Positions 1 to 64,000 of a stretch of 64,000 nucleotides of DNA are shown one piece after another. The notes below the pieces were generated by a model. The model searched no databases. It saw nothing but the letters and a program-made list of their open reading frames with translations, and was not told the origin of the DNA. Position 1 is the first letter of the stretch. Each line of letters begins with the position of its first letter. Origin of the DNA: Thermodesulfobacteriota bacterium (GTDB taxonomy: Bacteria > Desulfobacterota > GWC2-55-46); assembly GCA_030583865.1 (NCBI GenBank), contig CP129479.1:2318819-2382818 (forward strand), written 5' to 3'. The translations under genes were made by a program, and so were the position numbers.

Positions 1-466
1 AGGAAGCCATCTCCTTATTGACCGCGCCCGAGAGGTCCCTGAACCTCCTTGCGAGCGCGTTCTCCGGCACTATGCCGAGTCCGACCTCGTTTGATACGGC
101 GACCACGCTTGAGGCGGACTCTTTGCACGCCATTGCGAGCGCCCCTGCCTCGTCCAATATATCCCTGTCAGAAAGGCCCCGGGAGATTAAATTCGTTATC
201 CACAGCGTAAGGCAATCTATTACCACGGCGCATCCCGGGCCGAGCGACGATACCCTCTTGCCCAGCTCCTTACCCTCTTCGATAGTCTCCCATTCCGCGC
301 CGCGCTCCTCCCTGTGCCTCCGTATCCTCTCATCCATCTCCGGGTCGAGGGCCTCGGCTGTAGCTATGTAGACCTTCCTCCCGGGCAGGTTCGAGGCGAG
401 GCCGAGCGCGAACGCGCTCTTGCCGGAACGCGCGCCGCCGATGACGAAAGAGAACTCTCCCGGCAT
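1..466 (-). CDS. cobU: CobU: adenosylcobinamide kinase / adenosylcobinamide-phosphate guanylyltransferase (C-terminus cut by window start)
   Basis: Reading the minus strand from 466 gives MPGEFSFVIGGARSGKS, with the Walker A loop GGARSGKS at residues 10-17 that is typical of CobU/CobP. Downstream come the conserved VIDCLTLWITNL and VSNEVGLGIVP segments. The enzyme phosphorylates adenosylcobinamide and attaches GMP from GTP during assembly of the B12 nucleotide loop in the cytoplasm. The start codon overlaps the cobO stop by one base (TGATG), so the two genes are translationally coupled. About 155 residues are visible and the C-terminus lies outside the window. Identity is well supported by motifs and by the cobO/riboswitch context. 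Confidence 0.93.
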   Translation of the reverse strand, partial: MPGEFSFVIGGARSGKSAFALGLASNLPGRKVYIATAEALDPEMDERIRRHREERGAEWETIEEGKELGKRVSSLGPGCAVVIDCLTLWITNLISRGLSDRDILDEAGALAMACKESASSVVAVSNEVGLGIVPENALARRFRDLSGAVNKEMAS

Positions 467-993
467 CAGAACTCTATCCCCTTCCTCGCCTGCACCCCGT
501 GGTCGAACGGGTGCTTTATCTTGAGCATCTCGGTTACGTAGTCAGCCGCCTTCACAAGCTCCAGGGGCGCGTTCCTTCCGGTAAGGACGACTTCGAGAGA
601 GGCCGGCCTTGAATCGAAAAAGCCGAGCACGTCGTCAGCGCTTATCCAGCCGCCGTTCACGGCAGACATTATCTCGTCGAAGACCGCGAGGCCGTAGCCG
701 CCTTCCGACAGCTTGTCCTTTGCCGCCTCGTAGGTCCCCACAACGGACGCCTTGACCGCCTGTAGGTCGGTCTTCCCGCCTGTGAACATGGGATGACGCA
801 CATCGGACCGGACAAGGTCCACCCCGAGACTCCTCAGGCTCTCCTTTTCGCCGGACGAGGCCTTCTCCTCCTTGAAGAACTGTATAAAAAGCACCTTCAT
901 GCCCTGGCCGGCGGCCCTGGCCGCGAGCCCCACAGCGGCGGTAGTCTTCCCCTTGCCTTCGCCGGTATAAATGTGAACCAGACCACGCTCCAT
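466..993 (-). CDS. cobO: CobO/BtuR: cob(I)yrinic acid a,c-diamide adenosyltransferase
   Basis: The protein opens MERGLVHIYTGEGKGKTTAA, with the P-loop GEGKGKTT (residues 11-18) diagnostic of the CobA/CobO/BtuR adenosyltransferase family. VFDEIMSAVNGGW and VLTGRNAP follow, also family signatures. It transfers the 5'-deoxyadenosyl group of ATP to the Co(I) corrinoid. At about 175 residues it has the usual length. I chose the ATG at 993 because GGAGG lies five bases upstream; an in-frame ATG at 1005 would add four residues but has a weaker ribosome site. It is first in a two-gene unit with cobU, behind a cobalamin riboswitch, so repression by adenosylcobalamin is expected. Confidence 0.93.
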   Translation of the reverse strand: MERGLVHIYTGEGKGKTTAAVGLAARAAGQGMKVLFIQFFKEEKASSGEKESLRSLGVDLVRSDVRHPMFTGGKTDLQAVKASVVGTYEAAKDKLSEGGYGLAVFDEIMSAVNGGWISADDVLGFFDSRPASLEVVLTGRNAPLELVKAADYVTEMLKIKHPFDHGVQARKGIEF

Positions 994-1131
994 GCGGACC
1001 TCCATTTACGGTCTCAAATGCCGGAAATGAGAAAACCCGGCCTTCTCTTCCGAAGGACGGGTCACGGGCAAGCCATGCGCCACAATCATGCTTCCAGCGC
1101 CTGCCGACCCTCTCCCTCGGAAGGTCTTCGA

Positions 1132-1288
1132 AAAAGCTCCGGCAGGTCTCCTGGCTCGCGGGTCTTCCTACTCCCTCGCCCTTCCCGGCCAAGGCCAGTG
1201 GATCCGCAAGGTTTCGTCGCCGCTCACAGTTGCGGGGCAGCTCCCGTTTTTACGGGAATTCCCTATTGGCCCGGCTGAGAGGCAGAAG
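1132..1288 (-). promoter_or_regulatory. Cobalamin (AdoCbl) riboswitch upstream of cobO-cobU
   Basis: On the minus strand the region contains the conserved blocks of the cobalamin aptamer in order: GCTGCCCCGCAACTGTGAGC (about 1226-1245), a CACTGG segment near 1198, GGGAAGG near 1180, and the B12 box AGCCAGGAGACCTGCC at about 1138-1153. Order and spacing match the known family. It lies about 140 bases upstream of the cobO start, so ligand binding probably shuts off cobO-cobU transcription or translation. The exact expression platform was not worked out. Confidence 0.92.
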
Positions 1289-1289
1289 A

Positions 1290-1380
1290 CTTTTGAGAGA
1301 ACCTTTTTGTAAAAAGGTTCTCTCAAACTCTTTTTGAAGGGGGTCTGGGGGAAACTTTCTACAGAAAGTTTCCCCCAAAA
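1290..1380. repeat. Two adjacent long hairpins upstream of the cobalamin riboswitch
   Basis: Two near-perfect inverted repeats lie side by side. One has arms GAGAGAACCTTTTT and AAAAAGGTTCTCTC around 1294-1325. The other has arms GGGGGAAACTTTCT and AGAAAGTTTCCCCC at about 1348-1377. The second is followed by a third partial AAAAGGTTCTT. No coding capacity is evident. They may end transcription approaching from either side or be a repetitive extragenic element. No second copy was noticed in this window. Confidence 0.6.
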
Positions 1381-1470
1381 GGTTCTTCAGCCTCCAAGCG
1401 GGCACCGGTGCGTCGAGTTTCGCGTAAGGCTAACAGGTTGCCCGGGGGCAGTCAAGGGAAAAGCTTTTAA

Positions 1471-1616
1471 AGGCAACCTCTAAAAACTAGAGATTTTTCA
1501 CGCACTCAAGGAAAGCCGGGAATAAAAAGCGGGGCATATATGATTAATATGTGAGCATCTTTATTCACGGCCTGACACAGAATCCGGGGAAAAGATCACT
1601 TTTTAGAGGTTGCCTA
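1471..1616. repeat. Repeat family A, copy 1: MITE-like element with perfect 16-bp terminal inverted repeats
   Basis: The element begins AGGCAACCTCTAAAAA (1471-1486) and ends with its exact reverse complement TTTTTAGAGGTTGCCT (1600-1615). The interior holds CACGGCCTGACACAG and GGGGAAAAGATCA, which recur in the copies at 26371-26474 and, inverted, at 46605-46754. It has no open reading frame. Its right edge supplies the TAG stop of the adjacent minus-strand isomerase gene (1614-1616). The size and ends fit a non-autonomous transposable element or a REP-type sequence; no flanking target duplication is obvious. Confidence 0.75.
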
Positions 1617-2387
1617 CAGGTAGCGCCTGACCGCCTCGATGGCCCGGAACATGGCGTCCTCGCCGTGCGGCTCGATCGTGTAGACGGGGTCTTTAGTATA
1701 TTTCGAGAGGAGGTCCATGAACCTTTCGAAGTCTATCGAGCCGTCGCCTATGGGGAGGTGGTCGTCGCGCTTTCCGTGGTTGTCGTGCAAATGGACCTCG
1801 GCGACCCTCGGGCCGAGCGCGGCGAACCATTCCTCGAAATCCACCTCCGAGAAGACCCTCATGTGGCCGGCGTCCAGGCAGATCCCCAGGTTCGGGGAGG
1901 GTAATTCATCCATGAGAAGCCTCAAGGTCGAAGGCTCCCTCTCGAATATGTTCTCCACGGCAATAACGGTACCTATGCGCTCTGCCCTTTTGACGAACTC
2001 AGGCCAGGTCTTGAGGCTCTGAGAGAGCCAGAGGTCCTTATCCCCCTTGTATTTGCGCTCGTGGTAGCCGGCATGGAGGACCACTGTCCTGGGCTTCAAA
2101 ATCTCCACCACCCCGAAGAGCCTGTCATAAACGCCGACGGTCAGTAACCTCGTCTTCTCTTCCCTGCTCCCGGGGTTAAGGTCGATGTAAGGGCCGTGGA
2201 CTGTAATCGTGAGCCCCTTTTCCGCGAAGGCGTCGCGTATGCGCTCAAGGTCCCTTGGCCTGGCCTCCTCGATGAAGAAGGCGTCCATGAATATCTCGGG
2301 GTTGATGCCCAGGTCCATGAGGCGTCCGGTCTTTTCGAGCAGATACGGATAGGGCACATGTACCTGCACTCTTTTCCTGTCTCCCAT
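1614..2387 (-). CDS. Sugar phosphate isomerase/epimerase-like TIM-barrel protein (AP endonuclease 2 superfamily)
   Basis: A 257-residue protein with the fold signatures of the xylose-isomerase-like TIM barrel family. Candidate metal ligands appear in the usual order: Glu in TVIAVENIFERE, Asp and His in GICLDAGHM, His in EVHLHDNHG with DGSIDF, and Glu in the final YTIEPHGED. Substrate cannot be told from sequence; relatives include sugar isomerases and endonuclease IV-like proteins. The ATG at 2387 is preferred because GAGGT sits just upstream; an in-frame ATG at 2459 would add 24 residues that look unlike the domain. The gene is divergent from the GntR regulator, which could control it. Its stop codon lies in the terminal repeat of family A. 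Confidence 0.8.
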   Translation of the reverse strand: MGDRKRVQVHVPYPYLLEKTGRLMDLGINPEIFMDAFFIEEARPRDLERIRDAFAEKGLTITVHGPYIDLNPGSREEKTRLLTVGVYDRLFGVVEILKPRTVVLHAGYHERKYKGDKDLWLSQSLKTWPEFVKRAERIGTVIAVENIFEREPSTLRLLMDELPSPNLGICLDAGHMRVFSEVDFEEWFAALGPRVAEVHLHDNHGKRDDHLPIGDGSIDFERFMDLLSKYTKDPVYTIEPHGEDAMFRAIEAVRRYL

Positions 2388-2554
2388 TACCTCGAGCACA
2401 CCTTTCCGTCCGGACTCAAAATAAACATTAAACCTGAAATGATGGCCGGGCGCAAGCAATTCCGGGCGAACGGGTCCGTTCGCCCGGAGCCCGGCCCGCC
2501 GTCAATACATGCCCTGCTCCCCTCCCAGGCAGACTGCCTTAACCCCGAAAACGC

Positions 2555-2584
2555 TTGACTTTTCGCTATGTATACAGTATACAT
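2555..2584 (+). promoter_or_regulatory. Sigma70-type promoter with overlapping perfect palindromic operator for the GntR gene
   Basis: TTGACT (2555-2560) and TATACA (2578-2583) are separated by exactly 17 bases, a good housekeeping promoter. The perfect palindrome ATGTATAC-A-GTATACAT (2568-2584) covers the spacer and the whole -10 box. GntR/FCD regulators commonly bind short palindromes in their own promoters, so autorepression by the downstream gene product is inferred. The same site could influence the divergent isomerase gene. Confidence 0.7.
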
Positions 2585-2756
2585 TAATATCAAATGGACT
2601 GTGTTCTTGCCGCAGGCGGCCGGGTACCAGGGCTCCCGGAAGGGCCCGCACGGCAAAAAGCGGGCGATTGGGTCTGCTTCCATCTTTAAAAAGCCCCGCC
2701 CCGGAGAGCAGGGAGGATTAACCCTGAATCTACCCACCAGAACCCGATTGACTGAA

Positions 2757-3446
2757 ATGGAAAAGATAAAGGTGCTTGATTACCCGGTGGAGAGGCCCCT
2801 CACACTGAGGGAACGGATAGTGGACTTCATAAAGGACTCCATCGTCACAGGCCGCCTTAAGCCCGGCGAAAGGGTCCCGGAGCAGGAGATAGCCGCAAGC
2901 TTCGGCATATCGAGGACACCTATCCGCGAGGCCTTCCGCCAGCTCGAGAGCGAAGGCTTCATCTCGGTCGTGCCCAGGAAGGGCGCGGTAGTAAGCCCTA
3001 TAACCGACAAGGACGTAAGCGAGTTCTACGAGATAAAGGGCCTCCTCGAGGGCTACGCCGCGAGGACCGCCTGCGGGAAGCTCTCGGACAAGGACATCGA
3101 GAGGCTCGAATCCCTTAACGCGAAGATGGAAAAATGCGCGGAAAGGGGCGACGTGAAGAACTTCTTCCGGCTCGACAACCAGTTCCACGACACCTTCCTA
3201 GTCTCCTGCGGGAATGACAAGCTCTGCGCCACGGTGCACCACCTTGTCCGGCAGTTCGAGAGGTTCAGGATAACCGCGCTCTCGCTCCCGGGCCGCATGT
3301 CCGACTCGGTGCGGCAGCACAAGGACATAATAGAAGCGTTCAGGCAGAAAGACTCGTCCCTCATAGAGTCGCTCGTGAGGGCGAACGCCGAGAGGGGCAG
3401 GGACGTGCTCGTAAACGAGATCACACAGAAGAGGGTCCAGGCATGA
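2757..3446 (+). CDS. GntR-family transcriptional regulator, FadR/FCD subfamily
   Basis: A 229-residue protein with an N-terminal winged helix-turn-helix (about residues 12-75, including EQEIAASFGISRTPIREA and the wing RKGAVV) and a C-terminal all-helical FCD ligand domain. FCD metal-site residues are partly visible: DNQFHDTF and RQHKDII. The position where a last His is usual reads RANAERG, so metal binding is uncertain. The ATG at 2757 places the HTH at normal distance; a GGAGGA lies further upstream near 2712, so an earlier TTG/CTG start is possible. It probably senses a small carboxylic acid or sugar acid and represses from the palindrome at 2568-2584. The next gene overlaps by four bases. 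Confidence 0.88.
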   Translation: MEKIKVLDYPVERPLTLRERIVDFIKDSIVTGRLKPGERVPEQEIAASFGISRTPIREAFRQLESEGFISVVPRKGAVVSPITDKDVSEFYEIKGLLEGYAARTACGKLSDKDIERLESLNAKMEKCAERGDVKNFFRLDNQFHDTFLVSCGNDKLCATVHHLVRQFERFRITALSLPGRMSDSVRQHKDIIEAFRQKDSSLIESLVRANAERGRDVLVNEITQKRVQA

Positions 3447-3709
3447 GTCTTATAACCAACCGCGAGGCGGCCGCGAGGCTCGCAAGGACCATAGTCTCCG
3501 ACATAGCCATCTACAACAAGGAAAAGATCCTCGAAGGCATAAAGAACGACAACATCTTCGACCTCCTCGAAAAGGAGATCAACGAGGGGCTCGAGCTCTA
3601 CAGGAGCAGGGTGGCCCCGGACCTCGACAAGAAGAACGGCCTGTACAACCGGGCCATCGTGGACATCCTCATAAAAAGGAACGGCAATATCGAGTCCGGG
3701 ATCTGGTAG
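3443..3709 (+). CDS. Conserved-looking small protein of unknown function (88 aa)
   Basis: The start overlaps the GntR stop as ATGA, so it is probably co-translated with the regulator. The 88-residue product is charged, predicted helical, without signal peptide, Cys pairs or membrane segments. It contains EKILEGIKNDNIFDLLEKE followed by LYRSRVAPDLDKKNG. Base composition and codon use match the neighbours. I do not recognise a family. Operon position suggests a link with the regulator or with rluD downstream, but no function can be assigned. Confidence 0.75.
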   Translation: MSLITNREAAARLARTIVSDIAIYNKEKILEGIKNDNIFDLLEKEINEGLELYRSRVAPDLDKKNGLYNRAIVDILIKRNGNIESGIW

Positions 3710-3790
3710 CCCCTTTTCGCTTTCTTCAAGGCCCCGCGCATGGTACCGGGCAGCCGCCCGTAAAACTCTCTCCCGCGGTCTGATTCTTTG

Positions 3791-4777
3791 ATGGGAAAAA
3801 TCAGCACCTTCACGGTAACGCCCGAGAAATCCCGGCAAAGGGTCGACGTATTTTTATCGTCCATGATGCCCGAAGTCACCCGTTCGCGCATGAAGGCCCT
3901 TTCGGAGGAAGGAAGGGTCCTTGTGAACGGGAAGCCCGTGAAGGCCGGGCACAAGGTCCGTGAAAACGATTCAGTACAGGTCTCCTTGCCGGAGCGGGCC
4001 CCGGAGTACCCGGAGCCCGAGGACATGCCCCTAGACATACTCTACGAGGACAAGGACATAATCGTCGTAAACAAGCCCGCGGGCATGGCGGTCCACCCCG
4101 GCGCCGGGAGGACAAGCGGGACTCTCGTGAACGCGCTCCTCCACCACACCGGCCCCGGCGGGCTTGCCTTGACCGGCGCGCCTCTCCGCCCCGGCATAGT
4201 GCACAGGCTGGACAGGGACACGACCGGGTCGCTCGCGGTCGCCAAAAACGACAGGAGCTATCTTTCCCTTGCAAGGCAGCTAAAAGAGCGTAGCGCGAGG
4301 AGGAGGTACATAGCGCTCGTCTGGGGCTCGTTCAAGGACGACGAGGGCTCGATAGACCTCGCCATAGGCAGGGACCCCGTGCAGAGGAAAAAGATCTCCA
4401 CGAGGGCAAGGATAAAGAGGCGCGCGGTCACGAGGTACAAGGTGCTCAAGAGGTTCCCGCTCATGACGCTCCTTGAGCTAAGGCTCGAGACCGGGAGGAC
4501 GCACCAGATAAGGGTGCATTTGAACGCCGTGCACCACCCCGTGGTCGGCGACCAGGTCTACGGGAAACGGGCCATTCCGCCCGCGCTCCCCAAGGCCGCT
4601 ACGGACGTCCTCAAGGGCATAAGACGGCAGATGCTCCATGCCTGGTCGCTCGGCATAGAGCACCCGGCGACCGGCGAGCACATGGAGTTCAGGGCGCCGA
4701 TACCGCCGGACATGCAAAGGCTCGTCAACGCGCTTGAAAAGGGATCGGAACCCGAATGCGGACACTTAACGGCATAA
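3791..4777 (+). CDS. rluD: RluD-family 23S rRNA pseudouridine synthase
   Basis: A 328-residue protein with an N-terminal S4 RNA-binding domain (about residues 15-70, RQRVDVFLSSMMPEVTRSRM) and the RluA-type catalytic domain. The catalytic motif HRLDRDTTG is at 138-146 with Asp141 as nucleophile; GRTHQIRVHL and VGDQVYG follow as expected. It isomerises specific uridines of 23S rRNA (positions 1911/1915/1917 in RluD proper). ATG 3791 directly follows an in-frame TTG. The 3' end overlaps pgeF by 22 bases, a common pairing in many bacteria. RluD versus a close RluA-type paralogue cannot be fully settled. Confidence 0.9.
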   Translation: MGKISTFTVTPEKSRQRVDVFLSSMMPEVTRSRMKALSEEGRVLVNGKPVKAGHKVRENDSVQVSLPERAPEYPEPEDMPLDILYEDKDIIVVNKPAGMAVHPGAGRTSGTLVNALLHHTGPGGLALTGAPLRPGIVHRLDRDTTGSLAVAKNDRSYLSLARQLKERSARRRYIALVWGSFKDDEGSIDLAIGRDPVQRKKISTRARIKRRAVTRYKVLKRFPLMTLLELRLETGRTHQIRVHLNAVHHPVVGDQVYGKRAIPPALPKAATDVLKGIRRQMLHAWSLGIEHPATGEHMEFRAPIPPDMQRLVNALEKGSEPECGHLTA

Positions 4778-5538
4778 CATACCTCTCGTCGCACGTATTC
4801 GACGAAGGGGTTGCCCACGGCTTCCTCACGAGGAAGGGGGGCGTAAGCGCGCCCCCGTATGAAAGCCTCAACTTCGGCGAGCGGGAAGCCGATAAGAGGG
4901 AACACGTCGACGAGAACAGGAAACGGGTGCTCGCCGCGTTCGGCGCGGGCTCGCTTTTTACTATAAACCAGGTGCATGGAGCCTCGGTCTTCCGCCTGGG
5001 GCCCGACGCCCCGCTTGCCCCGCCCGATGCGGACGCGATAATCACGGCAGAGGAAGGGGCCGCCATAGGCATACTCACAGCCGACTGCCTTCCGGTGCTC
5101 CTCTTCGACCCGGTGAACCGAGCGGTCTCCGCCGTACACGCCGGATGGAGAGGGACCGCGCTCGGGGTCACGCTCAATGCAGTAAGGGAGATGGGGAAGG
5201 CCTTCGGCACAAAGCCCCGCGACCTCAAGGCCGCCATAGGGCCGTCCATAGGGCCGTGCTGCTATTCGGTCGGCGAGAACGTCTACGAGGAATTCAGGGC
5301 AGAGGGCAGGTCGCTCGACTCGTTCATCTCGCTCGACGACGGCCTGAGGCTCGACCTCGGGGCCGAGAACATAAGCCAGCTCCTGAGCCTCGGCGTGGGG
5401 CAGCGTAATATAAGCGGCTCCGCCCCGTGCACGTCCTGCTCCGGGGACTTTTTCTCGTACAGGCGGGACCAGGGCAGGACCGGCAGGCAGCTGAGCTTCA
5501 TAATGCTCGTGGCCCGCGGCGGGGCGGCAGGACGATGA
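4756..5538 (+). CDS. pgeF: PgeF/YfiH: peptidoglycan editing factor, laccase-domain protein
   Basis: A 260-residue protein of the multicopper-polyphenol-oxidase-like DUF152 family. The metal-binding triad is present: His74 in NQVHGA, Cys111 in TADCLPVLL and His128 in VHAGWRG. The C-terminal CTSCSGDFFSYRRD is also typical. Members remove mis-incorporated residues from UDP-MurNAc peptides or act on purine nucleosides. The gene overlaps both neighbours (rluD by 22 bases, coaE by ATGA), so it belongs to a compact operon. Confidence 0.9.
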   Translation: MRTLNGITYLSSHVFDEGVAHGFLTRKGGVSAPPYESLNFGEREADKREHVDENRKRVLAAFGAGSLFTINQVHGASVFRLGPDAPLAPPDADAIITAEEGAAIGILTADCLPVLLFDPVNRAVSAVHAGWRGTALGVTLNAVREMGKAFGTKPRDLKAAIGPSIGPCCYSVGENVYEEFRAEGRSLDSFISLDDGLRLDLGAENISQLLSLGVGQRNISGSAPCTSCSGDFFSYRRDQGRTGRQLSFIMLVARGGAAGR

Positions 5539-6158
5539 TAGTAGGCCTCACGGGCGGCATAGCCACCGGCAAGAGCCTGGTCTCGGCGGAGCTCAAGCGG
5601 CTCGGGGCAAAAGTCATCGACGCGGACGAGATAGCGCGCGAGGTGGTGGAGCCTGGAAAACCGGCCTATGTAGAGATAATAGCGGAGTTCGGAAGCCCGG
5701 TCCTTAACCCCGACGCTACCATCAACAGGAAGGCCCTGGCCGAAAGGGTCTTCTCCGATAAAGAGGCGCTCGCGAAGCTTAACGGGATCACTCATCCGAG
5801 AATACGGATGAGGATACGGGAGAGGATACGCGAGGAGATGGCCCGGGCAGGGACGGACGAGCTCGTGGTCATCGACGTGCCGCTCCTCCTCGAGGGGCCC
5901 TTGAAAGACGAGGTTGACAGGATAATAGTAGTCTATGCCGACGAGGAAAGACAGCTGGAGAGGCTCGCGAAAAGGAACGGCGCGTCAAGGGAGGAAGCTC
6001 TCCGAAGGCTTGCTTCCCAGATGCCCGTAAGCGAGAAGCTCAAGTACGCGGACTACGTGATAGATAATAACGGAGCGATAGAGGAGACCCTCTCCAGGGC
6101 GCGGGAGCTCTTCGGGGAGCTCGCAAGCGCCCTTAAAACCGGAAAAAAAGGCACTTGA
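5535..6158 (+). CDS. coaE: Dephospho-CoA kinase
   Basis: The protein begins MIVGLTGGIATGKS with the P-loop GGIATGKS at 7-14, followed by DADEIAREVV, the signature of CoaE. VIDVPLLLEG and QLERLAKRNG complete the kinase core. It phosphorylates the 3'-hydroxyl of dephospho-CoA, the last step of coenzyme A synthesis. The ATG at 5535 overlaps the pgeF stop (ATGATAG). Length of 207 residues is normal. Its stop codon lies inside the -35 box of the rho promoter. Confidence 0.95.
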   Translation: MIVGLTGGIATGKSLVSAELKRLGAKVIDADEIAREVVEPGKPAYVEIIAEFGSPVLNPDATINRKALAERVFSDKEALAKLNGITHPRIRMRIRERIREEMARAGTDELVVIDVPLLLEGPLKDEVDRIIVVYADEERQLERLAKRNGASREEALRRLASQMPVSEKLKYADYVIDNNGAIEETLSRARELFGELASALKTGKKGT

Positions 6159-6183
6159 CAGCCCATTTCAGCCGTGTTAAAGT
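6155..6183 (+). promoter_or_regulatory. Promoter of rho, overlapping the coaE stop codon, with a ~170-base leader
   Basis: TTGACA (6155-6160) and TAAAGT (6178-6183) are spaced by 17 bases. The -35 overlaps the coaE stop. The rho start is 178 bases further on, so the mRNA would have a long leader. rho leaders are autoregulated by Rho itself in other bacteria; this is inference here. No strong hairpin was seen in 6190-6340, which holds short pyrimidine-rich stretches. Confidence 0.6.
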
Positions 6184-6360
6184 TGAGATACCTTTCAAAA
6201 TATAGTTCAACATTACTGCTGCCCTCAAAGCTACAATCCGAAAGATTTAAGCCCAGAGGAAAACAAACCCATTACATGACCCGCTTCAAAATCGCAAAAG
6301 GCCTGGAGTAAGACCGCTTACCCCTATTTCATCTTCACAACACCCTTCACAGGAGTACAT

Positions 6361-7626
6361 ATGAACCTCAAGGAATTAAAGGAAAAAAAGATAAACGAGC
6401 TCACATCGCTCGCGAAGAAATATAACATAGAATCCGCGTCCAGCATGAGAAAGCAGGACCTCATCTTCGCGCTCCTCCAGTCGCAGAGCGAGCAGAACGG
6501 GATGATATACGGAGAGGGCGTGCTGGAAACGCTCCCGGACGGCTTCGGCTTCCTCCGCGCGCCGGACTATAACTACCTGCCCGGGCCTGACGACATATAC
6601 GTATCTCCCTCGCAGATACGGAGGTTCAACCTCCGGACCGGCGACATAGTCTCGGGCCAGATACGGCCGCCCAAGGAGGGCGAGAGGTACTTCGCGCTCC
6701 TCAAGGTCGAAAAGGTAAACTACGAGGACCCCGAGGTCGCAAGGGACAAGATCCTCTTCGACAACCTCACGCCGCTCTATCCACAGGAAAAGATACACCT
6801 GGAATTGAAGAGCGAGGCAAAGGGCGCCCCGAGCGACATATCGATGAGGATAATGGACCTCTTCACCCCCATCGGAAAGGGGCAAAGGGGCCTCATAGTC
6901 TCCCCGCCCAGGGCCGGCAAGACCATCCTCCTCCAGAAGATAGCCAACTCCATTACCACGAACCACCCGGAAGTCGTCCTCCTCGTTCTCCTCATAGACG
7001 AGCGGCCCGAAGAGGTGACCGACATGCAGCGCTCCGTTAACGGCGAGGTCATAAGCTCGACCTTCGACGAGCCCGCGCAAAGGCACGTCCAGGTGGCCGA
7101 GATGATAATAGAGAAGGCGAAGAGGCTCGTCGAGCACCAGAAGGACGTCGTCATACTGCTCGACTCAATAACGAGGCTCGCGAGGGCCTATAACGCGGTA
7201 GTGCCGCCGAGCGGCAAGGTCCTCTCGGGCGGCGTCGACTCGAACGCGCTCCACAAGCCCAAGAGGTTTTTCGGCGCGGCGAGGAACATCGAGGAGGGCG
7301 GAAGCCTCACCATCATAGCGACGGCCCTCATAGACACCGGAAGCCGCATGGACGAGGTCATCTTCGAGGAGTTCAAGGGTACCGGCAACATGGAAATAGT
7401 CCTCGACAGGAAGCTCGCTGAGAGGAGGATCTTCCCGGCCATAGACCTCAACAAGTCGGGTACGAGGAAGGAGGACCTCCTCCTTACGAAAGAGGCGCTC
7501 AACAGGATATGGATACTCCGGAAGGTGCTCCAGCCTCTGAACCCCATCGAGTCGATGGAGTTCCTGCTCGATAAGATACAGAGCACGCCCAGCAACAAGG
7601 CCTTCCTAGATTCCATGAGCAGGTAG
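6361..7626 (+). CDS. rho: Transcription termination factor Rho
   Basis: A 421-residue protein with the Rho N-terminal helix bundle ([21 protein letters not shown]), the cold-shock-like RNA-binding domain ([32 protein letters not shown]) and the RecA-type ATPase domain. Walker A is PPRAGKT at about residue 180, followed by [12 protein letters not shown] and the Q/R-loop segments [21 protein letters not shown]. It is a hexameric RNA helicase that ends transcription. A strong intrinsic terminator follows. There is no long insertion between the N-terminal and RNA-binding domains. Confidence 0.98.
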
Positions 7627-7654
7627 GCGCACCACGCTAAAAAAGAGGCAATCC

Positions 7655-7691
7655 AGGCCTGCCCGCGCCTTTTCGGGCGGGCCTTCCTTTT
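7655..7691 (+). terminator. Rho-independent terminator after rho
   Basis: An inverted repeat GGCCTGCCCG / CGGGCGGGCC with loop CGCCTTTT is followed by TTCCTTTT. It sits 30 bases behind the rho stop and separates rho from rpmE. Confidence 0.8.
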
Positions 7692-7876
7692 ATGTTGAAA
7701 TCCAGGCATATAGTTGCTATTATGTGCTATTACGCTTGGCCGGGAAGGGTCTTCCCCGGCATTTCCGCCCCCGGATAACGGGGCGGTATTAGCAGAGTTG
7801 CCGAAAAAAAACATTTGCTCGCCCGCACATCGAAAGAGATGGAAAGCGCTGCGAGGCATTATCAGGAGGGAAGAAG

Positions 7877-8089
7877 ATGAAAGAGGGAATACACCCCGCC
7901 TACAACGAGACAAAGATACACTGCGCGTGCGGGAACGTGGTCGCAACCGGCTCGACGAAGAAGGACATATCGGTCGAGATATGCTCCAACTGCCATCCCT
8001 TCTACACCGGGGAGCAGAAATTCCTCGACACCGCCGGGAAGATCGAGAAGTTCAGGAAGAAGTACCAGAAGCACGCGAAACAGGCCTGA
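7877..8089 (+). CDS. rpmE: 50S ribosomal protein L31 (zinc-binding type)
   Basis: The 70-residue product [19 protein letters not shown]... carries the four-cysteine zinc form of L31, with CACG (16-19) and CSNCHPF (about 37-43), and ends in the Lys-rich tail [13 protein letters not shown]. It is a surface protein of the large ribosomal subunit at the inter-subunit bridge. GGAGGGAAGA precedes the ATG. The Cys-containing form is generally replaced under zinc starvation in bacteria that also have a Cys-free paralogue; none is in this window. It is followed closely by thyX. Confidence 0.97.
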
Positions 8090-8102
8090 GCCCGGAGGTC
8101 CG

Positions 8103-8789
8103 GTGAAGGTTATCCTCCTCAGGCACACGCCGGAGCCGGAGAAGACCGTCGCCATGGCGGCCCGGCTCTGCTATTCGGACTCCGGCATCCGTGAGATTGA
8201 GGAGAAGGTCTCGGGGATCTCCATCGAGAAGTTCCTCGGGAAGATCCTCAAGATGGGGCACCTTTCGGTCCTTGAGCACGCCTCCTTTACCTTCGGCATA
8301 GAAGGCATCTCAAGGGCCACGTCTCACCAGCTCGTGCGCCACAGGCTCGCCTCCTATTCCCAGCAAAGCCAGAGATACGTGACCGCCTCCGCCCCGGAGT
8401 ACGCGGTGCCGCACACAATCGCCTCGGACCCGGAAAAGAAAAAGCTCTTCGAAGGGGCCGTAAAGCGGGCCTACAGGGATTACAGGAAGCTCGTGGATAT
8501 GGGCATCCCGGCAGAGGACGCGAGGTACCTTCTCCCCAACGCCGCCTGCACCAAGATAATAGTCACGATGAACGCCCGGGAGCTATTGCATTTCTTAAGC
8601 CTCCGCTGCTGCGAAAGGGCCCAATGGGAGATCCGCGAGATGGCCGTCGAGATGCTCCGGTGCGTTAAAAACGTAGCCCCGTTCATATTCAGGGACTCGG
8701 GCCCGTCGTGCGTTAGCGGCAAATGCTCCGAGGGCGAGATGACCTGCGGCAAACCCAAAGAGACCAGGGAAAGGTTCAGGAGCCTGTAG
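8103..8789 (+). CDS. thyX: FAD-dependent thymidylate synthase ThyX
   Basis: A 228-residue protein with the ThyX signature RHRLASYSQQSQRY (RHR at 79-81, Ser at 89: the RHRx7S motif). ARYLLPNA and MNARELLHFLSLR follow at the expected distance. It methylates dUMP to dTMP using methylene-tetrahydrofolate and FAD/NADPH, replacing ThyA. It starts with GTG at 8103, 14 bases after rpmE, with GGAGGTCCG upstream. The tail after residue 205 (CSEGEMTCGKPKE) is Cys-rich and variable. Confidence 0.96.
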   Translation: MKVILLRHTPEPEKTVAMAARLCYSDSGIREIEEKVSGISIEKFLGKILKMGHLSVLEHASFTFGIEGISRATSHQLVRHRLASYSQQSQRYVTASAPEYAVPHTIASDPEKKKLFEGAVKRAYRDYRKLVDMGIPAEDARYLLPNAACTKIIVTMNARELLHFLSLRCCERAQWEIREMAVEMLRCVKNVAPFIFRDSGPSCVSGKCSEGEMTCGKPKETRERFRSL

Positions 8790-8865
8790 CCCGGCGGCGC
8801 GCTTCCTTTTCAGCCGTCCCGCGCAATCCGGCGCATGAATACGGGCCCTTTTCAGTATCCCGTTT

Positions 8866-8938
8866 TCCAAAGGGGGACTGAGGTGGATTAAAATTCAAGA
8901 TTAATCTCCCCTGCCCCTCTTTAGAAATGAGGGGCACT
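8866..8938. repeat. Repeat family E, copy 1 (AAAGGGGGA / CCCCTCTTT imperfect hairpin)
   Basis: The stretch contains TCCAAAGGGGGACTG, AATCTCCCCTGCCCCTCTTT and a GAAATGAGGGGCACTTGAT end. The block 63280-63355 has the same order of motifs (CTAAAGGGGGAGAGGGGGA, AATCTCCCCCGCCCCCTCTT, AAGAGGGGTTAT). It lies between thyX and prfA and has no coding capacity. It probably folds into a hairpin. Confidence 0.55.
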
Positions 8939-8950
8939 TGATATTCCAAA

Positions 8951-10024
8951 ATGATTGAAAAAAGACTTGAAGACATAGAAGCCCGGCACGCCGAGATTTC
9001 AGATATGCTGGCCCTCCCTGATGTGGCAGGAAACCCCGAGGTCTACCAGAAATACGCCAGGGAGCAGGCCGCTATCAATGATATAGTCGAGGCGTACAGG
9101 GAATTGAAGAGGCTCGACCGCGAACTAGCCGATAACAGGCAGATACTCGAAGGAAAGGACGCGGAGCTTAGGGAGCTTGCCAAAGAGGAGATACCGCTTC
9201 TCCAGGAAAAAAGGGAGGAGGTCTCAAAGGCCATTAAGATAATGCTCCTCCCAAAAGACCCCAATGACGAAAAGGGCATAATCCTCGAGATACGGGCCGG
9301 GGCGGGCGGGGAGGAATCGTCGCTCTTCGCCGGGGAGCTCTTCAGGATGTACTCGAGGTACGCCGAGCAGCGCGGCTGGAAGGTCGAGGTCATGAGCTCA
9401 AGCCCCACGGGCCTTAACGGCCTTAAGGAGGTCATAGCCTCCATAGAGGGCAAGGGCGCGTACTCGCGCTTCAAGTACGAGAGCGGGGTGCACCGCGTGC
9501 AGAGGGTCCCGGAGACAGAGGCATCCGGCAGGAGGCACACCTCCACCGTGACGGTCGCGGTCATGCCCGAGGCCGAGGACGTCGAGGTCGACATCCGCAT
9601 GGACGACATAAGGGTCGATACCTTCAGGTCGGGCGGGCACGGAGGACAGAACGTCAACAAGGTCGAGACCGCCGTCCGCATGACCCACATCCCCACGGGC
9701 GTGGTCGTGGCCTGCCAGGAGGAGAAGAGCCAGCACAAGAACCGGGAGAAGGCCTTCAAGGTATTGAAGGCCCGGATACTCGACATGAAGATACAGGAGC
9801 AGCAGAAAAAGATCGCGGCGGACAGGAAAACCCAGGTCGGCACCGGCGACAGGAGCGAGAAGATACGGACCTACAACTTCCCGCAGAACAGGGTCACGGA
9901 CCACAGGATAGGGCTTACGCTCCACAGGCTAACCGAGGTCATGGAGGGCGACCTCGACGAGCTTACGGACAGCCTCATAGGCTATTACCAGACCGAGGCC
10001 TTGAAGGAGCAAGGAGCGGCCTGA
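8951..10024 (+). CDS. prfA: Peptide chain release factor 1
   Basis: A 357-residue class I release factor. The tripeptide anticodon PET in [12 protein letters not shown] (PxT form) marks RF1, which reads UAA and UAG. The catalytic GGQ is in [12 protein letters not shown], with [19 protein letters not shown] downstream. The N-terminal coiled domain is complete (start [16 protein letters not shown]). RF1 is normally methylated on the GGQ Gln by PrmC, whose gene is often the next one but is not found here. Gene product acts at the ribosomal A site. Confidence 0.97.
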
Positions 10025-10032
10025 AGCAACAA

Positions 10033-10436
10033 GGACCTTTTCCGCACTACCGTGCGGTTTTGAGGGTAAGGCTCGCTTGCTAGCCTCCTCCCCCACCCCG
10101 TGAACGGGCCCCTTAAGTCGCTTCGCTCCTGGCTTCCCCGGCCCGTTCACGCTCCGCCTCCCTTATGCAGCGCTCGCCTTACCCTCCGGGGTTTGTTTCA
10201 AGACAAAAAGAATCTCACTCGTTTTTGTTTTCTGCATTTCAAACCACCACGGGGCATAAGGCGGAGCGAACATAGGGTTGGAGGAGGGGCGGGCGAGGCG
10301 GGGCAGCAGGAGCGAGGCCAAAGGCCGAGCGACTTAAGGGCCGAGCCCGGAGGATGGAGGCGGAAGGGAGCGGAGCCTTATGCCCAAAAAGAGCGCGACA
10401 GCGCGATAAAGGGCTTTTTGCAACAAGGCTTAGTAC
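10033..10436. repeat. Large non-coding repeat family C, copy 1
   Basis: About 400 bases without a credible gene, matched in inverted orientation by 52797-53302. Shared blocks include CCGCACTACCGTGCGG at one end, CGTGAACGGGCCCCTTAAG, CCTTACCCTCCGGGGTTTG, a T/A-rich loop with GACAAAAAGAATC, GGCATAAGGCGGAGC and GCGCGACAGCGCGATAAAGG at the other end. It is built of nested inverted repeats (GTGAACGGGCC with GGCCCGTTCAC; GGGTAAGG with CCTTACCC). It fills the space between prfA and murA where prmC is frequently encoded. Confidence 0.75.
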
Positions 10437-10437
10437 A

Positions 10438-10474
10438 AGATTCTTCGGTCGCTAACACTCCCTCAGAATGACGA
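10438..10474. repeat. Repeat family D, half copy
   Basis: AGATTCTTCGGTCGC...CCTCAGAATGAC is one arm of the hairpin element seen complete at 13936-14022. This CATTCTGAGG/GAAGAATC type of repeat is widespread in bacterial genomes. It directly adjoins the large repeat C. Confidence 0.5.
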
Positions 10475-10659
10475 AAAAATCAGAAAGGCAGAGGCCGGGC
10501 AACATGGCGGTCTGAACGCATGGACTGCCCCCGTAAGGGTGAAACCCTCAAAAGTCTTAAATCGCCCTACCCTTCAAAAAGTTTTCAAATTCTTTCGTTC
10601 CATGATATTAATATCCGATATCCGGCAGGACATAATACCAAAAAGGGCTTTTTTCTGAG

Positions 10660-11964
10660 ATGGATAAGATACTAATCAGGGGCGGCAGGCGCCTCGTAGG
10701 GGAAGTCACGGTAGGAGGGGCGAAGAACGCTGTTCTGCCGCTCATGGCCGCATCTCTCCTCGTAGACGGCTGGATGACGATAACGAACGTCCCGAGGCTC
10801 AGGGACATAGACACCTTCAAGGTGCTCCTTGCCCACCTGGGCTCCGAGATATCCGGAGACGACGGGAACCGTACCTTGCGGATACGGACAAGGGACGTGG
10901 CCGCCCCCGAAGCCCCCTACGAGCTCGTAAAGACGATGCGTGCCGCCGTCCTCGTCCTCGGGCCGCTTGTCGCCCGGTTCAAGAGGGCAAGGGTGTCGCT
11001 GCCCGGCGGGTGCGCAATCGGGGCGAGGCCCATAGACCTGCACTTGAAAGGCCTTAAGGCCATGGGCGCGGAGGTCGAGATAGAGCACGGGTACGTGACC
11101 GTCTCAGCCGAAAGGCTCAGGGGAGCCAAGATTTACATGGACACGGTCACGGTCACGGGCACCGAGAATCTCATGCTCGCGGCCGTCCATGCCGATGGCA
11201 CCACCATATTGGAGAACGCGGCCCTTGAGCCCGAGGTCGTATGCCTCGCGGACGCGCTTAACGCCATGGGAGCGAGGATAACCGGGGCCGGGACTGACAC
11301 CATAAAAATAGAAGGGGTCGAGAAGCTACACCCCGTAGAGACGAGGGTCATACCGGACAGGATAGAGGCGGGCACCTTCATGGTCGCCGCGGCCATGACC
11401 AAGGGCAACGTCCTAATAAAGGACTGCCCGCACGAGCACCTCCATGCCCTTAACCTCAAGCTCAAGGAAGCTGGCACGGAGATAATCCAGGAGGACGGGG
11501 GCGTAAGGGTCATAGGCGACATACCCATAAGGAGCGTGGACGTTAAGACCCTCCCCTACCCCGGCTTTCCGACTGACATGCAGGCCCAGGTCATGGCCAT
11601 GATGGCCGTTGCGAGCGGCCTTTCGGTAATAACCGAGACGGTATTCGAGAACAGGTTCATGCACGTGGGAGAGCTTAAGAGGATGGGCGCGGACATAACC
11701 ATAGACGGCAGGAGCGCTGTCGTGAAGGGCGTAAAAAGATTGAGCGGCGCGCCCCTCATGGCCACGGACCTCCGCGCGAGCGCCTCCCTCATATTGGCCG
11801 GGCTTGTGGCAGACGGCCTTACCGAGGTATCTCGGATATACCACCTGGACCGCGGGTACGAAAAGATAGAAGAGAAGCTTATGGCGCTGGGTGCGGACAT
11901 AGAGCGGATAAAAAGCAAGGAGACCGCAGCCAGGGCCTCGAACCACGCAAAGGCGGAGGCGTGA
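10660..11964 (+). CDS. murA: UDP-N-acetylglucosamine 1-carboxyvinyltransferase
   Basis: A 434-residue protein with the MurA/EPSP synthase fold. The catalytic cysteine is Cys118 in [16 protein letters not shown], the fosfomycin target. The N-terminus [25 protein letters not shown] is canonical, as are NVPRLRDI and FPTDMQAQ. It transfers enolpyruvate from PEP to UDP-GlcNAc, the first committed step of peptidoglycan synthesis. The stop overlaps hisG (GTGATG), so murA heads the histidine operon here, as in several deltaproteobacteria. Confidence 0.97.
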
Positions 11965-12638
11965 TGCCGGGCCGTGACGTACTTACCATAGCGCTCCCCA
12001 AGGGGCGGATACTCAAAGAGGCGGCCTCGCTCTTCAAGGCCGCTGGCGTCGACATCACCCCAGTGATGCAGGACGACCGGAGGCTCATCTTCGAGGACAT
12101 CGCGGACGGCCTCAGGTTCATGGTCATAAGGAGCCAGGACGTGCCCACGTACGTGGAGTACGGGGCAGCTGACATAGGCATCGCCGGTAAGGACGTGCTC
12201 CTTGAGCAGGCAAAGGACCTCTACGAGCCGCTCGACTTGAACATAGGCGTGTGCAGGATGATGGTCGCCGAGCCTGTCGAGCTCTCTGCCAGGGACAACC
12301 CCAAGCAGTGGACGCACATAAGGGTCGCGACCAAGTACCCGAACATCACCATGAACCACTTCTTAGGCAAAGGCATCCAGGTCGACATAATAAAGCTCTA
12401 CGGCTCCATAGAGCTTGCGCCGCTCCTCGGCCTCTCCGAAAGGATAGTGGACCTCGTGCAGACTGGCGAAACCTTGAGGAAAAACGGCCTCACCGAGGTC
12501 GAGCACATAATGCACATCTCGTCGAAGCTCGTCTGCAACAGGGCAAGCCTGAAGACCAAGCCCAGGCGCGTAAAGGAGCTCGTGGACGCGCTCGGGAGGT
12601 CGGTCGCGCAGAACGGACGGTCCGCCGTAAAGTCATGA
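11964..12638 (+). CDS. hisG: ATP phosphoribosyltransferase, short-form catalytic subunit
   Basis: A 224-residue HisG of the short type (LTIALPKGRILKEAASLFKAAG; RSQDVPTYVEYGAADIGIAGKDVL; GSIELAPLLGLSERIVDLVQTGETL). It condenses ATP with PRPP in the first histidine step. The C-terminal ACT-like regulatory domain of long HisG is absent, so it needs HisZ; a hisZ gene is present at 31928-32932. ATG 11964 overlaps the murA stop; GTG 11961 is an equally possible start. It overlaps hisD by four bases. Confidence 0.96.
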   Translation: MPGRDVLTIALPKGRILKEAASLFKAAGVDITPVMQDDRRLIFEDIADGLRFMVIRSQDVPTYVEYGAADIGIAGKDVLLEQAKDLYEPLDLNIGVCRMMVAEPVELSARDNPKQWTHIRVATKYPNITMNHFLGKGIQVDIIKLYGSIELAPLLGLSERIVDLVQTGETLRKNGLTEVEHIMHISSKLVCNRASLKTKPRRVKELVDALGRSVAQNGRSAVKS

Positions 12639-13933
12639 AGATAGTGTCTTCCAGTGACAAGGGATTCAGGACGCTCCTCGCCTCCATACTCCGGCGCGGC
12701 GACGAGGACACCTCCGCAGTCGAGGCCGCGGTAAAGGATATAATCAGCGCGGTAAAAACGCGCGGCGACAAGGCCCTCGTAGACTATACAAGCAAGTTCG
12801 ACAGGGCCGACATCGGCGGGAGGATAGAGGTCCCCAGGGCCGAGATAAAAAAAGCGGCCCGGTCCGTGCCGAAAAAAGAGCTCGAACTCATTGAGCTTGC
12901 CGCCTCGCGCATAAGGGCCTTTCACGAGCTCCAGAAAGAGAATTCGTGGTTTACGACGAGCCCGGACGGGACACTGCTGGGCTCAAAGGTAGCGCCCCTT
13001 GAGCGCGTCGGCATATACGTGCCGGGCGGCAAGGCGGCCTATCCTTCGACCGTCCTCATGAACGCCATCCCCGCGCGTGTCGCCGGTGTGGGCGAGGTCG
13101 TTATGGCCACTCCCCCGGGTAGAAACGGCATAAACCCGCTCGTCCTTGCGGCAGCCGACATTGCCGGGGTAGACAGGGTCTTCAGGGCGGGCGGGGCGCA
13201 GGCAATAGCCGCCCTCGCCTACGGCACCAGGACCGTGCCGAGGGTCGATAAGATTACCGGCCCGGGCAACATATATGTCGCCACGGCAAAAAGGCTCGTC
13301 TTCGGCGCGGTCGATATCGACATGATAGCCGGGCCGAGCGAGATACTAATAATAAACGACGGCACAGGCGACCCGTCCTGGATCGCGATGGACCTGCTCT
13401 CGCAGGCTGAGCACGACGAGTTAGCGTCGTCCATACTCGTAACCACCTCGCGCCGGATGGCAAAGGAGGTATCGGAAGAGGTCGGAAGGCAGATCAAGAA
13501 GCTAAAAAGGAAAGAGATAGCCGGGGCCTCGATAGAACGCTACGGCGTCATAATAACGGCAAAAGACCTTGCAGAGGCTGCGGACATATCGAACGGCATA
13601 GCGCCAGAGCACCTGGAACTTTTCGTCGAGCGGCCTTTCGAGCTTCTCGGTTCCATTAAAAACGCCGGCGCGGTATTCCTCGGCCACTACACGCCCGAGG
13701 CCGCAGGGGATTATATCGCGGGCCCTAACCACACGCTCCCTACAGGCGGCACGGCCCGCTTCTCATCCCCGCTGGGGGTGTACGATTTCGTAAAGAGGAT
13801 GAGCGTTGTAAGCTTCTCGCGCTCTTCCTTCGAGAAGCTCGGGGGGAGCGTAAAGAGGTTCGCGGACCTCGAAGGGCTCGAGGCCCACGGCCTGAGCGCG
13901 GCAAAGAGGCTCGGGCCGGGAAAGAAATCATAA
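12635..13933 (+). CDS. hisD: Histidinol dehydrogenase
   Basis: A 432-residue protein with the HisD signatures VGIYVPGGKAAYPSTVLMNAIPA, GGAQAIAALAYGT, KITGPGNIYVATAK, IAGPSEILII and the zinc/catalytic region SQAEHDELASS and NGIAPEHLEL, PNHTLPTGGTARF. It oxidises histidinol to histidine in two NAD-dependent steps. The ATG at 12635 overlaps the hisG stop (ATGA). Length is typical for the family. Confidence 0.97.
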   Translation: MKIVSSSDKGFRTLLASILRRGDEDTSAVEAAVKDIISAVKTRGDKALVDYTSKFDRADIGGRIEVPRAEIKKAARSVPKKELELIELAASRIRAFHELQKENSWFTTSPDGTLLGSKVAPLERVGIYVPGGKAAYPSTVLMNAIPARVAGVGEVVMATPPGRNGINPLVLAAADIAGVDRVFRAGGAQAIAALAYGTRTVPRVDKITGPGNIYVATAKRLVFGAVDIDMIAGPSEILIINDGTGDPSWIAMDLLSQAEHDELASSILVTTSRRMAKEVSEEVGRQIKKLKRKEIAGASIERYGVIITAKDLAEAADISNGIAPEHLELFVERPFELLGSIKNAGAVFLGHYTPEAAGDYIAGPNHTLPTGGTARFSSPLGVYDFVKRMSVVSFSRSSFEKLGGSVKRFADLEGLEAHGLSAAKRLGPGKKS

Positions 13934-13935
13934 TA

Positions 13936-14022
13936 ATGTCATTCTGAGGGGCGACGAAGAATCACTGAGCTTATTGACTCGCCGGCCCGGAGATTCTTCA
14001 CTTCGTTCAGAATGACCTTTTA
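13936..14022. repeat. Repeat family D hairpin between hisD and hisB
   Basis: GTCATTCTGAGG...GAAGAATCA and its inverted partner GATTCTTCACTTCGTTCAG AATGAC form a long imperfect hairpin inside the histidine operon. A half copy is at 10438-10474. The type is common in many bacterial genomes and its role is unknown; in an operon it could stabilise mRNA or cause partial termination. Confidence 0.6.
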
Positions 14023-14043
14023 TCTCTGATACGGAGTGCAATC

Positions 14044-14670
14044 ATGGCCCGCAAGGCGAAGATCGCAAGAAAGACCCGGGAGACGGACATAACCATCGAG
14101 GTAAACCTTGACGGCTCGGGAAAAGCGGACGTAAAGACGCCGCTCCCGTTCTTCGACCACATGCTCGCGAACATGGCAAGGCACGGCCTCCTTGACTTGA
14201 AGGTCCGCGCAAAGGGCGACATAGAGGTAGACTTCCACCACACGGTAGAGGACGTGGGCATAACCCTCGGCGAGGCCGTAAGGAAGGCCCTTGGGAAGAA
14301 CGCCGGGATAAGGAGGTGCGCCTCCGCGACCGTGCCCATGATGGACTCGCTCTCGACAGTCGTGCTGGACGCAAGCAACAGGCCCTATTTCAAGTTCAAC
14401 CAGACGAAGGCCTCTTTCTCGGTCAACGAGGTCTACTCCTCGGTCAAGGGCAATACCGTAGAGAAGACCTTCGACATGGGCCTCATGAAGGAGTTCATGA
14501 AGGCCCTCTCGAACAGCGCCGGGCTCGACCTCCACATAACCCTCCACTACGGGGAGGACATCCACCACGCGATAGAGTCCGTGTACAAGGCCCTGGGCCG
14601 GGCGCTCGGCGCGGCGACTGCCATAGACCCCAGGATAAAAGGGGTGCTCTCTACAAAGGGCAAGCTCTGA
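14044..14670 (+). CDS. hisB: Imidazoleglycerol-phosphate dehydratase
   Basis: A 208-residue monofunctional HisB with the Mn-binding motifs PFFDHMLANMARHG, DFHHTVEDVGI and the C-terminal DIHHAIESVYKALGRAL. It dehydrates imidazoleglycerol phosphate to imidazoleacetol phosphate. The histidinol phosphatase domain found in enteric HisB is absent, as in most bacteria. Its ATG (14044) is 21 bases after the D repeat. Confidence 0.97.
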   Translation: MARKAKIARKTRETDITIEVNLDGSGKADVKTPLPFFDHMLANMARHGLLDLKVRAKGDIEVDFHHTVEDVGITLGEAVRKALGKNAGIRRCASATVPMMDSLSTVVLDASNRPYFKFNQTKASFSVNEVYSSVKGNTVEKTFDMGLMKEFMKALSNSAGLDLHITLHYGEDIHHAIESVYKALGRALGAATAIDPRIKGVLSTKGKL

Positions 14671-14706
14671 GGAGCCGCCCTCCGCGTTCCCATACAAGAT
14701 TCGATT

Positions 14707-15315
14707 ATGATAGCGATAATAGATTACGACATGGGGAACCTCCGAAGCGTTGCCAAGGGCTTCGAAAGGGTCGGCGCGAATGCGCTTGTGACCAGGGACA
14801 GCCGCGCCATAATGGACGCGAGCCATTTGGTGCTTCCGGGTGTCGGAGCGTTCAAGGACTGCATGAGGAACCTGGAGGAATACGGGCTGGTGGAGCCCAT
14901 CCTAAAATCCATAGAAAAGGGAAAGCCGTTCCTCGGCATATGCCTGGGACTTCAGCTCCTTTTCGAGGAATCCGAGGAGTTCGGCCCGCATAAGGGCCTC
15001 GGGGTCATAAGGGGACGGGTGAAGCGATTTCCCGCCGCACAGGGGCTCAAGGTGCCGCACATGGGCTGGAACGAGGCCAGGAAAAAGAAGGGCTCGGCCC
15101 TTCTCGAAGGGATAGAGGACAATTCCTTCTTCTACTTCGTGCACTCGTACTACGCCTCTCCGGAGGACAGGTCGGTGGACCTTACCACCACCGAATACGG
15201 AGTGGAGTTCACGAGCGCGATAGAGCGGGATAACGTCATGGCCTGCCAGTTCCACCCTGAAAAGAGCCAGAAGACGGGCCTCAAGGTGCTCGATAATTTC
15301 AGCAGGATGCGCTAA
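14707..15315 (+). CDS. hisH: Imidazole glycerol phosphate synthase, glutaminase subunit
   Basis: A 202-residue class I glutamine amidotransferase. The nucleophile is Cys79 in FLGICLGLQLLFEES, the oxyanion region is LPGVGAFKDCM, and the His/Glu pair is in CQFHPEKSQ near the C-terminus. It supplies ammonia to HisF. Spacing to hisA is 13 bases, with AGGGAGGCAGG as the ribosome site of hisA. Confidence 0.96.
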   Translation: MIAIIDYDMGNLRSVAKGFERVGANALVTRDSRAIMDASHLVLPGVGAFKDCMRNLEEYGLVEPILKSIEKGKPFLGICLGLQLLFEESEEFGPHKGLGVIRGRVKRFPAAQGLKVPHMGWNEARKKKGSALLEGIEDNSFFYFVHSYYASPEDRSVDLTTTEYGVEFTSAIERDNVMACQFHPEKSQKTGLKVLDNFSRMR

Positions 15316-15328
15316 AGGGAGGCAGGAA

Positions 15329-16051
15329 ATGATAATTTTCCCTGCAATAGACATAAAGAACGGCAGGTGCGTGCGCCTTACGCAGGGCCGGATGGAGGAC
15401 GAGACCGTCTACTCGGACGAGCCCTGGGAAGTGGCGAAGAGGTGGGAGTCCCTGGGCGCGTCGGTCATACACCTTGTCGACCTTGACGGCGCGGTCGAGG
15501 GCAATGCCCGGAACCTGCCTGTCATAAAGAAGATAATCTCCAACATAAAGATTCCCGTGCAGATAGGCGGCGGCATAAGGGACGTAAAGACCGCAGAGAC
15601 CTATGTATCCATCCCAGGCGTAAAGAGGATCATAATCGGCACGGCGGCCTACGAGAACCCGGCGCTCGTCCACACCCTCACCCGCAAGTACCCGGGGAGG
15701 GTCGCGGTCGGCATAGACGCGAAGAACGGGAAAGTGGCCATAAAGGGGTGGGTCACCGTCACCGACGAGCGGGCTTCCGAGTTCGCTAAGAAGCTCGAAG
15801 GCGCGGGGGTCGCCTGCATCATCTACACCGACATCTCCCGTGACGGGATGCTTGCCGGGCCGAACGTAGAGGCGACGAGGGAGATGGCCGAAAGCGTGAA
15901 TATCCCGGTCGTGGCCTCGGGCGGCATATCGGCCATCGCGGACATCGAATCATACAGGGGCGTGCCCCTCGAGGGCATGATCATCGGCAAAGCGCTCTAT
16001 TCCGGCGCAATCGACCTCGGAGAGGCGATAAAAGCCGCGGGAAATCTTTAG
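15329..16051 (+). CDS. hisA: ProFAR isomerase (phosphoribosylformimino-AICAR-P isomerase)
   Basis: A 240-residue beta/alpha barrel: FPAIDIKNGRCVRL with catalytic Asp8, QIGGGIRD, and the second acid in YTDISRDGMLAGPN, with VASGGISAIADI binding phosphate. It catalyses the Amadori rearrangement of ProFAR to PRFAR. Its TAG stop (16049-16051) is also the first bases of a family B repeat that separates it from hisF. Confidence 0.96.
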   Translation: MIIFPAIDIKNGRCVRLTQGRMEDETVYSDEPWEVAKRWESLGASVIHLVDLDGAVEGNARNLPVIKKIISNIKIPVQIGGGIRDVKTAETYVSIPGVKRIIIGTAAYENPALVHTLTRKYPGRVAVGIDAKNGKVAIKGWVTVTDERASEFAKKLEGAGVACIIYTDISRDGMLAGPNVEATREMAESVNIPVVASGGISAIADIESYRGVPLEGMIIGKALYSGAIDLGEAIKAAGNL

Positions 16052-16203
16052 CAGCTTGATGAAGAACTCTATTTTTATTCAGGCTGCTCAAAAAGCTCCA
16101 GATGCGAGGCGTCGAGGAGCGAGGAATGAGGCGTACTTTTCGTGTACGCCGCAGTGACGAGTGACGAAACAACGACGCAGATGGACTTTTTGAGCAGCCT
16201 ATA
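16046..16203. repeat. Repeat family B, copy 1, between hisA and hisF
   Basis: The element runs from TTTAGCAGCTTG through CAGGCTGCTCAAAAAGCTCC, GCGTACTTTTCGTGTACGCC and GCAGATGGACTTTTTGAGCAG CCT. The outer ends AGGCTGCTCAAAAAG and CTTTTTGAGCAGCCT are inverted repeats and the centre is a palindrome. Related copies are at 24638-24773, 44675-44830 and 55441-55573. It splits the hisA-hisF pair and ends two bases before the hisF start. Confidence 0.8.
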
Positions 16204-16204
16204 G

Positions 16205-16972
16205 ATGCTTACCAAAAGGATAATACCCTGCCTGGACGTCAAGGACGGCCGGGTGGTAAAGGGCGTAAGCTTCCTCGAGCTACGGGACGCGGGAGACCCT
16301 GTCGAGTCGGCCAAGGCCTACGAGGAGCAGGGCGCGGACGAGCTCGTCTTCCTCGACATTACCGCCTCGCACGAGGAGAGAAAGACCATCCTCGACGTGG
16401 TCGAGAAGACGGCCTCCGAGGTCTTCATGCCGCTTACCGTGGGCGGCGGCATAAGGACGCTCGGCGACATAAGGGAGCTTCTGCACGCCGGGACAGACAA
16501 GGTCTCGATAAATACGACCGCGGTCGAGGACCCGGACTTCGTAAGGCGCGCCTCCGAGCGCTTCGGCAGCCAATGCATAGTCGTCGCCATAGACGCGAAG
16601 AGAGCGGGCAACGGCTGGGAGGTCTTCACCCACGGCGGGAGGAAACCGCGCGGCCTCGACGTTGTAGAATGGGCGCGGAAGGTCGAGTCCCTCGGCGCCG
16701 GGGAGATACTCCTTACGAGCATGGACAGGGACGGGACCAAAGACGGCTACGACCTGGAGCTTACGAGGGCAGTTTCGCTTGCCACCTCCATACCGGTCAT
16801 CGCATCTGGCGGGGCAGGCACACTGGAGCACATGTACGAGGCGTTCGAGGCCGGGCTCGCGGACGCGGCGCTCGCGGCCTCCATCTTCCACTTCGGGGTC
16901 TTCACCATACCGGAGACAAAGGAATACCTTAAGAGGAAGGGCGTAAGGGTGCGCCCGCCCGGGAAGGGATGA
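16205..16972 (+). CDS. hisF: Imidazole glycerol phosphate synthase, cyclase subunit
   Basis: A 255-residue barrel with Asp11 in [17 protein letters not shown] and Asp130-region [15 protein letters not shown] as catalytic acids, plus [11 protein letters not shown] and [13 protein letters not shown]. It closes the imidazole ring using ammonia from HisH and releases AICAR. The ATG follows the repeat B end by one or two bases, so no ordinary Shine-Dalgarno sequence is visible; translation may depend on repeat-derived sequence. Its stop overlaps the next gene (ATGA). Confidence 0.96.
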
Positions 16973-17481
16973 AAAAAAAGAACGACGGGTTCCTTAAATT
17001 CATCATAGCCTACAAAATCGTCCTCGGGATAGCCGAGGTGGCCGTGGGCTTGAGCATCTACAGGCACCTCGGGGCGGACGTCCAGGAGGCCCTGACCGTA
17101 ATGGCAGTGAACCTCAACCTCGACGCCGACAACAGGTTCATAGGCGCGGTCATAAGCAGGGCCGGCATGATGGGAAGCGGGACCCTGAAGCTCATGGTCG
17201 GGGTCGTCCTCTTCCTCGGGGTGCTCAACTTCTTCGAGTGCGCGGGCCTGTACTTGAGGCAGCGCTGGGCCGAATGGACGACCGTCTTTACGACCGGCAT
17301 ATTCATACCCTTCGAAATATACGAGATATTGGACGAACCGACCCTTTTCCGGACGGCTATCCTCGCGATAAACATAGCTATTGTCTACTATCTCGCCAAG
17401 CACAAGGAACTTTTCGGCAGGCGTCCCCGTGCCGCGCACAACCCCCGTAAGCCGTCTTATACCAATCCCGCCAGCAAATAA
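16969..17481 (+). CDS. DUF2127-like integral membrane protein
   Basis: A 170-residue protein with about four hydrophobic segments (near residues 12-28, 64-90, 100-118, 126-144). The central pattern [28 protein letters not shown] fits the DUF2127 family, whose function is unknown. The Arg/Pro-rich tail is probably cytoplasmic. The start overlaps the hisF stop (ATGA), so it is expressed with the histidine genes, though a role in histidine synthesis is not implied. Confidence 0.8.
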
Positions 17482-17484
17482 AAC

Positions 17485-17649
17485 TTGCGCATTCCCGGCT
17501 GAAATAGTATAAAATCTGTTTCCATAAGTGCATAGGGGCTATGCACCCGGCCGCTGCTTCGAGAGTGCCGGCCTATATCAACCACCACCTTGTCCCGTAA
17601 AAACGGGAACAGACCCGCTCGAATTAGCGGGGGACCAGAAGGAGGAAAC
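17485..17649 (+). promoter_or_regulatory. Promoter and structured leader of rpsF-rpsR-rplI
   Basis: TTGCGC (17485-17490) and TATAAA (17508-17513) are 17 bases apart. The ~130-base leader can form hairpins GTGCATAGGGGCTATGCAC and CCGGC...GCCGG, then reaches GGAGGAAAC before rpsF. rpsF leaders often carry an S6:S18 binding hairpin for autoregulation; whether this leader has the CCG bulge was not proven. Confidence 0.55.
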
Positions 17650-18024
17650 ATGAACAGGTACGAAACGGTCTGCATTGTCCGGCCCGACATTGCAGAGGAT
17701 GCCATAAAAGGCATCATCCAGAAGGCCTCGTCGTCGCTCGAAGGCGCCGGCGGGACCGTGGTAAGGGTCGACGAATGGGGGAGGAGGAAGCTCGCCTATC
17801 CCATTCAGAAAAAGGGAGAGGGCTACTATTTCGTCCTCCAGTACACGAGCTCGCCCGAGGCCAGCAAGGAAGTCGAAAGGCTCTTCAAGTTGAGCGAGGA
17901 CGTGCTCCGTTACCAGACCATCAGGATCATCGCCACAAAGAAGGCTGAGGAGAAGACGGCGGCAGAGGCCCCGGCGGCCGCTGCCGAAGCAGCCCCGGCG
18001 GAAGGAGGTCAGGCAAATGGCTAA
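17650..18024 (+). CDS. rpsF: 30S ribosomal protein S6
   Basis: A 124-residue protein starting [14 protein letters not shown], with [18 protein letters not shown] typical of S6 and a C-terminal Ala/Glu-rich tail (about residues 100-124) of low complexity. It pairs with S18 on the 30S platform. AGAAGGAGGAAAC precedes the ATG. It overlaps rpsR by eight bases; no ssb gene lies between them, unlike in many bacteria. Confidence 0.97.
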
Positions 18025-18340
18025 CGAAAGACCTGAGAGGCCCGAAAGGCCTGAAAGACCCTCAAGGCCGGGCGGCGGCAGGCCTGACAGGCGCGAAGGC
18101 GGACGCCCCGATAGAAGGCCCTACCACAAGAAAAAAGTCTGCCGCTTCTGCAAGGACAAGGCGCTGGCGATGATAGACTACAAGGACGCAAAGGCCCTGC
18201 GGCCTTTCGTGACGGAAAAGGGCAGGATAGTCCCGAGGAGGATTTCCGGGACCTGCGCCAAGCACCAGAGGATGGTCAGCAACGCCCTGAAGAGGGCGCG
18301 TAACCTCGCCATCCTGCCGTTCACGACTACCAGCATATAG
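18017..18340 (+). CDS. rpsR: 30S ribosomal protein S18 with an RPE-repeat N-terminal extension
   Basis: The core (from about residue 38) is [56 protein letters not shown], a normal S18 with the Cys-containing form. It is preceded by about 37 residues made of repeated RPE and GGRPDRR units, strongly basic and Pro-rich, which is longer than usual. S18 binds S6 and 16S rRNA. Start overlaps rpsF. Confidence 0.96.
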
Positions 18341-18351
18341 GAGCTAATGTC

Positions 18352-18798
18352 ATGAGGGTGATACTTAAAAAAGACATGGATAACCTCGGGGCATTCGGCG
18401 ACGTGGTCAAGGTGGCCCCGGGATATGCAAGGAACTACCTCATACCGCAGGGCATCGCGGCAGAGGCCAACAGGAGCAACTTGAGGCAGTTCGAGGCGGA
18501 GAAGGATGCGCACCTCCGTAAGCTCCAGGCGAAAAGAGAAAAGGCCGAGACGCTGAAAGCCAGGCTCGACGCGGTCTCATTGAGCTTTACGAGGAAGACA
18601 TCCGAAGAGGACAAGCTCTTCGGCTCGGTCACGGCTCACGACATCGAGGAAGGGCTCAAGGCCCAGGGCTTCGAGTTCGAGAGAAAGGACATCGTGCTCG
18701 AAGAGCCCATAAAGAGCCTCGGGGAGCACGCGGTGAAAGTAAAGCTCCACCCCGGCATTTCAGCGGAAGTCAAGGTCAGCGTCCTTAAAGAAGAATAA
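18352..18798 (+). CDS. rplI: 50S ribosomal protein L9
   Basis: A 148-residue L9: MRVILKKDMDNLGAFGDVVKVAPGYARNYLIPQGIA is the conserved N-terminal domain, followed by the long connecting helix (about residues 40-75) and the C-terminal domain ending in HPGISAEVKVSVLKEE. A strong intrinsic terminator lies 12 bases beyond the stop. Confidence 0.97.
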   Translation: MRVILKKDMDNLGAFGDVVKVAPGYARNYLIPQGIAAEANRSNLRQFEAEKDAHLRKLQAKREKAETLKARLDAVSLSFTRKTSEEDKLFGSVTAHDIEEGLKAQGFEFERKDIVLEEPIKSLGEHAVKVKLHPGISAEVKVSVLKEE

Positions 18799-18807
18799 CC
18801 TCCCAAC

Positions 18808-18840
18808 TTGGGCCGCCGCCCAGGCGGCGGCCCTTTTTTT
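18808..18840 (+). terminator. Strong intrinsic terminator between rplI and dnaB
   Basis: GGGCCGCCGCC, loop CAGG or less, GGCGGCGGCCC and seven T residues. It ends only six bases before the dnaB start codon, so dnaB mRNA reading from the ribosomal operon must pass it. Confidence 0.9.
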
Positions 18841-18846
18841 CTCCCC

Positions 18847-20253
18847 ATGGCTATTCAGGCACCGAAAGAGATCGCCACCCGCAGGGTGCCGCCGCACAAC
18901 ATCGAAGCGGAGCAGTCGGTCCTCGGCGGCATACTCCTTGAAAAAGACTCCATAAACAAGGTCCTCGAAGTCCTTTCCCCCGACGGCTCGGATTTCTACC
19001 ACGACGCGCACGCGAAGCTATTCAAGGGCATGGTCAAGCTCTTCGAGAAGACGACGCCCATTGACGTCGTGACCCTATCGGACCTCTTCAAGGGCTCGGA
19101 CGAGCTCGCGTCCGTAGGCGGACTGCCCTACATAATCGAGCTCGTTGAGACCACGCCCACTGCCGCCAACATCATGTACTACGCCCGGATCGTAAAGGGC
19201 AAGGCGGTGGTGAGGCGGCTCATAGGCGCGGCGACCGAAATCGCCACCCTGGGGTACGAGGGGGTCGAAAACCCAGACGACTTCGTTGACCAGGCCGAGC
19301 AGAAGATATTCCAGATATCCCAGGACAGGACCAAGAAGTCCTTTTATGCGTTAAAAGACCTCATAAAGGGCGCCTTCGAGTCCATAGAGAAGCTATACGA
19401 GAGGAAGAGCCACGTTACTGGCATCTCCACGGGCTTCAGGGAGCTCGACAAGCTCACAGCGGGGCTACAGGATTCCGACCTCGTAATCATAGCCGGAAGG
19501 CCGGGCATGGGGAAGACCTCCTTTGCCCTGAACCTCGCCGAGAACGCCGCTATCGACGCGAACGCCCCAGTCGCCGTCTTTTCGCTCGAGATGAGCAAGG
19601 AGCAGCTCGTCCAGAGGATGCTCGCCTCAAGGGCCAGGATAGACCTCCAGAAGCTCAGGAACGGGTTTCTGAAAGACGAGGACTGGGGAAAGCTCACGAC
19701 AGCCGTGGGCACCCTGTACGAGGCGCCCATCTACATAGACGACACGCCCGCGCAGACCGTCCTAGAGATGAGGGCAAAGGCCCGCAGGTGGAAAGAAGAG
19801 TTCGGCCTCAGGCTCATAATGGTAGACTATTTGCAGCTCATGCGCGGCAGGAAGGGCGCGGACAGCCGCGAGCAGGAGATATCCGACATATCGCGGTCTT
19901 TAAAGGCCCTGGCAAAGGAGCTGCACGTGCCTGTTGTGGCCCTCTCGCAGCTTTCGAGGCGGGCTGAGCAGCGCGAGGGGAGCGTTCCCCAGCTATCGGA
20001 CCTCCGCGAATCAGGGGCGATAGAGCAGGACGCGGACGTCGTAATGTTCGTCTACAGGGAAGGCGTCTACAAGAAGTGCGAGTGCCCTGCGGACCTATGC
20101 ACCTGCGGCGTGAGGAAGAGCGCGGAGATACGGGTCGAGAAGCAGAGGAACGGCCCCACCGGGGTAGCCAGGCTCACCTTCATGAACGAGTACACCCGGT
20201 TCGAGGACCAGGCCCCGCACGAGTACGACATACAGGGCGAGTGGGTGGAGTAG
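18847..20253 (+). CDS. dnaB: Replicative DNA helicase DnaB
   Basis: A 468-residue DnaB. The N-terminal collar domain begins RVPPHNIEAEQSVLGGILL; the RecA-type motor has Walker A AGRPGMGKTSFALNLA (about residue 216), VFSLEMSKEQLVQRML, the DnaB motif 3 LIMVDYLQLM and SQLSRRAEQR with SDLRESGAIEQDADVV. A cluster CECPADLCTCG near residue 415 is an unusual Cys-rich insertion between motifs. It unwinds DNA at the replication fork. No Shine-Dalgarno is visible before ATG 18847 because the terminator abuts it. Its stop overlaps the toxin-like gene by one base. Confidence 0.96.
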   Translation: MAIQAPKEIATRRVPPHNIEAEQSVLGGILLEKDSINKVLEVLSPDGSDFYHDAHAKLFKGMVKLFEKTTPIDVVTLSDLFKGSDELASVGGLPYIIELVETTPTAANIMYYARIVKGKAVVRRLIGAATEIATLGYEGVENPDDFVDQAEQKIFQISQDRTKKSFYALKDLIKGAFESIEKLYERKSHVTGISTGFRELDKLTAGLQDSDLVIIAGRPGMGKTSFALNLAENAAIDANAPVAVFSLEMSKEQLVQRMLASRARIDLQKLRNGFLKDEDWGKLTTAVGTLYEAPIYIDDTPAQTVLEMRAKARRWKEEFGLRLIMVDYLQLMRGRKGADSREQEISDISRSLKALAKELHVPVVALSQLSRRAEQREGSVPQLSDLRESGAIEQDADVVMFVYREGVYKKCECPADLCTCGVRKSAEIRVEKQRNGPTGVARLTFMNEYTRFEDQAPHEYDIQGEWVE

Positions 20254-21143
20254 TGTTAACGCGTGATAATAAAAAATCTCAAATAGAATTCATTAAGAGA
20301 ACCGCGATAATCGCCCTTTTTTCTGACGATCATCTCATGAATATATTTGTCTTGAAAGGAGGTAACGCCATTGATTTAATTCTGAATATCAATGAAAGGT
20401 CTTCAATGGATCTGGATTTTTCAATTGAAAACGACTTTTCAGAAGAAGAACTTGACCAAATTAAATTGAGAATCGAGCGTACTCTTGAGAATACTTTCAA
20501 AACACATGGATTCGTAGTCTTTGATTTGTCTTTTCAGAAAAGGCCGGAGATCATTCCGGATAGCATTAAAGAATTTTGGGGCGGCTATCAAATTGAATTC
20601 AAAGTAATAGACATGGTAAAAAAAGGGTTCGCAAAAAATTTGAATGATTTGAGAAGAAGGGCAGAGATTATCGGCAATAAACAGCAGAAAAAAATCAAAG
20701 TCGATATCAGTAAATATGAATATTGCATTCCGAAGATCGAAAAAGAGATCGACGGCTATACGATTTACATATATTCTCCTGAAATGATTGTATGCGAAAA
20801 ACTACGCGCAATATGCCAGCAAATGCCTGAATACATTGAAAAAACAGGCAACAGAAAACCATCGGCCCGCGCCAGAGATTTCTTTGATATCTATCATGTT
20901 TCAAAAAATTTTGGAATTGATTTGGCTGAGGAGGAAAATTCGAGACTACTTAAGCTCATTTTTGAAGCAAAACGAGTTCCTTTACATTTAATTGGACAAA
21001 TAGAAAAGGAAAAAGAATTTCACAGTCACGACTTTATTGCTGTCAAAGATACGGTGAGAAGCAACAAAATAGAAGATTTTGCTTTTTATTTCGAATACGT
21101 TGTTAACATGACCAAAGGATTAAAACCCCTTTGGGAAATATAA
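20253..21143 (+). CDS. AbiEii/AbiGii-type nucleotidyltransferase toxin
   Basis: A 296-residue protein of the AbiEii (DUF1814) nucleotidyltransferase family. The core is visible as FVLKGGNAIDLIL (residues 32-44) and RSSMDLDFSI (49-58), with Asp53 and Asp55 as the likely catalytic pair; SPEMIVCEKLRAI and ARDFFDIYHV are further family motifs. AbiEii toxins are GTP/NTP-binding nucleotidyltransferases of type IV toxin-antitoxin and abortive-infection systems. GTG 20253 overlaps the dnaB TAG, so translation is coupled to dnaB and no own promoter was seen. Composition is AT-rich, unlike both flanks, indicating recent transfer. The 3' end overlaps the convergent antitoxin gene by 24 bases. Confidence 0.88.
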   Translation: MLTRDNKKSQIEFIKRTAIIALFSDDHLMNIFVLKGGNAIDLILNINERSSMDLDFSIENDFSEEELDQIKLRIERTLENTFKTHGFVVFDLSFQKRPEIIPDSIKEFWGGYQIEFKVIDMVKKGFAKNLNDLRRRAEIIGNKQQKKIKVDISKYEYCIPKIEKEIDGYTIYIYSPEMIVCEKLRAICQQMPEYIEKTGNRKPSARARDFFDIYHVSKNFGIDLAEEENSRLLKLIFEAKRVPLHLIGQIEKEKEFHSHDFIAVKDTVRSNKIEDFAFYFEYVVNMTKGLKPLWEI

Positions 21144-21983
21144 CTTCCAAGTCTTTGAATATTCCATTTCATGCATCTGATAAGTCAGATAAAAATCATA
21201 TTTGATTTCAAATTTTCTCATAAGATTAATTTGAGTCTCTGAATATTTGCCAGTCCGCTCCAGATAGAATCCAACGGCCTGATGATACGGATAAATATAA
21301 TTCAGTTGTTTTAAAACAGCAGAAAGCTTATTGACAGAAACCCTTTCACTTGCCGATCTATACGCATTAAGTACTTCGAAAACTCCACCTGAGTAATTAG
21401 GCCTTACTACTATATCAATCAGAGTTCTCTCAATGTCAGTAATTGGCAATAAGCTCGCCCCCACCTCCATGTCGATTACACTCAAACTGCCGGTATGCAT
21501 GCCATTTAAAATACAGACCTTTTTGCCGTCAAATTCCGCAATATTGTTCGATTGGCGTGGTCTTTTTTTAAAAGCCAGGTCAATACGGTTTTGTTCCAAA
21601 TTGCCTTCTTGTCGAATTTTGGGCGGTTGTTCGAAATTTAGATAAATTGTATTTGGTATTTGCTCCGTCAAGTCGTGCAAAAACATCGCGGTATAGTGTG
21701 AAAAATATGCATTTGGTTTTAACGACAAAACAAGTTCAAAAATTGATGCTTCTCCCAAGCTGTACCTTATTATATTTCTTGACGGAAAGCTGAACCTGAG
21801 TTCCTTTAAGCCAATGTTATCGATTAAAAAAGCTATGAATTTCTGAACAGTAATTGATTCTGGCAGCTCCCACGCGACCCTATTCAGATTCATATGACCT
21901 TCGATATTGGCGCGGGTCATCACTCGCGATGCGTTCTCAAAAAAGCTTTTTATCTCAGGTAATTTTTTTCTGGTTTTTTTCAT
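21120..21983 (-). CDS. AbiEi-like antitoxin (type IV toxin-antitoxin system)
   Basis: A 287-residue protein. An N-terminal region with winged-helix character (about 12-70: FFENASRVMTRANIEGHMN...) is followed by the AbiEi-like core SHYTAMFLHDLTEQIP, then DIERTLIDIVVRPNYSGGVFEVLNAY, typical of this antitoxin family. It probably represses through palindromes at 21998-22120 and neutralises the adjacent nucleotidyltransferase. The gene is convergent with the toxin, whereas AbiE loci are normally one co-directional operon with the antitoxin first. ATG 21983 follows TTG 21989. Composition is AT-rich like the toxin gene. Confidence 0.82.
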   Translation of the reverse strand: MKKTRKKLPEIKSFFENASRVMTRANIEGHMNLNRVAWELPESITVQKFIAFLIDNIGLKELRFSFPSRNIIRYSLGEASIFELVLSLKPNAYFSHYTAMFLHDLTEQIPNTIYLNFEQPPKIRQEGNLEQNRIDLAFKKRPRQSNNIAEFDGKKVCILNGMHTGSLSVIDMEVGASLLPITDIERTLIDIVVRPNYSGGVFEVLNAYRSASERVSVNKLSAVLKQLNYIYPYHQAVGFYLERTGKYSETQINLMRKFEIKYDFYLTYQMHEMEYSKTWKLYFPKGF

Positions 21984-21997
21984 TCTCAATCAAGATA

Positions 21998-22027
21998 CAC
22001 TTCCATCATGTTATATATATGGAAGTG
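21998..22027 (-). promoter_or_regulatory. Palindrome P0 in the antitoxin leader
   Basis: Arms CACTTCCAT and ATGGAAGTG (9 bp, perfect) enclose CATGTTATATAT. The site lies between the predicted antitoxin transcription start and its ATG, and its TGTTATATATA centre resembles the centre of P1-P3. Confidence 0.55.
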
Positions 22028-22030
22028 CCT

Positions 22031-22068
22031 ATTATAGAGTATATGTAGTATATATACAACATATACTC
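22031..22068 (-). promoter_or_regulatory. Antitoxin promoter with palindrome P1
   Basis: On the minus strand TTGTAT (22059-22054) and TATAAT (22036-22031) are 17 bases apart. The 32-bp palindrome P1 (22037-22068; half-site GAGTATATGTTGTATA, one mismatch between halves) exactly covers the -35 and spacer, so its binding protein should control the antitoxin gene. Confidence 0.68.
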
Positions 22069-22090
22069 GGCATCTAACGATTGCCATAGG

Positions 22091-22120
22091 TGAGTATGTT
22101 GTATATATACATCATACTCA
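22091..22120. promoter_or_regulatory. Palindrome P2 between antitoxin and priA promoters
   Basis: 30 bp, half-site TGAGTATGTTGTATA with one mismatch between halves. It shares the TGTTGTATATATAC centre with P1 and P3 and the GAGTAT arm with P1. Confidence 0.65.
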
Positions 22121-22186
22121 CTGAATAGCCACAGGTCAAACTAAAAAAACAATGAAACCAACCACTTCAAAAATGACTTGCCATAC

Positions 22187-22224
22187 TTGACAGGCATGGT
22201 GTTGTATATATACTACACCATGCC
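22187..22224 (+). promoter_or_regulatory. priA promoter with palindrome P3
   Basis: TTGACA (22187-22192) and TATACT (22209-22214) with a 16-base spacer. The 32-bp palindrome P3 (22193-22224; half-site GGCATGGTGTTGTATA, one mismatch) starts at the base after the -35 box and covers spacer and -10. Its centre is that of P1/P2 but its arms are different and still self-complementary. Start of transcription would fall near 22221, leaving about 14 bases before the priA ATG. Confidence 0.68.
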
Positions 22225-22234
22225 AAATCCTACA

Positions 22235-24637
22235 ATGAAAAAATACGCAGAGATAGCCGTGGCCCTTCCGGTCGAGACGACCTTCACCTACAGCGTCCCG
22301 GAGGAGTTGGCGGGAGAGGCGGCCCTGGGAAAGCGCGCCCTCGTGCCCTTCGGGAGGCGGCTCGTGACCGGATACATCATAGGTCTCCATGCCGCCCCTC
22401 CCGCAGGGATAAAGGAGATAAAGGCCGTCTCGGACATACTCGACGCCTATCCTCTTTTCGACGAAAAGCGCCTCAAGTTCTTCAAATGGCTCTCCTCATA
22501 TTATTACGCGCCCCTCGGCGAGGCGCTCTCTCTCATACACCCCGGGGCCGCCAACCTCAAAAGCTCCCGCTTTATACGGGCCTCCGCGGACGTGGAAGTC
22601 CCGAGCGGGCTCTGCCGGCTTGAGGCTTCCATACTTGAAGCGGCTGCCGGGAAGGGCGTCTCGGTCTCGGCATTGAAAAAGAGGTTCAGCGGAAAACCCG
22701 TATATAGCGTCATCTCGAGACTCGGGAAAAAGGGCCTCATAATCGAGGAAGATTCAATCGAGGGCGGCGGCTCGAAAAAGACCGAAAGGCTCGTGAAGCT
22801 GCTGGACCAGGGGGCCGCCGAGGCCGTCAAGGCCCCTCTCCAGAAAAATGTATTGGCTTTCCTTGACGGCGCTGGCGGCGAGGCAACGATGGGGGCGCTC
22901 GTTGACGGGCTCGGAAACGGCGCAAGAAACGCTGTGGCGAGGCTTGCGGAAAAGGGCATGGTGAAGATAGAGGAGCGCCGTGTCCACAGGGACCCCTTTT
23001 CTGCCATAGCCCCGAGACAGGTCCTGTTCGAGCCCAATGCCGAGCAGAAGGCCGCTATAGACAGGATAGCCGAGGCCATCGGCACGGGCGGCTACAGCCC
23101 CTTCCTCCTCTACGGCGTGACCGGGAGCGGGAAAACGCTCGTGTATCTCAAGGCCCTGCAAAAGGCGGTGGAGGCAGGGAAAAGGGCCATCATCCTCTCG
23201 CCGGAGATAGCCCTCACGCCCTGGCCCGCAGCCTACCTTAGCGCCCTTTTCCCCGGAAGGGTAGCGCTCGCGCATAGCGGCCTTTCCGAAGGCGAGAGGC
23301 TTGACGAGTGGCAGAAGGCGGTGGAGGGCAGGGCCGACATAGTGGTCGGGGCGCGCTCGGCCCTTTTCACGCCTTTAAGCAGCCTCGGGCTCATCATAGT
23401 GGACGAGGAGCACGAGACCTCCTACAAGCAGGAGGACGGGGTAAGGTACAATGCGCGCGACTCGGCCCTCATGCTCGCAAAGCACCTGGGCATAACGGTG
23501 GTCCTCGGCTCGGCTACGCCTTCCATAGAGACCTTCCATAACGCAAACACCGGGAAGCTTGCGCCGCTCGTCATAACGAAGAGGGTGGATTCAAGGCCGC
23601 TCCCCACGATGGAGCTTGAGGACATGCGGGGGAAAAAAGAGGTCGTCTCAGAGAGGCTCTCCTCACTCCTTTCCGAGACCCTGGCCTCGGGAATGCAGTC
23701 GCTCCTTTTCCTCAACAGGCGCGGGTTCGGAAGCTCCATAATATGCAAGGATTGCGGAAGGCGTTTCGAGTGCCTGAACTGCTCGGTGCCCCTTACGCTG
23801 CATAAGGGAAAAAGGAAGCTCCTCTGCCACTACTGCGACCTCTCCATTCCGGCGCCCTCGCTCTGCCCGGACTGCTCCGGGGCAAACCTCGCCTCGATCG
23901 GCGCTGGGACCGAGAGGGTCGAGGAGGAGGTCCTGCGAATCCTGCCTGAGGCCCGCGTCGGCAGGATGGACCGGGACACCGCATCGCTTAAAGGGGCAGC
24001 GAGGAGGATAATCGGGGAGGTGGAGGATAAGAAACTCGACGTCCTCATAGGCACGCAGATGGCCTCGAAAGGGCACCACTTCCCGGGTGTTACGCTCGTG
24101 GGTGTAGTGTCCGGCGACACGTCCCTCAATATCCCGGATTTCAGGTCTACTGAAAGGACATTCCAGCTCATAACCCAGGCAGCCGGACGGGCCGGGAGGG
24201 GGAACGACCCGGGGCACGTGGTCATACAGACCCTGAACCCGGGCCATTACTGCTTCAGGGCCATAATGGCCCATGATTACGACTCCTTTTTCAGGGAGGA
24301 GATCGAGAACCGTAGAGAGCTACTCTATCCTCCCTTTACCCGCCTCTGCGTCTTGAGGTTCGACGGCTTGAACGAAGGAGAGGTGGCCAAGGCCGCAAGC
24401 GCCCTCAAATTGGCGGCAGAGAAGATAATCACGGTTAAAAAATTTGAAATATTTGCGCTCGGACCTGCCCCGGCCCTTGTGCAGATGGTGAAAAACCGGC
24501 ATAGATGGCAGATACTGTTGAAAAGCAGCGAAATAAACCCCCTCCATTCGCTGGTCCGCGCCCTCAAGGCCCATTTCGAGGCCGGCAAAAGCAGGGTTGC
24601 CCTCTCCATAGACATGGACCCGGCAACCGTGGTCTAA
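22235..24637 (+). CDS. priA: Primosomal protein N' (replication restart helicase PriA)
   Basis: About 800 residues. The N-terminal 3'-DNA-binding domain begins YAEIAVALPVETTFTYSVPEE; the helicase core has Walker A YGVTGSGKTLVYL, the DEEH box in IIVDEEHETSYKQ, and GSATPSIETF. Two zinc knuckles are seen: CKDCGRRFECLNCS and LLCHYCDLSIPAPSLCPDC. QAAGRAGRGNDPG is motif VI. PriA reloads DnaB at stalled forks. ATG 22235 is chosen for homology; ATG 22220 is in frame and would make the mRNA leaderless. No clear Shine-Dalgarno. Its TAA stop abuts a family B repeat. Sits opposite dnaB across the toxin-antitoxin island. Confidence 0.95.
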   Translation: MKKYAEIAVALPVETTFTYSVPEELAGEAALGKRALVPFGRRLVTGYIIGLHAAPPAGIKEIKAVSDILDAYPLFDEKRLKFFKWLSSYYYAPLGEALSLIHPGAANLKSSRFIRASADVEVPSGLCRLEASILEAAAGKGVSVSALKKRFSGKPVYSVISRLGKKGLIIEEDSIEGGGSKKTERLVKLLDQGAAEAVKAPLQKNVLAFLDGAGGEATMGALVDGLGNGARNAVARLAEKGMVKIEERRVHRDPFSAIAPRQVLFEPNAEQKAAIDRIAEAIGTGGYSPFLLYGVTGSGKTLVYLKALQKAVEAGKRAIILSPEIALTPWPAAYLSALFPGRVALAHSGLSEGERLDEWQKAVEGRADIVVGARSALFTPLSSLGLIIVDEEHETSYKQEDGVRYNARDSALMLAKHLGITVVLGSATPSIETFHNANTGKLAPLVITKRVDSRPLPTMELEDMRGKKEVVSERLSSLLSETLASGMQSLLFLNRRGFGSSIICKDCGRRFECLNCSVPLTLHKGKRKLLCHYCDLSIPAPSLCPDCSGANLASIGAGTERVEEEVLRILPEARVGRMDRDTASLKGAARRIIGEVEDKKLDVLIGTQMASKGHHFPGVTLVGVVSGDTSLNIPDFRSTERTFQLITQAAGRAGRGNDPGHVVIQTLNPGHYCFRAIMAHDYDSFFREEIENRRELLYPPFTRLCVLRFDGLNEGEVAKAASALKLAAEKIITVKKFEIFALGPAPALVQMVKNRHRWQILLKSSEINPLHSLVRALKAHFEAGKSRVALSIDMDPATVV

Positions 24638-24773
24638 GCAGGCTGCTGAAAAATCCATCTGCGTCGAAGGCTACGCCGCTGGCTACGAAGGCGGACACGA
24701 AAAGCACGCCTCATTCCTCCCTCCCCTGTTCCAATGGGGCCTCGCATCTTGAGCTTTTTTGAACAGCCTGTAT
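24638..24773. repeat. Repeat family B, copy 2, directly after priA
   Basis: Runs CAGGCTGCTGAAAAATCC...GCCTCGCATCTTGAGCTTTTTTGAACAGCCTG, in the opposite orientation to copy 1. The terminal inverted repeats and the CGAAAAGC ACGCC centre are kept; CCCCTGTTCCAATGGGG is an inserted hairpin shared with the 55441 copy. It begins one base after the priA stop. A short derivative (GCTCCAGCAGGCTGCTGG) follows near 24793. Confidence 0.75.
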
Positions 24774-24858
24774 AAAACCTGTATAAAAAAGGAGCTCCAG
24801 CAGGCTGCTGGCCCGGCACGAAGGAAAAACCGCCCCTGAACCCTCTCCCAAGCCCGAA

Positions 24859-24887
24859 TTGACACCCCCCACACCCGGGTATAGACT
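24859..24887 (+). promoter_or_regulatory. Promoter of the 205-aa membrane protein
   Basis: TTGACA (24859-24864), 17-base spacer, TAGACT (24882-24887). AAGGAAGGAGG at 24928-24938 is a strong ribosome site for the ATG at 24942. The bases between the repeat and the promoter hold nothing else recognisable. Confidence 0.6.
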
Positions 24888-24941
24888 TAAAATAGGTACT
24901 CTAAGTAGGTGTAACATATATGTTTTAAGGAAGGAGGCAAT

Positions 24942-25559
24942 ATGGCATACGTATCGGACACCGGTACTCCCGGCATGTACAAATACGAGCCCTGGTACTA
25001 CCGTGTCTCATGGGGCGGGATCTTTGCCGGCACGCTGGTAGCCCTTGGCACACAGCTGCTGCTGATGCTGCTGGGCATGGGTATCGGCATGGGTATCATC
25101 AGCCCTGCCGAGGGTTTTGAGGGCGTAGGGGTCGGCACAGGTATCTATATCCTTCTGGCAACGCTGGTGTCGCTCTTTGTAGGCGGCTGGGTTGCCTGCA
25201 GGATTTCCGGGATAACCGATAAGCTCAAAAGCGGCCTTCATGGTCTTGTCGTCTGGGCGCTTTTCACATTCACGGCGTTCTACCTCATGACCACGGCCGC
25301 GGGCGGGCTTATCAGCTCCTTTGCAGGCATAATCGGCAGGAGCGCGGCGATAGCAGCCGGCGAATTCCCGGGCGTAACCCCTGAGATGACGCAGGCAGCC
25401 CTTGACGCGGCTTCACGGGCTTCGCTCTGGGCTTTCTTCGCCCTTATCCTGAGCGCCGCAGCGGCGGTGCTCGGCGGATGGGTGGGCCGCTCCAAGGAGG
25501 TAACCACCATCGGCGCGGCAGCTGCCGAGGAAAGGGAAAGAGGCAGAAGGGCCGCATAA
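24942..25559 (+). CDS. Integral membrane protein of unknown function (205 aa, four to five TM segments)
   Basis: Hydrophobic stretches lie near residues 24-52 (GIFAGTLVALGTQLLLMLLGMG), 66-82, 100-128 and 160-182. The phrase YYRVSWGGIFAGTLVALGTQLLL resembles the 'ISWGAIFAG' start of a widespread family of hypothetical bacterial membrane proteins (YrzE/TIGR04086-like); function is unknown. Glycine-rich helices are prominent. It is a single-gene unit with its own promoter and terminator. Confidence 0.8.
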   Translation: MAYVSDTGTPGMYKYEPWYYRVSWGGIFAGTLVALGTQLLLMLLGMGIGMGIISPAEGFEGVGVGTGIYILLATLVSLFVGGWVACRISGITDKLKSGLHGLVVWALFTFTAFYLMTTAAGGLISSFAGIIGRSAAIAAGEFPGVTPEMTQAALDAASRASLWAFFALILSAAAAVLGGWVGRSKEVTTIGAAAAEERERGRRAA

Positions 25560-25575
25560 TGGCTGCGTTCACCTC

Positions 25576-25611
25576 AAAAAGCCCGCGTGTAGACGCACGC
25601 GGGCTTTTTTT
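25576..25611 (+). terminator. Intrinsic terminator
   Basis: AAAAAGCCCGCGTG, loop TAGACG, CACGCGGGCTTTTTTT directly after the membrane protein gene. Confidence 0.92.
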
Positions 25612-25740
25612 GGGCCTGAGATAACTGGTTTGTGCTCAAATACCGCCTTTACAAGGGCCCGGCCCGTGTATTATCATATTGTAATAAGGCCTTTAGCGGC
25701 CTTATGGCGTAAAAAGCAAGGCATCCGCCAAAAATCAGGC

Positions 25741-25789
25741 ACTTTCCCGCTTCTCCCGTAAGGCCGGGAATATAAGCGGAGCATACATG
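25741..25789. repeat. Fragment of repeat family A upstream of def
   Basis: TTTCCCGCTTCTCCCGTAAG GCCGGGAATATAAGCGGAGCATA matches the inner segment of the 46605-46754 copy (CCCGCTTTTCCCGGAAGGCC then GGGAATTAAAAGCGGAGGATA). No terminal repeats are present. It ends a few bases before the def ATG, so it forms the 5' leader of def. Confidence 0.5.
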
Positions 25790-25791
25790 GC

Positions 25792-26322
25792 ATGATACTC
25801 GAAATACTGAAATATCCCGACCCTTTCCTGAAGACAAAGGCCGGGCCCGTTGAGGCCGTTGACGACGGCATAAGGAAGCTCATAGACGACATGGTCGAGA
25901 CCATGTACCACGCGAAGGGAATCGGCCTCGCCTCCGTGCAGGTAGGCGTGGACAAGAGGGTCGTTGTCCTCGACGTCCCCGATGAAGACGACCGGGAGCG
26001 GGTAAAGGGAAAAAACCTTCTGGCGCTCGTGAACCCCGAGATAATATACAAAGAGGGCGTGACCACCTTCGAGGAGGGCTGCCTGAGCGTCCCCGGCTTC
26101 ACAGCTGACGTCGAGCGAGCCTCGGTCTTGAAGGTCAAGGCCCTTGACAGGAACGGCAGCCCTGTCGAAATAGAGGCCGGCGGACTTCTGGCCATCGCCA
26201 TCCAGCACGAGATAGACCACATAGACGGGTTCCTTTTTATCGACAGGCTCTCGCGCATAAAAAAGGAAATGATGAAGAGAAAGATAAAGAAGGCGCTGGA
26301 GGCGGAGGAGAAGGCCCTCTGA
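25792..26322 (+). CDS. def: Peptide deformylase
   Basis: A 176-residue deformylase with its three motifs: GIGLASVQVG (43-52), EGCLSVPG with metal ligand Cys97, and HEIDHIDG with His139, Glu140 and His143. It removes the N-formyl group from nascent proteins. It pairs with fmt downstream, as in most bacteria, but a family A repeat lies between them. The ALEAEEKAL tail is short. The ATG directly follows a repeat A fragment. Confidence 0.96.
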   Translation: MILEILKYPDPFLKTKAGPVEAVDDGIRKLIDDMVETMYHAKGIGLASVQVGVDKRVVVLDVPDEDDRERVKGKNLLALVNPEIIYKEGVTTFEEGCLSVPGFTADVERASVLKVKALDRNGSPVEIEAGGLLAIAIQHEIDHIDGFLFIDRLSRIKKEMMKRKIKKALEAEEKAL

Positions 26323-26370
26323 AACCGGGCCCGGCTTCTTCATCGGCAAACCTTTTCTCGTAAACTTTTT

Positions 26371-26474
26371 TAAGCCAACCTCTAAAGAGAGCTTTCCCGC
26401 AATCAAAGGAAAAGTATTTTTATTCGCGTAATTACGCAGAGTCAGGGGAAAAGATCAATTTTTAAAGGTTGACT
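26371..26474. repeat. Repeat family A, copy 2, between def and fmt
   Basis: Begins AAGCCAACCTCTAAAGAG and ends TCAATTTTTAAAGGTTGACT with imperfect terminal inverted repeats. Inside is TTTTTATTCGCG...CAGAGTCAGGGGAAAAGATCA, a shortened form of copy 1. It ends about 28 bases before the preferred fmt start. Confidence 0.65.
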
Positions 26475-26501
26475 TATTCCGCCCAGGAGACCTTTCAAGC
26501 A

Positions 26502-27449
26502 TTGGCCGGGCCGGCAGCAAAGATAATTTTCATGGGAACGCCGCTTTTCGCGGTGCCGTCTCTTCGCGCCCTCATTGCCGCAGGGCACCATGTGCTCGCG
26601 GTCGTGACCCAGCCGGACAAGCCCCGTGGAAGGGGTCTTTCTCCCCTGCCCTCTCCGGTAAAGGTCCTTGCGCTCGAAAACGGCATACCCGTAATCGAAC
26701 CACTGAAATTGAGGGACGAATCCTTCGTCGAAAGACTTCGGAGCCTCGGGCCCGACCTTATCGCAGTCGTGGCCTACGGGAAGATACTGCCGCCTGCCAT
26801 ACTCTCACTCCCCCCGAAGGGGTGCGTCAACCTCCACGCGTCGCTTCTGCCGAAATACAGGGGTGCGGCCCCCATAAACCGGGCCATAATGAACGGCGAG
26901 AAGGAGACCGGCGTTTGCACCATGCTCATGGACGAGGGCATGGACACCGGGGACACGCTCATCTGCGAACGCGTGCCCATAGGAGAGGATGATACGGCAG
27001 AGGACCTCGCGAGGACGCTTTCGGAAAAAGGGGCCGCAGCGCTCCTTAACACCGTGGACCTCATGGTAAAAGACGCTGTGAAGCCCGTTCCGCAGGACGA
27101 TAGCCTCGCCACGTACGCGCCTGTTTTAAAAAAAGAAGACGGCAGGGTCGATTGGACCAGGAGCGGCATTGAGGTAAAAAACCAGGTCAGGGGGCTCTAC
27201 CCGTGGCCCGGCGCTTTTACTTGCCGGAAGGGCTCGCTTTTGAAAATACACCGCGGCATGGCAAAAGAGTCCGCAGCCCCTGCGGGCGAGCCCGGGGCCG
27301 TGCTGGAGGCGGGCAAGGACGGCATACTCGTGGCCTGCGGGAAAGGGGCTTTCCTCATAACCGAGCTTCAGCCCGAGAATAAGAAACGGATGAGCGCGGC
27401 AGAGTTCGTGGCCGGCTACAGGATCGCACAGGGGGAGCGGCTTGGCTGA
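26502..27449 (+). CDS. fmt: Methionyl-tRNA formyltransferase
   Basis: About 315 residues. KIIFMGTPLFAVPSLRALIAAGH is the N-terminal strand of the formyltransferase fold, VTQPDKPRGRG and VNLHASLLPKYRGAAPINRAI hold the catalytic Asn/His, and EGMDTGDTL completes the site. It formylates Met-tRNA(fMet). TTG 26502 is preferred because AGGAGA precedes it by 11 bases; an earlier in-frame TTG (26469) lies within the repeat, and ATG 26532 would remove the first beta strand. Overlaps the DUF116 gene by eight bases. Confidence 0.95.
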   Translation: MAGPAAKIIFMGTPLFAVPSLRALIAAGHHVLAVVTQPDKPRGRGLSPLPSPVKVLALENGIPVIEPLKLRDESFVERLRSLGPDLIAVVAYGKILPPAILSLPPKGCVNLHASLLPKYRGAAPINRAIMNGEKETGVCTMLMDEGMDTGDTLICERVPIGEDDTAEDLARTLSEKGAAALLNTVDLMVKDAVKPVPQDDSLATYAPVLKKEDGRVDWTRSGIEVKNQVRGLYPWPGAFTCRKGSLLKIHRGMAKESAAPAGEPGAVLEAGKDGILVACGKGAFLITELQPENKKRMSAAEFVAGYRIAQGERLG

Positions 27450-28263
27450 CGGGCGCACGCACGGAGGGACGCATGGCATAGGTCGCGGGAGCGCCGGGAG
27501 CGTTTCCTACAGACCCGGGCGGAGCCTCTTCGCGGGCCTTGTCTTGCTCCTTGCATTTGCGGCGGCGACCTTCGGCTTTCTCCTGTGGTATGTGCCGACC
27601 GTGGGCCTCAGGAACATCCACCCGGCGCTTCCCTGGCTCCTGGGCGTCGTAACGCTCGTACTTTCGCTTGCCATCTTCGGCGGCGGCGCCATCATACTCA
27701 ATGCCGCGCTCCGGGGCAAGGTCCCCTTCTACGCCGGGTGGCTCCGCTGGCTCATAATGAGGTTCTATCTCCCGGTCATGTCCATGGCCGGGGCGCTCCT
27801 CAAGATGCCGAAGATACGGGTCGAGCAGGCCTTCATAGATCTCAACAACCAGATGGTCAGGATGATGGCCAGGGGCTTGAAACCAGGGCGCCTCCTCATA
27901 CTCATGCCCCACTGCATACAGTTCGACAACTGCAGGATAAAGGTAACGAGGGACGTAAGGAACTGCGCCGGCTGCGGAAAGTGCGAGATAGGAGAGCTCA
28001 TTTCGCTAAGCGACGAGTTCGGCGTCAGCCTCTTCATCTCGACCGGCGGCACCGTCGCAAGGAGAAAAGTCCAGGAGGAGAGGCCGGACGCGGTCATAGC
28101 GGTCGCATGCGAGAGGGACCTCGCGAGCGGCCTTCAGGACGCATATCCCCTTCCGGTCCTGGCCATAGTGAACGAAAGGCCCCGCGGCTACTGCATGGAG
28201 ACCGGGGTCGCGGTCAAAGACGTGCGGCAGGCCGTCATAGAGCTTGCAGGCCGGGCCCCTTAG
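27442..28263 (+). CDS. DUF116 family membrane-anchored protein
   Basis: A 273-residue protein. Two membrane segments (about residues 29-50 and 63-85) precede a soluble domain containing LMPHCIQFDNCRIKVTRDV and NCAGCGKCEIGEL, the Cys-rich signature of DUF116. This family is often found beside fmt; the cysteines may bind a metal or Fe-S centre, but function is unknown. It starts with TTG 27442 within the fmt stop region; no ATG is available nearby in frame. Confidence 0.85.
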   Translation: MADGRTHGGTHGIGRGSAGSVSYRPGRSLFAGLVLLLAFAAATFGFLLWYVPTVGLRNIHPALPWLLGVVTLVLSLAIFGGGAIILNAALRGKVPFYAGWLRWLIMRFYLPVMSMAGALLKMPKIRVEQAFIDLNNQMVRMMARGLKPGRLLILMPHCIQFDNCRIKVTRDVRNCAGCGKCEIGELISLSDEFGVSLFISTGGTVARRKVQEERPDAVIAVACERDLASGLQDAYPLPVLAIVNERPRGYCMETGVAVKDVRQAVIELAGRAP

Positions 28264-28421
28264 CCCTTTTTCAGCGCAGGAATCGGAAGCATTTTCTTCC
28301 CCATCCCAACCCTTCAAACAGTACTCCCTTAATAAGATATAATCAAAAGAGGGCCCGGTAGCTTCCCGGAGCCGGGATTGAGAGGGTTTCCGGCGGGCAG
28401 GCCCGGGCCGGGAGGGGCCTT

Positions 28422-29258
28422 ATGAATTATTTGAAGACAGCCGCCCTTTTAGCGGTGCTTACAGCCTTGTTGATCTTTCTGGGAGACATGCTCGGCGGAC
28501 GCCAGGGCGCGGTCCTCGCGCTCGTCTTCGCGGGAGCCATGAACTTCGGTGCCTACTGGTGGAGCGACAGGATAGTCCTTCGGATGTATAATGCAAGGAG
28601 GGTGGACGAGGGGAGCGCGCCCGGACTCTATAGCATAGTGGCGGAGCTTGCGGGAAGGGCCGGGATGCCGGTGCCGGCGGTCTATGTAATAGAGAACGAC
28701 ACCCCGAACGCCTTTGCGACCGGCCGGAACCCTGACCACGCCGCGGTGGCCGTGACCACCGGCATCGTGAGGATACTCGAAAGGGAGGAGCTCGAAGGGG
28801 TAATAGCGCACGAGCTTTCGCACGTAAGGCACCGGGACATACTCATCTCATCAATCGCGGCGACCATCGCCGGCGCCATAATCCTTCTTGCGCGCCTCGC
28901 GTACTTTTCGGCCATATTCGGCGGGCGGCGCGGACGGGGCGGCAACCCTCTTGCGCTGCTCGTGATGATGATAGTCGCGCCGATTGCCGCGATGATAGTG
29001 CGGCTCGCGGTGTCGAGGTCGAGGGAGTACGGCGCCGACGACGGAGGGGCCGGCCTTACGAACCCCCTTTACCTGGCGAGCGCCTTAAGGAAGCTCGAAT
29101 ACCAGAACAGGAGCCATCCCATGCAGGTGAACGACGCCACGGCGCACCTCTTCATCGTGAACCCGCTAAGCGGGCAGTCGTTCGCGAGGCTCTTCTCAAC
29201 CCACCCGCCCATAGCGGAACGGGTCCGGCGGCTTGAGGGTAAAGCCGCGGGCATGTGA
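28422..29258 (+). CDS. htpX: HtpX-like M48 family membrane metalloprotease
   Basis: A 278-residue HtpX homologue: two N-terminal membrane segments (about 6-24 and 28-46), the zinc motif HELSH at 130-134 in VIAHELSHVRHRDI, two further membrane segments (140-165, 176-196) and SREYGADDGGA with the third zinc ligand. It degrades misfolded inner-membrane proteins. GGGAGGGGCCTT precedes the ATG. A TATAAT hexamer at 28338-28343 may be its -10 box, with no good -35. Length is close to the usual 280-295. Confidence 0.94.
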   Translation: MNYLKTAALLAVLTALLIFLGDMLGGRQGAVLALVFAGAMNFGAYWWSDRIVLRMYNARRVDEGSAPGLYSIVAELAGRAGMPVPAVYVIENDTPNAFATGRNPDHAAVAVTTGIVRILEREELEGVIAHELSHVRHRDILISSIAATIAGAIILLARLAYFSAIFGGRRGRGGNPLALLVMMIVAPIAAMIVRLAVSRSREYGADDGGAGLTNPLYLASALRKLEYQNRSHPMQVNDATAHLFIVNPLSGQSFARLFSTHPPIAERVRRLEGKAAGM

Positions 29259-29270
29259 GGCGAGCGCAAA

Positions 29271-29303
29271 AAAAAGGCGGCCCGTTGGAAGGGACCGCCT
29301 TTT
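29271..29303. terminator. Bidirectional terminator between the protease and PilZ genes
   Basis: AAAAAGGCGGCCC and GGGACCGCCTTTT flank a short GTTGGAA loop, with A and T runs on both sides, between two convergent genes. Confidence 0.82.
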
Positions 29304-29330
29304 GATTTCAAACAGAGCGCCTGGCAGGGT

Positions 29331-29738
29331 TCAGGTCCTCTGGTGCTCGTTCCTTTTCTTGTAGAAGGTCAGGAATTCGTCCATCGCGACCCTGTCAGAG
29401 TCGTTAAGGTCGAGGAACATGATGCCGTAGCGGAGTATCTTCCTCGTGTTTTCGCCCGAGGGCCGTATCCTCCTCGGCGCATCCGTCCCGGGCTCCACGC
29501 GAATAATCTCGCCTGTTATCTCAACCGACCTGTCGGTGCCGGGCAGGGTGAAGGTGTACTTCACGAGGGAGCCCTTGGGGACGATGAAGCCGGTCTCCAC
29601 GAGCGCGCCGCTCGTGCTTATGTTCACGGTGTTGCAGAGGCATGATTCCGCCGGAACGGAGCTCCCTTCGAGCTTGAGCTTGCCGAGTATCTGCAGCTCA
29701 AACCTGTCCGCCCTCGCCAGCTCCTTCAGGTTGCCCAT
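29331..29738 (-). CDS. PilZ-domain protein
   Basis: A 135-residue protein with a single PilZ domain. NISTSGALVETG matches the (D/N)xSxxG motif, and YGIMFLDLNDSDRVAMDEFL is the usual end. The first c-di-GMP motif RxxxR is not clear: only RADRFE is seen. It may be a non-canonical or non-binding PilZ. Cytoplasmic, no signal peptide. Convergent to the protease gene and divergent from the TPR gene. Confidence 0.85.
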   Translation of the reverse strand: MGNLKELARADRFELQILGKLKLEGSSVPAESCLCNTVNISTSGALVETGFIVPKGSLVKYTFTLPGTDRSVEITGEIIRVEPGTDAPRRIRPSGENTRKILRYGIMFLDLNDSDRVAMDEFLTFYKKRNEHQRT

Positions 29739-29886
29739 CTCGAATCCCCTCTCGTGGCCGATGCGTAAAAGGCTTTCCTACCAGTTGAAATCCAAGGATT
29801 TGCACTATATATCACGAATGAAAGCTCAGGTGAAATCTTTTTTTCATGCGCGGGCCGGGCCGCCTTTATGCCAAATATGATTTGCG

Positions 29887-29915
29887 TTGATTTTCAGGCC
29901 ATGTTTTGTTAGTAT
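29887..29915 (+). promoter_or_regulatory. Promoter of the TPR protein gene
   Basis: TTGATT (29887-29892), 17-base spacer, TAGTAT (29910-29915). ATAGGAGGAAT is the ribosome site for the ATG at 29952. Confidence 0.6.
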
Positions 29916-29951
29916 CCGAAAAAATACCCCTGTCTAAGCAATAGGAGGAAT

Positions 29952-30518
29952 ATGGGCAGCTCAAACGCATATGATAGGCTTTTAAAGACGACAATATTGT
30001 CCCTGACCGCTCTAATTCTGGTTGCGCCTTACGGCTGCTCCAAGGCCGAGAAGGAAGCCGCCGCTCCCGCGGAACAGCAGCAGCAAGGGCAGCAGACCGC
30101 CGACCCTTCCGACCCGGCAAAGGCGCACTTCGAAAAAGGTGTGCAGCATCTCCTTAAAAAGGAATACGACCTCGCAATAAAGGAATACGAGACCGTGCTC
30201 CAGTACAATCCCAGGAGCGCCGAGGCCCACAACAACCTCGGGTTCGCTTATTTCGACACCGGGGAGTTTGAAAAGGCCGCGGAGTCCCAGAAGAAGGCGA
30301 TTGAGATAAAGCCCGACCTCGCAAACGCATACTACGGCCTCGCAATGGCCCAGGAAAAGGCCGGCGACCTTATAGGGGCCCTTGAGAGCTGGAAGTCCTT
30401 CTCGGACCTTTCGCAGCCGAACAGCAAGTGGTGGACCAAGGCCCAGGAGCGCATACAGATCCTGGAAAACTACAAGTCAGCCCACGGCGAGGACGCAGGC
30501 AAGCCCGCCGGACACTAA
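29952..30518 (+). CDS. Secreted or lipid-anchored TPR-repeat protein
   Basis: A 188-residue protein: hydrophobic signal (about 10-26) ending in VAPYGCS, a Gln/Ala linker (35-50), then about three TPR units (53-150: AKAHFEKGVQHLLKKEYDLA; AEAHNNLGFAYFDTGEFEKA; ANAYYGLAMAQEKAGDLIGA). Cys29 may be a lipid attachment site, but Pro at -3 is unusual for a lipobox. TPRs suggest a periplasmic or outer-membrane scaffold role. Single-gene unit with its own promoter and terminator. Confidence 0.85.
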   Translation: MGSSNAYDRLLKTTILSLTALILVAPYGCSKAEKEAAAPAEQQQQGQQTADPSDPAKAHFEKGVQHLLKKEYDLAIKEYETVLQYNPRSAEAHNNLGFAYFDTGEFEKAAESQKKAIEIKPDLANAYYGLAMAQEKAGDLIGALESWKSFSDLSQPNSKWWTKAQERIQILENYKSAHGEDAGKPAGH

Positions 30519-30540
30519 AACCCGCAAGACCTTAAAACGA

Positions 30541-30575
30541 AAGAGGCAGGCCTTCCGGCCTGCCTCTTTTTTTTC
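30541..30575 (+). terminator. Intrinsic terminator after the TPR gene
   Basis: AAGAGGCAGGCC, loop TTCC, GGCCTGCCTC followed by eight T residues. It can also serve the convergent purA side only weakly. Confidence 0.92.
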
Positions 30576-30608
30576 TTTGATGAGGTGTGGTCTAAGGACG
30601 CGCTGAAT

Positions 30609-31901
30609 CTACCTGAACGGGTCTTTCATTACGATCGCGTCTTTCCTGTTAGCGCCAACAGAGACTATGACGGCCTCCACCCCTGAGAGCTCTTCAAGCC
30701 GCCTTACGTAATCCTGCGCCTTGCCCGGCAGCCTCTCGAAACTCGTCACGCCCTGCGTGGGCGCGCGCCAGCCCTCCATCTCCTCGTAGACCGGCTCGCA
30801 GCCGGAAAGGACCGAGCCTTCGGTCGGGAAGTCGTCTATCAACTTCCCCTTGTACCTGTAGCCGGTGCAGACCTTTATCTTCTCGAGCTTGTCAAGCACG
30901 TCGAGCTTGGTTATCACGAGGCCGTCAAGCCCGTTGACCCTGGCAGCGTACCGCAAGGCCACCGCGTCGAACCAGCCGCACCTCCTCGGCCTGCCGGTCG
31001 TCGCGCCGTACTCGCCGCCCTGCTCGCGGAGCCATTCGGCCTCGGCCCCGGAAAGCTCGGTCGGAAAGGGCCCCTCGCCCACCCTCGTGCAGTACGCCTT
31101 TGTTATGCCTATGACCTTGTCTATCCTTGAAGGCCCCATGCCGCTCCCGGTGGCCGCGCCGCCCGCGACAGTGCTGCTGGACGTGACGTAGGGATACGTC
31201 CCGTGGTCTATGTCGAGGAGAGTGCCCTGGGCGCCCTCGAAGAGTATCTTTTTGCCTTTGGACGAGGCGGACCAGAGGAACCTTGACGTATCGCTTATGA
31301 AAGGCGCGATAGCCTTTGCATAGGACATGTACGCCTCATGGACCTGGCCGGCCTCGAAGCCTTCCTCTCCCAGTATGGCGCTTATGAAATGGTTCTTCTC
31401 GACGAGGTTGGCGTCGAGCTTCTTCCTGAATGAGTCGGCGTCGAGGAGGTCTCCGCACTTAATGCCGCACCTTGCGACCTTGTCCTCGTAGGCCGGGCCG
31501 ATGCCGCGCCCGGTCGTGCCAATTTTCGCCGCGCCCCTCAGCTTTTCACGCGCTATGTCGAGCATCTTGTGATAGGGCATTATGAGGTGCGCGTCCTTGC
31601 TTATAAGGAGGTCCTCGGGCCTGAACATGCCTTTAGCCTTCAGGAGCTCTATCTCCTTCACGAGCACCTCCGGGTCTAGCACCACGCCCGCGCCGATCAC
31701 GCAGGTCTTTCCCGGATGGAGCACGCCGGACGGAAGGAGGTGGAATATGTACTTTTCCTCGCCGACGATGACGGTATGACCCGCGTTATTCCCGCCCTGG
31801 AAGCGGACGACCACGTCCGCGCTCTCCGTTAGTATGTCGACTATCTTCCCCTTGCCCTCGTCCCCCCACTGGGCGCCTACTATTACTATGTTCCTGGCCA
31901 T
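30609..31901 (-). CDS. purA: Adenylosuccinate synthetase
   Basis: A 430-residue PurA: VIVGAQWGDEGKGKIVD is the GTP loop, RFQGGNNAGHTV the IMP/Asp region, GIGPAYEDKVAR, FEGAQGTLLDIDHGTYPYVTSS and GRPRRCGWFDAVALRYA are all canonical. It converts IMP and aspartate to adenylosuccinate. ATG 31901 is set by homology and a GGAAGG upstream. It follows hisZ by 26 bases on the same strand, a known arrangement linking purine and histidine pathways. Confidence 0.97.
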   Translation of the reverse strand: MARNIVIVGAQWGDEGKGKIVDILTESADVVVRFQGGNNAGHTVIVGEEKYIFHLLPSGVLHPGKTCVIGAGVVLDPEVLVKEIELLKAKGMFRPEDLLISKDAHLIMPYHKMLDIAREKLRGAAKIGTTGRGIGPAYEDKVARCGIKCGDLLDADSFRKKLDANLVEKNHFISAILGEEGFEAGQVHEAYMSYAKAIAPFISDTSRFLWSASSKGKKILFEGAQGTLLDIDHGTYPYVTSSSTVAGGAATGSGMGPSRIDKVIGITKAYCTRVGEGPFPTELSGAEAEWLREQGGEYGATTGRPRRCGWFDAVALRYAARVNGLDGLVITKLDVLDKLEKIKVCTGYRYKGKLIDDFPTEGSVLSGCEPVYEEMEGWRAPTQGVTSFERLPGKAQDYVRRLEELSGVEAVIVSVGANRKDAIVMKDPFR

Positions 31902-31927
31902 CCTTCCCCTGTCCTTTTCCGAATTCT

Positions 31928-32932
31928 TCATTTTCCGCCGGGCCTGGACTCCAGGCCGGACGAGAGCTGCTCGACGTCGAAGGCGAAGCCGGTGGCCCTG
32001 CACGGATAACCGTACTTCTCAAGCAGGCTGTCGTACCTGCCGCCCGAGAGTATGGGCTTTCCGATGCCCGGGGCGAAGCCTTCGAATATGATGCCCGTGT
32101 AATAGTCGAAGCCCCTGACCTCGCCTAGGTCTATGGTTATCCAGTCCTTGAGCCCTTTGGACGCTATCGCCTCAACGACGCTCCTCAGGTAATCGAGCGA
32201 TGCAAGGGCCGAAGGGTCTTTCGTGAGAGACGCGGCCTTTTCTATGACCTCTTCCTCGCCGTAGAAGTTGGTGAGGTTCATAAGGAGCTCCTTGTCGCCC
32301 GCGCCTATGCTGCCGGTCCCGCGAAGGAGCGCTTCCAGCCCCGAGGTGTCCTTTTTCTCGAGGAGCCCCTGCACGGCCTTCCTCGATCCCTCGTCAAAAT
32401 GGCTCTCAAGGACCTTCTTGAGGAACCCGACGTCGCCGATGTCGATCTTGAAGTCCTTGAGGCCCACGGACTTAAGGGCCTCGATGGCCATTATAATCAT
32501 CCTGGCGTCGTCTTCCGGGGAGGCCTCGGAGGATATGTACTCCGCCCCTATCTGCAGGACCTCCCTTTTCCTTCCGTCCCTCGCGTCCTGGTACCTTACG
32601 ACGCTTTCGTTATAGCAGAGCTTCAAGGGGAGCGCGTGAGCGCGCATCCTGGTAGCGGCCACCCTCGCTATCTGGGGCGTTATGTCCGGCCTTATGGCTA
32701 TGACGCGGCCGGTGGGCGGGTCTATGAACTTTATGACGCTCTCCAGGAGGTCGGCCCCTGCCCCGATGGAAAGGACGTCCGCGTACTCGAGGAGCGGCGT
32801 TATCACCTTCCTGAAGCCGTACCTTGAGAAAACCGAGAGTATCCCGGACTCGACTGCCCCGATCCTCTCGGCCTCGTCAGGCAATATGTCTCTGACGCCC
32901 TGCGGCAGGGATATGGTTGGCGTATCTATCAT
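31928..32932 (-). CDS. hisZ: ATP phosphoribosyltransferase regulatory subunit (HisRS-like)
   Basis: A 334-residue paralogue of histidyl-tRNA synthetase catalytic core: LPQGVRDILPDEAERI, PLLEYADVL, IRPDITPQIARVAATRM, RYQDARDGRKREVLQIGAEY and GGRYDSLLEKYG. It lacks the anticodon-binding domain of full HisS and is too short (HisS is about 420). It pairs with short HisG (11964-12638) to form the active, histidine-inhibited enzyme. ATG 32932 gives the usual N-terminus. Confidence 0.93.
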   Translation of the reverse strand: MIDTPTISLPQGVRDILPDEAERIGAVESGILSVFSRYGFRKVITPLLEYADVLSIGAGADLLESVIKFIDPPTGRVIAIRPDITPQIARVAATRMRAHALPLKLCYNESVVRYQDARDGRKREVLQIGAEYISSEASPEDDARMIIMAIEALKSVGLKDFKIDIGDVGFLKKVLESHFDEGSRKAVQGLLEKKDTSGLEALLRGTGSIGAGDKELLMNLTNFYGEEEVIEKAASLTKDPSALASLDYLRSVVEAIASKGLKDWITIDLGEVRGFDYYTGIIFEGFAPGIGKPILSGGRYDSLLEKYGYPCRATGFAFDVEQLSSGLESRPGGK

Positions 32933-32943
32933 CTTTTTCCCGG

Positions 32944-32979
32944 AAAAAAGCCGTGTTACGCATAACATAACACGGCTTT
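32944..32979 (-). terminator. Terminator of the serine operon
   Basis: On the minus strand AAAGCCGTGTTA, loop TGTTATGCG, TAACACGGC and TTTTTT, located between serA and hisZ. It separates the serine operon from hisZ-purA. Confidence 0.88.
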
Positions 32980-33022
32980 ATCCGACGGTCTATTGATTTT
33001 TATTAAAGGATTTTCGTGCGGC

Positions 33023-34606
33023 TCAGAGCTCCACCACGTCCGCCTTAAGCATGTGGGGGAGCTTGAGTATCTTCTCTATCAGGCCCTTGGATATGGGCGT
33101 ATCAACGCTCCAGACCGATACGGCCGCGCCGCCGACCGCCTGCCTGCCGAGGTGGAGCCTGGCGACGTTTATGTTGTTCGCGGCAAGGAGCGTGCCCACG
33201 TTCCCGATGACGCCCGGCTTGTCCTCGTTCTGGAGAAGGAGGAGGTACCCTTCCGGCACGGCGTCGAGGAGGAACTTGTCTATCCTCACTATCCGCGGCT
33301 CCTTCTTGCCGAAGAGCGCTCCCTCGACCACGTTCTCCTCGTCCTTGGTGCCGACCTTTATGGTAACGGAGCTTGCGAAGTCGGTGGACCTCGAGCTCTT
33401 TATCTCGACCACCTTTATCCCGCGCTCCTTTGCGACGAACGGGGCGTTCACGAAATTGACGTACATGTCGAGCACCTGGTCGAGGAGGCCTTTAAGACAC
33501 GCTATTGTTATGGGCGCGACGTCATAGTTTACGACGTCGCCGCTGTACTCGATAGTGACCTCCTCAATGCCGCCCTTAAGTATCTGCCCCTGGAAGCTCC
33601 CGAGCTTCTCGCCGAGTGAGATATAGGGCCCGAGGGCAGCGAGGAGCTCGGCCGGGATGGAAGGCACGTTCACAGCGTTCCTTATTGTGCCGTTCACGAG
33701 GTAGTCGACGATCTGCTCGGCTATGGCGACCGCAACGCTTTCCTGGGCCTCCTGGGTGGATGCGCCGAGGTGCGGGGTGAGGATAACCTCTTCGAGGTTG
33801 AGAAGCGGGTTGTCGGCCGGGGTGGGCTCCTTCTCGAAGACGTCCATTGCCGCGCCCGAGACTATCTTGTCCTTTATGGCCTGGGCGAGGTCGGCCTCGC
33901 TCACGATGCCGCCCCTTGCGCAGTTTATTATCTTAACGCCCTTCTTCATCTTCCGGAAGGCGTCGGCGTTCACTACGTTCCTGGTCTCGTTCGTAAGCGG
34001 CACGTGTATGGAGATGAAGTCGCTCCTCCTGAAGAGCTCGTCCATGGTGACGAGGGCGATGCCCATCTTGTCGGCGGCCTCCTCGGATATGAAGGGGTCG
34101 TAGGCTATGACGTTCATCCTGAGGCCCAGGGCCCTGCTCGCGACGACGCTCCCGATATTGCCCACGCCGAGGATGCCGAGGGTCTTGCCGGTTATTTCGG
34201 TCCCCTCGAACTTCTTCTTCTCCCATTCGCCCTTCCTCATGGAAGCGGTAGCCTGGGGTATCTTCCGAGCAAGCGCCATCATCATGGCGATCGCGTGCTC
34301 TGCCGTAGTTACGGTGTTGCCGCCAGGGGTGTTCATGACGACTATGCCCTTTTTGGTGGCGGCGACCGTGTCTATGTTGTCCACACCCGTGCCGGCGCGG
34401 CCTATGACCTTCAAGTTCTCCGCTGCCTCGATTATCTCGGCGGTCGCCTTCGTGGCGCTCCTTACGACAAGGCCGTGGTAGTCCTTTATCTTCGCCTTGA
34501 GCTCATCGGGCTTCAAGTTGGTTATTACGTCCACTTCGAGGCCGGGGGTGTTTTTGAGGACGTCCACGGCCCTGGAAGACATGCTGTCGCTTATGAGTAC
34601 CTTCAT
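33023..34606 (-). CDS. serA: D-3-phosphoglycerate dehydrogenase
   Basis: A 527-residue long-form SerA. N-terminal half: VRSATKATAEIIEAAENLKVIGRAGTGVDNID, NAD site LGILGVGNIGSVVA, catalytic region NCARGGIVSE and LTPHLGASTQEAQ with His. Then the allosteric substrate-binding (ASB) insert and a C-terminal ACT domain (about 450-525: VPEGYLLLLQNEDKPGVIGNVG). It starts serine synthesis and is probably inhibited by serine. One base separates it from the aminotransferase stop. Confidence 0.97.
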   Translation of the reverse strand: MKVLISDSMSSRAVDVLKNTPGLEVDVITNLKPDELKAKIKDYHGLVVRSATKATAEIIEAAENLKVIGRAGTGVDNIDTVAATKKGIVVMNTPGGNTVTTAEHAIAMMMALARKIPQATASMRKGEWEKKKFEGTEITGKTLGILGVGNIGSVVASRALGLRMNVIAYDPFISEEAADKMGIALVTMDELFRRSDFISIHVPLTNETRNVVNADAFRKMKKGVKIINCARGGIVSEADLAQAIKDKIVSGAAMDVFEKEPTPADNPLLNLEEVILTPHLGASTQEAQESVAVAIAEQIVDYLVNGTIRNAVNVPSIPAELLAALGPYISLGEKLGSFQGQILKGGIEEVTIEYSGDVVNYDVAPITIACLKGLLDQVLDMYVNFVNAPFVAKERGIKVVEIKSSRSTDFASSVTIKVGTKDEENVVEGALFGKKEPRIVRIDKFLLDAVPEGYLLLLQNEDKPGVIGNVGTLLAANNINVARLHLGRQAVGGAAVSVWSVDTPISKGLIEKILKLPHMLKADVVEL

Positions 34607-34607
34607 A

Positions 34608-35753
34608 TCACTTGTATCCTTCCGCGAGAATTTGAAGGGCGGCAGCAACACCCTTCCCGTACTGGGCCTTGTACCCGAACTTGTTGAGGGCTACTTCAAG
34701 GGCCGAGACGGCCGTTACGACGTCGAAGGTGTCCACGTACCCGAGGTGCGCGACCCTGACTATCTTGCCCTTCAAGTGGTCCTGGCCGCCGGCCATCGTG
34801 ACGCCCATGACGTCCCTCATGTATTTCACGAGCTTTCCGCCTTCGACCCCCTCGGGGACGAAAATGCCGGTGGTTGCATTGGAAGGGCTCTCGGGGGCGA
34901 GGAGCTTAAGCCCCAGGGCAACGGCCGCGGCCCTTGTGGCCCTGGCTAATCTATCGTGCCTCGCGAATACGTTCTGGAGCCCTTCCTCCTTTATCATAAG
35001 AAGGGCCTGCCTCAGGCCGGTTATGAGGGAGACGGCCGGGGTATATGCAGATGTATTGTCCTTGAGGTTCTTCCTCTCTTTCTTGAAGTCGAAATAGAAC
35101 CTGGGGCACTTGGCGGTCTCCTGGAACCTCCAGGCCTTCTCCGAAAGGGCCACGAAAGCAAGCCCGGGCGGGAGCATGAACGCCTTCTGCGAGCCGGATA
35201 CGAGGACGTCTATGCCCCAATCGTCCATCGGGAGGTCGAATACGCCGACGCCGGTTATGCCGTCGACTATGAGAAGGCATTCCCTGTCCTTCGTAAGGGC
35301 CGCAAGCTCCTTTGTCGGGTGGGCTACTGTCGTCGAGGTCTCGCTCGCCTGGACCAGCACTGCCCGTGACTTCGGGTTTTCGTCAAGGACCTTCTTGACG
35401 ACAGCCGGGTCAACTGCCTTGCCCCATTCGACGTTTATCCAGTGGGCCTTCAGGCCGTAGGCCTCGGAGATCTTCCCCCACCTCTCGCCGAATTTTCCGC
35501 CGTTTATTACGACCACCTCGTCACCGGGGGAGAAGAGGTTCGTGATAGAGCCTTCCATGGCGCCGGTCCCGGAGGCGGCCAGCATGAGGACGTCCTGTTT
35601 GGTCTGGAAAACGTATTTAAGGAGCTCGGCCGTCTCCTTGAAGACCTCCGAAAACTGGGGGGTCCTGTGGTGGATTATGGGCTGGGCCATCGCAAGGAGC
35701 GCCGACTCGGGCACAGGTGTAGGGCCGGGCGCCAGAAGGTAATTCTTTCTCAT
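34608..35753 (-). CDS. Class V aminotransferase (serine-pyruvate/alanine-glyoxylate type; likely phosphoserine aminotransferase role)
   Basis: A 381-residue PLP enzyme: LAPGPTPVPESALLAMAQPIIHHRTPQF is the alanine-glyoxylate aminotransferase N-terminus, GTGAMEGSI binds the phosphate, VDGITGVGVFD contains the Asp, and Lys190 in VSGSQKAFMLPPGLAF is the Schiff-base lysine. Because it is co-transcribed with serA and no serC is seen, it may act as the phosphohydroxypyruvate transaminase; a serine-pyruvate or serine-glyoxylate role remains possible. AAGGGAGGAAT is its ribosome site. Confidence 0.92.
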   Translation of the reverse strand: MRKNYLLAPGPTPVPESALLAMAQPIIHHRTPQFSEVFKETAELLKYVFQTKQDVLMLAASGTGAMEGSITNLFSPGDEVVVINGGKFGERWGKISEAYGLKAHWINVEWGKAVDPAVVKKVLDENPKSRAVLVQASETSTTVAHPTKELAALTKDRECLLIVDGITGVGVFDLPMDDWGIDVLVSGSQKAFMLPPGLAFVALSEKAWRFQETAKCPRFYFDFKKERKNLKDNTSAYTPAVSLITGLRQALLMIKEEGLQNVFARHDRLARATRAAAVALGLKLLAPESPSNATTGIFVPEGVEGGKLVKYMRDVMGVTMAGGQDHLKGKIVRVAHLGYVDTFDVVTAVSALEVALNKFGYKAQYGKGVAAALQILAEGYK

Positions 35754-35917
35754 GACTAAGATTCCTCCCTTTCATCTTTATAAAAATAAATTAAGTATCA
35801 GAACACAAGAAGGCCGCCAGCCCCACCCATAAATGGCGGCATACCGGCTGCGCCACCTAAGGGGCGGCCCTAACCGCCTGATCATAAAGGCATTTTATGG
35901 CCCTTCTGCAGCCAAAA
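35754..35917 (-). promoter_or_regulatory. Leader of the serine operon downstream of the RNA terminator
   Basis: The minus-strand sequence between the U-tract (35918-35926) and the aminotransferase start contains a small hairpin (CATAAA ATGCC TTTATG) and GC-rich blocks GGCGGTTAGGGCCGCCCC and GGTGGCGCAGCCGG, with a further GCCGCCA...GGCGGC pairing. No separate promoter is obvious. If the upstream RNA is part of the same transcript this is the continuation after attenuation. Confidence 0.4.
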
Positions 35918-36056
35918 AAAACCGCCTGGAGCCGTTACATACTACCTCGGAAGAGGTAAATGCGATGCCCAGACGGTCGACAAGTATATGATCCTTCGCT
36001 CCCCGGTGGTCCCCCACCTTGATTCCGTCAGTCACGAAGGAGACTGCCTCTGTATG
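35918..36056 (-). ncRNA. Putative structured RNA (~140 nt) upstream of the serine operon: small RNA or attenuated leader
   Basis: A minus-strand promoter (TTGACA 36092-36087, TAGTAT 36068-36063, 18-base spacer) predicts a start near 36056. The transcript has a stem TCCTTCG...CGAAGGA enclosing the hairpin GGTGG-GGGA-CCACC. It ends with CCGTCTGG...CCAGGCGG, enclosing ACCTC-TTCC-GAGGT, followed by eight U residues. No reading frame is evident. It does not fit a 6S RNA closing stem, and I could not match it to a riboswitch class. Confidence 0.58.
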
Positions 36057-36062
36057 GGGTCT

Positions 36063-36092
36063 ATACTAATCTCACTCCGGGGTTTTTGTCAA
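36063..36092 (-). promoter_or_regulatory. Promoter of the putative RNA / serine operon
   Basis: Consensus -35 TTGACA (36092-36087) and -10 TAGTAT (36068-36063), spacer 18 bases, reading leftward. Confidence 0.62.
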
Positions 36093-36101
36093 GCGGGATT
36101 T

Positions 36102-36219
36102 TGGGTCCTTGCCGGACGGGCAATTCCACTCCCGTACGCATTTCTGGAAATCAGCTCCTGACCTGTTTTGCACAATATGCGCTTGACGTTACCTTTGGGT
36201 CCTCGCCGGACGGGCAATT
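36102..36219. repeat. Pair of 26-bp direct repeats with one mismatch
   Basis: TTTGGGTCCTTGCCGGACGG GCAATT at 36102-36127 recurs at 36194-36219 (C for T at one place), 92 bases apart. A related inverted CCGATTGCCCGGC follows near 36250. The rest of 36104-36427 shows no gene. Confidence 0.6.
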
Positions 36220-36427
36220 GCTCATGGTGCGGTTTTGTTGAAACCGGATTCCGATTGCCCGGCCGCACAGAGGCCTTGACCTTGCCTCCGGGCACCGGGC
36301 CGGAACCAGGCGGGCCCGCCAGCCGCTTCCCCTTGCTTTCCTTTTGGTTTTGCTTACGCGGACGAAAAGGGTTATATTGGAGACGGCCCTCGGGGCCCGA
36401 GATTCAGCAACCCTCGAAGGACGGTAT

Positions 36428-37135
36428 GTGGTGCCAAAAGGCGTAACTGTAGTGCTCCCGACCTATAACGAAAGGGAGAACATAGGGAAGCTCGTCCGCG
36501 GGATACTAGATTCCGTAAAGGCCGACGTCGAGATAATAGTCGTTGACGACGACTCGAAAGACCTCACATGGAAGGCGGTGGAGGATATGAACCTGCCTTC
36601 GGTCCGGGTCATAAGGAGGGTCGGCGAGAACGGGCTCACCTCGGCGATAAAGCGCGGCATAGACGAAAGCCGCAATGAGACCGTGGTCTGGATGGACGCG
36701 GACCTCTCCATGCCGCCGGAGAAGATAAACGACCTCCTGGCCTGCCTTGAGAGCCGCGACATAGCCATAGGCTCGCGGTACGTCCCAGGCGGCAGGGACA
36801 TGGGGGACTCGATGACCGCGCGCTTCATGAGCCGCCTACTCGGCATAATCGCCAAGACTGTCCTGAATGTCCCGGTGAACGACATGAACAGCGGCTTTGT
36901 CGCAACGAAAAAAAGGATAGTCAAGGAGCTCGGGCTGAGGGGCGATTACGGCGAATACTGCCTCGACTTCCTCTACAGGGCCCATAAGAAAGGATATAGC
37001 ATAGCCGAGGCGCCGTATGTGTGCGTGCCGCGGCTTAAGGGCGTATCCAAGACCGCCACCGGCCTCCTGGGCTTTTTCTGGCGCGGGAGAAAGTACATAT
37101 ACGCCATAATGAAGCTGCGGCTTTCCCGGATATGA
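36428..37135 (+). CDS. Family 2 glycosyltransferase, polyprenyl-phosphate mannosyl/glucosyltransferase-like
   Basis: A 235-residue GT2 enzyme: GVTVVLPTYNERENIGKLV, VVDDDSKD, and the DxD motif in WMDADLSMPP, followed by IGSRYVPGG and MNSGFVATKKRI, as in DPM1-like dolichol/undecaprenol-phosphate sugar transferases. No C-terminal membrane segment is present. GTG 36428 follows GAAGGA by seven bases. It could make a lipid-linked sugar for the tandem GT-C enzymes at 40984-44573, which use such donors. Confidence 0.87.
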   Translation: MVPKGVTVVLPTYNERENIGKLVRGILDSVKADVEIIVVDDDSKDLTWKAVEDMNLPSVRVIRRVGENGLTSAIKRGIDESRNETVVWMDADLSMPPEKINDLLACLESRDIAIGSRYVPGGRDMGDSMTARFMSRLLGIIAKTVLNVPVNDMNSGFVATKKRIVKELGLRGDYGEYCLDFLYRAHKKGYSIAEAPYVCVPRLKGVSKTATGLLGFFWRGRKYIYAIMKLRLSRI

Positions 37136-37250
37136 GACCGGCGTTCGGTCGGCAGAAGAGCCTCCCCTCCGCCCATCCTGCTCCCTATACAAGGTCGCCC
37201 CAAATCCTCCTATCAGACCGTCCTGCAGCCCCCCTTATCCTACAATTCTC

Positions 37251-37280
37251 TTGAATAAAGCCGGTTTATTAGAGTAAAAT
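37251..37280 (+). promoter_or_regulatory. Promoter of the DegT aminotransferase gene
   Basis: TTGAAT (37251-37256), 18-base spacer, TAAAAT (37275-37280). Confidence 0.5.
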
Positions 37281-37392
37281 ACCCGTCTGGCAAAAGACAT
37301 TCTTCAATATGTTCCGTTTTTTTTCGAGCTTGCAAGCGCAGCGCTCTTCGGCTCCGGACTGGCAGGCGGAACGGGAAAGCGGGGTTAATGGC

Positions 37393-38631
37393 ATGCTTAA
37401 AAGAACCGTACAGCCGGAAGATTATTCCTTCGGGGAAAAGCTCAATGTGCTTCCCGGCAAGGACCCGGAGGTAAAGATAACCCTAAAGCGCATCCCGGTT
37501 GTCGAGGAAGAGGGGAAGATGATCCCGGTCTGCGAGCCTACACTCCAGGGGAACGAGCTCAAGTACCTGAAGGAGTGCGTGGAGACGAACTGGATATCCT
37601 CAACCGGCCGGAAGATAATCGCCTTTGAAGAGGCCTTTGCCGAAAAGGTGGGGGCAAAGTATGGCGTTTCCTGCACCAACGGCACAACGGCCCTCCAGCT
37701 CGCCCTCTACGTGGCTGGGATAGGGCCGGGCGACGAGGTGATACTCCCGACCTTTACCATGATAGCCACTGCAAACGTGGTCACTCACCTGGGCGCCAGG
37801 CCCGTCCTCGTGGATGCCGACCCGTACACCTATACGATGGACCCAGGCAAAGTCGAGGAGAAGATAACCGAAAAGACCAGGGCCATAGTGCCGGTGGACA
37901 TCTACGGCCACCCCTGCGACATGGACCCCCTACTTGAGATGGCCGACAAGCACGGCCTCGCGGTCATCGAGGACGCGGCAGAGGCGCACGGCGCGGAATA
38001 CCGCGGAAGGAAGATAGGCTCCATTTCAGACGCCTCGACTTTCAGCTTCTACGCCAATAAGATAATCACCACCGGCGAGGGCGGCATGATAACGACCGAC
38101 AGCCGCGAGTTCTACGACAAGGCCAGGAACATAAGGGACCACGCCTTCTCGGAAGAGAGGCACTTCTGGCACAAGTACGTGGGCTTCAACTTCCGGATGA
38201 CCAACCTCCAGGCCGCGATAGGGCTTGCGCAGGTAGAGCGCTTCGAAGAGCTCGTGGGCGCCCGCATAAGGAACGCAGCGCTTTACAACTCGCTCCTCAG
38301 GGACGTCCCGGGCCTGAGATTGCCGCCGGAGGCCGAAGGGGTCAAGAACGTCTTCTGGATGTATGCCCTCGTCGTGGAGGACGAGTTCGGCATGAGCCGC
38401 GACGAATTGAGGAAACAGCTTGCGGACAGGGGCATCGAGACGAGGACGTTCTTCATCCCCATACACCTCCAGCCCATATACCACAAGCTATTCAAGGGAG
38501 AGTCCTTCCCCGTTTCGGAGTCCCTTTGCGCCAGGGGCCTGTACCTGCCCTCTTCGTCCGGCCTGAGCGAAAGGGACATCAGGCACGTATCTGCCGCCGT
38601 CAGAGAGATCAGGGAGGCGGCTGTCAGCTAA
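37393..38631 (+). CDS. DegT/DnrJ/EryC1/StrS sugar aminotransferase (perosamine synthetase-like)
   Basis: About 412 residues. IPVCEPTLQGNELKYLKECVETNWISSTG is the start of perosamine synthetase-like enzymes; PTFTMIATANVV, VPVDIYGHPCDM, EDAAEAHGAEY and the PLP lysine (about Lys223) in SFYANKIITTGEGG complete the family pattern. It transaminates a keto-deoxysugar nucleotide for surface polysaccharide. The first 60 residues are not conserved; ATG 37393 is chosen, but 37309 or ATG near 37519 are possible. Followed at once by a methyltransferase gene. Confidence 0.88.
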   Translation: MLKRTVQPEDYSFGEKLNVLPGKDPEVKITLKRIPVVEEEGKMIPVCEPTLQGNELKYLKECVETNWISSTGRKIIAFEEAFAEKVGAKYGVSCTNGTTALQLALYVAGIGPGDEVILPTFTMIATANVVTHLGARPVLVDADPYTYTMDPGKVEEKITEKTRAIVPVDIYGHPCDMDPLLEMADKHGLAVIEDAAEAHGAEYRGRKIGSISDASTFSFYANKIITTGEGGMITTDSREFYDKARNIRDHAFSEERHFWHKYVGFNFRMTNLQAAIGLAQVERFEELVGARIRNAALYNSLLRDVPGLRLPPEAEGVKNVFWMYALVVEDEFGMSRDELRKQLADRGIETRTFFIPIHLQPIYHKLFKGESFPVSESLCARGLYLPSSSGLSERDIRHVSAAVREIREAAVS

Positions 38632-38632
38632 G

Positions 38633-39379
38633 GTGGAAGAATATGTATACAAAGACCTGTACGAGATGGAGGACACGTACTGGTGGTTCAGGGGGCAGAG
38701 AGAAGTGCTCTCCTCTCTTTTCGGAAAACTGGGGATCTCTTCGGGAACAGGGGCAAGGAAAAAGATACTGGACATGGGCTGCGGCACAGGGAGGATGCTG
38801 GAGAGCCTTGCCGAGATCGGAGACGCCTATGGAATCGACTTTTCACCCACCGCGATAGACTTTTGCAGGGAGCGGAATCTCCGAAAGATCGTCCGGGGCA
38901 CAGGGGAGGTCCTGCCTTTCGCCGACAGGACCTTTGATATCGTAACCGCACTTGGCGTACTGTGCCATCGCGGCATTCGCGATGACGGGGCAACTCTTAA
39001 AGAGCTGGCGCGCACCATAAAGAGCGGCGGATATCTGGTACTGAGCGAACCGGCCTTCATGTTCGTGTACGGCCCGCATGACGAAGCGCAGCACTGCAGA
39101 AAAAGGTATACTGCGGGAGAAATGAAGAAACTCACCGAAGCATGCGGACTGAGAGTTGAAAAACTCACTTATTTCAATTTCTTCCTCTTTCCGGTTTTCG
39201 TAGCCCACAGGCTCCGCAAAAGATGGAGCGGCATCGAATCGGAATCCGACGTGCAGAGAATAAGCCCTCTGCTCAACAGCCTTCTATGCATCCTGCTCAG
39301 GCTTGAGGCTGGCATCATAGGCGGCCTGACGAGCCTTCCGCTCGGAAGCTCCGTCGTCTGCATCGCGAGAAAACCCTAA
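38633..39379 (+). CDS. SAM-dependent methyltransferase (type 11)
   Basis: A 248-residue class I methyltransferase: KILDMGCGTGRMLESLAEIG binds SAM, YGIDFSPTAIDFC and FDIVTALGVL follow. The C-terminal part has hydrophobic stretches (about 175-190 and 220-240). GTG 38633 begins two bases after the aminotransferase stop. Composition is slightly lower in GC than the neighbours. Substrate unknown; likely a sugar or lipid-linked glycan. Confidence 0.85.
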   Translation: MEEYVYKDLYEMEDTYWWFRGQREVLSSLFGKLGISSGTGARKKILDMGCGTGRMLESLAEIGDAYGIDFSPTAIDFCRERNLRKIVRGTGEVLPFADRTFDIVTALGVLCHRGIRDDGATLKELARTIKSGGYLVLSEPAFMFVYGPHDEAQHCRKRYTAGEMKKLTEACGLRVEKLTYFNFFLFPVFVAHRLRKRWSGIESESDVQRISPLLNSLLCILLRLEAGIIGGLTSLPLGSSVVCIARKP

Positions 39380-39445
39380 ACGAGTACTCCACGAAAACGC
39401 CTGGCCGGTCATCGTCAGGTGCTCCCAAATCCAAAGGCTTGCGGT

Positions 39446-40861
39446 TCAAAGTTCGAAGATGGCGAAGAAGCCGTTCACCTGGCCTTTGAGCTGGTCAAGC
39501 GACCTTATGGAGAGGAGCCTTCTCAGGATATAGGAGGGCCGGAGATAGAAGCTCCGGTACATCCGGTCGAGGTATTTCCTGTAGGCATCGGGGTCTATGC
39601 CCTCAGGCACGTACAGCAGGGCCGAGTGGTCGAGTATGCTCGAGCTCTTCGTGAAGTCGAATTTATATCCCTTGGAGGTTAGGCTGTTGTAAAGCTCGGT
39701 CCCGGGGAGCGGGACGAACTTGTTGAAGTGGGCGTAGTCGACCTTGAGCCGCTTGGCGAAATCGAGGGTTTTTTTCATGCTATCGAGGGTCTCCCCGGGC
39801 GTGCCCACGATGAAGTCGGCCCTGACGCTCAGGCCGATCTGCTTGGCCCACCTGGTCGCGTCCTCGCTCTGCTTTAGGGTTATACCCTTGCTCAAGAGAT
39901 TGAGCATCCCCTCGTCGCCGGATTCGAGGCCGTAGAGGACCTGCCAGCAGCCCGCCTGCTTCATCCTCTTGAGCATCTCAAGAGTAACGGAGCTGACGCG
40001 CGTCAGGCACGTCCAGGGTATCCTTATCTTCCTCTTTTCGAACTCGTCGCATATCTCGAAGACGCGCTTCTTGTTCATGGTGAGCGTGTCGTCGAAAAAC
40101 CTTATCTCCCGTGCGCCGTACCTGCCAATAAGCTCCTCGACCTCGTCCATCACGTTGGCCGCGCTCCGCACCCGGTAGGTGGTGCCGAATACGGCCCGGT
40201 CGCAGAACGTGCACTGGAAAGGGCATCCCCTCGAGGTTATCATGACCCCGAGAGGCAGCTTCCTGTAGGACGCAGGAGTCGGCCTGTAGGCCGAAAGAGG
40301 CGGGAGGAGGTGTCTGGCGGGAAAAGGAAGGCTGTCCAGGTCTTTTATGAATGGGCGCCTGCCCGTCGATCTGACCTTCTCCTCCTCCCTGAAGACTATG
40401 CCCTGGACGTCGCCAAAGTTCCTGCGCCCGTGCTCCTCGAAGTGCCGCACCAGGGCCAGAAAGGTCTCCTCGCCCTCGCCGATTACGCCGGCGTCAAACG
40501 GCGCGGAGGCCATAGCCTCGCCGGGGAGCGCGGTCATGTGCGCGCCGCCGCCCACAATCAAGGCACCAGGCAGGATGCCCCGGGCATCCCTGGCCACCCT
40601 GTACATGCTCACGGACGAAGGGGTCGTGCCGGTTATGCCTATGACGCCAGGGCGCTCCCTTTTAAGCGCCTCGACAAGCTCCGAATGGGACATGCCGAGG
40701 GTGCAGTCGAATATCTTGACCTCGTAGCCGGCCCTCTCTGCATAGGCGGCGACGTAGGCGAGGCCGAGGGCCGGGATGACGTTCAATACCTTCTGGATGC
40801 TCTTGCTCGCGCCGACCGAGAGCTCTTCTTCGAATGGGGGGTCTACGAGTACGATCTTCAT
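39446..40861 (-). CDS. B12-binding radical SAM protein
   Basis: A 471-residue protein with an N-terminal cobalamin-binding Rossmann domain (about 1-145, KIVLVDPPFEEE ... GYEVKIFDCT ... ALIVGGGAHMTALP) and a radical SAM barrel with CPFQCTFC near residue 215. ITSRGCPFQ, EIRFFDDTLTMN, GLESGDEGML and VGTPGETLDSM are class signatures. Class B radical SAM enzymes often methylate or rearrange lipids, bacteriochlorins or glycans. Reaction unknown. ATG 40861 is preferred to 40870. Transcribed opposite to both neighbours. Confidence 0.9.
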   Translation of the reverse strand: MKIVLVDPPFEEELSVGASKSIQKVLNVIPALGLAYVAAYAERAGYEVKIFDCTLGMSHSELVEALKRERPGVIGITGTTPSSVSMYRVARDARGILPGALIVGGGAHMTALPGEAMASAPFDAGVIGEGEETFLALVRHFEEHGRRNFGDVQGIVFREEEKVRSTGRRPFIKDLDSLPFPARHLLPPLSAYRPTPASYRKLPLGVMITSRGCPFQCTFCDRAVFGTTYRVRSAANVMDEVEELIGRYGAREIRFFDDTLTMNKKRVFEICDEFEKRKIRIPWTCLTRVSSVTLEMLKRMKQAGCWQVLYGLESGDEGMLNLLSKGITLKQSEDATRWAKQIGLSVRADFIVGTPGETLDSMKKTLDFAKRLKVDYAHFNKFVPLPGTELYNSLTSKGYKFDFTKSSSILDHSALLYVPEGIDPDAYRKYLDRMYRSFYLRPSYILRRLLSIRSLDQLKGQVNGFFAIFEL

Positions 40862-40983
40862 CGGAGTCACTGCCTGCTATTTTATGCCAAAGCCCCGTAA
40901 ATGGCAAATAAAAAAAGGGAAATTTGCAACCAGGGCCCTCTTTACGGCTTGTTTTTCACCCAGAAAAACAGTATAAAAATACC

Positions 40984-42744
40984 ATGCCAAACGGAAAAGA
41001 CCGGAAGCTGAACCGCCTGCTTTTCGCCCTCGCGGCCGTATTGCTCATACTTTTCTCGGTGAGCATCTTCAGGCACATCTCCTACCCGCTCCTCTGGAAT
41101 GACGAGGGCGACACCGCCATGTTCGCCACCCGCATCCTCGAATACGGGTTCCCCAAGGTCCACGACGGGAAGAACGTGCTCTACGTCCACCCGGTCCGCA
41201 TGGACCTGGGAGTGAATAAATTCGGCATGTACACGGCCGACGCGGTCCTGACATACTACATGGCTGTCCCTGGCGCATGGCTCGCGCAAATGTCAGAGGA
41301 CATTTACACCAAGACCCTTCTTTTCAGACTCCCTTTCGCCATCATGGGCCTTCTTGGCGTCCTCGTATTCGCGTTGACAGCTTCCAATTTTTTCGAGAAA
41401 AAGAAACCAGCGAGGCCTCTCTTTTACGCGCTCTACTTCCTTTTCGCCCTCACTTCCATATCCCTGGCCCTCCATCTGAGGGAAGCGCGTTACTACTCGC
41501 CCATAGTGCTCTTTTCCGCCTGCATATTTTACTCCTACATAAACCACAGGCTTTTTGGAAAATTGAGCTTCATGCTCCATACGGCGGTAGTAGCGGCCAT
41601 GCTCCTTTTCATATTCCATAACTTCTACCCGCTCTATATCGTTTTCATAGCGTTTATCGGCGCCTATGAACTCGTGGAGATGGCCAAGAAGCTGAGAAGA
41701 GAACGGGAACAGGGCCGCGCCTTTGCGCTTCCGGGCATAAGGGACTTCAGGCATTTCCTGCCGCTCGTCTTTTCCATACTTACCGTAATACCCTTCGTCA
41801 TAGTCTTCAGGACGGTCGAGGTCATACTGGACGGGGCCCCGGCAATGGGCTTCAGCCTGGCCAAATACCTCGAAAACCTCTATTTCACCATGAGCTTTTT
41901 CGCAAAACACGAATTCCTGTACCTTGCCATCTTCACGAAGGCCGCTCTTGTCCTCGCCATCCTGCTTAACCGTCCCGCGGGAAAAAGGACTTCCGGGTCG
42001 ATATCCAAAAGAATCATCGCCTCCAACTTCCTTACATTCTTTTTCGCGGTACATGTTATCGCCATAGCCGGAGTGCCGTACGAGTTCACACGCTACTTCA
42101 TCGTCCTCCTGCCTGTGCTGTACATAATACTGCTGCTCGACGCCTCCTCTGTGTACGCCATCCTCGAGGAGAGAGGCGGCTCCGGAAGGAAATGGCAGCG
42201 ATTGTTCCTCATCGCGGCCGCCGGGATATTCCTGTTCACCGCATATGGCAAGGCGGAAGACATCAAGGGACGGATTTACGAGCTTACGCATCAATATAGA
42301 GGCCCCCTGGACTTTATCGTCGCTTACGTAAAAGAGAACCATGAGAAACCCGAGGACCTCATAATCGCCACCAACTATGAAGAAGCCTCCCTGATGTATT
42401 ACCTGGGGAGCAAGGTGATAATCGGCTACACCTGGAACAACTTCGAAGAAGACATGAGGGAAACCGCGGACATACTGGTCTACCGGAGCTTCTGGGGGGG
42501 CGACCACACAAGGGGGCTCTTTTATCGGCGGCTCATGAAAAAGGCCGACTATGAAGCGGTCACCTTTCCCGTTCTGGACCTCCCGGCAAACAATATTCCG
42601 GACCTGCATTACAGAATCAGACATTTTTACCGGACTCCCATAGCCGAGTATGAAGCCGGTCGTCTTAAGATCCACATCAGAAGAGACAATCCCACGGGAG
42701 GAGCGCGGCAGACGGCAGGGCCAGAACCTGTTTTTCAACGATAA
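40984..42744 (+). CDS. GT-C membrane glycosyltransferase (ArnT/PMT-like), first of a tandem pair
   Basis: A 586-residue protein with about ten membrane segments in the first 450 residues. The first periplasmic loop contains WNDEGDTAMFATRILEYGFP with the acidic DE pair typical of GT-C enzymes (GT39/GT83). YELTHQYRGPLDF and TNYEEASLMYYLGS lie in the soluble C-terminal part. It probably transfers a sugar from a polyprenyl-phosphate donor to a glycan or protein. Closely similar to the next gene across the whole length. Confidence 0.85.
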   Translation: MPNGKDRKLNRLLFALAAVLLILFSVSIFRHISYPLLWNDEGDTAMFATRILEYGFPKVHDGKNVLYVHPVRMDLGVNKFGMYTADAVLTYYMAVPGAWLAQMSEDIYTKTLLFRLPFAIMGLLGVLVFALTASNFFEKKKPARPLFYALYFLFALTSISLALHLREARYYSPIVLFSACIFYSYINHRLFGKLSFMLHTAVVAAMLLFIFHNFYPLYIVFIAFIGAYELVEMAKKLRREREQGRAFALPGIRDFRHFLPLVFSILTVIPFVIVFRTVEVILDGAPAMGFSLAKYLENLYFTMSFFAKHEFLYLAIFTKAALVLAILLNRPAGKRTSGSISKRIIASNFLTFFFAVHVIAIAGVPYEFTRYFIVLLPVLYIILLLDASSVYAILEERGGSGRKWQRLFLIAAAGIFLFTAYGKAEDIKGRIYELTHQYRGPLDFIVAYVKENHEKPEDLIIATNYEEASLMYYLGSKVIIGYTWNNFEEDMRETADILVYRSFWGGDHTRGLFYRRLMKKADYEAVTFPVLDLPANNIPDLHYRIRHFYRTPIAEYEAGRLKIHIRRDNPTGGARQTAGPEPVFQR

Positions 42745-42821
42745 TAACCCCTCGACCGCTTGCGGCTGCAGCCCAGGTCCTAAGCGCCAGGGAGCATGAT
42801 TTCCCCGGAAATAATCAGACC

Positions 42822-44573
42822 ATGCAGAACGTAAAAGAAAAAAAACTGAACCGCCTCTTCGTAGCCCTCGCGGCAGTGATGGTGGTGCTCTTTTCAATCA
42901 CCCTCTTCAAGCACCTCTCATACCCGCTCCTCTGGAACGACGAGGGCGACACGGCCATGTTCGCGACGCGCGTCCTCGAGTACGGTTTCCCAAAGGTCTA
43001 TGACGGGAAGAACGTGGTCTACGTCCACCCGGTCGATATAAAAATCGGCGTAAACAAGTTCGGCATGTTCGTCGCAGACCCCATACTCATCTATTATCTG
43101 GCAGCTCCAGGCGCCTGGCTCGCGGAAAAGGTGGCAGACGTATACGACAAAACGCTCCTCTTCAGGCTGCCCTTTGCTCTTGCAGGGCTAATTGGGGCAT
43201 TCGTAATGGCGATAGCCGGGGCCGGCCTTTTCGAAAAGGGACGTCCGGGCAGGCCCCTTTTCATTGCGCTATTTTTCCTTTTCGCGACACTCTCAATCTC
43301 CCTGGCCCTCCACCTCCGGGAGGCCCGGTATTATTCGCCGCTCGTCCTCTTCTCGGCCATCCTCTTCTATTTCCATTTCAAGCACCGGCTCCTCGGGGAA
43401 TCGAGCTACAAGGCGTATTTCGCCGTGTCCGTATTCATGCTCTTTCTTGTCTACAACACCTTCTACCCGCTCTATTTCATGCTGCTCGCCTCTATCGGCC
43501 TCTACGAGATATTCACGCTTCTGGGGAAGATGCGTAAGGAACGGGCCACGGGCCGGGCCCTCGCGCCCCCTGGACTCAAGGACCTGAAGCCCTTTATCCC
43601 GCTGATCGTCTCCTTCATTACCGTCATCCCCCTGATGATATTCTTCAGGACCATAGAGGTGGCCCTCCTGAAGGGGTCTACCGTCGGTTTCAGCATGGGA
43701 AGGTACATCGCGAACCTGCAGTTCATCTTCGGCTACTTCGCAAAGCACGAGTTCCTCTATATCGCGCTCATGATAAAGGCCGCCCTCGCCTTTGTTCTCC
43801 TGCGGGGCCGCATAACGGGGGAGGCGCTGCAGGAAGAAACCGCGAGGAAGGTAAGCGCCTCCAACTTCCTTACCCTTTTCTTCCTCGTCCACGTATTCGT
43901 GACCGCAGCCACCCCTCTCATGTTCACCCGTTACTTCATAGTGCTCCTGCCGGTCGTGACTGTCATAATGCTACTCGACGCCTTCACCGTTTTTGAGATT
44001 GCTAAAAAATTTCCAGCCACGTCACGGAAGGCATGGCAGGGCGCCCTGGTCGCCGCCTCGGCAGCGCTCTTTATCCTGGGGCTTGCCGGCAAGGCCGGGG
44101 ACATGTTGGGGCGCGCTTACGAGCTCACCCATCAGTACAAGGGGCCCCTTGATTTCGTGGTGCCCTTCGTAATCGAGAACTACGAAAGGCCCGAGGACAT
44201 AATCATAGCAACGAACTACGAAGAGGCCTCGCTCATGTACTACACTAAGAGCATGGTCATAATCGGTTTCATCGGGATAAACCTCACTGAAGACATGAAA
44301 GAGACGCCTGACGTCATAATCCACAGGGACTTCTGGCCCGATATCCCCTATCCATTCCCGGCCCTCCTTCAAAAAGCCGAGTACGTGAAGGTCGCCTTCC
44401 CGGTAAGAGACTACCAGGTGAACAACATACCCGACCTCCACATCACTCCGAGGCACCTCTACCGGACCAGGACCCCCCCGGACCGAGGCCGAAAGCATGA
44501 CCATATTCGTCAGGAGATAGCCCCGGTCCCGCCGAGTGCCGTTAAATTGAACCACCGGGCCGCCCCAATTTGA
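42822..44573 (+). CDS. GT-C membrane glycosyltransferase, second of a tandem pair
   Basis: A 583-residue paralogue of the previous product with the same motifs: WNDEGDTAMFATRVLEYGFP, YDGKNVVYVHPV, FAKHEFLYIALMIKAA, YELTHQYKGPLDF, TNYEEASLMYY. The pair arose by tandem duplication and has diverged throughout, most in the C-terminal tail. Conserved active-site acids in both suggest two active enzymes with different acceptors or donors. 77 bases separate the genes. Confidence 0.85.
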   Translation: MQNVKEKKLNRLFVALAAVMVVLFSITLFKHLSYPLLWNDEGDTAMFATRVLEYGFPKVYDGKNVVYVHPVDIKIGVNKFGMFVADPILIYYLAAPGAWLAEKVADVYDKTLLFRLPFALAGLIGAFVMAIAGAGLFEKGRPGRPLFIALFFLFATLSISLALHLREARYYSPLVLFSAILFYFHFKHRLLGESSYKAYFAVSVFMLFLVYNTFYPLYFMLLASIGLYEIFTLLGKMRKERATGRALAPPGLKDLKPFIPLIVSFITVIPLMIFFRTIEVALLKGSTVGFSMGRYIANLQFIFGYFAKHEFLYIALMIKAALAFVLLRGRITGEALQEETARKVSASNFLTLFFLVHVFVTAATPLMFTRYFIVLLPVVTVIMLLDAFTVFEIAKKFPATSRKAWQGALVAASAALFILGLAGKAGDMLGRAYELTHQYKGPLDFVVPFVIENYERPEDIIIATNYEEASLMYYTKSMVIIGFIGINLTEDMKETPDVIIHRDFWPDIPYPFPALLQKAEYVKVAFPVRDYQVNNIPDLHITPRHLYRTRTPPDRGRKHDHIRQEIAPVPPSAVKLNHRAAPI

Positions 44574-44674
44574 CAACCCGGCCTTCTTGAGCTATCGTTT
44601 CCATATCTCTGCGTCTGCCGTCCTTTGAACGGTTTCCCCGGTCTGCCTCTTTTTCAAACGCCGCATCGAATATT

Positions 44675-44830
44675 TTAGCAGCTTGCTGAAAAACTCCGTT
44701 TTTATTCAGGCTGCTCAAAAAGCTCCGGATGCGAGACGTCGAGGAGCGAGGAATGAGGGCGTACTTTTCGTGTACGCCGGAGTGTCCAGCGACGTAGCCT
44801 TCGAAGCAGATGGACTTTTTCAGCAGCCTG
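44675..44830. repeat. Repeat family B, copy 3, upstream of nirS
   Basis: Same layout as copy 1: TTTAGCAGCTTGCTGAAAAA, CAGGCTGCTCAAAAAGCTCC, GCGTACTTTTCGTGTACGCC and GCAGATGGACTTTTTCAGCA GCCTG. It occupies the space where the nirS promoter would be expected and ends 37 bases before the nirS start. 44574-44674 shows no gene. Confidence 0.8.
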
Positions 44831-44866
44831 TTAGGATTTAACAACCTGCCTACAAGGAGAGACCGC

Positions 44867-46465
44867 ATGGCCCTAACTGGCGTCCTCAAGCTCGCTATTC
44901 TCGCCGTTTCCCTTGCAGCATCCGTTCCGGCCTTTGCGGAGGAGGCCGCGCCCAAGCTTTCAGATTCGGAATTCGCCAGGGCCAAGCAGATATACTTTGA
45001 CAGGTGCGCCGGATGCCACGGCACCCTTAGGAAGGGGGCGACCGGGCCCAACCTGGAGCCCGAAAAGACGCGGGTGATACCGGTAGAATCGCTGGCCATC
45101 ATACTCGCCGAAGGCACCGCCGGAGGCATGCCGCCCTGGAAGGACATACTCTCGAACGAGGAGATGGAGCTGGTATCCAGGTACCTGCACCTCGACCCGC
45201 CGCTTCCGCCTGAATGGAGCATGGACCAGGTAAGGGAGTCATGGAAGCTCGTGGTCCCTGTCGACAAGAGGCCCCAAAGCCCCCCGAAGAGGAACTGGCA
45301 GAACTACTTCGGCGTCATACAGAGGGACGTGGGCCAGGTCAGCATAATAGACGGCGACACCAAGGAGGTACTCTCCACCCTTGATACTGGGTTCGCGGTC
45401 CATATCCTGCGCACGTCGGCATCGGGCAGGTACATGTACTCCATAGGCCGGGACGGAAAGGCCACCATGATAGACCTCTGGATGGACCCGCCCGGCATAG
45501 CAGCCGAGATAAAGACAGGCATAGACGCGCGCTCGATAGACACGAGCAAGTACAAGGGCGAACTCGGGGACTTTACCGACACCTACGCGGTGGTCGGCAA
45601 TTACTGGCCGCCGCATTATGTGATCATGAAAGGAGACACCCTCGAGCCGCTCAAGATCGTAAGCACGAGGGGTTACACCTACGACACGAACGAGTTCCAC
45701 CCCGAGCCGAGGGTCGCCTCGATAGTATCGTCACATAACGCGCCCGAGTTCGTCCTGAACATAAAAGAAACCGGGGTCGTCCTCCTTGTGGACTACAGCA
45801 AGCTCGACGCAGGGACCGTGACCGAAACCAAGATAAACGCCGAACGATTCCTGCATGACGGCGGCTGGGACTCTACCAAGCGCTACTTCCTCGTTGCCGC
45901 TAACATGAGGAACAAGGTCGCGGCCATAGACACCCTGGAAAGAAAACTTACCGCCCTAATAGAGACAGGGAACAAGCCGCACCCCGGGAGGGGCGCCAAC
46001 TGGATAGACCCCGAGTACGGCCCTGTCTGGGCCACCCCGCACATGGGCGAGCCAATGGTGGCCGTCATAGGCACGGACCCCGAGGGGCACCCCGAGCACG
46101 CCTGGAAGGTCGTAAGGAAGATACCGGTTGCCGGGAACGGGCTCTTCATCAAGACCCACCCGAAGAGCGACAATATCTGGATCGACAATATCCTCAGCAA
46201 GGACGCGGAGGTCGCACAGACGCTCACGGTCATAAGCAAGAGCGACATCGGAGCTGAGCCGGTAAACCTCCGGCTCAGCGACTGGGGCAAGCTGGTCCAT
46301 ATGGAGTACAACCGGGCGGGCGACGAGGTGTGGGTATCTGTCTGGGAAAGGGAGGGCGAGATAATCGTAATAGACGACAAGACCCGGGAGATAAAGAATA
46401 GAATCAAGCTCGCCACCCCCACGGGAAAGTTCAACGTCTACAATACGATGATGGACATATATTGA
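44867..46465 (+). CDS. nirS: Cytochrome cd1 nitrite reductase
   Basis: A 532-residue periplasmic protein: signal peptide (1-24, ending AFA), cytochrome c domain with CAGCH at 47-51, then an eight-bladed d1-haem propeller. His179 in VHILRTSASGRY is the expected d1 axial ligand; His330 in FLHDGGWDS and His372 in KPHPGRGANW match the two catalytic histidines of known cd1 enzymes, and it ends TPTGKFNVYNTMMDIY. It reduces nitrite to nitric oxide. AAGGAGAG precedes ATG 44867. Presence of both catalytic His distinguishes it from NirN and NirF. Confidence 0.95.
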   Translation: MALTGVLKLAILAVSLAASVPAFAEEAAPKLSDSEFARAKQIYFDRCAGCHGTLRKGATGPNLEPEKTRVIPVESLAIILAEGTAGGMPPWKDILSNEEMELVSRYLHLDPPLPPEWSMDQVRESWKLVVPVDKRPQSPPKRNWQNYFGVIQRDVGQVSIIDGDTKEVLSTLDTGFAVHILRTSASGRYMYSIGRDGKATMIDLWMDPPGIAAEIKTGIDARSIDTSKYKGELGDFTDTYAVVGNYWPPHYVIMKGDTLEPLKIVSTRGYTYDTNEFHPEPRVASIVSSHNAPEFVLNIKETGVVLLVDYSKLDAGTVTETKINAERFLHDGGWDSTKRYFLVAANMRNKVAAIDTLERKLTALIETGNKPHPGRGANWIDPEYGPVWATPHMGEPMVAVIGTDPEGHPEHAWKVVRKIPVAGNGLFIKTHPKSDNIWIDNILSKDAEVAQTLTVISKSDIGAEPVNLRLSDWGKLVHMEYNRAGDEVWVSVWEREGEIIVIDDKTREIKNRIKLATPTGKFNVYNTMMDIY

Positions 46466-46485
46466 AGACAACCTATGAACCTCTC

Positions 46486-46606
46486 CCCGGCCTGAAGGCC
46501 GGGGTATCGGGAAACCGTGAGGCGATATTGCCTCCGCTACGCCAGCTTACGCTGGCTTCGCTACGGGCGGCCATTCATCCCCGGCCTTGAAAGGCCGGGG
46601 GTTTCT
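46486..46606. mobile_element. IS200/IS605-end-like hairpin element (no transposase)
   Basis: Two matching hairpins, CCCCGGCCTGAAGGCCGGGG near 46488-46507 and ATCCCCGGCCTTGAAAGGCC GGGG near 46578-46602, flank a third (GCCAGCTTACGCTGGC). Subterminal hairpins of this style are found at ends of IS200/IS605 elements and their MITE derivatives. Only about 120 bases are present, so it would be a non-autonomous remnant. It sits immediately after nirS and may also act as its terminator. Confidence 0.45.
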
Positions 46607-46754
46607 GACCGTTTCTCTAAAAATTGATCTTTTCCCCGGACTCTGTGTCAGGCCGTGAATAAAAATGCTCACATATTAATAATATATCCTCCGCTTTTAA
46701 TTCCCGGCCTTCCGGGAAAAGCGGGAAAAACTTCTAATTTTTAGAGGTTTTCTG
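46605..46754. repeat. Repeat family A, copy 3 (inverted)
   Basis: Reverse complement contains ATATTATTAATATGTGAGCA, TTTATTCACGGCCTGACACA and CCGGGGAAAAGATCA, nearly identical to copy 1. Ends are imperfect versions of the 16-bp terminal repeat (CTTCTAATTTTTAGAGG and TTTCTCTAAAAATTGATC). Confidence 0.7.
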
Positions 46755-46790
46755 AAAAAAAGAGGGGGCTAAAAAGCCCCCTCTTTGCTT
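46755..46790. terminator. Bidirectional terminator
   Basis: AAAAAAGAGGGGGCT, loop AAAA, AGCCCCCTCTTTGCTTT between nirS side and the convergent 155-aa gene. Confidence 0.88.
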
Positions 46791-46821
46791 TACGTGGATT
46801 TTCTTGCAATGCGCCCGCGCA

Positions 46822-47289
46822 TCACCTGCATGCCGATGAATAGGACGCCGCCGCCTCTCCGAGGAGGTCCGCGTCTGTATGCGCGCAACTGTCCTTCAGC
46901 ACGCTGAACCTGCTCCTCTCCATGATCGCCGGATACCTTTCCGGGCTGTATCGGTCTTCAAGGGCGGTGAATATGCTCTCCTGTGAATGGATGTTCCTGT
47001 AGGACGCCGGCACGGAGGGCTCAGCGCCTTCGCCGCTCTCTTTTTTGTCCCTGGCCGCGCCCCCGTCGCTCTCCTTCTTGTCTTTATCCAGGGCCGCGCT
47101 CTCGCGGTTGTCTTCCAGGGCGGACACGAACCTCTGGAAGTTGGTGTAGGTCGATTTATTCAGGTAGGCGACCTGCACCTCCGATGACCCGTCCCTGCCG
47201 GAAATACTCCCGGATGCGGATGCCTGGGAGGCAACCGAAACTGCCGTGAATGCCGCCAGGGCAAACGAAAAAAACGTAAACCTCTTCAC
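46822..47289 (-). CDS. Secreted protein of unknown function (155 aa)
   Basis: Begins with a signal peptide (MKRFTFFSFALAAFTAVSVASQASA, cleavage near 25). The mature part has a central charged low-complexity region (DKDKKESDGGAARDKKESGEGAE, about 68-92) and two Cys near the C-terminus. I recognise no domain. It lies inside the nir island between nirS and nirN but has its own consensus promoter and terminator. It could be a periplasmic stress or nitrite-related protein; no evidence decides. Confidence 0.7.
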   Translation of the reverse strand: MKRFTFFSFALAAFTAVSVASQASASGSISGRDGSSEVQVAYLNKSTYTNFQRFVSALEDNRESAALDKDKKESDGGAARDKKESGEGAEPSVPASYRNIHSQESIFTALEDRYSPERYPAIMERSRFSVLKDSCAHTDADLLGEAAASYSSACR

Positions 47290-47416
47290 CTTCTGCCTCC
47301 TTCCTCGCGATATGCTGCACGCAATAGAATGCCGCGCCCCCGGATCGGGGCCTTTTTGCCGATTGGTCCAGTTGATGGTGATCGCAAGAGAGAGAAGCGA
47401 GCTGCAGGAGGGTACA

Positions 47417-47446
47417 TCTATAATACGAAATGGGCGCCCTTGTCAA
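47417..47446 (-). promoter_or_regulatory. Promoter of the 155-aa secreted protein
   Basis: On the minus strand TTGACA (47446-47441) and TTATAG/TATAGA (47423-47417) with 17-18 bases between. About 125 bases of leader follow, with a CCCCGGATCGGGG hairpin. Confidence 0.65.
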
Positions 47447-47491
47447 GGCCAAAGTTCCAACGGGCGCTTAAACAGCGGATGAAACGGGTAT

Positions 47492-48901
47492 TCAGAACCG
47501 CCTGTTCGAGGCGTTATACTTGCCGACGGGCCTTTTGAAGGGGATCCCCTTTACAGGCTCAAGAGTCCTGGTGTCGTATACGGCTATCCTCCCGTCGTCT
47601 TCCGAGACGCTGACGAGCGCATACGCCCCGTCCCCCGTGAACTCGATGTGCATGGCCTTTTTCCCTGGCTCAGGGACCACCTCGCCCGCGATGGCGAGGG
47701 TCTTTTTATCTATGAGCTGGATCGTGTCCGTTCCGGTATCGACCCAGACGTGCGGGACGTTCTCATGCGTGCGGGCGAAAAAGCCCGGCCCCTTCACCTT
47801 TATTTCTGCCAGAAGCTCCCAGTCCCCGAGCCTGAGGACGCTCAAGACCGGCTCGCCTATGTGCGGGAACGCGGCGAACCTTTCATTGTCCGACTCCCAG
47901 AACGACGCTGAGGCGAGGTGCGGCATGCCCGATTTCAAGGGAATCTCCTTTACGGTCTTCTCTTCCTTCAAGTCCACTACCCATAGTTTCCCGCTTCCCC
48001 TTGAGGTGGCGGCCATGTATCTTTCGCCCGGCTCGATGAAGAAATCCGTCACGGGCATCGGTGTCCGCATGAACTTTTCCTCAAGCGTTCCGTCGTCGAT
48101 AAAAACAAGGCCTGCCCTGTCCCTTGTTGCAGCAACGAACCTCCGCCCCTCTCTCAAGGCGTAGACAGCGCTCATGGCCCCGGAATCCCGGAACGACTTT
48201 ACCGGCAGAAGGGTCGCGGCATCGAAGACCACGAGCCCCGCCGGCAGAAGGGACGCTACCGCCACTTTTTTGCCGTCAGACGAAATTGCCAGGTTCCTCG
48301 CGCTTATGCCTGCCCGTATCCTGCCGGCTTCCCTCAAGTTCAGGAGGTCGTATTTTATGACCCACCCGTCTCTTGACGAGATGAACGCATGCTCAAGGCC
48401 GGGGCCGAACTTTGGCCCGCCGTGGACAGCTCCGGCCTTAACGCTCCCCATAAGCTCGAATCTCGCTCCGTCCATGAAATGGACCGTCCCCTTCCCGGCC
48501 TCGACGACCATGAAAAGGTTCTCCCTGTCGTATCCAAGGCCGTGGCCTGGCCCGTACTCCTCCGACGAGACAACCCGGGTCGAGAGCATCTCCTCAAAGC
48601 CCCACTCAGGGGCCTTTGCCGGCGTCTTTATGAAGCGGACGGTGTCAAGGATCTCTTCTTCGGAAAGAACGCCCTTGAAGGCGGGCATATTGGTCGCCTC
48701 AAGCCCGTTTCGTATTATCAGGGCGAGCTCGGTTTCATTTTTGGAGCCGAGGTACTCTGGTATGAGGGGCGGCCCGCTCAGGCCGTGCCTTTCCGGGTGG
48801 TGGCAGGATGCGCAGTGCTTGAGATACAGGTCTTCTACCCCGGCCAGGGCGCTTGAGCATAGCAGTAACAGGCCGATTACGACAGTAAAGGGGAGTCTCA
48901 T
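47492..48901 (-). CDS. nirN: NirN: d1-haem dehydrogenase, cytochrome c / d1-type propeller
   Basis: A 469-residue protein: signal peptide (1-20), c-haem motif CASCH at 30-34 with PERHGLSGPPLIPEYLG, then a d1-type propeller related to NirS. It lacks the FLHDGG and PHPGRGAN segments of NirS, as expected for NirN, which oxidises dihydro-haem d1 in the last step of cofactor synthesis and hands it to NirS. It overlaps the upstream ahbB-like gene by four bases, forming a three-gene unit. Confidence 0.88.
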   Translation of the reverse strand: MRLPFTVVIGLLLLCSSALAGVEDLYLKHCASCHHPERHGLSGPPLIPEYLGSKNETELALIIRNGLEATNMPAFKGVLSEEEILDTVRFIKTPAKAPEWGFEEMLSTRVVSSEEYGPGHGLGYDRENLFMVVEAGKGTVHFMDGARFELMGSVKAGAVHGGPKFGPGLEHAFISSRDGWVIKYDLLNLREAGRIRAGISARNLAISSDGKKVAVASLLPAGLVVFDAATLLPVKSFRDSGAMSAVYALREGRRFVAATRDRAGLVFIDDGTLEEKFMRTPMPVTDFFIEPGERYMAATSRGSGKLWVVDLKEEKTVKEIPLKSGMPHLASASFWESDNERFAAFPHIGEPVLSVLRLGDWELLAEIKVKGPGFFARTHENVPHVWVDTGTDTIQLIDKKTLAIAGEVVPEPGKKAMHIEFTGDGAYALVSVSEDDGRIAVYDTRTLEPVKGIPFKRPVGKYNASNRRF

Positions 48902-49407
48902 GCTTTTGAGCTCCCTGCGGGCTCAACCCGGTAATCCATGAAATATACAGGCGAGCTTTTTTTAAACTCCCTCACTGTGTGCAGCGCCTTTTGCCTGGAC
49001 GCGCCCGCCCTTTCCGCCAGCTCGGCTGTCACGCCCTCAAGGTCTTCGCGCGAATTCCCGTGGACCATCGTGTAGATATTGAAGGGGAAGCCCTCGAACC
49101 TGGGCCTTATGTAGCAGTGGCTCACCCTCGGGTGCCCGGAAAGGGCGCTCCCGGCCTCCTCTGCCTTTTTGTCGTCGATATCCCAGACCACCATCGCGTT
49201 ATGCCTGAACCCCGCGTTCCTTGGGGTAAGCGCGGCCCCGAACCTCCTTATGACCCCGCGCTCAAGCAGTGCTGCCGAGCGCTCAAGCGCCTCCTCCACG
49301 CTCCAGCCGAGGCGCTCCGCCGCCTCGTGGAAGGGCCTGGCCGTGAGGAAGAGTCCCTCGTCCTGGAGGACCCTTATAAGCGCTATGTCCCTGGGGTCGT
49401 TTATCAT
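48898..49407 (-). CDS. ahbB: Siroheme decarboxylase subunit, AhbB/NirG-H-like
   Basis: A 169-residue Lrp-like protein with a degenerate HTH and the siroheme-decarboxylase core: GVIRRFGAALTPRNAGFRHNAMVVWDIDD, SHCYIRPRFEGFPFNIYTMVHG. With its partner it converts siroheme to didecarboxysiroheme, an intermediate of haem d1. In relatives the segment after RRFG usually has a His-Arg pair (HRxxG); here it reads TPRNAGF. Overlaps both neighbours by four bases. nirG or nirH would be alternative names. Confidence 0.86.
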   Translation of the reverse strand: MINDPRDIALIRVLQDEGLFLTARPFHEAAERLGWSVEEALERSAALLERGVIRRFGAALTPRNAGFRHNAMVVWDIDDKKAEEAGSALSGHPRVSHCYIRPRFEGFPFNIYTMVHGNSREDLEGVTAELAERAGASRQKALHTVREFKKSSPVYFMDYRVEPAGSSKA

Positions 49408-49868
49408 TCCACTTTTAAATCCACCTTGACCTTGAACATCTTTGAAGCCGGGATATTATGCACCCGGCATATCCCGGCCCTTTCGCATATGTCGGATATG
49501 ACCTCGCCTATGGCCTCTTTCGAAGGGGCGATTACCGTGAACCATAGGTTCGGGACCCCGTCACGCTGGTAGTTATGCGTGACCTCGGGCCGGGAATTCA
49601 CGACCGACGCGACGTGCTCTATATTCTCCGGAGGCACATGGACAGCACAGAGCGTGGATGCGGAGCCCATCTTTCTGGCGTCGAAGAACGGCCCCACCTT
49701 GCGGACGACCCCGGCTTCAACAAGCCGCCTGACCCGGGAAAGCGCCTCATCCCCGGACACCCCCGCCATTCTCCCAAGCTCCTCATAGGGCTCCGCCTTG
49801 AGCGGGAAGCCGCCCTGGATTATATTGAGGAGCGCCTTGTCGATGCTGTCGAGCATATGTTCTGCCAT
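49404..49868 (-). CDS. ahbA: Siroheme decarboxylase subunit, AhbA/NirD-L-like
   Basis: A 154-residue Lrp-type protein: HTH-like N-terminus (KALLNIIQGGFPLKAEPYEELGRMAGVSGDEALSRV), then VVRKVGPFFDARKMGSASTLCAVHV and PEVTHNYQRDGVPNLWFTVIAPS, close to AhbA of sulfate reducers and archaea. Forms the heterodimeric decarboxylase with the next gene product. ATG 49868 selected by homology. First gene of ahbA-ahbB-nirN. Confidence 0.88.
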   Translation of the reverse strand: MAEHMLDSIDKALLNIIQGGFPLKAEPYEELGRMAGVSGDEALSRVRRLVEAGVVRKVGPFFDARKMGSASTLCAVHVPPENIEHVASVVNSRPEVTHNYQRDGVPNLWFTVIAPSKEAIGEVISDICERAGICRVHNIPASKMFKVKVDLKVE

Positions 49869-49895
49869 GCCATCCCCCGGGCCGTGCCTAAGGAA

Positions 49896-49924
49896 AGTAG
49901 AACACCACAAATGCGCCATGTCAA
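49896..49924 (-). promoter_or_regulatory. Promoter of ahbA-ahbB-nirN
   Basis: On the minus strand TTGACA (49924-49919), 17-base spacer, TCTACT (49901-49896), 28 bases upstream of the ahbA ATG. The -35 side lies between inverted GCGCCATG and CGCATGGC segments that could be an operator. Confidence 0.55.
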
Positions 49925-50019
49925 CCGGGCGCATGGCAGTGCGGATTTCCTTTTTTCTGCTATGCTGACTAATATCCAGGCCGGGGGCCGGGCGCATTGG
50001 CGGCCCCCTTGGGGGTGCG

Positions 50020-51177
50020 ATGCTATCGGTTTCAGCGCTACTTTCCGGAAAGGTCCTTTGCAGCAGCCCGACGGAAAGGCTCCGCTATTCGCGGGAGCCC
50101 AGGCCGGTAGTCGTCTGGAACCTGACCAGGAGCTGCACCTTGAGGTGCCTGCATTGCTATAACGATTCCCGGGACAGGGCGTTCGGAGGGGAGCTTCCGA
50201 CCAAAGAGGCCGCCTCGGTAATCGACGGCCTTTCCGCGTTCCACGTACCTGCCATAATCTTCTCCGGCGGCGACCCGCTTACGAGGGCCGACATCTTTTA
50301 CCTGGCGGAATACGCAGGCGCAAAAGGGATACGGACCGTCCTCTCGACAAGCGGGGTGCTCATCGACAAACCGGCTGCCCGGAAGATAAAAAAAGCCGGG
50401 TTCTCGTATGCGGGAGTAAGCATCGACGGGAGCGAGGAGACGAACGACAGGCTCAGGGGCTCGAAGGGGAGCTTCAAAAAGGCCCTGGACGGGATAAGAC
50501 GCCTGAAGGACCAGTGCATACCCACGGGCGTCCGCCTGACCTTGAGCAGGAGCAACGTCGGGGAGCTCCCCTTCATATTCGACCTTATTGAAAACGAGGG
50601 GCTTGACAGGGGGTATTTTGCGCACCTCGTCTACTCCGGCAGGGGCGGGGCCTTTTCAAAGGAAGACCTCGGATACACCGAGACGAGGGCGGCGCTCGAT
50701 TATATATTCGAGCGCGCGGCAGGCCTTATCGAAAAGGGCGTCCATAGGGAGATCGTCACGGGCAGTAACGACGCCGACGGGGCCTATCTGTATTTGAAGC
50801 TCAAGGAGAGCGACCCGGAAAGGGCGGAGGCGGTGCGCGGGCTCCTTTCCGGAAGGGGCGGCAACACCGCAGGCGTGAACATCGCCTGCATAGACAACCT
50901 CGGCATGGTGCACGCGGACCAGTTCTGGCAAGGGCATACGCTCGGGAGCGTAAGGGAGCGGCCCTTCGGAGACATATGGAAGGGCCCGGAGCCGCTCCTT
51001 AATGCCCTCAGGGACAGGAAGGCGTTCATAAAAGGCCGCTGCAACTGGTGCTCTTTCTTCGACATCTGCGGCGGGAACAGCAGGGCAAGGGCCGCGTCCG
51101 CATACGGCGATTTCTGGGCAGAGGACCCCGCCTGCTATCTTACGGACGAGGAGATAGGGATAACGCTCGGCAAATGA
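50020..51177 (+). CDS. nirJ: NirJ: radical SAM enzyme of haem d1 synthesis
   Basis: A 385-residue radical SAM/SPASM protein. WNLTRSCTLRCLHCYNDS carries the CxxxCxxC cluster (Cys39, 43, 46); SGGDPLTRADIF and VSIDGSEETND follow. The C-terminal cluster motif is CNWCSFFDICGGNSRARA. NirJ removes two propionate side chains of didecarboxysiroheme to install the keto groups of haem d1. Divergent from ahbA with 150 bases between. The related AhbD is possible but context with nirS/F/N favours NirJ. Confidence 0.92.
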   Translation: MLSVSALLSGKVLCSSPTERLRYSREPRPVVVWNLTRSCTLRCLHCYNDSRDRAFGGELPTKEAASVIDGLSAFHVPAIIFSGGDPLTRADIFYLAEYAGAKGIRTVLSTSGVLIDKPAARKIKKAGFSYAGVSIDGSEETNDRLRGSKGSFKKALDGIRRLKDQCIPTGVRLTLSRSNVGELPFIFDLIENEGLDRGYFAHLVYSGRGGAFSKEDLGYTETRAALDYIFERAAGLIEKGVHREIVTGSNDADGAYLYLKLKESDPERAEAVRGLLSGRGGNTAGVNIACIDNLGMVHADQFWQGHTLGSVRERPFGDIWKGPEPLLNALRDRKAFIKGRCNWCSFFDICGGNSRARAASAYGDFWAEDPACYLTDEEIGITLGK

Positions 51178-51229
51178 ACCGCCAGGCAAGCGGCGGGTAA
51201 TTCAATCTTAGGGGTTAAAAGGAGGCGGA

Positions 51230-52459
51230 ATGAGAATTTCGGGTATCATAATCGGGGCCCTTTTCTTTTTCCTTTCAAGCGCGTGCCAGTCCATAGCGGA
51301 GGAGAGCGCAAGAAAAGTCTACGGGACCGCGGCCCTGATGGTCGTGGTCGAAAGGGAAGACGGCAGGGTCGCGGTCTTCGATTCCGTGAACCACGAGCTC
51401 ATAGGTAGGATAGCGGGGCTCGGCAACCTGAAGCACGCCTCGATCGTATTTTCAAGGGACGCACGGTTCGCGTTCGTCGCGGCAAGGGACGGCACGATAA
51501 GCAAGATAGACCTCCTGGGCATGGAACTCGCCGCACAGAAGAAGGCGGGCGAAAGCTCCATCGGCATCGCCATATCCAGGGACAACAGGTACATAATGGT
51601 ATGCAACTACGAGCCGGGCGGGGCCGTCGTAATGGACTCCGCGACCCTTGAAGTGGTAAAGGATATCCCGGCGGAGTTCACCCTGCCGGACGGGAGCAAG
51701 TCGAGGGCGAGGACAATCGGCCCGCTCGACACTGCCGACAACCTCATGATATTCGCCCTCATGGAAGGGAACGCGGTCTGGGTGGTGGACATGAGGCAGG
51801 AAGGGTTCCCGGCTGTCAGGAAATTCGAGGACGTGGGCGATACCCCCTACGACCAGCTCATAACGCCCGACGGCAGGCACTACATGGTCGGCCTCCTCAA
51901 TTCCGACTGGATGGGGCTTCTGGATACCTGGAAGCTCGACGGGATGAAGAGGATAGACGTACGCGAGAGGAGGTCGGCCATAAAGAAGGACGCCGAAAAA
52001 GTGCCGCTCCACCATATCCCTCACCTCGAGTCCTGGGCCATAGCAGGGAGGCTCGCATTTGTTCCGGCCTTCGCTGAAAAGAGGGTGATAGTCTATGAGA
52101 CGGACGGCTGGACGGTGGTGAAGTCCATACCCGTCTCAGGCACGCCGCTTTTCGTCGTGGCGCGTCCGGGAGGCAGGGAGATATGGGTCGATAACGTCGG
52201 AGAGCCAGGAAGCAAGGAGGAAAGGCTTATTGAAGTCATCGACGTCGAACGGCTCGAGGTCAAGAAGACCATAGACGCGGGCAAGGGGGCCATCCACCCG
52301 CAGTTCACGCCAAAGGGCGAGGCGGTCTACGTATCGATACAGGGCGAGGACAGGATAGCGGTCTACGACGCCGACACCTACACGCTCATAAAGGATTTTC
52401 CGGCAAATAGGCCCTCCGGGATATTCTCGTCGGACAGGGCCTCGAAGTTCGGCCTCTGA
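51230..52459 (+). CDS. nirF: NirF: periplasmic haem d1 synthesis protein (lipoprotein)
   Basis: A 409-residue propeller protein related to the d1 domain of NirS but without a cytochrome c domain. The signal ends in LSSAC19, a lipobox. RARTIGPLDTADNLMIFALME, GDTPYDQLITPDGRHYMVGLLNSDWMGLLD and PLHHIPHLESWAIAG are typical NirF segments, including the His cluster. It acts late in d1 assembly. AAAAGGAGGCGG lies seven bases upstream; 50 bases after nirJ, so the two form an operon. Confidence 0.93.
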   Translation: MRISGIIIGALFFFLSSACQSIAEESARKVYGTAALMVVVEREDGRVAVFDSVNHELIGRIAGLGNLKHASIVFSRDARFAFVAARDGTISKIDLLGMELAAQKKAGESSIGIAISRDNRYIMVCNYEPGGAVVMDSATLEVVKDIPAEFTLPDGSKSRARTIGPLDTADNLMIFALMEGNAVWVVDMRQEGFPAVRKFEDVGDTPYDQLITPDGRHYMVGLLNSDWMGLLDTWKLDGMKRIDVRERRSAIKKDAEKVPLHHIPHLESWAIAGRLAFVPAFAEKRVIVYETDGWTVVKSIPVSGTPLFVVARPGGREIWVDNVGEPGSKEERLIEVIDVERLEVKKTIDAGKGAIHPQFTPKGEAVYVSIQGEDRIAVYDADTYTLIKDFPANRPSGIFSSDRASKFGL

Positions 52460-52502
52460 TACGGGTTTTGATTTCAAACGCATGGGTGTTATAATAACGG
52501 CC

Positions 52503-52778
52503 ATGGCACAGTGCTTCCACTGCAAGAAGGCCATCGAGGCCAGGTACAGGCCCGGAAGGGGCGAGGCATGCCCGGTCTGCGGCTCGGACCTCCTCGTGTG
52601 CCTGAACTGCAGGTTCTACGACCCAGCCTCATACAATGAATGCAGGGAACCGGCGGCAGAGCGCGTGCTCGACAAGGAAAAGTCCAACTTCTGCGAGTAC
52701 TTCGAGTTCAGGGAGGCGGCAGGAAGCGGCAAGGCAATCGACCCGGTAGAGGAGCTTAAGAAGCTATTCAAGTCCTGA
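52503..52778 (+). CDS. Small zinc-ribbon protein of unknown function (91 aa)
   Basis: MAQCFHCKKAIEARYRPGRGEACPVCGSDLLVCLNCRFYDPASYNECREP carries Cys pairs at 4/7, 24/27 and 35/38 plus a later Cys, so one or two zinc sites are likely. The rest includes CEYFEFRE and a helical C-terminus. Similar small proteins occur in deltaproteobacteria as hypotheticals. No function can be given. An in-frame ATG at 52482 is possible. It ends just before the large repeat C copy 2. Confidence 0.78.
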   Translation: MAQCFHCKKAIEARYRPGRGEACPVCGSDLLVCLNCRFYDPASYNECREPAAERVLDKEKSNFCEYFEFREAAGSGKAIDPVEELKKLFKS

Positions 52779-52796
52779 AAAGCCGCTGCGCTTAAA

Positions 52797-53302
52797 GATA
52801 GCTTTTTTTGCAGAAGGCCTTTTAACGCGCTACCGCGCTCTTTTGGGCATAAGGCTCCGCTCGCTTTCCGCCCCCATCCTCCTCGCTCGGCCCCTTGGCC
52901 GAGTTCCTGCTTCCTCGCCTCGCTCGCCCTTTCCCCGGGGTGGTTTGAAAAACAAAAGTGCTTCGATTCTTTTTTGTCTTTAACAAACCCCGGAGGGTAA
53001 GGTGAGCGCGGCATAAGGGAGGAAGAGCGTGAACGGGCCGGGGAAGCAGAACGAGGCCCTTCGCTTCGCTCAGGGTAAACTCCGCGACTTAAGGGGCCCG
53101 TTGAAGATTCCCGGCATTTCGCCGGGAATCTCCGACACAAGAGGAAGATTGCCGGATTTAAATCCGCTCGCTCGACCCCGGAAAAATAACTCCGGGGTCT
53201 CTGCTCGCTTTTGTGTGTTCACGGGGTCGGGGAGGCGGCTAGCAAGCGATCCTTACCCTCGAAAGCCGCACGGCAGTGCGGAAAAAGTTCTTTTAGCCCC
53301 CG
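52797..53302. repeat. Large non-coding repeat family C, copy 2 (inverted relative to copy 1)
   Basis: Contains TTTTTTTGCAGAAGGCCTTT, GCGCTACCGCGC, GGGCATAAGGCTCCGCTCGC, GGGGTGGTTTGAAAAACAAA, TTTGTCTTTAACAAACCCCG, GGAGGGTAAGGTGAGCGC, GTGAACGGGCCGGGGAAGC and GCCGCACGGCAGTGCGGAAA, all present in copy 1 in reverse. It has about 100 extra bases (53110-53210) with hairpins GATTCCCGGC...GCCGGGAATC and CCCCGG...CCGGGG. No gene is credible here. Confidence 0.75.
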
Positions 53303-53309
53303 TCCAATC

Positions 53310-53753
53310 CTAATCGTGCACCTTGTGCCCGTTCTCCGAGAGCCAGTTCATCTGCTCGGCGCTGAGCCTTTTCTGGCAGACGTACCAGTTCTCGTTATAT
53401 ATCCTCACCCAGCCCTGGTCCTCAAGCTCAGGCACCTTCATGCCGAGGACGCAGAACGCGAGCACGTCGTGCGCGTAGGTGGGGCAGCCATAGAACCTCC
53501 CTTCGCGCGACAGCCACCCGGAATTGCATTCCGGGTCGTAGTACGGTGTCCTTGTCCAATCAAGGAGGCGGATGTGCTCTGACGAGACCGATTCCAGCAC
53601 AATGTCTCGCACGTCCTTTTCCTTCCAGCGGCTCCGCGCGGCATCTTCCCAATGCCCGCCCTTGTCCCTCATCCAGTAAGCCGGGGGCCCTGGCTTGTCC
53701 AGCTCGGAGCCGGGGGAGACGAGGAAGTATTTCTTATGTCCGGGACTTTTCAT
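53310..53753 (-). CDS. Hypothetical protein (147 aa)
   Basis: No signal peptide or membrane segment. The sequence is rich in Trp and Tyr (YWMRDKGGHWEDAARSRWKEKD, DWTRTPYYDPECNSGWL, NENWYVCQKRLSAEQMNWL). Not recognised. The C-terminal segment YNENWYVCQKRLSAEQMNWL looks like an internal surface pattern rather than a catalytic motif. Codon use resembles neighbours. It may be a DNA- or carbohydrate-associated small protein; unknown. Confidence 0.6.
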   Translation of the reverse strand: MKSPGHKKYFLVSPGSELDKPGPPAYWMRDKGGHWEDAARSRWKEKDVRDIVLESVSSEHIRLLDWTRTPYYDPECNSGWLSREGRFYGCPTYAHDVLAFCVLGMKVPELEDQGWVRIYNENWYVCQKRLSAEQMNWLSENGHKVHD

Positions 53754-53891
53754 CCGAAAACGCCCATTCTTGCATGGCCCTGCTCATTCAGGCCATGATT
53801 TTTACGGGCCGTATTTGCTTATGTTCAAAGTATAGACCTGGCCGTGAAACCGGTCAAACGTTGGCGCAATCCCGGGAAAAGGCGAGGCGGC

Positions 53892-54518
53892 TCAGCCCGG
53901 CAGCAGCTCGTCCCAGAGCCTCGCGGGATCAGGGGAGAAGACCGCGTCCGGGACAGCGTCTATGACATGCCAGCCGCCCCTGAGGAGTTCCCTCTCGAGC
54001 TGGCTCGTGGCCCATCCGGCGTACCCGGCATAGATGCGGAAAGAATCCGACGGCATGCCGGCCTCCATACCCTTTTTGAGGTTCGCCTCGCTCGTGCTCA
54101 CGCAAACGCCGGGGAGTACCGGCCCGCAGCCCTCAATATCCTCCTCGGTCCGGAATAGCATCCAGACATTGCCGGGCTCGACCGGGCCGCCGAAGAAAAG
54201 CGGGTCGTCCTTTCGGGAATCGGCAACACCCGGTATGCTGTCCGCGAGCTTCATTTTCAAGGGCCGGTTGAGTATCAGCCCGGCTGCGCCGTGGCTCCCG
54301 TATTCAAATAGGAGTATAACGGTCTTATTAAAGACCGGGTCATTCAAGCCGGCCTCTGCCACAAGAAACTTGCCCTTTGCCAGCGGCAAATCATGCCTGT
54401 ACGTCTCGGGGTCGAGCCTTTCGGGTTCGTCTTGCGCTATATGTGCGCGGATGGGGGGAAGCGCAATGCCCCAGATGAGAAGCGTTAGCAGGACCGTCTT
54501 CAAAGTGGATGACTTCAT
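53892..54518 (-). CDS. YqgE/AlgH (DUF179) family protein with an N-terminal signal peptide
   Basis: The DUF179 core is clear: GKFLVAEAGLNDPVFNKTVILLFEYGSHGAAGLILNRPLKM, FFGGPVEPGNVWML and YAGYAGWATSQLERELLRGGWHV. The 208-residue product begins MKSSTLKTVLLTLLIWGIALPPIRA, a signal peptide or membrane anchor, which ordinary cytoplasmic YqgE lacks. Function of the family is not established. ATG 54518 is chosen; upstream in-frame sequence is not domain-like. Confidence 0.88.
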   Translation of the reverse strand: MKSSTLKTVLLTLLIWGIALPPIRAHIAQDEPERLDPETYRHDLPLAKGKFLVAEAGLNDPVFNKTVILLFEYGSHGAAGLILNRPLKMKLADSIPGVADSRKDDPLFFGGPVEPGNVWMLFRTEEDIEGCGPVLPGVCVSTSEANLKKGMEAGMPSDSFRIYAGYAGWATSQLERELLRGGWHVIDAVPDAVFSPDPARLWDELLPG

Positions 54519-54733
54519 GCCTGAGACCCCTGGAAGGTATATCGAAAACCACCGTATCCGGCCACTGTGAATGAAGGCCAATTTTATCTTAAAACGGCCC
54601 AGTTTGCACCATGAAACAGAGAAACGCGAGCGATTCCGAACCGAGGGACTCAGCCATGTCCGACAAAGGACTTTATAACCGGTCCCGTAAGTGATAACCT
54701 CGAAATGCAAAGATTTTTCCGGGAGCGGTCCCT

Positions 54734-55414
54734 ATGCCTCATTTCGATCTCCGCCATTTCCTTGAAACGCTCGGCCAAAGGCTCGGGAGCCGCGCCTTTG
54801 TCGTCCAGGTCGGCGCCATGGACGGCAGGACCTTCGACCCGGTGCACGAATATATAAGGCGATTCGGCTGGGGCGGGCTCCTTATCGAGCCCGTAATGGA
54901 GCATTTCGAGAAGCTGAAGGAGACCTACCGGGAAAACCCGGGGATCGCCTTTTCAAACGTGGCTGTTGCCGGGCACTGCGGGACTATAGATCTCTTCAGG
55001 GTCCCTTCCGAGCATGTCATCGAAGGCCGCGTGCCGAGATGGGGGCTTGGTGCCGCATCAATCTACGCGGACCGGAACGCCCTATCCTTCCCCGAGGTCC
55101 GTCCGTTCGTGGTGAAGGAGGAGGTGCCCTGCATGACCCTTCCGGAGGTATTGAGGGAGCATAATGTGGCGCGGATAGACATCATGCAGATAGACGCCGA
55201 GGGCTTTGATTACCATGTCCTGAAGCAGCTCGACTTCAGCGCCTTCCATCCCTGGGTCATAAACATGGAAATCGTCAACATGCCAAAAAGCGAACGGACC
55301 GCCTGCAAGCGCCTTCTTGATTCACACGGGTACACCTATGTAAAGGCAGGGTATGACCTGCTTGCGATCTCGCTCGAAGATTTCGTGAAGCAGGAAGAGA
55401 GCCGGGAATCCTGA
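54734..55414 (+). CDS. FkbM-family methyltransferase
   Basis: A 226-residue protein: FVVQVGAMDGRTFDPVHEYI is the SAM site, LLIEPVMEHFEKLKETY follows, and MQIDAEGFDYHVLKQLDF with INMEIVNM is the FkbM signature. The segment SIYADRNAL resembles FkbM enzymes of sugar clusters. It probably O-methylates a polysaccharide sugar. Single gene facing the rhamnose/fucose cluster on the other strand. Confidence 0.87.
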   Translation: MPHFDLRHFLETLGQRLGSRAFVVQVGAMDGRTFDPVHEYIRRFGWGGLLIEPVMEHFEKLKETYRENPGIAFSNVAVAGHCGTIDLFRVPSEHVIEGRVPRWGLGAASIYADRNALSFPEVRPFVVKEEVPCMTLPEVLREHNVARIDIMQIDAEGFDYHVLKQLDFSAFHPWVINMEIVNMPKSERTACKRLLDSHGYTYVKAGYDLLAISLEDFVKQEESRES

Positions 55415-55440
55415 CAGCTTGCGGAAACGCAAAATCCGCT

Positions 55441-55573
55441 TAGGCTGTTCAAAAAGCTCCAGATGCGAGGCCCCCATTGGAATAGGGGAGCGATGAATGA
55501 GGCGTATTTTTGTATACGCCTTCGTAGCCAGCGACGTAGCCTTCGAAGCAGATGGACTTTTTCAGCAGCCTAA
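55441..55573. repeat. Repeat family B, copy 4
   Basis: TAGGCTGTTCAAAAAGCTCC, CCCCATTGGAATAGGGG, GGCGTATTTTTGTATACGCC and GCAGATGGACTTTTTCAGCA GCCTA. Its last bases form the TAG stop codon of the adjacent epimerase gene. Confidence 0.8.
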
Positions 55574-56526
55574 AGCGTTTTCCCGAGTCTCCAGTCGAGG
55601 GTTAATCCCAGTCCGCCTTCGAGCCGAACAATCGGTTCCCAGTCAAGCCCCTTTTTTGCCCTCTCAATCCTCAGGCAGCTCCTTTTGATATCCCCGGGCC
55701 TCGCATCGCCTTTAGCAGGGGTTTTTATGGCCTCAGGCAAGGGTCTGACCCGGCTCAGGGCTGAAGCGATGCCGTTAAAGAGCTCCAATGTATGGGTCGC
55801 GATGCCTGTGCCTATATTGTATATGCCCCCGCTACCCTTTTCGAGGGCCAGGAGGTTGGCCCGGGCCACATCAGACACGAAACAGTAGTCCCTGGTCATG
55901 CCCTTCGGCTCGTCCTTATAGGCGTTGACCGTGCAGGGAAGCCCGGATATGAGCCTGTCCATGAATATGGCGACAACGCCGGCCTCGCCGTGCGGGACCT
56001 GCCTGGGGCCGTATATGTTAGCGTACCTCAATACCGAGTAGTCGAGCCCGTACTGGTTCCGGTAGAAGTCGAGGTACTTCTCGGAAACGAGCTTTGTTAT
56101 GGCGTAGGGCGACGCGGGCCTGGGAGGATAATCCTCCCCGGTCGGGTATTCCGCAGCCTCTCCGTAGACGGCCCCGCCCGAGGATATGAATATCACCTTT
56201 TTCGTCCCGTTCCTCCTTGCGGCCTCGAGGACGTTGAGAAAGCCCCTTACGTTCACGTCCGCGTCGAAGAGCGGGTCCTCGACCGAGGCCGGGACAGACA
56301 TCTGCGCCGCGTGGTGGTTAACGACATCCGGCCTTTCGTGCTCGAACACCTTTCGGACCTCGGGCGAGCGCACGTCCATGAGGTAGAACTTCGCCCTTGG
56401 GTTCAGGTTCTCACGCCTGCCGGTAAAGAGGTTGTCGAGTATGACCACCTCGTGCCCGGCCTCTATGTACGCGTCGGCCACGTTCGAGCCGATGAATCCC
56501 GCGCCGCCTGTAACAAGTATCTTCAT
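55570..56526 (-). CDS. NAD-dependent sugar epimerase/dehydratase (UDP-glucose 4-epimerase-like)
   Basis: A 318-residue extended [21 protein letters not shown] binds NAD; Tyr-x3-Lys is YAITK in SPYAITKLVSEKYLDF; FISSGGAVYGEA and RYANIYGPRQVPHGEAGVV are GalE/WbpP-like. It probably interconverts a UDP-hexose for surface polysaccharide. The C-terminal TLDWRLGKTL ends at a TAG provided by repeat B, so the original 3' end may have been altered by insertion. Confidence 0.88.
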   Translation of the reverse strand: MKILVTGGAGFIGSNVADAYIEAGHEVVILDNLFTGRRENLNPRAKFYLMDVRSPEVRKVFEHERPDVVNHHAAQMSVPASVEDPLFDADVNVRGFLNVLEAARRNGTKKVIFISSGGAVYGEAAEYPTGEDYPPRPASPYAITKLVSEKYLDFYRNQYGLDYSVLRYANIYGPRQVPHGEAGVVAIFMDRLISGLPCTVNAYKDEPKGMTRDYCFVSDVARANLLALEKGSGGIYNIGTGIATHTLELFNGIASALSRVRPLPEAIKTPAKGDARPGDIKRSCLRIERAKKGLDWEPIVRLEGGLGLTLDWRLGKTL

Positions 56527-56577
56527 ATCGCCCCTCTGAAATGGAAAATGGAATTCAGCAAGTCCGTCATTTCGCGT

Positions 56578-57480
56578 TCAGCGCAATTCCCCTTTTATCC
56601 CCCTCAGGTAGTCCCTGAAGCCCTTTATAATCAGCCTCGCGCCGGGGGCCGCCGGGGTCTTCATGGTAAAAAGGCTTAAAAACGAGGCTGCGAATATCGA
56701 AAGGTACCTCGCGTGCCGCAATGGAAAGGGTAAAGGCCTGTTCAGGTCAACGCACCTCAAGGTGTTCCGGGTCGAGTAATAAAGCGACGCGGCCACCCCT
56801 ACGGCCCCGCTCGATGCCGATACCTTGTGCCAGACCTTCGAGGAGGGCACGTAGAGCACCTTGAACCCGGACTTTTTCGCGCGCATTCCCCAGTCGAGGT
56901 CCTCGGCGTAGCAGAAATAGTCCTCGTCGAAGAGGCCTGTCCTCTCGCAAAGCTCCCTCGTCACCATCATGGCGCATCCCGTGGGACGGCCTGTCTCCAT
57001 TGCCCCGGAACCGCCGGGGTCCTTCCTATTGAAACCCAGGTGCCTGCCCCAACCCAAAAGGCTGTTGAAGTACGCCCCCGAGTACCATACTACATCAGGC
57101 CTGTCATGGAAATACACCTTTGAGCAGAGTATTCCCGCCCGGGGCTCGACTTCAGCGGCGGCAACAAGCTCTTTTACGAAATCGGGCGCTACGACCGTGT
57201 CGTTATTCAGGAGCAGGACATAATCCGCCCCGTCTTGAAGGGCCTGCCTTATGCCCGCATTGCAGCCACCGGCAAAGCCAAGGTTTTTCCCGGTCCCGAT
57301 GAACCTTATGCCGGATGGAAAACGCCTCTTGAGGGCATTCAAGGAGCCGTCTACAGAGCCGTTATCGACGACTATTATCTCAAGGTCCGGATAGGCTGCT
57401 TTTTTAAGCGACTGCACGCACTCCGCCGTATCCTTATACCCGTTCCAGTTGAGGACGATTATCGAGACCTTCGGGGCCAT
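56578..57480 (-). CDS. Family 2 glycosyltransferase (rhamnosyltransferase-like)
   Basis: A 300-residue GT2 enzyme: VSIIVLNWNGYKDTAECVQSL, VVDNGSVDGS, NLGFAGGCNAGI, LLLNNDTVVAPDF, and GLFDEDYFCYAEDLDWGMRAKKSG, typical of WbbL-like dTDP-rhamnosyl transferases. Its neighbours make dTDP-rhamnose, so a rhamnosyl donor is likely. Overlaps the next gene by one base (TAATG). Confidence 0.9.
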   Translation of the reverse strand: MAPKVSIIVLNWNGYKDTAECVQSLKKAAYPDLEIIVVDNGSVDGSLNALKRRFPSGIRFIGTGKNLGFAGGCNAGIRQALQDGADYVLLLNNDTVVAPDFVKELVAAAEVEPRAGILCSKVYFHDRPDVVWYSGAYFNSLLGWGRHLGFNRKDPGGSGAMETGRPTGCAMMVTRELCERTGLFDEDYFCYAEDLDWGMRAKKSGFKVLYVPSSKVWHKVSASSGAVGVAASLYYSTRNTLRCVDLNRPLPFPLRHARYLSIFAASFLSLFTMKTPAAPGARLIIKGFRDYLRGIKGELR

Positions 57481-58712
57481 TAATTCAGCGCCTTCCGGTT
57501 TCCAGGGGCCTTTCTGCCCTTTTCCGCGAGGAGCTCCATGTATCTCCGCTCAAGCCCGGCCGCTATCTTCTCCCAGGAATACTTCTCCGTGACAAGGGCG
57601 TAGCCGCCCCTCCGTATCCTGTCGGATAGAGGGCGGTCTTCCATGAGCCTCTTGCAGGCCTCCGCGAACTCCCGGGGGGTATCGGCTATGAGGATGTTCT
57701 CGTTATTCCTTGCCTCTATGCCCTCGCACCCTATCGAGGTCGAAACGACCGGCGAGCCGGCTGCCATCGCCTCCAGTATCTTAAGCCTAGTGCCGCTCCC
57801 GACCCTGAGCGGCACTATGGATATTGCCTTTTTTAGCATCGGCCCGGTCTCTTTGACGAACCCGTGAAGCCTTATATCCGGGTCTGACTCAAGGGGCTTA
57901 AGCGCGCCCACGGGGTCGCTCCCCGCCACGTCCAATTTCACGCCCGGGCATATCTCCTTGAGTATCGGGAATATGGCTTCATGGAAGTAGAGGAGGCCGT
58001 CCCTGTTCGGCCAGTGGCCGGTAGAACCTATGTATAGCAGCCTTTTCCCAGGCTCAAAAGGCGCGAGCGCCTCTTCGGGGCTTAAAGGATTCGCCCCGTT
58101 CGGCGTAACCAGAAACCTGTCTCCCGGACAAAGCCTCCGGAGCGTTTCCGCGTCGGATTCCGACATCATTATCCTGAGGTCGAAGCGTCCGGAAAGTTTT
58201 TTCTCAAGCCACCTGCTCTTAAGCCACTGGATGTAGAAAAACGCCTTCCAGACAATGCCGGGGGCGTTCCTGGCGCGGCGGTGCTGGGTCACGAATGAAA
58301 GGTCCTGCTCGGTAAGGGCCTTTACGCCGGGAAAGGCCTCCGGGAGATAGCGCGCCATCTCCGTAAGCTCAATCTGGACGACGTCGAAGGAGCCCGAGGC
58401 AAGCAGGGCGTTCAGCCTTTCATGCATCCGCTTCGAGCGGTAAGCGAGGGATATTATCGGGTATGGCGAGAGTATGTGGCGCATGTTGAAGAAGAGGGAG
58501 CCAAGCCCGACGAGTTCCCTTCTTTCCACCGGCTCGACCCTGCAGTATCTCTCGAGCTCCTTGAGGGCGGAAAGCTCGCCCTCTCCGGCGTAGAAGCATA
58601 TGAGCGTGACCTCGTTCCTTTGCGAAAGCTCCCTTATGAGGTTAAAGACCCTGACCTTGCCGCCGTCGGCAGGCGGAAAGGGCGGGAAGGGCGATACTAC
58701 GAGTATCCTCAT
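57480..58712 (-). CDS. Family 4 glycosyltransferase
   Basis: A 410-residue GT4 enzyme: RILVVSPFPPFPPADGGKVRVFNLIREL, VTPNGANPLSPEEAL, YIGSTGHWPNRDGLLYF, and the C-terminal donor motif SIVPLRVGSGTRLKILEAMAAGSPVVSTSIGCEGI. Acts on a nucleotide sugar in glycan assembly. ATG 58712 is seven bases after the rfbB stop; ATG 58727 would overlap it by eight. Confidence 0.9.
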   Translation of the reverse strand: MRILVVSPFPPFPPADGGKVRVFNLIRELSQRNEVTLICFYAGEGELSALKELERYCRVEPVERRELVGLGSLFFNMRHILSPYPIISLAYRSKRMHERLNALLASGSFDVVQIELTEMARYLPEAFPGVKALTEQDLSFVTQHRRARNAPGIVWKAFFYIQWLKSRWLEKKLSGRFDLRIMMSESDAETLRRLCPGDRFLVTPNGANPLSPEEALAPFEPGKRLLYIGSTGHWPNRDGLLYFHEAIFPILKEICPGVKLDVAGSDPVGALKPLESDPDIRLHGFVKETGPMLKKAISIVPLRVGSGTRLKILEAMAAGSPVVSTSIGCEGIEARNNENILIADTPREFAEACKRLMEDRPLSDRIRRGGYALVTEKYSWEKIAAGLERRYMELLAEKGRKAPGNRKALN

Positions 58713-58719
58713 AAAGGCT

Positions 58720-59811
58720 TCATTCAACCTGCTTGACCAGTCTTCCGCCGTACTGGAGGCTGAAATATTTCGTATACTCGCCGGAGATTATACGCTCCCA
58801 CCAGTCGCGGTTGGCGATGTACCAGCCTATGGTCTTCGCTATCCCGTCCTCGAAGCAATGCGCCGGGGCCCAGCCGAGCTCCTTCTCCATCTTAGAGCAA
58901 TCGATGGCGTACCTCCGGTCGTGGCCGGGCCTGTCCTTGACGAAAGTTATGAGCTTTTCGCGGCTCCCCTCGAACGGGTATTCCTTAAGCGCGCCTTCCG
59001 CCGCCTTCCTGTCCAGTACCGAGCAGATGAGCTTCACTATCTCGATATTTTTCTTCTCGTTCCGGCCGCCTATGTTGTAGGTCTCGCCGAGCATGCCTTT
59101 TTCAAGTACCGTGTCCACGGCCCTGCAGTGGTCCTCGACATAGAGCCAGTCCCGGACGTTCAGCCCGTCGCCGTAGACCGGCAGGGACTTGCCCTTAAGG
59201 GCGTTTATGACCATGAGCGGGATGAGCTTTTCCGGGAACTGGTACGGCCCGTAGTTGTTCGAGCAGTTGGTCGTAAGCACAGGGAGCCCGTAGGTGTGGA
59301 AATAGGCCCTGACGAGATGGTCGGACGAGGCCTTGCTCGCGGCATATGGCGAGTTGGGGCTGTAGGCGGTCGTCTCGGTGAAAAAGCCCGTGGGCCCGAG
59401 CGTGCCGTAGACCTCGTCCGTAGAGACGTGCAGGAACCTTTTCCCGCCGTGATTATCGCCCCAGTGCTTCCTCGCGGCCTCGAGGAGCGTAAAGGTGCCG
59501 AGGATGTTCGTTTCGATAAAGTCCCTGGGGCCGAGTATGGAGCGATCGACGTGCGATTCCGCCGCGAAGTTAACGACAGTGTCCAGGCCCTCCTCCGTAA
59601 AGAGCGCGTCAACGAGGTTCTTGTCGGTTATATCGCCCTTTACGAACCTGTAGAGCGGCCCCTCCTTTAAGGACGCGAGGTTTTCGAGGTTGCCCGCATA
59701 TGTGAGCTTGTCGAGCACCACGAGCCTGTCGCCGGGGTGGGCGGCCCTCATGTGGAGGACGAAATTTGAGCCGATGAAACCTGCGCCGCCGGTTATTAGT
59801 ATCTTACGCAT
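58720..59811 (-). CDS. rfbB: dTDP-glucose 4,6-dehydratase
   Basis: A 363-residue Rml[72 protein letters not shown] with the YxxxK pair, [19 protein letters not shown] and [10 protein letters not shown]. Second step of dTDP-L-rhamnose synthesis. Overlaps rfbD by eight bases. Confidence 0.97.
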
Positions 59812-60694
59812 TGCCGACCCCCTTGAGTTCCTTTAGCATCGAACGGAGCGAATCTCTCCAGTAGGGGATCCTGAGCCCGAAGGCCCCCTTTATCTTCGCC
59901 TTGTCCAGGACCGAGAAAGCGGGCCTCCTGGCCGGGACAGGATATTCAGCCGTGAGTATCGGCTCTATGGACGAGCACTTGAGCCCCATGCCCAGCGCCC
60001 TCGCCTCCTCGCAGATAGCAACCGCGAAGTCGAACCAGCTCGCAACACCCTCATTGGAATAATGGTAAATACCCCACGGGGTCTTGCCCGCGCTGATTGC
60101 CTTTGCGGCCTCGACTATAGCGGAGGCCAAGTCAGCGCTCCAGGTGGGCGAGCCTACCTGGTCGTATACCACCCTGAGCGTTTCTCGCTCGGATGCGAGC
60201 CTTAAAATCGTCTTTACGAAATTATGCCCCGTAACACCATAGACCCATGAGGTGCGTATTACCGCGCGCTTATCCAAAAGGACCGCAAGCGCCGCCTCGC
60301 CCGCGAGCTTGGATTCGCCATAGGCGCTCTGGGGGTTGGTCGCGTCGTCTTCCCTGTAAGGGACCGCCCTCGCCCCGTCGAACACGAAATCCGTCGAGAC
60401 GTGTATGACCGGGACCCCGGATTCCAGCGCGGCCCTCCCGAGGTTTGCCGGGCCGTCGGAATTCACGGCAAAGGCCCTCTCCCGTTCCTTTTCCGCGAGG
60501 TCGACCTTCGTATAGGCCGCCGCGTTTATGATAAGGCCGGGCTTCTCCTTGCGGACGGCCCCGAAGACCGCAGCGGCGTCGCTAATGTCTAGCTCAGTAG
60601 AGCCGAAGGCAGCGGCCTCAAAACCGGCCTTCTCAAGGAGCGGCCCGAGGTCGCTCCCGAGCTGCCCTTTTGCGCCCGTGAGAAGTACCTTCAT
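59804..60694 (-). CDS. rfbD: dTDP-4-dehydrorhamnose reductase
   Basis: A 296-residue Rml[87 protein letters not shown]. Reduces the 4-keto group to give dTDP-L-rhamnose. The ATG overlaps the stop of the 3,5-epimerase gene. Confidence 0.96.
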
Positions 60695-61167
60695 CAATCC
60701 AGCCTGTATGGGGAGTTCGGGTCGTTCTCGTACCTCACCTCGTCCACGGGCTCCTTCTTGCCTTCTCCCTTAAAGAGCCTGTTCGGGCAGTTTATGACGA
60801 GCCCGTCCTCGCTCCCCACGTTCCTGTACGCGTGCACTACCTTCTTAGGGACGATGACTACCGAGGGGCTGGATTCGCCGGCGATGAACGCCATCCTGTT
60901 CCCGTAGGTCTTTGAATCCATTCTATTGTCCCAGAGGTACACCTTGAAATCCGACGGCCCGGCAAAGCAGAAGTAGTCTGCCTGGTCCATGTGCTCATGC
61001 GGCCCCCTCGCCACCCCCGGCCTCGTAAGCGAGACGTAGGTCATGACCGGCACGTACTCAGCTGAAATCTCGTCGGTCCGGAAGAGCTCCATGAGCCACC
61101 CGCGGTCGTCCGCATACCTCTTGAGCTCCTTTATCACAATACCTTCGATCGGCCCGTCCTTGAACAT
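60694..61167 (-). CDS. rfbC: dTDP-4-dehydrorhamnose 3,5-epimerase-like cupin
   Basis: A 157-residue RmlC-type cupin, shorter than the usual 180-190. GIVIKELKRYADDRGWLMELFR fits the family start, but the active-site His region reads RGPHEHMDQADYFCF rather than RGLHFQ, and the NRMDSKTYGNRM replaces the usual SPTFG. It probably performs the 3,5-epimerisation since it sits between rfbD and rfbA, though a related sugar isomerase is possible. Confidence 0.85.
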   Translation of the reverse strand: MFKDGPIEGIVIKELKRYADDRGWLMELFRTDEISAEYVPVMTYVSLTRPGVARGPHEHMDQADYFCFAGPSDFKVYLWDNRMDSKTYGNRMAFIAGESSPSVVIVPKKVVHAYRNVGSEDGLVINCPNRLFKGEGKKEPVDEVRYENDPNSPYRLD

Positions 61168-61170
61168 GCC

Positions 61171-62244
61171 CTACACCTCCACCACGGAATCGTCGCCTAT
61201 CATTAGACGGAGCGCCTCGTGCTTCTCATGGCACCTCCGGACCTTCGCGTTCCTGCCGATAAGGCTGTCCTCGAGCCTGTCCACGTGATCGACCTCGGAG
61301 CCGGAGAGTATGACGCAGTGCTCGACGATGGATTTGAAGACGCGCGTCTTCGCGCCTATGCTCGTGAAGGGGCCGATGAAGCTACCTTCTATCAAGGCCC
61401 CCTTGCCTATCACAATCGGCCCCCTGAGCGTGCTGTTTACGACCTTGGCCCCTTCCTCTATCGTAACCCTGCCGGTTATCTCGGAATTCTCCACCTCGCC
61501 CCTTATGTCGCGCTTGTACCATTCGTCAAGGACGATGGTATTGGCGGCCAGGAGGTCGTCTTTCTTTCCGGTGTCGAGCCACCAGGTGTCGAGGACATGG
61601 CTGTGAACCGGCCTCCCCTGGTTTATCAGCTCCTGTATGGCGTCGGTTATCTCGAGCTCGCCCCGCGCCGAGGGCTTTATCCTCGATATCGCCCTGTGTA
61701 TCTCCGTCGAGAATATGTATACGCCGACGAGCGCAAGGTTGCTCTTCGGGGCCTTGGGTTTTTCCTCAAGACATATTATACGCCCTGTCCCGTCGGTCTC
61801 AGCCACCCCGAATGAGGACGGGTTTTCCACTGGCTTTAAGAGGATGACCGCGTCGGCCCCTGTTGATTTGAACGTGCTTACGAAAGACTCTATCCCGGTG
61901 CCGATGAGGTTGTCGCCGAGGTACATGACAAATGGGCTGCCGCCGAGGAATGCGCTCCCGGTGATGACCGCGTGGGCGAGGCCGCCGGGCTTCTCCTGCA
62001 TGATGTAGGTGATGGCGACCCCCCAGTCCGAGCCGTCGCCCATTGTGTCCTTCACCTCCTGCCCTGTCTCCGGGGAGATGATTATGCCGACCTCCTTTAT
62101 GCCCGCCCTGGCGATATTATCGAGCACATAGGCGAGTATGGGGCGGTTGGCTATGGGGACGAGCTGCTTCGCGCCCGTATGCGTAAGGGGCCGGAGCCTC
62201 GTGCCTTTGCCGCCGCTTAGGACAAGGGCCTTCATCTCGGACAT
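61171..62244 (-). CDS. rfbA: Glucose-1-phosphate thymidylyltransferase, long form
   Basis: A 357-residue nucleotidyltransferase: MKALVLSGGKGTRLRPLTHTGAKQLVPIANRPI, YLGDNLIG, EEKPKAPKSNLALVGVYIF and TWWLDTGKKDDLLAAN, then a left-handed beta-helix tail (about 245-340, GRVTIEEGAKVVNSTLRGPIVIGKGA). The helix tail marks the long RmlA type. First enzyme of dTDP-rhamnose. AGGAGG lies ten bases before ATG 62244. Confidence 0.93.
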   Translation of the reverse strand: MSEMKALVLSGGKGTRLRPLTHTGAKQLVPIANRPILAYVLDNIARAGIKEVGIIISPETGQEVKDTMGDGSDWGVAITYIMQEKPGGLAHAVITGSAFLGGSPFVMYLGDNLIGTGIESFVSTFKSTGADAVILLKPVENPSSFGVAETDGTGRIICLEEKPKAPKSNLALVGVYIFSTEIHRAISRIKPSARGELEITDAIQELINQGRPVHSHVLDTWWLDTGKKDDLLAANTIVLDEWYKRDIRGEVENSEITGRVTIEEGAKVVNSTLRGPIVIGKGALIEGSFIGPFTSIGAKTRVFKSIVEHCVILSGSEVDHVDRLEDSLIGRNAKVRRCHEKHEALRLMIGDDSVVEV

Positions 62245-62278
62245 GACTCGGTATCCTCCTCTTCGTCTTGTTTCTTCC

Positions 62279-63259
<981 letters not shown>

Positions 63260-63279
63260 TCAATTCCTTGCTGTGGCAA

Positions 63280-63355
63280 ATTCCTCCTTTTCTAAAGGGG
63301 GAGAGGGGGATTATCAAGATAATCTCCCCCGCCCCCTCTTTATTAAAGAGGGGTT
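63280..63355. repeat. Repeat family E, copy 2
   Basis: CTCCTTTTCTAAAGGGGGAG, AGGGGGATTATCAAGATAAT, CTCCCCCGCCCCCTCTTTAT and AAAGAGGGGTTATC form a long imperfect hairpin with a G-rich and a C-rich half. Related to 8866-8938. Lies between fcl and the regulator gene. Confidence 0.6.
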
Positions 63356-63365
63356 ATCAAAAAAC

Positions 63366-64000
63366 TCACGCTGCCGGGCCTTCTATCTTCTTGAGCCATC
63401 CGCCTGAGCTTATGGAGAGGACCTTCTTCTCATCGACCCCGGCGCGGACAAGCCCCTTCCGCAGGGCCTCGTCGTCCTTGAAATTCGTTATCACCACCAC
63501 ATCAAAGGGAATGCTCTTTATGTCCGCAACGGCCCTGACCTCGTGGCCGAGGAACCTCTGCTTGGCGGGTTCGGAGTCCACGATGCCGGTAAGCTCAAGG
63601 TCGGTATCCTTCAAGGAAAGGTAAGCTATCTCTGTCACCTCGTCAACCCCGGAGAACGCGACCCTCTTTACGCCCGAGGCCGCTAGCCTGGTGAAAAGGG
63701 CGCTAAAGTCCCTACGGGCCACCCTGTAGAGCGCCGTGAAGTTCTGCAGGTGGCGGTATGTGAGGCGGGTCTTCTCCGCGAAGCCGTGAGGCGTGAGGTA
63801 ATATGCGTATCTTTTCCGGGGTATGGTGGATATGGTTATGTAGCCCTTGGCGGCAAGGTTCTTGAGGTATGAGTTTATGAGGCCGAGCGCGACCCCGAGC
63901 TTCCGGCTAAGGTCACGCTGGGTAAGCTCGTGGTTCCTGGATATCTCGTCAAGGAGCTGTAGCGAGCGGTAGTCGTCTGTCTGCTCGTCCTTGTTGTTCA
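63366..64000 (-). CDS. Winged-helix transcriptional regulator with C-terminal nucleotide/CoA-binding-like domain (5' end outside window)
   Basis: On the minus strand the open frame runs in from the window edge. The visible N-terminus YRSLQLLDEISRNHELTQRDLSRKLG VALGLINSYLKNLAAKGYIT is a MarR-like winged helix with the wing PRKRYAYYLTPHG. A second domain begins near VKRVAFSGVDEVTEIAYLSL and runs through VDSEPAKQRFLGHEV and DVVVITNF, like PglD/CoA-binding Rossmann folds. Such proteins often sit at the head of polysaccharide clusters and may regulate the rfb/fcl operon. About 210 residues are visible. Confidence 0.82.
   Translation of the reverse strand, partial: NNKDEQTDDYRSLQLLDEISRNHELTQRDLSRKLGVALGLINSYLKNLAAKGYITISTIPRKRYAYYLTPHGFAEKTRLTYRHLQNFTALYRVARRDFSALFTRLAASGVKRVAFSGVDEVTEIAYLSLKDTDLELTGIVDSEPAKQRFLGHEVRAVADIKSIPFDVVVITNFKDDEALRKGLVRAGVDEKKVLSISSGGWLKKIEGPAA

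Follow-up and report, generated by a model that had tools for sequence, protein, structure and literature searches.

The serine-purine operon and its leader

The window analysed here, a 64,000-nucleotide stretch of a Thermodesulfobacteriota genome (contig CP129479.1), carries on its minus strand an operon with the gene order class-V aminotransferase, serA, hisZ, purA. The first gene (34608-35753), preceded by a ribosome-binding site read from the sequence as AGGGAGG (35764-35770), encodes a class-V aminotransferase (Pfam PF00266) whose best NCBIfam match, BhcA, falls below cut-off; NCBIfam does not class it as a canonical SerC, and it is best described, from its position beside serA, as serC-like. 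It is followed by serA, for 3-phosphoglycerate dehydrogenase (33023-34606, start inferred; TIGR01327, 664.6 bits, cut-off 454), hisZ, for the ATP phosphoribosyltransferase regulatory subunit (31928-32968; TIGR00443, 309.6 bits, cut-off 271.65), and purA, for adenylosuccinate synthase (30609-31901, start inferred; NF002223, 645.1 bits, cut-off 402, and also TIGR00184). What an earlier, sequence-only reading had called the serA operon does contain serA, but as its second gene.

Upstream of the operon, the promoter scan identified a sigma-70-type promoter, TTGACA-18-TAGTAT (36063-36092, minus strand), which agrees with the consensus at 10 of 12 positions and is the sole one detected within 35000-37000. 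The leader transcript region folds at -60.6 kcal/mol, compared with -45.8 (sd 3.7) for shuffled sequences (z -4.0), and the terminator hairpin alone (35990-35910) at -32.2 compared with -18.2 (z -4.6). The consensus promoter, transcript and terminator with U8 that had been read from the letters are thus all present, on the minus strand, and the 165-base spacing claimed for them agrees with the distance from the noted terminator end (35918) to the ATG of the first gene (35753). We also confirmed the claimed lack of a second promoter, as the scan detected none reaching 9/12 between terminator and first gene in the window genome. A second structured element in the stretch 35915-35750 was considered and rejected, its fold z being only -1.1 and the stretch varying, by eye, even among close relatives.

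Just upstream of the riboswitch promoter lies a direct repeat, GGTCCTNGCCGGACGGGCAATT, at 36104-36125 and 36198-36219; another exact copy (C1:2111327) and a copy with two mismatches are present in the genome, and every copy lies on the same strand. The window also contains a cobalamin riboswitch (1124-1302, minus strand, 100.9 bits), and the genes that follow it look like cobO (466-1005) and cobU (2-466), names given from translation reading only.

A conserved ZMP/ZTP aptamer

What is the RNA that precedes the operon? Its sequence places it in a known class, the ZTP (ZMP/ZTP, pfl) riboswitches. Indeed, the Rfam model RF01750 matches 36045-35960 on the minus strand with 62.8 bits, the gathering score being 39, and the alignment is full-length (model positions 1-86 of 86). 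The conserved blocks CUGACGGAA, AGGUGG, CCACCGGGGAGCG and GACCGUCUGGGC are all present in it. The aptamer (35960-36045) has the P1-junction-P2 with its conserved core and, after a linker, the P3 stem-loop, whose pseudoknot reaches back to the P1/P2 junction. The purine and one-carbon gene context of the class is supplied, by proximity, by serA and purA. When 35700-36150 was searched against all of Rfam 15, with E up to 1, RF01750 was the only family returned, and the glycine riboswitch, T-box and 6S RNA gave no match. The sequence-only reading had rightly seen no 6S RNA here, and the search sets that candidate aside. It had also seen no known riboswitch class, and had named an Rfam hit to one as grounds for giving up its proposal; such a hit is what we obtained, and a new riboswitch class is ruled out. 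Its suggestion of a new riboswitch or attenuator controlling serine synthesis survives as riboswitch control of a serine operon and fails on "new" and "unidentified". The ligand of the window aptamer is presumably ZMP/ZTP.

The pseudoknot joins GACGG (36025-36029) to CCGUC in the P3 loop (35976-35972), and covaries in relatives. This analysis drew on 115 RF01750 matches in genomes of the class and the phylum, of which 105 were parsed and 100 were distinct; all counts over these 100 sequences ignore kinship among them. The five pseudoknot pairs are formed in 98-100 of the 100, with two-sided changes at pair 2 (A-U or G-C; at most 96 with shuffled partners) and at pair 5 (G-C, U-A or A-U; at most 89). 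Furthermore, P1 pairs 4-7 are formed in 88-97 sequences, more than in any shuffle, with as many as six kinds of base pair. The relatives do keep the conserved structure on which the earlier proposal depended.

RF01750 is carried by 47 of 63 genomes of the window's class. In an even draw of the phylum it was found in 25 of 395 genomes, 14 of these 25 within the class, which makes it rare in the rest of the phylum. Named genomes with pattern matches are nearly all groundwater Deltaproteobacteria MAGs (e.g. GWA2_55_10, GWB2_55_19, UBA5799), the exceptions being one labelled Nitrospirae and one "uncultured bacterium". Among the 40 relatives searched first, 17 loci combine the aptamer with serC-serA, and the ser operon arrangement is present throughout the window's family. 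Three loci outside the class (L169-L171) likewise have serA and purA, and mostly serC as well, behind the switch; the other carriers there have it mostly before glyA or fhs, which are classic ZTP riboswitch targets. Long inverted-repeat inserts were observed in the P2 hairpin or the preceding junction of some relatives' aptamers (L102, L100, L151), which retain the conserved core.

One pseudoknot pair of the window RNA departs from the Rfam consensus, with G-C changed to A-U on both sides. Could the same fold have acquired another ligand, such as a serine-, redox- or energy-linked metabolite? The change is class-wide, and a variant aptamer of this kind would explain the unusual genes found behind sister copies, rnf and icd-acl among them. 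However, the A-U change preserves the pair and is shared by fhs-linked copies outside the class, the remaining conserved core is that of the Rfam consensus, and most RF01750 scores still lie at 50-68 bits. We therefore consider a change of ligand very unlikely.

Terminator overlap and the predicted switch

The intrinsic terminator (35914-35978, minus strand), located by folding and strand-complementarity analysis, is built from a strand of the aptamer itself. When the full leader is folded, the structure of lowest energy has P3 broken and GACCGUCUGG (35978-35969) paired with CCAGGCGGUU (35929-35920), followed by U8 (35921-35914). The complementarity between the terminator arm and GACCGUCUGGGC reaches 11 bp in the window, and 6-12 bp in 20 of 20 ser-type loci with the CCGYCUGG strand, three loci lacking this strand. 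When every locus with a T-run is considered, pairing between this aptamer strand and the terminator base averages 9.1 bp, compared with 5.2 for shuffled arms, a contrast somewhat flattered by picking the best T-run at each locus. As the terminator consumes the P3/pseudoknot strand, the bound aptamer and the terminator are mutually exclusive.

Our preferred reading, to which we give a probability of about 0.94, is that this ZTP riboswitch is a transcriptional ON switch for the serC-like gene, serA, hisZ and purA. Its basis is family membership, pseudoknot covariation, terminator overlap and conserved gene order; we infer the ON direction from the terminator overlap alone, and the metabolic logic is likewise a proposal. 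Without ligand, the 3' arm of the terminator would displace the P3/pseudoknot strand of the aptamer, the hairpin with U8 would form and transcription would stop. When 10-formyl-THF is short, ZMP/ZTP would accumulate and stabilise the pseudoknotted aptamer, no terminator would form and the polymerase would enter the operon. The extra serine could then yield one-carbon units via GlyA, and hence 10-formyl-THF, allowing AICAR to be cleared. ZTP switches are described as usually ON (PMC2864571, PMC9481103), and Weinberg et al. (2010) pointed out that pfl RNAs are overlapped by terminators, an arrangement in which ligand should increase expression (PMC2864571). The opposite direction, in which ligand binding halts transcription of the operon, has a precedent in the rare ZTP OFF switches predicted before moeA (PMC9481103), but with a terminator that uses the P3/pseudoknot strand itself we find it scarcely credible.

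The leader has its own promoter and a strong terminator, features that would also suit a constitutive or otherwise regulated attenuator, or a stand-alone small RNA with its end at 35914, in either case with a decayed aptamer. Such a reading is extremely unlikely: the aptamer core is intact and covarying, the operon linkage is conserved among relatives, and the scan found no second promoter before the operon. In particular, the independent small RNA entertained by the sequence-only reading is hard to reconcile with an element kept together with the serC-serA-hisZ-purA order in many genomes, and with a terminator that uses the aptamer strand. Of the 23 ser-type loci, 21 have a promoter before the aptamer that the same scan accepts; a second, downstream promoter was accepted in 12 of the 89 loci of the ser, icd and rnf types.

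An ON switch would fit the metabolism of the genome. The ZTP riboswitch is an RNA sensor of one-carbon shortage. The window genome encodes GlyA (SHMT) and PurH; neither formate-THF ligase (Fhs) nor a CdhC-type acetyl-CoA synthase was detected in it, both families being found in control genomes. On the basis of these four families, serine via GlyA is probably the main one-carbon source, a situation in which sensing a lack of 10-formyl-THF would be apt. HisZ and PurA, too, act in the metabolic neighbourhood of ZMP, a purine intermediate that also arises as a by-product of histidine synthesis. Since ZTP accumulates on 10-formyl-THF shortage (PMC9481103), switching on serine synthesis would be a sensible response.

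Sister copies and comparison with known systems

The window genome carries three RF01750 copies in all, each above cut-off. One sister (L034; C1:1401201-1401288, minus) precedes monomeric isocitrate dehydrogenase and ATP-citrate lyase, and the other (L033; C1:1528919-1529006, minus) precedes rnfCDGE. Each of these placements is retained across the window's class, with icd/acl copies in six of its families and rnf copies in three. The genes behind the 115 loci, with representatives confirmed by NCBIfam and Pfam, are icd/acl (36), rnf (30), ser (23), pntAB/ppa (5), CPA2 antiporter (5), sucCD (4), glyA (4), fhs (2), kup (1) and other (5). Again, the terminator overlaps P3 by at least 6 bp, in 36 of 36 icd and 30 of 30 rnf loci.

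Several of these loci have features of their own. In another family of the class, ZTP riboswitches precede sucCD, which adds further TCA-cycle steps (L145, L151, L152, L154), and at some sucCD loci a 2-oxoacid:acceptor oxidoreductase subunit comes next. Unusual targets for the riboswitch class are the Kup potassium transporter (L143) and CPA2 cation/proton antiporters (L078, L082, L176, L181, L185). In two icd-type copies, L034 and that of a close relative (L066), a hairpin-like stretch (TTTGGGAGAACC...GGTTCTCTCAAA in L034) lies upstream of the aptamer, where others have the promoter; no promoter passed the scan upstream of the L034 aptamer.

The window element is an ordinary class member, and its identification is a routine gain in annotation: a serine/purine operon of an uncultured lineage now has a named regulator. 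What is unexpected, and matters more, is that copies lie upstream of energy and carbon-fixation genes across the lineage. We consider it slightly better than an even bet that in this uncultured deltaproteobacterial class riboswitches place not only serine and purine genes but also genes of carbon fixation and energy metabolism (ATP-citrate lyase, isocitrate dehydrogenase, succinyl-CoA ligase, Rnf, transhydrogenase) under the control of the ZTP alarmone, an arrangement that would parallel, in bacteria, the role of ZMP as an energy signal. Should reverse-TCA and Rnf genes indeed be under ZTP riboswitch control here, ZTP would report on carbon and energy more broadly than a folate-stress alarmone does. 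Elsewhere the window genome encodes a 74% identical homologue of the alpha subunit of the above 2-oxoacid:acceptor oxidoreductase, yet it also encodes citrate synthase, so that its use of the reverse TCA cycle is only putative. The literature searched, to which the founding 2015 ZTP paper (Kim et al.) did not belong, yielded nothing relevant linking ZTP riboswitches with Rnf, citrate lyase/reverse-TCA genes or Deltaproteobacteria, and we claim no priority.

The serine link is not new, since in Bacillus and Oceanobacillus a ZTP switch with a downstream glycine riboswitch is published before the gene starting serine synthesis from 3-phosphoglycerate (PMC9481103); the window locus shares the ZTP switch before such a gene, but has no glycine aptamer. 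A mechanistic parallel is the pfl ZTP riboswitch of Clostridium beijerinckii, which works by strand displacement: without ligand an invader displaces P3 and the pseudoknot to form the terminator, whereas ligand blocks the invader and expression rises (PMC10085676). The proposed switch would act in the same way, in a different host and on different genes. Compared with RF01750 (the pfl motif) as a whole, the window RNA shares the covariance-model match, P1-P2-P3, the pseudoknot, the terminator overlapping P3 and the purine/one-carbon gene context; it differs in pseudoknot pair 2, which is A-U instead of the G-C of the consensus, and in the company of its class, where copies also precede icd-acl, rnf, sucCD, pntAB/ppa, cpa2 and kup.
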